From: a virus
Length of the DNA stretch: 23,752 bases
Virus record (IMG/VR): IMGVR_UViG_3300027126_000160
Coordinates: 1 to 23,752 of that record
Direction: 5' to 3' (one strand)
Part shown: in pieces, positions 1 to 23,752 of the stretch
Position numbering within the stretch: the first letter of the stretch is position 1
How the letters are laid out: every line of letters starts with the position of its first letter
The notes under the pieces: model-generated
What the model saw: only the letters and a program-made list of their open reading frames with translations
Told to the model about the DNA's origin: nothing
Databases searched by the model: none
Program-made: the position numbers and the translations under genes

Positions 1-352
1 CTTCTATAAACGTTAGCGTAGTTCCACTAACTGTATATGCCGTATTGCGTTTTTGAGTAACACCATCTACTGTTACTATTGTGTTGTTAACGGATGCGGG
101 CGCAGCAGTTAGTGTATATGTGGTATTACCAGTACCTGTAAACTGATTTACAGTTAGGCTAACACCGGCCGCACCACCGCCACCGCCACCGCCACCGCCA
201 GCACCGCTGATCTCAGCAATAGTATTGCTGGTGGTTTTATAGAACAACTTGCCATCTGCATAGTTAAGTGCCAGTTCGCCATACTCCAAGTCACCTACTA
301 GCGGAGTCTTGCCCAGCACAGACGATTTTTTTAAGATTAGTTTAGATGCCAT
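1..352 (-). CDS. tail fibre protein, N-terminal part (cut by window edge)
   Basis: Starts with ATG at 352, with AGGA seven bases upstream, 18 bases after the previous stop, and runs open to the left edge: 117 full codons are visible. N-terminus (ASKLILKKSSV, LEYGELALNYADGKLFYKT) is the same anchoring module as in the 421-aa fibre. Nine glycines follow (residues 52-60). Then a beta domain (VNQFTGTGNTTYTLTAAP, VTVDGVTQKRNTAYTVSG) frequent in phage structural proteins. The C-terminal, receptor-facing part lies outside the window, so the full size and specificity cannot be judged. It may be the end of the fibre unit or one of several. Confidence 0.8.
   Translation of the reverse strand, partial: MASKLILKKSSVLGKTPLVGDLEYGELALNYADGKLFYKTTSNTIAEISGAGGGGGGGGGAAGVSLTVNQFTGTGNTTYTLTAAPASVNNTIVTVDGVTQKRNTAYTVSGTTLTFIE
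173..199 (-). repeat. glycine tract microsatellite (GGCGGT repeats)
   Basis: Four GGCGGT units plus one GGT encode nine glycines between the anchoring module and the beta domain of the left-edge fibre. Six-base units keep the frame when gained or lost, so length may vary without breaking the gene. Acts as a flexible hinge. Confidence 0.8.
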
Positions 353-370
353 AGTTGTTCCTAAAAAGGA

Positions 371-1636
371 TTAGTATGTACCACCGTCTAGTGTAACACC
401 ATCTAGTGTACTCAGATTGGTTATAGAACCACCTGTAATTGCAACATTATTGCTAGCTTGAGTTGCTAAACTACCAAGACCTAACGTAGTGCGTGTGGCA
501 CTGGCATCCACATCATCTAATAACGATCTGGCAAAGGCTGTTAGTGTAGCCAATGAAGCCGTAGCGGGTCCTGTAAAATATGCAAAACTATCTGCAACAG
601 TATTTAATCCAGCAATATTAGCAAGAACTGAGTTTAAACTTAACGTAGGGTTACCGGCACTAGCGTCTCCATTAGTTACCGAAATACCACTGCCACTAAC
701 TGCAATACTACGTGCTGTAATTGTACCGTCGCTAGTGCGTGTAAATAAACCTGTATTAGTCTGGTTATGTAAATTAAGTGCTTGTCCAGTTAAACTAATT
801 GTATCTACTACTTTTGTTAAACCAGTACCAGCACTAATACTGCCAGCTGAAGTAAATATGGTAAAGGTTAGTGGAGTAAAATCCAGTACAATAGGATTTT
901 GCGTTGTTAGCACAAAACCATTATTGGTGTTAACTGTACCGGCCTCAACAAATGTAAACATTCCGCTAGTAACTTCACCGCTTGGTGAGTTATCTGCGTC
1001 AGTGCTACGAGCCCATACTCCACTAGCCACGGTATAAATACCATTTTCTGCTGCTTCGGTTTGATTTTTTACCAGTACACGGTCGCCTACTAGTAATTCA
1101 ACGCCATCTATGGTTTGTGTTCCACTTAATGTAATATTTGCGGTGGTCGCTGCACGTACACTTTGTTTAACATCCAGCCCACTACGTGCTGCATCTACAT
1201 AACGCTTATTTGCTGCATCTGTGTCCAATAGTGGGTCTGCTAAATCCGTAATTTTAAAATTACTAACACTTACTGTGCCCGTACCAAGTGGGGCTAGTAC
1301 CACGCTGCCATTGGCATTTGTAGCACTAATGGTATTATCGTTAAAATCTAAATTATCGACTTTTAATTGATTTAGCTTAGAATTAGCATCTACTACCAGA
1401 GCGCTGCTAGCAGTTAATGTACCTGCTACGTGATCCAGCATATCTACAAAATATTTGCCACCAATTACATGAATGTTGCTAGCAGCCCCGGTAATTTCGT
1501 CGCCAGTGCCAATCCATAACTTACCTAGTACAAAACCGCCGCCTTCATCCCAGCTATACGCTAATTCGCCTTGAGCAAGTTGAGCTGGAGAATTTGAACC
1601 GCTGGATCGCTTTATTTTTAAAACTGAACTCATCAT
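371..1636 (-). CDS. tail fibre protein
   Basis: A 421-aa protein eight bases after the 90-aa gene. Two ATGs occur in a row; the second, at 1633, is better spaced from AAGGA, so the protein may be 420 aa. N-terminus (VLKIKRSSGSNSPAQLAQGELAYSWD, GGKLWIGTGDE region) is a virion-anchoring module shared with the next gene. Residues about 130-215 (LLDTDAANKRYVDAA, GVELLVGDRVLVKNQ, AENGIYTVASGVW) are a widespread phage fibre domain. The C-terminal part is a low-complexity beta stalk ending in RTTLGLGSLATQ and GGSITNLSTLDGVTLDGGTY, typical of fibres whose tip is supplied by another protein or a short trimer end. No chaperone-type intramolecular peptidase is visible. Confidence 0.82.
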   Translation of the reverse strand: MMSSVLKIKRSSGSNSPAQLAQGELAYSWDEGGGFVLGKLWIGTGDEITGAASNIHVIGGKYFVDMLDHVAGTLTASSALVVDANSKLNQLKVDNLDFNDNTISATNANGSVVLAPLGTGTVSVSNFKITDLADPLLDTDAANKRYVDAARSGLDVKQSVRAATTANITLSGTQTIDGVELLVGDRVLVKNQTEAAENGIYTVASGVWARSTDADNSPSGEVTSGMFTFVEAGTVNTNNGFVLTTQNPIVLDFTPLTFTIFTSAGSISAGTGLTKVVDTISLTGQALNLHNQTNTGLFTRTSDGTITARSIAVSGSGISVTNGDASAGNPTLSLNSVLANIAGLNTVADSFAYFTGPATASLATLTAFARSLLDDVDASATRTTLGLGSLATQASNNVAITGGSITNLSTLDGVTLDGGTY

Positions 1637-1643
1637 CTATCCT

Positions 1644-1916
1644 TTAGAAAAATCCAGCATTTATTATTTGTTTTTCTAATAACTTGCTTGCTTGCCAACG
1701 ACTACTGGTTGCGTTCCAAACCAGTGTACTGCCGTCTTGCAGGTTGCTGATGTCAACATCTCCACTGCTACTTAAATTACTGCTTGGACCTGGGGGTCCC
1801 ATGATTCCGCCTACAACAATGGTAGGAGTTTCCAAGCTTTGTACAACAGTATTAGTCTCTGCCAAAGTGCTAGTTATAGTTGAACTAGATTCAACTACTA
1901 TGGTTGTGGTTGTCAT
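1644..1916 (-). CDS. small fibre-associated protein with a GPPGP turn
   Basis: A 90-aa Ser/Thr-rich protein overlapping the previous gene by four bases, with a strong GGAGGT before its ATG. Residues about 36-45 read GGIMGPPGPS, a short collagen-like piece, too short for a triple helix on its own. The C-terminal half (GDVDISNLQDGSTLVWNATS, then RWQASKLLEKQ) matches a small module common in phage fibres and in short proteins beside them. It may be a linker or fibre accessory subunit. Function unknown; that it is a real gene is supported by its binding site, coupling and module. Confidence 0.65.
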   Translation of the reverse strand: MTTTTIVVESSSTITSTLAETNTVVQSLETPTIVVGGIMGPPGPSSNLSSSGDVDISNLQDGSTLVWNATSSRWQASKLLEKQIINAGFF

Positions 1917-2497
1917 CTTGTTACCTCCGCAACTAGGCTTACATTACCAACACTAAATGTGCTAACTTCAGTATTCTTGACCAATTCCAAGCTGTATACA
2001 GCGCTGGTAAAGTTTAAGGATGCAGTTTGTGTGGCTGTCATCAACACAGTAATAGTTTTTAATGCATTATCTACTATAATACCGCCATTTTCAGTAGTAA
2101 GGCTTAAAATTGTGGTAGCACTTGCGGTTTGGGGTCGTATTTGTAAACGTGCAGTATAGTTGGCTAAATCCACGGGGGTATTGTATTCCAATATTCCGCC
2201 CGAGGTATATGTAGTATATCCACTGGCATTAATACTATTAAAGATTACCGTATCAATGCCGGCAGTTTCTGTTACTATTCTGTACTCATCACTATTAATT
2301 TCTTTCATTCCCCCAACTCCAGTTACTTTGGCGCGCCAACCTACAGGTGGTAGTGTGCCGTTACAAGTAATAATGGGAGGTGCGGCTTTTGTAATACTAG
2401 TAATAGGCAGGTAGGTTTTTAGCCCACTTTCCCAGCGAAATACTTCGCGAAAAGTGCTGCCTTGATAAATTTTAAAATTAACTTTTGCTGGTGTCAT
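1913..2497 (-). CDS. tail-fibre-region beta-sandwich protein, possible adaptor
   Basis: A 194-aa protein, first in the fibre unit, with a strong GGAGG before the ATG. It shows two parts. Residues about 28-98 form a small module (PITSITKAAPPIITC, GWRAKVTGVGGMKEIN, YTSGGILEYNTPVDL). The outer part (FKIYQGSTFREVFRW at the start; YTARLQIRPQ, TTENGGIIVD, VYSLELVKN and SLVAEVTR at the end) resembles the beta-sandwich family called LtfC/p132/Gp6 (DUF7264) seen in tail-tip or fibre regions of many phages. The small module sits between the first strand and the rest, so it may be an insert. Likely a virion adaptor, but its exact role is not known to me. Its TGA overlaps the next ATG (ATGA). Confidence 0.65.
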   Translation of the reverse strand: MTPAKVNFKIYQGSTFREVFRWESGLKTYLPITSITKAAPPIITCNGTLPPVGWRAKVTGVGGMKEINSDEYRIVTETAGIDTVIFNSINASGYTTYTSGGILEYNTPVDLANYTARLQIRPQTASATTILSLTTENGGIIVDNALKTITVLMTATQTASLNFTSAVYSLELVKNTEVSTFSVGNVSLVAEVTR

Positions 2498-2574
2498 TGT
2501 TGGGCCTCCAGTATGGGTTTAGTCCTGGTAGCCATTTATAACAGGGCCCCATAATTAATGTTATCTAATAATTG

Positions 2575-2590
2575 TTGAGTTTTAACTCAA
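2575..2590. promoter_or_regulatory. perfect inverted repeat in the fibre-unit leader
   Basis: TTGAGTT-TT-AACTCAA, 7-bp arms with a two-base centre, about 28-43 bases after the expected start of transcription. Without a T-run it is not a terminator. It could be an operator bound by a dimeric protein or a short leader hairpin. The rest of the leader up to the GGAGG before the ATG shows only minor pairing. Confidence 0.4.
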
Positions 2591-2624
2591 GTAAAAACAA
2601 ACGTTAAAACAGTATTTTGGTTCT

Positions 2625-2653
2625 ATTATAGCACAACACCCATGAGTTTTCAA
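2625..2653 (-). promoter_or_regulatory. sigma70-type extended -10 promoter for the fibre unit
   Basis: Minus strand: -35 TTGAAA (2653-2648), 17-base spacer, perfect -10 TATAAT (2630-2625) preceded by TGC, an extended -10. Expected start near 2618, giving a leader of about 120 bases before the ATG at 2497. The last bases of the spacer include GGTGTTGTG, the same 9-mer at the same distance from the -10 as in the tape measure promoter. Confidence 0.88.
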
Positions 2654-2656
2654 CGC

Positions 2657-2694
2657 AAAAAACCGCGGTGCCCAAAATGCACACCGCGGTTTTT
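2657..2694 (-). terminator. strong bidirectional hairpin terminator
   Basis: A 13-bp perfect inverted repeat AAAAACCGCGGTG / CACCGCGGTTTTT with an 11-base loop, G/C-rich core and a run of six Ts on the minus strand, directly after the stop of the 281-aa gene. The arms also give a T-run on the plus strand. It ends the tape measure to 281-aa unit; the next promoter starts four bases further on. Confidence 0.93.
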
Positions 2695-2698
2695 GCCA

Positions 2699-3544
2699 TT
2701 ACCAACCAGTAATTTCCAAGCTGGTGCTTGTAAATCCTGGTAGAATGTAGTTTATAGAACTGTTACTGCGCTTGCCATATACCAAGTACGCAAGTTCGTT
2801 TGCAGTACGATTATCTGGAAATACACTGATCAGTATGTTTTGCGAAACTCCCCGGCGTCTGGTAATGCCTAAGAGTGTATCACGATCGCTGTCAACCATT
2901 ACTCCCAAGTTTAGCTGCAGCTGATCGTATACAAACCCCTGTTCAGCGATCAAATCACCAGCATCTGTTCTGGAAGTAGTGCTGGTATCGCTTACCGTTA
3001 AAACCAATCCACTACGATCAGCATTGTATTGCGGACTCCAATAGTGCCCACAAATTATGCGACTGCAGTCTATAAATCCAGGCATACCAGCTGCTGATTG
3101 TGCAGTGTCTACAAGTGTAATGACTACACGTTTGACATTGGTATATGGTTGTGAGAACCAGTGTGCGGTTTTGGTCACTGCACCATAGGCAAAAAGATTA
3201 CCGGTTGGGCTGCTGAACTGTGCAATCTGGGTTGAACCAGCGGCTGTGGTTGCAGCTTGTGTTGCACCAGGAATATCTGTAAACGTAATGTTATCACTAC
3301 TAGATTGCAACTTAACTGCAATGGTAGCCGTTGCAGTTAAATTAGTGCACGGCAGCACCACAGCGCTAATGGTCTGATTTGTGGCCCAAGTCAGGGTGTA
3401 AGTTACTGTAGTACTTAGACTGCGATGAAACTGTGACTTCAAATCCGTTTGCATATTGCTGGCAACGTATGTACCAGCAGTACTATCGGCTCCGATAGTA
3501 GCAGTATCAGCCAAGTTTTGATGAATTACTCGTAAGTTAGGCAT
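2699..3544 (-). CDS. beta-rich virion-associated protein (discoidin-like start), function unknown
   Basis: A 281-aa protein whose ATG overlaps the end of the chaperone gene. The first 150 or so residues (NMQTDLKSQFHRS, TYTLTWATNQTISAVVLPC, SSSDNITFTDI, VKRVVITLVDT) have the alternating strands and spacing of a discoidin or F5/8 type C-like sandwich. The rest (RIICGHYWSPQYN, DAGDLIAEQGFVYDQLQLNLG, ISVFPDNRTANELAYLVYGK, STSLEITGW) recalls a conserved family of siphophage tail-region proteins of unknown role encoded near the hub and fibres. No signal peptide or membrane segment is seen. It is probably a minor tail or adhesion protein, the last gene of its unit: the stop is five bases from a strong terminator. 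Confidence 0.6.
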   Translation of the reverse strand: MPNLRVIHQNLADTATIGADSTAGTYVASNMQTDLKSQFHRSLSTTVTYTLTWATNQTISAVVLPCTNLTATATIAVKLQSSSDNITFTDIPGATQAATTAAGSTQIAQFSSPTGNLFAYGAVTKTAHWFSQPYTNVKRVVITLVDTAQSAAGMPGFIDCSRIICGHYWSPQYNADRSGLVLTVSDTSTTSRTDAGDLIAEQGFVYDQLQLNLGVMVDSDRDTLLGITRRRGVSQNILISVFPDNRTANELAYLVYGKRSNSSINYILPGFTSTSLEITGW

Positions 3545-3986
3545 TTGGAGGTACAGGCCAAGTAATGTTAAAAGGATCTGTTTGAGCAGTTATATCACGT
3601 AGTTCTTGACGATATGTTGCCCAAGCAGCTTTTGTTGGTATGGGTACATCTGGAAGTTGGGTCCAATCACTTTTTTGTAACTCATAATTTCGTCTATCCC
3701 TTATTTCTTGCCACTTATAAGGTGTAGCTTTTATGAGATCCCAATCCATCAATGAATTATCCCAAAAGTCTATTAATAATTCGTTACTTAATTTTTTAAT
3801 TTTCTCTGCTTCTGTGTAACGTAATAATTCTCCATTTTTTACATAACTAGTTGAAATATGTCCCTTTCCCAAAACTACGGGGGCTCCGGAATTTTTTAAA
3901 TTATTGTAGCGTTCTTCGAACGCAATCTCATTTCCAGTTATTTCACCTGTACTTATATCATAATAACTTATATCTACAATATTCAT
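3537..3986 (-). CDS. phage tail / tail-fibre assembly chaperone
   Basis: A 149-aa protein starting 13 bases after the giant fibre stop. The C-terminal part (about residues 88-149) has the family pattern IRDRRNYEL, KSDWTQLPDVPIPTKAAWATYRQELRDI and NITWPVPP, as in the phage tail assembly chaperone family (Phage_tail_APC) that helps fibre proteins fold and is often encoded next to the fibre. The N-terminal part (NIVDISYYDISTGEITG) is the usual variable lead-in. The ribosome binding site is poor (GAGTG), so coupling to the fibre is likely. Unlike its Thr/Ser/Ala-rich neighbours it is rich in Lys, Glu, Asp and Asn, and its DNA looks more AT-rich. Its TAA lies inside the next gene, an 8-base overlap. 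Confidence 0.85.
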   Translation of the reverse strand: MNIVDISYYDISTGEITGNEIAFEERYNNLKNSGAPVVLGKGHISTSYVKNGELLRYTEAEKIKKLSNELLIDFWDNSLMDWDLIKATPYKWQEIRDRRNYELQKSDWTQLPDVPIPTKAAWATYRQELRDITAQTDPFNITWPVPPNA

Positions 3987-3999
3987 TATATAAAATCAC

Positions 4000-6900
4000 T
4001 CATATATTAAAAGTATAAGTTGTGCAAGAAACACTATATAAAACTTCACAAGTAGCATTAGAAGTAGTGTTTTTTGTAAATCTGTTATCCCACAGAGCAA
4101 ATCTAGTATTTAAATAAATATAATTATTAGAATCATGAGTCCATTGACTTATTGGTATACGTACGGTATTGCCAAGTGAAGGAGTACTGGCGTGCCAATT
4201 AGAAGTAACCCTTCTTAACGGTATAAGTTTTGTTAATCTTCCAGTTGGTGTAGGTGCACTATCATTAATAGCATCGTAAGGGTGGTCGTTAAAAATTGCA
4301 TCAAAACTAAAATATTCTGGATCTGTTCCTGAATCTGTACTAAAGTATATATCTACATGGCCTACTACAATAGCCGGTAGACCTCCAGAAGGGCTAGTAG
4401 GAGTACTTCCGTTAGAATTAAAAATATTTATAGGCCTACTTAATATAGGGCTTGTACCACCACTTAATTGAAAAAAGTAATCAGAAGTTACAAATCCGTT
4501 GACGATTCCTCTAATACCGCCACTTTCAACAACTCTCGAGCCTAAAACTGTGATATTATTGGCATCTAAAGTACCTGCAAATATAGCATTAGATATTGTA
4601 GTTCCTGCTATCAATTTAGAAGCACTAATACTACCTTCTACTATTAATTCTCCAGTAATCAACTCCTCAAGCCGCAAATCTTGGCAAGCCTGATCTGCAA
4701 AAGGAGTTGCTTCCGGATGACCGCTGTAGTGAAACCATACACCTATTTTAACATAGCGTACATTATCTGGTATAGGTCTGCCGGTACCAGTACCAAATTG
4801 ACCTCCTTGTCGCGTCCAAACATTTTCAGGTGTTAAACCACCAAAAGTATATCCGGACATAGTGCCACCCCAACCGGTTACATCATTGCCAACATAAACA
4901 TCATTATTATCATAAAACTGTACAAACAAGTACATATTACGAGCATTCCCAGTACCTGCCCATAAATTTGCTGATAGTCTATAAAGTTTACCTGGGCCAA
5001 TAGGATATTTTTTGGCTGAATATACTATTTTATTTGCATTAACATTTCCTGGAACAGTAACTATATAACTATTCCCTACGGCTCCAGCAGAACCAGTATT
5101 AGTTTCATATATAATTCCAGTAGGTAAACTATCCCAAGCTGTAGCATCCAAAAACATTGGATCGTCGTTTATAGCAGTACCAGCACCACCTATTTTTAAT
5201 TTATCGGCAGTAATAGTATTGGCAGCTAATCTATCACCGGTAACCGTTCCGGTCACTATCAAGTTGCCATTAATTTCTGCAGCTGCTTGAATCCAGTTAC
5301 TACCATCCCAATATCTGGTTTCGCTAAACCCGCCGGCAGTATTATATAGGGTAATACGATCATTGAGTACCTTACCACTGTAATTTGTAGTAAAGTACGT
5401 ATTTGCTTCGTTGGCAGCAGTTGCGGTCCAGCTAGTTTGAGTAGTAGCTAATTCTGCTGCTACATTACCACGTTGGCCACTACTGCCAGATTTAGATTTA
5501 GCAATACTATATACTTTTTGAAGTATAGTAGTACCGTACTGAGCTTGAAAAGTTACCGTAGCAGTATCAGCAGTCATACCGCTCAGAGTGTAGACACCTG
5601 AACTAGCGTTGATTTGAGCAGTTATATTGCTTGGAGTAGTTGGTATGGAAAAAGTACAGCTGGTAGTAACGTCTGTAGTACCGTTAAATACTTTAAAAGT
5701 TCCTCCTGCCGCAGTATAGTCACCAGAAACAACTGTACCACTAATATCTGCTGGTAATGTATGAGCTTCATTGGTTAAGTATCCACTTACTGCATTAATA
5801 CCCTGCTTACTTTTACTTAAACTGAATCTTTGTGTAAAGGTTTGGTTAAGATTTAGATTATAAGCATCAATATCGACAAAACCAGTATCTTGTGATAAAC
5901 CGGTTATTTGTACATAGTTTTGTTTACTATATGCTACAGGTCGTAATGGGCCAAGGTAAAGTTGAGGATTCCAGAAAACAATTCCACTTCCTGCTGTAGC
6001 AGTGTATGCTGCTGCACCACTATTGGTAAGTACTTTTGTACTATCATTGCCAGTAGCTACATTACTTACTATAGAATTTGCTGCAATAATTCCATTAATA
6101 GAAGTAAATGTAATTCTTAACCTATACCAACCAGAACCAATAATTTCTAGACCACCACCAAGGTTACTTATATGTGTTTCAAAAGTTCCTGAAGTAGAAT
6201 TTAAATCTGAAAAAATGCCTGTTTGAGTTTGAAAGTTAAAATTATAACCTATTGTGATACTTGATGATCCACTGGGAGCAACGTTGCTGGTAAATGCAAT
6301 TGCAATAATTGCATTTGTTGGGTTTGTATGTGCTTTTACATAAACAGAATATGTATAAGTAGTACCTGGAGCAATTATATTTGGAGTTAGGAAAGAACGA
6401 ACACTTCTAGTTGTCCATATAGTACTAGCCGTTAAACCAGTAGCATTGTGCGTTAGTAAAACTGCAGTAGGAGTATTTACAGGAGAATCAGCGGCTGTAA
6501 GTGTATACTGTGTACTATATCTCCAAGTACCATTAAGTCCATAAGGCGAAGCAGTACCTGAATTAGGTATTATATTCAGAGCGTTAGATAATATGTTAAA
6601 AGTGTCTACTACTATAGATCCTGAAGCTTTGTCTATTAAAGCCGTAGTAGTAGGAGTATATACTCCAGCTATACCCGCTCTATTAACTTGAGCTCCCCAC
6701 CATTCTTGAGTAGTAGCAACTTGTGGGTAAATATGAACATTAACCGTGGCTTCGGCACTTGGTGTAATTATTGGTGCAAAAGTAAAACTAATTCTATACC
6801 AGTTATTTCCTACAACACTAGCAGATGCAGATATTGCCCCTGTACCACTAAGAGTATATTGACCACTCAATGCCGAAACTATATTAGTAAATGATACACT

Positions 6901-9900
6901 CGAGCTGGCAAAAGCTGCGCTGGCTCCTAGTCCACCGTCCACATATAACCGAATAGGGCTGGTCAAATTAGTTTTTACAAATACAGAGTAGGTATACTGA
7001 GTATTTGGCTTAGCTACAAAGCCTTTGTAAATAATTGAATTTGCTGAACTGGTTGCATACGAGGTTTGAGTACCGTCAGGAGCAATTCCATAATTAGGAG
7101 TACCTGCTGGTCCGGCATTTGGAGACCAAGTACCGTTAGCAGGAATTGACGGAAATATTAAGTTTTGTCCGCCTAAATTACCGTCTACCTTTCCGGTACC
7201 AGAACGAGCAGTATTTGTTTCAGTGCTATCTTGATACGTGCAATTTAGCAAATTACTTACATAAAATTGCCAGTTTTGACTATCTTCTATACCATCTACA
7301 TAAACTTTTGCTTGTGTTTCTGCTCCAGTATAAATAACGGTATTACCACTTTGATCAGATGGCAATACGTGCGAATCATTACTTAAAACTGCAGAAATAC
7401 CGCTAGTTAGTACAGAAACAACTTGTGTATCAAGTAATTGAGTAAATCCACCTGCAGCGTATAGTTCAAATTTTAATTGTTTAGAACTACTAGGTATCCA
7501 AGTAACACTAGTAGTATCTGCACTACTTTGAAATACTTCGGTACTGTCCTCGTATACTTTAAATCTTCCGGAATAATCTGATGGAGTACCATTACCTATT
7601 ATTTGTTTTCCAGTAATAACTATAGTTTTAGGGGTATAGCTATTCTCAGAATTTTTCTTAACAGTATCCGCACTTAAACTCAAGTAGTAAACAGTTGCAG
7701 TTGTACCATCAATACCGCCAACACTGTGTACTACAGCAGTAGAAAATTCACTGGCAGCTATAGTGTCTTGATCTGTTGTACTAGAAGCTACAGCATACCG
7801 CACCCACAAGTATTCGCCTTTGCCAATACCAGGAGCTGTTCTAGACCAGCTATTAAGCGTACCGCCAGTTAAACTATTAGTACTAAATGTATAGGTAAAG
7901 TCTCCAGTAAAAGCAGTAGGAGCTGTGGTGCCGCTAGTACTACTTCTATACAGCGCTATAGTAAATGTATTTAAACCATTAGTACCATTAGTACCACCAA
8001 TACTTTGTACTACTGCAGTAGAAAATTCACTAGCAGGTATAATGTCTTGATCTGTTGTACTAGAAGCTACAGCATACCGCACCCATAGATATTCACCATT
8101 AGTTATAGCCGGAGCTGAAGTAGTCCAGCCATTAAACGTACCACCAGTTAAACTATTAGTACTAAATGTATAAGTAAAGTCTCCGGTAAAAGCAGTAGGA
8201 GCTGTGGTCCCACTAGTACTACTTCTATACAATGCTATAGTAAATCTATTTAAACCATTAGTACCATTAGTACCACCAATACTTTGTACTACTGCAGTAG
8301 AAAATTCACTAGCAGGTATAGTGTCTTGATCTGTTGTACTAGAAGCTACAGCATACCGTACCCATAGGTACTCACCATTAGTTATAGCTGGAGCTGTTCT
8401 AGACCAGCTATTAAGCGTACCGCCACTTAAAGTATTAGTACTAAATGTATAAGTAAAGTCTCCACTAAAAGCAGTAGGAGCTGTGGTGCCGCTAGTACTA
8501 CTTCTATACAGCGCTATAGTAAATGTATTTAAACCATTTAAACTAGCTTTATTTTTAGATATATTATATCTAATAGTTTGACTACTTTGACCACTTTTTG
8601 TAGCAGTAATATCAAGGTATCCACTATCAGTTAATAGATCTGTAATTCTTAAGTAACCACGAATACCAGTATTACTCGTATAAGCTGTTGCACTAGAATT
8701 TTGTTCAAACTGTATACCATCTACTTCAAACCATTCACCCACAGCAGTAATACCTCTAAGCATTACTTCACAACTAGCTGCATTTCCTGGAGCTGTTGCA
8801 GTAACACTAAGTCTAGTCATTTCAGCGGCATTTGCAACTGTTAAAACCGGTGAAGCATTATCTAGTATAGAAGTATTTGTGGCATCATACCATCTAACTA
8901 ATAAATATAATTTATTGGCTACATTACTTTTTACATAAGCTGATAGTGTATAACTTAAGCTATTACTTACAGGAATTTTACTACCTATACTTGCAGAACT
9001 ATAAACTATTCCAGTATCTTGAGTATTTGTAGTGCTAAATATTTGTACTCTTTGAGCTAGTGAGCCAAAATAACCTGTGCCGGTCCCTATGGGCGGCATA
9101 GTAAGCGTTAATACTCGCCCAGCATCGCCAGTACCTCCAGCAAAAGTAACCCAATTATCTGCTAAACCATCGCCATTAAAATCAAATTCAAAACTTGAAT
9201 TGGCCAGTAAATTGTGCCCAAGTACTGTGGTTACTGTTCTAGACCCAGGAACTGTGCCGGTTTCTAGCTGAGCACCCCAAGCATAAATACCTTGACCAAC
9301 ATTAAGTGTAGGTATATTAACCCCATTACCAGTAGTAGGTTCTATAGATAAACCACCATTAGTGGTAGCTGTAGCTGTTCTGGTTACTATACACCGATAC
9401 CAACCGTTTCCAACAGATTTAATACTTGCAGTATCTCCAGCAGCCACTGTGCCCAATGTACCGTTACTTAGATTAAAATATGTTTGTCTGTCTACACCGG
9501 TATAAGCATTTAACTTAACCCAAGAAACTTCTCCGGCTTTGGCATAAAAAGACCAAGTATATGCTTGCACCGTTAAAGTTTTGCCTATTTGATATACTTG
9601 ACGCAATGCAGTGCCAGTAGTACTTGCAGTTAATTTTTCTGCAGATTTTGTACCATCAGGAGCTTCTACAATGTCTGGGCCTATGCTAACATTATTTACA
9701 GTCCAATTACCTGCTCCTGAAGTATTCAAAGATTCAGAGTTTGTTAATAAATTAGTGCCTGTAAAAGCCCCTAAAATATCTCTATTACTTGCACTAGTTC
9801 TGTAGCTTAAATTACCACCAATTCCAGTAACGGCAAACTGCCAATTATTACTGTCATTTACATTACCAATGTTTATAGAGGCTGTAGTTTCAACTCCGCT

Positions 9901-11859
9901 ATAGCTTGAGACATTACCACTATTATCTGCTACCAATAATTGCGATGGACTGCTTAAGACTATTTGAGTAGTAGGTAGTGCATCGTACAGTTTTGTAATA
10001 GTTGTTTCATCACTGTATACGCCACTTACGCAACGAATTCGCAGTGTGGTAGATGTACCCCAAGCCGAGTCATTGTGCACTAATGTAAATGTTTGTGATG
10101 TATTGCCGGTAAAATTTTGCCAACTAGTGCCGTTATAGTATTGCCAACTATATGCTGTTAAACCACCGTATAGCGCAGCAGATAGTGTTATACTAGTTTG
10201 AGTTGGCGTAGTAGCACCACTTAAATATTTAAATACTTGATCACCAGTAATAACAACATACGCGGCATTACTACCACTTGCACCTGTTTTAGCTTTTGCC
10301 AATGCAAATGTACTTGTAAGCGTTGCATATCCACTACGAGTAGCTGTAAAAGTAACAGTGCTTGAATCTTGAGATAAGCCAGTTACAGTATAAGTTCTAT
10401 TTGAATTACTAGCTGTTCCGGATACTCCAGTACCTGGCGTTATAGCAAAGGTCCAATTACCGCTGTCATCGGTGCTGCCGTTATATACGCTGAATGTGCT
10501 GGCGGCATTAGTAAAACTACTAACAGTACCACTGCTGTCTGCAGGCAGTACTATACTGTCACGGCTTAATCTGGCACTTACTAACAAGTTAGCAGGACCA
10601 GTAAAATCATATACAGCAGCATATGCCACATACCAAGTAACAGGTACAATAGTACCTGTTAAGTATACGTGTCCAGTTGTACCAAATGTACCTGTTGCTC
10701 CGCACTTGCGTAAAATTAAATATTCTTGAAACTGTCCAGTACCTGCTTGACTTGTTAACCAAGTTTGACTGGAATTATCTCCTATTGGATTACTTTCCCA
10801 GTTAATTGTATATCCAACAGGTATTTTCGCAACAATACGTTGTAAAAATATAGCATTAGATCTGCTTGCAGTGCTTTGAACAAAACCACCTAATCCAGGT
10901 GCTGCAGTATTTGTGCTAGTGGTTATTGCTAAGTTAAATGCACTAGTATTGGCAAAAGGCGAATCTGTTTGATTTGCTTCTCTGGCAATAGCAACCACAC
11001 CATTACCAGCATTATTATATACTACAACACTATTTAAACCATTTTGAAAACTAGGATCAGTATATAAACTACGTGCATCTCCGTAATTTAAGCCAGCACG
11101 CGTCTTACTAAGGCTTTGTACAGCAGTTAAAGTTTGCTGTGTGCCATTACTGCGCTTTGCAGTAATAGTGTAGGTAATACTAACTAAGTCAGTATCATCC
11201 GCCATTGAAAGATGATTACCGACTGTTGCTGTAGTTGTATTTGCTCCGGTTATGGTTCCAACAGTCAACTTTGCAGTTGGAGTTACCGCACTACTAATGC
11301 TAAAGTTACTGCTATTGACGGTACCAGTTACATATGTAAGTTTTTGGCTGCCTTCATATACTTCTATGGTAGTACCGGTACCAGTATAGCTTTGAGTTTG
11401 ACCCAGTACATTGGCTGGCACAACGCAGCTTTCATTGCTGAGGACAACCGTTAAACTATCACTGCCATCCAGCAACTTTGCAATAGTAATACTATCAGTA
11501 TAAGTAACGCCGTTATCCAACAAACTTACAGTTACTGTTACACGGTCATTGCTACCCATGTTGCTGTAAGTAAGCGTACGTGTATCTCCAGTACCAGTTA
11601 GTGTTACACTGGGACTTGTTGACCAAGTCAACGCATCAGTATTCAAATATACGCGGCTAGCATTAAAAGTAATACTTGCACTAGCAGCAGTAGTTCCATT
11701 AACACTGCCGTCTTTGCTTACTCTGAATATACCGGCACTTTCTGTTAAGCGTAATTCTTTTGCACCAGGTACAATAACATTACTGCCTGCAGTAACTGTA
11801 TTAGTACGTGGTGTAACTGCAGCTAATGCTGCGTCGGAAGTGTTAATTATTGTTGCCAT
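4000..11859 (-). CDS. giant multidomain central tail fibre / host-specificity protein
   Basis: About 2619 aa. I chose the ATG at 11859 (MATIINTSDAAL) over one 39 bases upstream at 11898, because it overlaps the hub TAA as TAATG and has AGGA upstream. Seen in order: N-terminal domain (1-130); Ig-like repeats with LSN-S-LPADxSG starts near 138, 427, 632, 1489 and 2022; a further beta domain at 528-630; three 93-aa tandem repeats (1109-1387); a beta domain at 1388-1485; lectin-like inserts (703-1068 and 1564-1979); a region like the C-terminal part of lambda J-type fibres (GNLIVTGTVTGDRLAANTITADKL near 2205, DDPMF sandwich 2232-2400, ISASKLIAGT near 2410); and a unique tip (2445-2619), the likely receptor-contacting end. 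It follows the hub and precedes a fibre assembly chaperone. Residue numbers are approximate. Confidence 0.85.
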   Translation of the reverse strand: MATIINTSDAALAAVTPRTNTVTAGSNVIVPGAKELRLTESAGIFRVSKDGSVNGTTAASASITFNASRVYLNTDALTWSTSPSVTLTGTGDTRTLTYSNMGSNDRVTVTVSLLDNGVTYTDSITIAKLLDGSDSLTVVLSNESCVVPANVLGQTQSYTGTGTTIEVYEGSQKLTYVTGTVNSSNFSISSAVTPTAKLTVGTITGANTTTATVGNHLSMADDTDLVSITYTITAKRSNGTQQTLTAVQSLSKTRAGLNYGDARSLYTDPSFQNGLNSVVVYNNAGNGVVAIAREANQTDSPFANTSAFNLAITTSTNTAAPGLGGFVQSTASRSNAIFLQRIVAKIPVGYTINWESNPIGDNSSQTWLTSQAGTGQFQEYLILRKCGATGTFGTTGHVYLTGTIVPVTWYVAYAAVYDFTGPANLLVSARLSRDSIVLPADSSGTVSSFTNAASTFSVYNGSTDDSGNWTFAITPGTGVSGTASNSNRTYTVTGLSQDSSTVTFTATRSGYATLTSTFALAKAKTGASGSNAAYVVITGDQVFKYLSGATTPTQTSITLSAALYGGLTAYSWQYYNGTSWQNFTGNTSQTFTLVHNDSAWGTSTTLRIRCVSGVYSDETTITKLYDALPTTQIVLSSPSQLLVADNSGNVSSYSGVETTASINIGNVNDSNNWQFAVTGIGGNLSYRTSASNRDILGAFTGTNLLTNSESLNTSGAGNWTVNNVSIGPDIVEAPDGTKSAEKLTASTTGTALRQVYQIGKTLTVQAYTWSFYAKAGEVSWVKLNAYTGVDRQTYFNLSNGTLGTVAAGDTASIKSVGNGWYRCIVTRTATATTNGGLSIEPTTGNGVNIPTLNVGQGIYAWGAQLETGTVPGSRTVTTVLGHNLLANSSFEFDFNGDGLADNWVTFAGGTGDAGRVLTLTMPPIGTGTGYFGSLAQRVQIFSTTNTQDTGIVYSSASIGSKIPVSNSLSYTLSAYVKSNVANKLYLLVRWYDATNTSILDNASPVLTVANAAEMTRLSVTATAPGNAASCEVMLRGITAVGEWFEVDGIQFEQNSSATAYTSNTGIRGYLRITDLLTDSGYLDITATKSGQSSQTIRYNISKNKASLNGLNTFTIALYRSSTSGTTAPTAFSGDFTYTFSTNTLSGGTLNSWSRTAPAITNGEYLWVRYAVASSTTDQDTIPASEFSTAVVQSIGGTNGTNGLNRFTIALYRSSTSGTTAPTAFTGDFTYTFSTNSLTGGTFNGWTTSAPAITNGEYLWVRYAVASSTTDQDIIPASEFSTAVVQSIGGTNGTNGLNTFTIALYRSSTSGTTAPTAFTGDFTYTFSTNSLTGGTLNSWSRTAPGIGKGEYLWVRYAVASSTTDQDTIAASEFSTAVVHSVGGIDGTTATVYYLSLSADTVKKNSENSYTPKTIVITGKQIIGNGTPSDYSGRFKVYEDSTEVFQSSADTTSVTWIPSSSKQLKFELYAAGGFTQLLDTQVVSVLTSGISAVLSNDSHVLPSDQSGNTVIYTGAETQAKVYVDGIEDSQNWQFYVSNLLNCTYQDSTETNTARSGTGKVDGNLGGQNLIFPSIPANGTWSPNAGPAGTPNYGIAPDGTQTSYATSSANSIIYKGFVAKPNTQYTYSVFVKTNLTSPIRLYVDGGLGASAAFASSSVSFTNIVSALSGQYTLSGTGAISASASVVGNNWYRISFTFAPIITPSAEATVNVHIYPQVATTQEWWGAQVNRAGIAGVYTPTTTALIDKASGSIVVDTFNILSNALNIIPNSGTASPYGLNGTWRYSTQYTLTAADSPVNTPTAVLLTHNATGLTASTIWTTRSVRSFLTPNIIAPGTTYTYSVYVKAHTNPTNAIIAIAFTSNVAPSGSSSITIGYNFNFQTQTGIFSDLNSTSGTFETHISNLGGGLEIIGSGWYRLRITFTSINGIIAANSIVSNVATGNDSTKVLTNSGAAAYTATAGSGIVFWNPQLYLGPLRPVAYSKQNYVQITGLSQDTGFVDIDAYNLNLNQTFTQRFSLSKSKQGINAVSGYLTNEAHTLPADISGTVVSGDYTAAGGTFKVFNGTTDVTTSCTFSIPTTPSNITAQINASSGVYTLSGMTADTATVTFQAQYGTTILQKVYSIAKSKSGSSGQRGNVAAELATTQTSWTATAANEANTYFTTNYSGKVLNDRITLYNTAGGFSETRYWDGSNWIQAAAEINGNLIVTGTVTGDRLAANTITADKLKIGGAGTAINDDPMFLDATAWDSLPTGIIYETNTGSAGAVGNSYIVTVPGNVNANKIVYSAKKYPIGPGKLYRLSANLWAGTGNARNMYLFVQFYDNNDVYVGNDVTGWGGTMSGYTFGGLTPENVWTRQGGQFGTGTGRPIPDNVRYVKIGVWFHYSGHPEATPFADQACQDLRLEELITGELIVEGSISASKLIAGTTISNAIFAGTLDANNITVLGSRVVESGGIRGIVNGFVTSDYFFQLSGGTSPILSRPINIFNSNGSTPTSPSGGLPAIVVGHVDIYFSTDSGTDPEYFSFDAIFNDHPYDAINDSAPTPTGRLTKLIPLRRVTSNWHASTPSLGNTVRIPISQWTHDSNNYIYLNTRFALWDNRFTKNTTSNATCEVLYSVSCTTYTFNI
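5923..7179 (-). other. second double lectin-like insert splitting an Ig-like repeat (giant fibre)
   Basis: Residues about 1561-1979. Two modules: one with NLIFPSIPANGTW, APDGT, YTYSVFVKT and VGNNWYRI; one with NIIPNSGTASPYGLNGTW, YTYSVYVKA and IGSGWYRLR. The Ig-like repeat that starts near 1489 stops around TARSGT and resumes at NYVQITGLSQDTGFVDIDA. The relation to the other inserts is by spaced motifs rather than close identity. Confidence 0.6.
7699..8535 (-). repeat. three tandem 279-bp repeats (93 aa each) in the giant fibre
   Basis: Copies run 8535-8257, 8256-7978 and 7977-7699. Equivalent bases at 8281, 8002 and 7723 are exactly 279 apart. Each copy begins GLN(T/R)FTIALYRSSTSG, has TAPTAF(S/T)GDFTYTFSTN, GEYLWVRYAVASSTTDQD and ASEFSTAVV, and the first two end SIGGTNGTN. 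The third diverges at its end (HSVGGIDGTT). DNA identity is high between copies, so the duplication looks recent or is kept uniform by conversion. Confidence 0.95.
8656..9762 (-). other. double lectin-like insert splitting an Ig-like repeat (giant fibre)
   Basis: Residues about 700-1068. The first module has NLLTNSESL, APDGT, WSFYAKAG, VGNGWYRC and YAWGAQLETG. The second, different, has NLLANSSFEFDFNGDG, LSYTLSAYVKS and GEWFEVDGIQFEQNS, resembling CBM4/9-type sandwiches. The Ig-like repeat that starts near 632 breaks off at ASNRDI and resumes after the insert at YLRITDLLTDSGYLDITATKSG. Confidence 0.65.
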
Positions 11860-13937
11860 TATACAAGTATTCCTATATTTACTCGTCCATTTAACCAATC
11901 ACGCTCAATTTGTACTGCAGTACCCCATTTACCAGTACTTAATCCAAATCTGGGATGTGTCAATTTTATAACATCACCTAGTTCACATGGCAGCATATGT
12001 GATAAGTAAGTTGCCTTATAAATAAATCTAGGTGTTTTATATATGTTTAATAATCTATTTGCTTCTGCTGTAGCAGCTGCTGTAGTTAGCAGTAGTGTAT
12101 CTTTTGCAACTGGCTCTGCTAATTGCCCGTATTGAGTTTTTACTGCACTATCAGTAGCAGTAGTAGAGTAATATTCTCTTGAAAAAATATCGACTACTTC
12201 TGGTTTGAGTCCGCTGGCTAAGCCACTTGATTGTGGAGTCCAATTTTTATTATAGTTTAATTTAATGCTGGACTTTACAGGTACTTTTTGTGCAATACTT
12301 AAACTGCGCTCTTCCATGTCTGTGGTACTAACACTGTACTGCTCGCCTGAAGCGTAGTCAGTTTTCAACTGTGTTAGTTTAAACTTTCCGTCCAGGCCAC
12401 ATACCAAATAAGCACCAACACTTGATAGCAAGCGTTGGCATAAGTCCAATAAGTTTTCTCGTTGATTTAAAAATACGCCAATACTGGCTTCAGTAGTAGC
12501 TCCGGCCTGATCAAAATTACTGAAACTGGCGGCGTCTAATTCTGTACTGGCTAGTTGACGACCATAGCTTTCGAGCAATAATTTAACTAAGGCTCCGAGT
12601 TTGTTACTGTATACAGGAGTAGGAGTACCCCACTTAGCGCCCTGCACACTGCAAGTAATTGCACCGACTGGATTGGTTAATAGTGTAAACCTACCGGTTG
12701 CCAAGTCTTTGGTTACGGATACCACAGCACCATTATCACGCACTTCTATAATGTCTTCAATCTGTCCGCTATGTACTTGATATATTAAATTGCTGGTATG
12801 TATTACTGTAGGCGTAACATTAAAACATTCACCAAAGCACAGTGGAACAGGATTTTGTTGAGCCTGTGCACTTAAATTATTACCCGATACAGTACTTAAC
12901 AGTGTTTCTGTAACTGGTACATTTAAGTATTGTAGCCTATCAGCTAAGATAAGATTTACACTAGTACGATTTTTTGAATCAATATCAGCTACAAAACCGC
13001 TAAAAATTTGATAAAAGTCAGCTTTAGACCAGCCAGAATCACCAATATATACACGTACAGGCTTGTTTGCCCAAGACCAGTTTAACCAATTATCTAAAAT
13101 TCCAGTGCTGTTGTCAAGTTCAATATCGCCGTAACCTATTGTGGCACGGCCTTCTAAATCCATTGACTCACTAAAGGTTACTCCACCAGTTACAATTGCG
13201 CTGTACTGAGTATTAGCAGGAGTATCTGTGTTGGTGGTACCATATGCACGATTTGACAAGTATTGAGTACTTCTTACTTGGTTAAAAGTTGAAGCATCAA
13301 CTACACGCTGATAGTCAGTTAACCCACCAACTTCTAACTGAGCACCCCATACAAATAAACCTCCAACATCATCACCAGCAAAACTACCTATATAACCACC
13401 TAAATTAGTAGAATTATGGCTACCAAACCCAATAGTGCCTGTAGCAGTATTGGATGCTGTAACTTGTATTGAACAACGATACCAGCCGTTTCCTACAGGT
13501 TCTATACGCGGAGCACAACTACCGGTTATACCCCATACGGTTCCTGTACTAACATTAAAAGAGGCTCCCACACTACCAGCAAAACCCCCTCCAGTAGAAC
13601 TTCTCCATAAACTAATTAAGTTTCTTTCGGCAGCTTTGGCGTATAGTGACAATGTATAAGTAGTTCCGGCAATTACAGTTGGTTGTCTGTATACATAATG
13701 ACTACCATTAGTAGTATGAGGTATTAATTTATCCGCAGTTAAGGTACCGTCAGGAGCTAAAGCATTAGTATCACTTATTCTGTCTAAACTTTTACTCCAA
13801 CTTCCATTATCAAATTGCTCTGTGTACGTAAAAATATTACGTTTAACAGGGTCTACTACGCCATCAACCTCAACCAGTACCACCCTGCGGGCGGTACTGG
13901 TTTTCAGCCAGCTAACCAATTCAGCTTTTGTTGTCAT
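11859..13937 (-). CDS. tail hub / tip protein with an inserted lectin-like module
   Basis: A 692-aa protein directly after the tape measure, the place of the tail-tip hub. Residues 1-32 (ARRVVLVEVDGVVDPVK) and 222 onward (TQYLSNRAYGTTNTDTPANT, YGDIELDNSTGILDNWL, FSGFVADIDSKNRTSVNLIL) form a recognised hub-type N-terminal domain. Residues 390-690 hold an LNQRENLLDLCQRLLSSVGAYLV helix, a KFKLTQL strand and a C-terminal LGDVIKLTHPRFGL plus RDWLNGRVNIGILV, typical of hub proteins in proteobacterial siphophages. Between the two halves of the N-terminal domain, residues 33-221 are a Trp/Tyr-rich sandwich module (TYTLSLYAKA, VGNGWYRC, WGAQLEVG) of the carbohydrate-binding kind. The ATG overlaps the tape measure TGA, and the TAA overlaps the fibre ATG by one base. 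No separate distal tail protein gene precedes it. Confidence 0.82.
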   Translation of the reverse strand: MTTKAELVSWLKTSTARRVVLVEVDGVVDPVKRNIFTYTEQFDNGSWSKSLDRISDTNALAPDGTLTADKLIPHTTNGSHYVYRQPTVIAGTTYTLSLYAKAAERNLISLWRSSTGGGFAGSVGASFNVSTGTVWGITGSCAPRIEPVGNGWYRCSIQVTASNTATGTIGFGSHNSTNLGGYIGSFAGDDVGGLFVWGAQLEVGGLTDYQRVVDASTFNQVRSTQYLSNRAYGTTNTDTPANTQYSAIVTGGVTFSESMDLEGRATIGYGDIELDNSTGILDNWLNWSWANKPVRVYIGDSGWSKADFYQIFSGFVADIDSKNRTSVNLILADRLQYLNVPVTETLLSTVSGNNLSAQAQQNPVPLCFGECFNVTPTVIHTSNLIYQVHSGQIEDIIEVRDNGAVVSVTKDLATGRFTLLTNPVGAITCSVQGAKWGTPTPVYSNKLGALVKLLLESYGRQLASTELDAASFSNFDQAGATTEASIGVFLNQRENLLDLCQRLLSSVGAYLVCGLDGKFKLTQLKTDYASGEQYSVSTTDMEERSLSIAQKVPVKSSIKLNYNKNWTPQSSGLASGLKPEVVDIFSREYYSTTATDSAVKTQYGQLAEPVAKDTLLLTTAAATAEANRLLNIYKTPRFIYKATYLSHMLPCELGDVIKLTHPRFGLSTGKWGTAVQIERDWLNGRVNIGILV
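13275..13841 (-). other. inserted lectin-like sandwich module in the hub
   Basis: About 189 residues starting at NIFTYTEQFDNGSW and ending before TQYLSNRAYG. Marks: APDGT, TYTLSLYAKA, VGNGWYRCS, LFVWGAQLE, YQRV. The same signature occurs in the giant fibre (residues about 703-870 there: NLLTNSESL, APDGT, AKAG, VGNGWYRC, YAWGAQLE). The flanking hub sequence reads as one domain if the module is removed. Limits are accurate to about ten residues. Confidence 0.7.
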
Positions 13938-16900
13938 ACAATCTGCATCCTGCTAGTTAACTTGTTTTTGTATTCCATGGTTTCTGCGGTATTGCCAACA
14001 GCGGCTACTACAGCATCGGTATTGCGATCGGTAGCTTGTGCATTCATAACCGCACCATTTGCAACCACCTGTGTTAGCTCGGCTACTTGTTGATTCAACT
14101 TGGCCAGTTGCTCACCAAAGTTACCGCCCATAGTTACGCCCAGTTCACCACCTGGCATACGTTTGAGTGGCATGATGGCTTCGGGTCCGGCTTCGCCCAT
14201 AACGCCTAGTCCAGTAGCATGTTGAAAGGGAGTCATTTGTGTGACCACTCCGCCTAGAGCATACTTGCGTATGCCGCCGGTTTCAAATGCAGCACCCATG
14301 GCAGCCTTGCTGATTGTGTACTTTGCTAAAGCCTCTGATAATGCGGTGCCAAATCCTGATAATGCAACTGGCACTTTTTCGGTTTCCACCTTCAGTTCTA
14401 CCAGTGCTCCAACCACATTTTTAATTTCCGCAAGTGTTTGATTAGCAATACCAACTTGTTGCTCTGCAAAACTGGCAGCACTATCAATGCTGCTGGATAC
14501 CAAGTCAAAATCACTTACATATTCATCGCTGCTGGCAAACATCCGTTGCGAAGCCTGCAAGAAGCTGCTGCCTGCAGCACTCAGCTTAGCCATTGCTACG
14601 GCATCGCCGCCCATGGCACGCTGTTGTGTGGTTAGGAATTCACGCTTGAGTTCTTCGTACTGCTGTTGTGGTGTAAGAGGACTTAAGCTGCCGGTTTTAA
14701 GGGAACTTTGATATTCACGCAGTGATTTTGCAAAACCTTGCATTTCATCACGCGCACCTTTCAATTCACTGATGCGCTGTTCAGCCACGGACTTCAGCTC
14801 ATTTTTTACAGATTCAAAAGCTTTTTCTGCTGCTGTAGCAACCTCATCAAACCCTTCAGAAATATTCATTAAAGCTACAAAAGTTTCTCTGCCATAATCA
14901 GTAGTTACATCAAGACTTTGTGCAACTTGTTTAAACTGATCTTTGGTTTTAACCCAACCTAATCCAAGTTTATCAAGACCTCTGGAAACAGCTAATTGAG
15001 TTGGTACTAATTTTTCTGCATCGGTTAAGAACTTGTCAATAAAACCATCAGTTTTTTCAATAAAGCTTTGCAAACCACCAGCTGCATCTGCTAGTGCTTC
15101 AGTAACTTCAAATCCTAATTCAAGTGCTGTACCAGTTCCACGAATATTACCCAACTGTTGTTCAATTTTACGATTAGTATCAACTACTCTAACTACCGTT
15201 TCCAGAGCACCTTCTCCAAACTTGCGATAAGTTGTCGCCAGTGTTCCAAATACTTTAAAAGCAGCCTCATCAATTACGCTACCTAGTACTGCTTGTAGTT
15301 GTTCTTGTAGTTCTTTGCCCTTTAGTCCACGTAAACTTACAAGTTCATTTACTGGTACATTCTGCAAAGCATTAGTGATATTATTGACACCTATACCAAT
15401 TTCACCACCAAGTTCATAGATAATATCGGCAGCGCTGGCAAAGCTATCTTCAATTGCCCTAACAGTTGCAGTGTCTAAACCAAATCCTTGAGTATCTACA
15501 CTTGTTTTTGTTTTGCCGATAAGGCGTTTACGTGTAGTTTGTACAGTTTCAAAACCTTCTATTACACCACCAGTTTTATTAGCTAAATCTAAAAATGACC
15601 CACTCAGACGTATGCCACTGTCTATAATAGCAGTAGTAGTTTTGCTTAGGCTTATGCCAAGAAAACTTGTACCTCTGGTACCTTCTTGGGTATCGAATGC
15701 ACTGCCTATGGTTATTCCACGTGTAGAATATAGTGCACCAGCAGCTGTTTCTATACTTTTGGCAAGTTTTTCAAAACTTTTTAATAGCTTGTCGTCGTAG
15801 TCCAGTCCCTTGACACTGTTATCTTTGATGATTTCCAGTGAATTAGCAATGGACTCGGATTTAGCGCTGGTATCGCCAAATACACCTTCACGTACTCGTA
15901 CTTTTTCGCCTTGAGCGTTATAACCCATTGCAGTGCCTTGGGTTTCTTGGCGTTGTTCTGCGGAAATTGCACCTCCACCACCATTAACACTGGGCTTACT
16001 TCCACCTATTTGACTAAGTAATCCACCAACCACTGCTGCTGTAGCAGCACCGGCAACATAACTCCATGGAGGAGGTAAACTACTAATAGCTTTTACTACT
16101 GCCTTAACACCATCAATACCAGCCTCTACAATACTTGCGCTGCCACGAGTAGCACTATTAGCCACAGATTTAGCTGTATTTGCAGTATCAAAAAACATTT
16201 CTTTTACCATCATTGCCAGTTTAGCAATATGCATGGCTTTTTCAATTGCGTTTAATATTTTATAACCAGTACTCTTTTCTTTAAACAAATTCTTGGCACT
16301 GGATACTAACTTAATATTACCAGCTAATTCGTCTTTGGTTTGCTTTTGCTTGGCTTTACCAAGTTCAGTTTCCGCTTTTGCACGCTCCTCTGGGCTAATC
16401 TCAGGATTAGCTAAGGCTTGTTCAAAGTTTGTTATAGCTTTAAGATTTTTTTCAGTTTGAATACCTAGTTCTGTAAAACTACTAACAAAACTACTTATTC
16501 CTTGAGCAAATTTATCTGCACTTGTACCTAGACTTTCAAATATACCCTTTAAACTTTCGCCAACACTTTGAGTTTGTGATAGTAAAAGATTATAACGATT
16601 TTGCTCGTCTGCAATTGCTTTTTTGGCAACAGCTTCGCGTTCAGCTAGAGTTAATATTGCGGTTTGTTGTGCTATTCCTGCTGCATACTCGGTATTTATT
16701 TGTTTGCGTTTGGTTTCAATTTCAGCTAGTCGCGCTACTTCGGATTCCGTTAGTCCATCTTCGCCTGTAGCTCCAGCAAGTACAGTTTGTTCTTGTTGAC
16801 CAAGATCCAATAATCCACGCTGACGTGCTTGATCTAATTGTTGACGTTGTTTATCAAACTCAAGTTGGGCACGCTTACGAGTTAAAATTTCTTCTTCGGC

Positions 16901-19900
16901 AGCTACAAATTCAGGCGATAACTGAATTGTTCTGCTTAATATGTCAAAACTTTTTTGCTGAACATCCAGCTCCAGCGACCTAGCTTCTAGACGTTGTTGA
17001 CTATTACGCGACTCACGATCAAATTGCTCTAGCTCAACGCGTCCGCGAAGTTGAATGCGCTCTAAAATATCTTTTTGCTGTTGAACTTGTTCTTTTAATT
17101 GTGCAGTTGTTGTGCTCTCGCCAGCAATCTGCTCTACAAGAGAAATTTCTTTGCTTAAGTTTTTTAATAACTCATCTTTATTTTTTAAACTAGACTTTGC
17201 TAGTTCAGTTTTTACAAATTCCAATGCATTCACTCTGGCAACTGCATCGCTTTGCCGTAAAGCTTCTTCTTTTTGACGAATTAATGTATCTAATTGTTGG
17301 CGCTGTGCAAGAGCAGTTTCGTTTGTTTGATTAAATACTTCGCCATTTACAGTTATTAACTCTCTGGCTGCTTTTAATCTTTCTATTTCACGCTGCTTTT
17401 CTGCAACACCAGCCTTTTCCGCAAATTCGCGAAGATCTTTTTGCAGATTTAATTCCACAACATAACCTTGGGCACCAATATTAGCTAATGCTGCTTGGCT
17501 ACCTTGCAGACTGCTGGCTAGGTTTAGGGCTTCTCCGGTTACTCCGCTTTTGCCGGTAGCACGCATTTCTTGCGAACGCTGCTCAGCCAACTTAGCATAG
17601 CTGCCGCCAGGTGCCAATGCTTTTTGCAAAGAACCAACTTCATCTCGTAAAGTTGTTATTTCTCTGCCTAATATTGCTGCATCATCTACTGCTGCGGTTT
17701 TTAACTGTTCTTGTTTATCCGATATAGTTTTTTGTTTTAATGCTACAGTATTTTCTGCAGTAGCACGAATTTGTTGTTCTTGTGCTTTGATTTGAGCAGC
17801 TTGTACTGCCAACATTTGTTTTTCTGCTTGTGCACGCAGTTTAATACCAGTTTCAGTACCACTTAATAAACTAGCAAAACCGCCAGTAATGGTTTGACCT
17901 GCTTTGGCAAATTCTGCACTTAATTTGCTGGCTACAATTTGCGAACCAGTTTCGAATACTCGAACTTGAGCCTCATTAATAACTTTTTGAGAAGCATCAA
18001 TGCTTTGTTGCAAATTAAGTTTTACATTTAAAGTTGTAGATTTGTATTTGTCTAAATCAGCAAGAGACTGAGTTACTTGTTCTAATTCAGCATTAACTTC
18101 TTTCCAGCGTCGCCCACTTAAACTTTTAGAATCAATTTGTGCCTGTAGCTCTTTTTGCTTAAGTTTAAGTTGCTCACTACGTACTTCGGTTTCTTGTAAG
18201 CTCGCTGTTAATACTTGCAATTCTTCTGATTTCTTAGCAACATCCTGTAGTCCAATCAACAAATCAGGAGATATACCACCAATAGATTTTAATTCCTCAA
18301 AAGTTCGCTTGATTGCTTGCAATTGAGTAGTAGGATTTTTAAGAGCCGCTTCTAATTCAAAACTTGTGGATACTAATGCGCTACCAAACTGACTAAAACT
18401 GTCTTGGGGTATAAATTCTTGTGTAAATCGTTTTCTGGTTTCATCAATCTTTTTAAAGCCTTCTTCTAAACCGCTTAATGCAACGGCAGAAGCGCGATTG
18501 GATTTTGATAAGTTTTCTACTTGAGCATTAATTGCGGCAAGAGCAGCTGCAGCTTCCGACTTACTTAATCTTCCTAAGGCTTCTTCTACTTTGTTTAAAT
18601 CACCTACTTGGCTTGGATCAATTTTTAATAAATTAGCAATTGAATCACGTGCTACTTTTCCAGCTTCACTGCCACTTATTTGAGCACTACTAAATGCTTT
18701 AGACAGGCCATAAGCAGTTTCTTTATTAAGTTTGCTTTGTACATCACCACCCCACAGCATTTTTACTACATCAACGCTTTTATCTAACCAATTCATTGCA
18801 GATAGTTCTGCTTGTGCAGCTTGATTAGCTTTTTGAAGTGCTGTATTAAAACCTTCTAAGGCATTTGCTTTGGCATTAACACTTTCGGCATTGAACTGTT
18901 CTAGATAAGGCTTTTTATTTAGTACATCTATAGAGTTGGTTAAATTTTTAGTACTTTCTTCCAACTGACCAAAAGCTTGACTATTAGCTTCAGCTTCTTT
19001 TCTGGTATTAGTAAAAAGTGTAACTAATATGGTACCAACACCTATTAAGGCTGCAATAACTGCAAATGCTGCAGAAAGCGCTGCACCAACTGTTGCAGCC
19101 GCACCAGCAAATGCATATAATCCTCCTTTAGCAAGTACCATAGTTTTGCTAAGCATATTAAGGCGTATATCGCTAGCATTAAGTTCTGCACGCATCAGTT
19201 TAATAGCATTAATTGGACCAATTAAACTACCGGCGTATGCTGCATTACTAGTAATTTGTTGTTTAAAACTTGCTTTTTCTGCACTTTCTGCTAAAGCGGC
19301 ATTTAAACCAATAATAGTTCTTTTAGACTTAACATCATTTATTAATGAATCAGTAGCATCTCGTTTAGTTTTTAAATATTCTTCTTCAGCTTTTCTACCA
19401 TTTTTTATAGAAGTAGCTATTTCATCATATACTTTTGCTTCTTCTGTCAATCCACGTTTTTTAGCAGCACTAGCTGCCCGCTCTACAGAAGCAACCTGTT
19501 TATCTGTTATATCTAGTACACTTGGCGCTTCCAATACTTTTTGTACTGTAGGAGATACTTTTACTCCTCGTGCTTTTAGTGCTTGAAATTTCTTTTCAGC
19601 TGTATCTAAAATTTCAGATTCTTTGTCTGCTCTGGCTTCTACCAAATTTAGAAGTTTTTTATTTAAATCTTGTTGAGTAGATATAGCAAAATTTGCTCTG
19701 GCTTGTGCAGCTTTATTAGCTTCTTCATTGGCTTTTTGTATATTTTGACGAAATAACCCAAAAGCCGGAACAGCTTGTTTTATAATTGTACTGGCAATAC
19801 CAGTTAAAGCCAATACTAAAGCAGTAGGATTACTGCTTAATAAATTTACTATAGGAGCCAGTACTTTATTTACTAATTCTAAACCATTTTGAGCAATATT

Positions 19901-20740
19901 TTGTAAACTAGCTGCTAATTTGTTATAGGGATTAGCATCTACCTTAATAGCAGCAAACTTCTTTTCGCCTTCTTCTAATACAGCATTTGCAAAAGCTTGG
20001 CGACGCTCAAAGTCCGTTAGTTGAGCTGCACTTTTGCCTACGCTTAATGCATACTTTTGCACAGCAGGATCGATTTTGGTAAAAATACCTAATTCGTCCA
20101 GCAATTCAGGCTCTAGCTTAGTAATACCACGACTTAAACGGTTGATGGCATCGCCCATATCAACACCAAGTGCTTGTGATGCTTTTGCTGCTACTTGACC
20201 TAATCTTAATACATTTTCACTGCCCAAACCAGCAGCTGTAACTTTTACAGTCGCAGACATTGCATCACGTAGGCTAATAGCTCCACCTGTTGCAGTAACT
20301 AGCTGCTTGCTTAAACCACCGAGCGCAACGCCACTGGCCGCACCAATTTGATCCAGTCCACGAACCATATTGCTGGTATCCATGGCGCGACTTAATGCAC
20401 CAAATGCAGCACCAACTGCATATACATTAGCAGCGTAAATAGCATATAACCTGACTAAACCACTCAAACCTTGAGCCTGATTAGCAAAATCTCTGGCACT
20501 TGCACCGGTTTGACCTGCTGTACCACGCATTGCTCCGTACTGCTGTATGGCTTGTGAGCCGGTTGGCTGCGCGGATGCCATTGCTCCTGCTGGTTGTGCA
20601 GCGGCCTTGGCTACACCGCCAACTTTGATTTTTCCTGCTGCATCTGCAGCTTGTTTTAGCTGATCGTGCAGCTTTTTGGCATCAGCAGTTTCACTTTTGG
20701 TGTTACTGTCAATCTGCAAACCAATTTTAATATTTTCCAT
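13934..20740 (-). CDS. tail tape measure protein
   Basis: A 2268-aa protein that sets tail length and is ejected with the DNA. Seen in order: a basic, Ala/Gly-rich N-terminus; a hydrophobic stretch near residues 95-117; a tape-measure core of the phage type (GLGSENVLRLGQVAAKASQALG, DAINRLSRGI, about residues 170-205); hydrophobic segments near 295-320 and 535-573, the latter about 38 residues and able to span a membrane; a long Gln/Glu/Lys-rich coiled-coil region, roughly 580-1500; another hydrophobic stretch near 1556-1580; and a C-terminal motif GVMGEAGPEAIMPLKR near 2176-2192 that is a hallmark of these proteins. GGAG precedes the ATG. The TGA overlaps the hub ATG (ATGA). At about 1.5 Angstrom per residue the uncut protein predicts a tail near 340 nm, among the long ones. 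Confidence 0.95.
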   Translation of the reverse strand: MENIKIGLQIDSNTKSETADAKKLHDQLKQAADAAGKIKVGGVAKAAAQPAGAMASAQPTGSQAIQQYGAMRGTAGQTGASARDFANQAQGLSGLVRLYAIYAANVYAVGAAFGALSRAMDTSNMVRGLDQIGAASGVALGGLSKQLVTATGGAISLRDAMSATVKVTAAGLGSENVLRLGQVAAKASQALGVDMGDAINRLSRGITKLEPELLDELGIFTKIDPAVQKYALSVGKSAAQLTDFERRQAFANAVLEEGEKKFAAIKVDANPYNKLAASLQNIAQNGLELVNKVLAPIVNLLSSNPTALVLALTGIASTIIKQAVPAFGLFRQNIQKANEEANKAAQARANFAISTQQDLNKKLLNLVEARADKESEILDTAEKKFQALKARGVKVSPTVQKVLEAPSVLDITDKQVASVERAASAAKKRGLTEEAKVYDEIATSIKNGRKAEEEYLKTKRDATDSLINDVKSKRTIIGLNAALAESAEKASFKQQITSNAAYAGSLIGPINAIKLMRAELNASDIRLNMLSKTMVLAKGGLYAFAGAAATVGAALSAAFAVIAALIGVGTILVTLFTNTRKEAEANSQAFGQLEESTKNLTNSIDVLNKKPYLEQFNAESVNAKANALEGFNTALQKANQAAQAELSAMNWLDKSVDVVKMLWGGDVQSKLNKETAYGLSKAFSSAQISGSEAGKVARDSIANLLKIDPSQVGDLNKVEEALGRLSKSEAAAALAAINAQVENLSKSNRASAVALSGLEEGFKKIDETRKRFTQEFIPQDSFSQFGSALVSTSFELEAALKNPTTQLQAIKRTFEELKSIGGISPDLLIGLQDVAKKSEELQVLTASLQETEVRSEQLKLKQKELQAQIDSKSLSGRRWKEVNAELEQVTQSLADLDKYKSTTLNVKLNLQQSIDASQKVINEAQVRVFETGSQIVASKLSAEFAKAGQTITGGFASLLSGTETGIKLRAQAEKQMLAVQAAQIKAQEQQIRATAENTVALKQKTISDKQEQLKTAAVDDAAILGREITTLRDEVGSLQKALAPGGSYAKLAEQRSQEMRATGKSGVTGEALNLASSLQGSQAALANIGAQGYVVELNLQKDLREFAEKAGVAEKQREIERLKAARELITVNGEVFNQTNETALAQRQQLDTLIRQKEEALRQSDAVARVNALEFVKTELAKSSLKNKDELLKNLSKEISLVEQIAGESTTTAQLKEQVQQQKDILERIQLRGRVELEQFDRESRNSQQRLEARSLELDVQQKSFDILSRTIQLSPEFVAAEEEILTRKRAQLEFDKQRQQLDQARQRGLLDLGQQEQTVLAGATGEDGLTESEVARLAEIETKRKQINTEYAAGIAQQTAILTLAEREAVAKKAIADEQNRYNLLLSQTQSVGESLKGIFESLGTSADKFAQGISSFVSSFTELGIQTEKNLKAITNFEQALANPEISPEERAKAETELGKAKQKQTKDELAGNIKLVSSAKNLFKEKSTGYKILNAIEKAMHIAKLAMMVKEMFFDTANTAKSVANSATRGSASIVEAGIDGVKAVVKAISSLPPPWSYVAGAATAAVVGGLLSQIGGSKPSVNGGGGAISAEQRQETQGTAMGYNAQGEKVRVREGVFGDTSAKSESIANSLEIIKDNSVKGLDYDDKLLKSFEKLAKSIETAAGALYSTRGITIGSAFDTQEGTRGTSFLGISLSKTTTAIIDSGIRLSGSFLDLANKTGGVIEGFETVQTTRKRLIGKTKTSVDTQGFGLDTATVRAIEDSFASAADIIYELGGEIGIGVNNITNALQNVPVNELVSLRGLKGKELQEQLQAVLGSVIDEAAFKVFGTLATTYRKFGEGALETVVRVVDTNRKIEQQLGNIRGTGTALELGFEVTEALADAAGGLQSFIEKTDGFIDKFLTDAEKLVPTQLAVSRGLDKLGLGWVKTKDQFKQVAQSLDVTTDYGRETFVALMNISEGFDEVATAAEKAFESVKNELKSVAEQRISELKGARDEMQGFAKSLREYQSSLKTGSLSPLTPQQQYEELKREFLTTQQRAMGGDAVAMAKLSAAGSSFLQASQRMFASSDEYVSDFDLVSSSIDSAASFAEQQVGIANQTLAEIKNVVGALVELKVETEKVPVALSGFGTALSEALAKYTISKAAMGAAFETGGIRKYALGGVVTQMTPFQHATGLGVMGEAGPEAIMPLKRMPGGELGVTMGGNFGEQLAKLNQQVAELTQVVANGAVMNAQATDRNTDAVVAAVGNTAETMEYKNKLTSRMQIV

Positions 20741-20778
20741 ACTTGCTCCGTGCCAATGTTTTCACAGAAATTAGCCTT

Positions 20779-20807
20779 AGTATACCACAACACCAACAAA
20801 AGTGCAA
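20779..20807 (-). promoter_or_regulatory. sigma70-type extended -10 promoter for the tape measure unit
   Basis: Minus strand: -35 TTGCAC (20807-20802), 17-base spacer, -10 TATACT (20784-20779) preceded by TGG, which makes an extended -10. Transcription should start near 20772, giving a leader of about 32 bases with GGAG a few bases before the ATG at 20740. The spacer ends in GGTGTTGTG, identical to the second promoter in this window. Confidence 0.8.
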
Positions 20808-20817
20808 CCCTAAAATT

Positions 20818-20855
20818 AAAAAAGCCTCAGGACCTTTTTGTCGCTGAGGCTTTTT
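20818..20855 (-). terminator. hairpin terminator overlapping the chaperone stop codon
   Basis: AAAAAAGCCTCAG pairs with CTGAGGCTTTTT; inside the loop GAC and GTC add three pairs next to a bulged G. On the minus strand it ends in six Ts. The frameshift product's TGA (20829-20827) lies within one arm, so the last few codons of that gene are part of the terminator. It closes the first transcription unit, ten bases before the tape measure promoter. Confidence 0.85.
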
Positions 20856-21620
20856 GTTGTTGTTCGCGCTGTTCTGCGTAAATCTTGCTGCGAACCGAAT
20901 CCAAAAATTTTATTATATTGAGTGCATACAGTTGTTCGTAACCAACCAAATCATATATTTTGAATATGTCAAATATACCATTTAATTGTTTACCAAAAAA
21001 TACTCCACTCATACCGTCCCAATGATCTATTAAGACATTGTATATGTTTAGTATTTGCTGTACCAGCTCAGGAAAATCTGTGAAATCTACAGGTATCTCT
21101 GCGTCTACAGGTTCCGTGCCCAACATTTCGCACATTTCAAGGTACTGTTCCTTGGTCATCGAAACTTGAGAGTTTTTGAGATAGTTTTCTAATTTACTGT
21201 AAATTAATTCGGTTTGCTCTTGGAAAAGTTTCCCAAGTCTGTTACCTGTTCACTAATAAAAGCATCAAAGTTTGTACTGGCTTTCATTAAGTACAGCGCA
21301 TTTTCTTCGGTGTATTCTAGTTCGGTTTCTAGATCTTCACTACCAACATCAACAGGGGCTAGTTGTTCCAGGTACTTAAGTGTTAGACCGCTCCAGCCTT
21401 TGATACTGGCTTTTACGTACAGCTCTAGAAATAGCTCATCGTTCAGTTCTTCAATTGGCTGACGATTTTTAAAGCTGGTTTTTGTGGCTTTTTTGCGAAT
21501 GTTTTGCAGTGTTTCACGACTTAAAAAGCACACATCAACCATAAACCCAGGCATACCAGGATATTCTACTTGAACGGTTTTGCTGGGAACTAGTAAAGTT
21601 TTTAGAGAAAGATTTGACAC
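20827..21620 (-). CDS. tail assembly chaperone, -1 frameshift fusion (gpGT-like)
   Basis: A predicted 264-aa product made when ribosomes slip by -1 at GGGAAAC (21228-21234). Residues 1-131 are shared with the short chaperone; reading then continues CTT TTC CAA GAG (LFQEQTEL) through 23 open codons into the 110-aa reading frame whose first ATG is at 21159 and which ends at 20827. In lambda-type tails the T part binds the tape measure protein and the G part binds tube subunits. The overlap is open throughout in the -1 frame, the direction fits lambda G-GT, and the ATG at 21159 has no purine-rich ribosome binding site before it (CTCAAGTTTCG), which argues against independent expression. The T part (MTKEQYLEMCEML to the Lys-rich end ASATKRS) is acidic and helical. 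Its TGA lies in the left arm of a terminator hairpin. Confidence 0.82.
21190..21206 (-). promoter_or_regulatory. small hairpin downstream of the slippery site
   Basis: TAATTTA and TAAATTA form a 7-bp perfect arm pair around a three-base loop, starting about 21 bases after the heptamer. It contains the frame-0 TAA stop. All pairs are A-T, so it is a weak structure and may not be the real frameshift stimulator; bacterial and phage -1 sites often need little or no downstream structure. Confidence 0.35.
21204..21620 (-). CDS. tail assembly chaperone, short frame-0 product (gpG-like)
   Basis: A 138-aa acidic, helix-rich protein between the tube and tape measure genes, the position of lambda G, whose product helps load tube protein on the tape measure and is not in the mature virion. 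The start is GTG, the only one well placed: AAGGA ends eight bases upstream and the frame opens at once into SNLSLKTLLVPSKTVQVEYPG. Near the end the codons TTG GGA AAC contain the in-frame -1 slippery heptamer G GGA AAC; translation in frame 0 then runs only seven more codons (FSKSKPN) to TAA. Most ribosomes should stop here. No sequence motif names the family by itself, so the call rests on position, size and the frameshift signal. Confidence 0.8.
   Translation of the reverse strand: MSNLSLKTLLVPSKTVQVEYPGMPGFMVDVCFLSRETLQNIRKKATKTSFKNRQPIEELNDELFLELYVKASIKGWSGLTLKYLEQLAPVDVGSEDLETELEYTEENALYLMKASTNFDAFISEQVTDLGNFSKSKPN
21228..21234 (-). promoter_or_regulatory. programmed -1 ribosomal frameshift site GGGAAAC
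   Basis: On the minus strand the codons are TTG GGA AAC, giving the X XXY YYZ heptamer with X=G, Y=A, Z=C. Lambda uses the closely related GGGAAAG at its G-T junction. After slippage the tRNAs re-pair on GGG AAA and the next codon is CTT. The frame reached is open to 20827. Seen directly; slippage itself is inferred. Confidence 0.85.
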
Positions 21621-21637
21621 TTAGTTTGTCCTTATTG

Positions 21638-21669
21638 AAAAACACAAGGGTGTTACCCCTTGTGTTTTT
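21638..21669 (-). terminator. hairpin terminator after the tail tube gene
   Basis: A 13-bp perfect inverted repeat (AAAAACACAAGGG / CCCTTGTGTTTTT) with a six-base loop, 12 bases past the tube gene stop, ending in a T-run on the minus strand. It is symmetric and could act in both directions. The chaperone GTG is only 17 bases further on and no promoter fits in between, so the chaperones and anything downstream in this unit depend on readthrough. That suggests a device to lower chaperone levels relative to tube protein. Confidence 0.85.
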
Positions 21670-21680
21670 AATTTAAAATA

Positions 21681-23234
21681 TTAGGCTGCGTTAATGTTAG
21701 TTGTTGCGCTGTAGTAACGTACGGCTAGATCGTTGGTGTTTCCAAGATCAAATGCACGAGTACTGGAGGCTGTTACACTAGGAACAGCGGTGAAATTAAT
21801 CGAGGTACTAACAACTTGTTCAGTGTTAATAGAAGGAACGGTTATAGTAGCCGAACCCATGCTTAATTCCACGCGAGTACTATTGCTGCTGCCGCCAATA
21901 GCAATTTCTAACTCAAACATTGGCTCTGTTACAGTTGCAGCCGATTTCAGCATGTCTTTTAACAGGTTACCAGTACCACCGGCTTGATAATTAGTGGTAT
22001 CAGCTGCTGCACCAGTATTCAGGTATGCGTTAATAGAACCGGAAATACTACGTGTACCAGTGTAATAAGTTACAGCTTGATTAACTACACCAACAATTGC
22101 AGGTGTAACATAAGAAATATTATTACTAATGGTAAAGCTTCCACCAGTTAGGGCTACATAGTAAGCCTGACCTGCAGTAGCGTCGCCAAGAGCTTTAACA
22201 GTTTTTAAGCTGCAAGTACTTAACTTATTAGTGATAAAGCCAGGGCCAGTAGTTTTTGGAGCATAATTGGATGTACCAGTTACTCCGCCACCAGTAAATG
22301 TACCTGTACCAGCTGCACTTGTGCTGGCACCAGTAGTAGTTGCTACTAGATTTGCTGATAACTGTCTAAGAGCTGTTGCTTGACCAGTCCATTGAACTGT
22401 TGCAATGCCGTCCAGACCAAAATCAACTGTGGCTTCATTAAGTGCACAATTGTCAATTGCATAAGTAACGTTATCAACAATAATTAACAAACCAAATTTT
22501 TGCAACTGGTTGACGTTACTGCCATGCGTACCAGCGTGTGCTACACCAGCAGCGCTTAACCAGCCTGATTTAGCAAAAACTGTGCTTGCACTCCAAGCCA
22601 AGGTTGAGCCGGCTGTATAAAACTGTGCATTGGCTGGGCGGACTTTAATTACTGTTATACTAGGCGTTGTGCCGGTAATTTCAGTAACTGTTGCGGGGCC
22701 ATTAAAAGCCTTAACTGCTGCAGCTTGCTGTGCAGTTGTACCGCCGCTTGCAGTAATGCCAGAAATAATTATACCGTCACCTACTGCTACGTCACTGGTA
22801 ATTCCTGTGCCGTTAATACTAAGGATGCCAGTTGTAGCGTCCCAAGTAGGTGCTGTGTAAGTAGTAGCACTAAGAGTATTAGTAGCGGCAAGTGCTTGTG
22901 AACTAAATAATGCATTCCACAAACAAGCTTCTTCTGCTGTTACATTGGTGCTGGCTTTACCTGGTCTGAGGTAGGTGCTCATAGACCAATCAACTGGAGC
23001 TAGGCTAGTATTAAAACTACGCTGTCCACGAACTGGCGATACACCTGCTTCACTAACTGTTATCTGTTCCGAATTAGTATTTTGTGAGAAACTAAACCCA
23101 TCCAATACTTGTAGTTCGAATGTGTTAGATGCTGAAAATCCGTTACTTGTTGTTTCTTTAATAACGCCTGTGGTAGCATCCACATTTGTAGTAAAGAATA
23201 CTTTACTATTGCGTACTAGATTCAATGATGCCAT
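21681..23234 (-). CDS. major tail tube protein (large, possibly duplicated fold)
   Basis: A 517-aa protein following the terminator gene, in the usual slot for the tube protein that polymerises into stacked rings around the tape measure. The N-terminal half (about residues 1-110) has the tube-like start (NSKVFFTTNVD) and a beta hairpin (FSFSQNTNSEQITVSEAG, then RGQRSFNTSLAPVDWSMSTYLRP). Residues 125-220 look like an inserted Gly/Thr/Ala-rich beta domain. The C-terminal half repeats the hairpin pattern (GGSFTISNNISYVTP, then TGTRSISGSINAYLNTG). Siphophage tube proteins are often 150-250 aa, so this one is about twice the usual size; T5 pb6 is the known large example with a duplicated tube fold. 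AAGGA lies just upstream of the ATG. A strong hairpin terminator follows 12 bases after the stop. Tail tube is a confident call from context; the duplication is inference. Confidence 0.8.
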   Translation of the reverse strand: MASLNLVRNSKVFFTTNVDATTGVIKETTSNGFSASNTFELQVLDGFSFSQNTNSEQITVSEAGVSPVRGQRSFNTSLAPVDWSMSTYLRPGKASTNVTAEEACLWNALFSSQALAATNTLSATTYTAPTWDATTGILSINGTGITSDVAVGDGIIISGITASGGTTAQQAAAVKAFNGPATVTEITGTTPSITVIKVRPANAQFYTAGSTLAWSASTVFAKSGWLSAAGVAHAGTHGSNVNQLQKFGLLIIVDNVTYAIDNCALNEATVDFGLDGIATVQWTGQATALRQLSANLVATTTGASTSAAGTGTFTGGGVTGTSNYAPKTTGPGFITNKLSTCSLKTVKALGDATAGQAYYVALTGGSFTISNNISYVTPAIVGVVNQAVTYYTGTRSISGSINAYLNTGAAADTTNYQAGGTGNLLKDMLKSAATVTEPMFELEIAIGGSSNSTRVELSMGSATITVPSINTEQVVSTSINFTAVPSVTASSTRAFDLGNTNDLAVRYYSATTNINAA

Positions 23235-23255
23235 TATCTTTCCTTTGCTGTAAGA

Positions 23256-23313
23256 TTAATGGAGTATTTGTTGTAAACTAGACCATTATCTGTTTGTTAA
23301 CATGCTCCATTAA
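23256..23313. repeat. inverted repeat bracketing the terminator/tube gene gap
   Basis: TTAATGGAG (23256-23264) and CTCCATTAA (23305-23313) are perfect 9-base inverted repeats about 40 bases apart; one arm holds the TAA of the terminator gene. There is no T-run, so it is not a standard terminator. It may fold in the mRNA as a processing or stability element ahead of the tube gene; chance is possible. Confidence 0.45.
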
Positions 23314-23741
23314 AGTGCATAACGCACTTGTAAATTTATTTCGCCAACTCCATATGGTGCCAGCAAACCTTCATCTGTGGTAATAGAAGTAACCAAGATT
23401 TCTGTAGTAGTTTTGCCGGTGCTATATTCCAGCACACGGTTTGCATCTACTATTAGTTCCAAATCTTCTAGCAACTGTTCTAATTCTTGCTGAGGCTCTT
23501 CTCCGCGCACATAAGCTTTCACACACACATTTAAGTACCCCCAAGTAAAATCGCCAGGTAAATAGTCGCGTTGTTCCGATCCTGGTGTAACAAATACGGC
23601 CGGGAATTGATCTACTTCGTCCCAGAACCGTAACTTGGCGTGTGCGTTATTAAATAAATTGGTTGTATAAGGTGCCGAACCGTCTAGAGTATTAAACTTA
23701 GCGGCTAGAGCTTGCGTAATACTTGTTCTTTTAGTGCTCAT
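23310..23741 (-). CDS. tail terminator / tail completion protein
   Basis: A 143-aa protein, the first gene of the tail block as read here. Terminator proteins cap the finished tail tube and form the interface with the head. The assignment rests on its small size, its place directly upstream of the tail tube gene, and its pattern: an N-terminal helix (TKRTSITQALAAKFN), an FPAVFVTPGSE strand, a DFTWGYLNVCVKAYV strand, an acidic helix (EELEQLLEDLEL) and a C-terminal DEGLLAPYGVGEINLQVRY segment, as in small terminator or minor tail proteins of many siphophages. The ATG is 11 bases from the window edge, and the few bases upstream (ATTGGT) give only a weak ribosome binding site. Its TAA lies inside one arm of an inverted repeat that spans the gap to the tube gene. 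Family assignment is from recognition of the pattern, not a search. Confidence 0.75.
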   Translation of the reverse strand: MSTKRTSITQALAAKFNTLDGSAPYTTNLFNNAHAKLRFWDEVDQFPAVFVTPGSEQRDYLPGDFTWGYLNVCVKAYVRGEEPQQELEQLLEDLELIVDANRVLEYSTGKTTTEILVTSITTDEGLLAPYGVGEINLQVRYAL

Positions 23742-23752
23742 ACCAATACACT

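Follow-up and report, generated by a model that had tools for sequence, protein, structure and literature searches.

The window, meaning the whole stretch of DNA that was analysed, is a 23,752-base environmental virus record that encodes the tail module of a phage with a long tail: genes for a tail terminator, major tail protein, assembly chaperone, tape measure, hub, giant fibre and fibre chaperone, plus other tail genes. The features described below lie in the hub and giant fibre genes, and fibre residue numbers are counted from the ATG at 11859.

11859..13937, minus strand: tail hub gene, 692 aa, which bears module H and matches phrog_8917 (E 8e-65) over residues 220-691
4000..11859, minus strand: giant central tail fibre gene, 2619 aa, an open frame with matches to tail-protein families phrog_5911 and phrog_38396

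Relatives were gathered through the conserved hub because a whole-fibre single-protein scan of viral contigs gave no matches. Hub relatives occur in genomes that include those of Janthinobacterium, Massilia, Undibacterium, Paraburkholderia and Nitrosomonas, so that the host of the phage is likely betaproteobacterial. Elsewhere in the window, a 421-aa protein (371-1636) has separate stretches that match head decoration, virion structural protein and tail fibre families. A 194-aa protein (1913-2497) aligns over its full length to the 123-position family phrog_1084 and thus seems to contain an extra segment; its residues 58-103 give a sub-threshold E1_FCCH match (E 0.006).

Ig-like repeats of the fibre and the two that are split

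The fibre has five Ig-like repeats, of which Ig1, Ig2 and Ig5 are intact and Ig3 and Ig4 are split. Scores are given for N-half and C-half HMMs that were trained solely on 81 intact repeats from other loci, with window sequences excluded.

11086..11448, minus strand: Ig1, intact, a longer variant, residues 138-258; N-half and C-half scores 31.0 and 13.3 bits
10282..10581, minus strand: Ig2, intact reference repeat, residues 427-526; 54.7 and 35.9 bits
9775..9975, minus strand: Ig3 N-half, residues 629-695; N-half score 27.9 bits
8536..8658, minus strand: Ig3 C-half, residues 1068-1108; C-half score 24.3 bits, 1000-shuffle maximum 7.7
7195..7404, minus strand: Ig4 N-half, residues 1486-1555; 42.0 bits, model pLDDT 90-96 over the first 50 residues
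5791..5922, minus strand: Ig4 C-half, residues 1980-2023; 18.0 bits, pLDDT 94-96 over model residues 501-530
5476..5790, minus strand: Ig5, intact, residues 2024-2128; 82.3 and 51.7 bits

The earlier note on this DNA had proposed that two repeats stop halfway and resume hundreds of residues later. Both breaks were located, after ASNRDI (residues 690-695) in Ig3 and after TARSGT (1550-1555) in Ig4, as were the resumptions at residue 1069 (YLRITDLLTDSGYL) for Ig3 and 1981 (NYVQITGLSQDTGF) for Ig4; the gaps span 372 and 424 residues, respectively. The resumed segments match the intact repeat, with rejoined Ig3 aligning to Ig2 at E = 1e-14 and rejoined Ig4 at E = 5e-15, so that one Ig turn has served twice as an insertion site, as the note had claimed. 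The half-repeat HMMs recover five N-half/C-half pairs in the fibre, and the distant C-halves of Ig3 and Ig4 (24.3 and 18.0 bits) score far above the best value of 7.7 in 1000 shuffled fibres. One extra N-half-like match (12.7 bits; shuffle maximum 10.7) falls at residues 1595-1634 inside module B1, with no C-half to pair with. An unconstrained whole-Ig HMM is broken at Ig3 and Ig4 and, among all other loci, likewise only in contig L002; two further half-matches are repeats cut by contig ends. Between the two decorated repeats, at window positions 7699-8538, lie three tandem 279-base (93-aa) repeats that are ~90% identical, relatives of which occur as four copies in L004 and two in L005.

Across 100 repeats with paired halves, the spacing at the Ig turn does not exceed 5 residues in 80 and is 6-40 residues in 16. 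Long spacings are 97 residues in L005, 202 in L002, where one CBM is present, and 381 and 438 in the window, with two CBMs each. Related phages had been suggested as a place to look for the same repeat with zero, one or two modules, and all three states were found, although CBM-split repeats are rare (3 in about 100). Several Ig repeats in L065 (L065:9077-15604) have 20-27 extra residues at the turn, showing that the turn can differ in length in the absence of an inserted domain. The L005 insert (L005:12712-12987) is an unrelated segment of ~97 residues at the same turn and has no Pfam match; a suspected resemblance to E1_FCCH-type segments thus found no backing in Pfam, and a profile of this insert gave no match to window proteins suspected of similar segments. 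Intact repeats homologous to those of the window, ~41-45% identical to Ig5, are found in T5-like straight fibres (pb4) and in Enterococcus phage structural proteins, a comparison that concerns intact repeats only.

The L002 junctions resemble those of the window in alignment, with an N side like that of Ig4 (GxGxxxGxLGGxNLI) and a C side like that of Ig3 (RGYxxxT). This likeness suggests that the L002 and window insertions may share an ancestral insertion in which modules were later replaced. It also bears on whether the nested order could be a metagenomic assembly chimera, given that the window is a single 23,752-base record of an environmental virus. Such a chimera is extremely improbable: a single 2632-codon frame crosses all of the borders, composition is uniform, and L002 is an independent contig with one CBM at the same turn and similar junction sequences.

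Whether the two parts of a split repeat close into one fold was addressed with AlphaFold models, which differ in confidence between the repeats. Guiding alignments were built separately from tandem module pairs and from intact Ig rows; the VIA-align rows span the jelly rolls only and so are silent on the Ig fold. For Ig4, MAFFT was given intact Ig rows and itself opened a ~420-residue gap near the turn, although about 12 residues from the final strand of the N-half were placed within B2 instead of at the end of the N-half. The resulting model has pLDDT of 90-96 over residues 1-50 and 94-96 over residues 501-530 of 538, with strands at 3-7, 11-16, 32-36 and 46-49 and at 497-503, 507-516 and 521-533. 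Strands and pLDDT fit the needs of a closed seven-strand sandwich, with confidence and strand order suggesting that the halves pair. The Ig3 model with its insert contains two jelly rolls (A1 pLDDT mostly 85-98; A2 strands mostly 70-92), and in this less guided model, with few Ig rows, the Ig halves reach only ~33-74. Guided Ig4, where both halves exceed 90, is compatible with the expectation that resumed segments complete the interrupted folds, and less guided Ig3 is of low confidence in its Ig parts. The low Ig3 values could mean that N- and C-halves are short independent sub-domains, with the modules strung between them like beads. That arrangement is very unlikely, considering the confidence of both Ig4 halves and the contiguity of the halves in most repeats (at most 5 residues apart in 80 of 100).

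Modules nested in the fibre and the hub

Each gap holds two carbohydrate-binding-type sandwich modules, in agreement with the earlier reading, and the similar module that it had placed in the hub is also present. Most are matched by the modA HMM, a profile seeded from hub module H plus relatives.

9235..9774, minus strand: module A1 in Ig3, a jelly roll of RcGTA head-fibre/E217 gp45 type, residues ~696-875; modA HMM E 9e-43
8659..9234, minus strand: module A2 in Ig3, CBM_4_9-like, residues ~876-1067; Pfam CBM_4_9 E 9.5e-5, below cut-off
6625..7194, minus strand: module B1 in Ig4, residues ~1556-1745; modA HMM E 6e-17
5923..6624, minus strand: module B2 in Ig4, residues ~1746-1979; modA HMM E 7e-11
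13320..13847, minus strand: module H, nested in the tail hub at hub residues ~31-206; modA HMM E 7e-56

The four fibre modules and hub module H belong to one CBM-like superfamily. H, A1, B1 and B2 fall within the RcGTA head-fibre family, with modA matches that extend across each module, and the L002 module is matched more weakly (E 6e-7). A2 and the L002 module are related to Pfam CBM_4_9 (PF02018), for which the curated cut-off is 25.9 bits; A2 scores just under it (23.2), its L002 relative scores 27.9, and within the A2 family four of five members reach E 0.1 or lower against it. The A2 model resembles CBM61, CBM4-2 and CBM16 structures (Z 12.5-14.7). In the PDB, the H/A1 family profile matches the RcGTA head fibre Rcc01080 (E 1e-48, aligned to residues 80-254), tail fibre gp17, E217 gp45 and Pa193 gp46. 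Rcc01080 shares the module family of H and A1; there, however, the module sits in a small 325-aa head-fibre protein and not in an Ig repeat. A1 also shares fold and family with E217 gp45 and Pa193 gp46 (Z 19.7 and 23.0, rmsd 2.1-2.2; model residues 70-254 against 9b45 give Z 23.0 and rmsd 2.1 over 178 residues), whereas those are contractile-tail baseplate proteins. Foldseek matched A1 and A2 together to a tandem CBM22 pair, and tandem module pairs are common, with 80 among the phage proteins gathered here.

Module H lies between the first strand of the hub and its conserved core. Among 91 hubs, that of the window is the only one so filled; wherever the loop could be measured in the others, it is a link of 9-14 residues. 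The L034 hub (L034:5559-6098) has a related CBM-like module at residues 246-425, in a loop other than that used in the window hub. Thus, in two phages, the hub has acquired modules of one family at two different loops, indicating independent insertions.

Origin and role of the modules

The earlier note had also read the modules as a transferable cassette, a claim that is supported in part, as domain exchange and not as mobile DNA. There is good support for domain exchange among phage adhesion proteins, because the module families recur across many phages and proteins and the hub loop is empty in other hubs. A discrete or recent mobile DNA cassette lacks support since the modules have diverged from one another, share the base composition of their surroundings and are without border repeats. 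The five window modules are mutually no more than about 34% identical over long stretches and reach up to 45% identity to modules of other phages. Base composition does not shift at the borders, where the note had looked for a change (GC 0.383 in modules and 0.382 elsewhere; GC3 0.175 versus 0.202 in the surroundings), which gives no support to a recent foreign origin; a search for flanking repeats at the module borders found none, which leaves mobile-element borders unsupported. Duplication within the genome gained no support either: the five modules do not group in a tree (5 changes; no single-origin bootstrap tree) that is itself poorly resolved. The closest fibres, those of L003 (L003:11443-16173) and L004 (L004:8323-15678), are 61% identical to the window fibre over residues 1-626 and lack Ig3 and Ig4 as whole units, modules included, with no undecorated versions there. 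This absence counts against a discrete cassette and implies that decorated Ig units were themselves gained or lost.

Most documented cases of CBM insertion at the tail tip are Dits and Tals from phages that infect Gram-positive bacteria. The window arrangement is like that of evolved Dits and Tals of siphophages, in which one or two CBMs are nested in a conserved tail-tip protein and insert-free classical forms exist; it differs in its ports, which are fibre Ig repeats and a hub loop rather than Dit galectin loops or the Tal N-terminal domain, and in the proteobacterial genomes that bear relatives of its hub. The likeness concerns the insertion pattern; the window modules are of RcGTA-spike and CBM_4_9 types. 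Under the strict definition of an evolved Dit, an insertion in the Dit galectin domain, the window proteins fall outside, their module-bearing proteins being a hub (phrog_8917) and a fibre. In the broad sense of CBM-decorated tail proteins they fall inside, with a module at a hub loop that is filled in the window alone among 91 hubs, and modules at an Ig turn that is empty in most repeats. The window fibre and hub are thus a variant of known CBM-decorated ('evolved') tail proteins. Dits can bear one or two CBMs in galectin loops and CBMs are also known in Tals (PMC7291167); Dit insertions aid adsorption to EPS-bearing hosts (PMC10688798). RcGTA head fibres let particles attach to the host capsule (PMC7296036), and binding of the head spike and tail fibre to cells has been tested (PMC10218006).

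Going by homologues and analogous systems, host surface polysaccharide is the most likely ligand of the five modules. They might instead serve structurally, as spacers that make the fibre longer or stiffer or that shield it, as similar jelly rolls occur in baseplate proteins such as E217 gp45, for which a structural and fibre-anchoring role has been published. A spacer role is unlikely, however, because the nearest well-studied relative, Rcc01080, is required for capsule attachment and the A2 type groups with true CBMs. The preferred explanation, which we consider probable, is an Ig scaffold with pairs of CBM-like modules nested in two repeats and a single one in the hub, with putative glycan binding and a presumed origin by recombination. 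Ig-like repeats form the fibre scaffold in this view, and a tandem jelly-roll pair interrupts two of them at the turn that precedes the C-terminal three strands. Nesting in the sequence, homology among the modules, empty or differently filled forms of the turn in relatives and their empty hub loop are demonstrated here. The N- and C-halves would fold together so that the modules project sideways and leave the shaft undisturbed, and a fifth module of the same superfamily would project from the hub loop. By comparison with the RcGTA head fibre and evolved Dits, such modules may help the tail to adsorb by binding host surface polysaccharide. Their divergence and native base composition point to a possible origin by recombination among phage adhesion genes, spread over a long period.

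A limited literature search for CBM modules that interrupt fibre Ig domains found no report. The logic of CBM insertion known from Dits and Tals extends here to the Ig repeats of a giant fibre, which suggests that phages can keep a scaffold constant and insert receptor-binding modules into it. A natural series of zero, one and two modules at one turn, together with a near-unique hub insertion, makes this a concrete and testable port. Tentatively, this turn could be a general plug-in port of phage fibres that takes zero, one or two domains, from families as unrelated as the CBMs of the window and L002 and the ~97-residue insert of L005; if so, phages would retune receptor binding sideways along the shaft while tip and scaffold stay untouched. 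The port allows one to ask how receptor specificity arises by domain insertion as opposed to change at the fibre tip.
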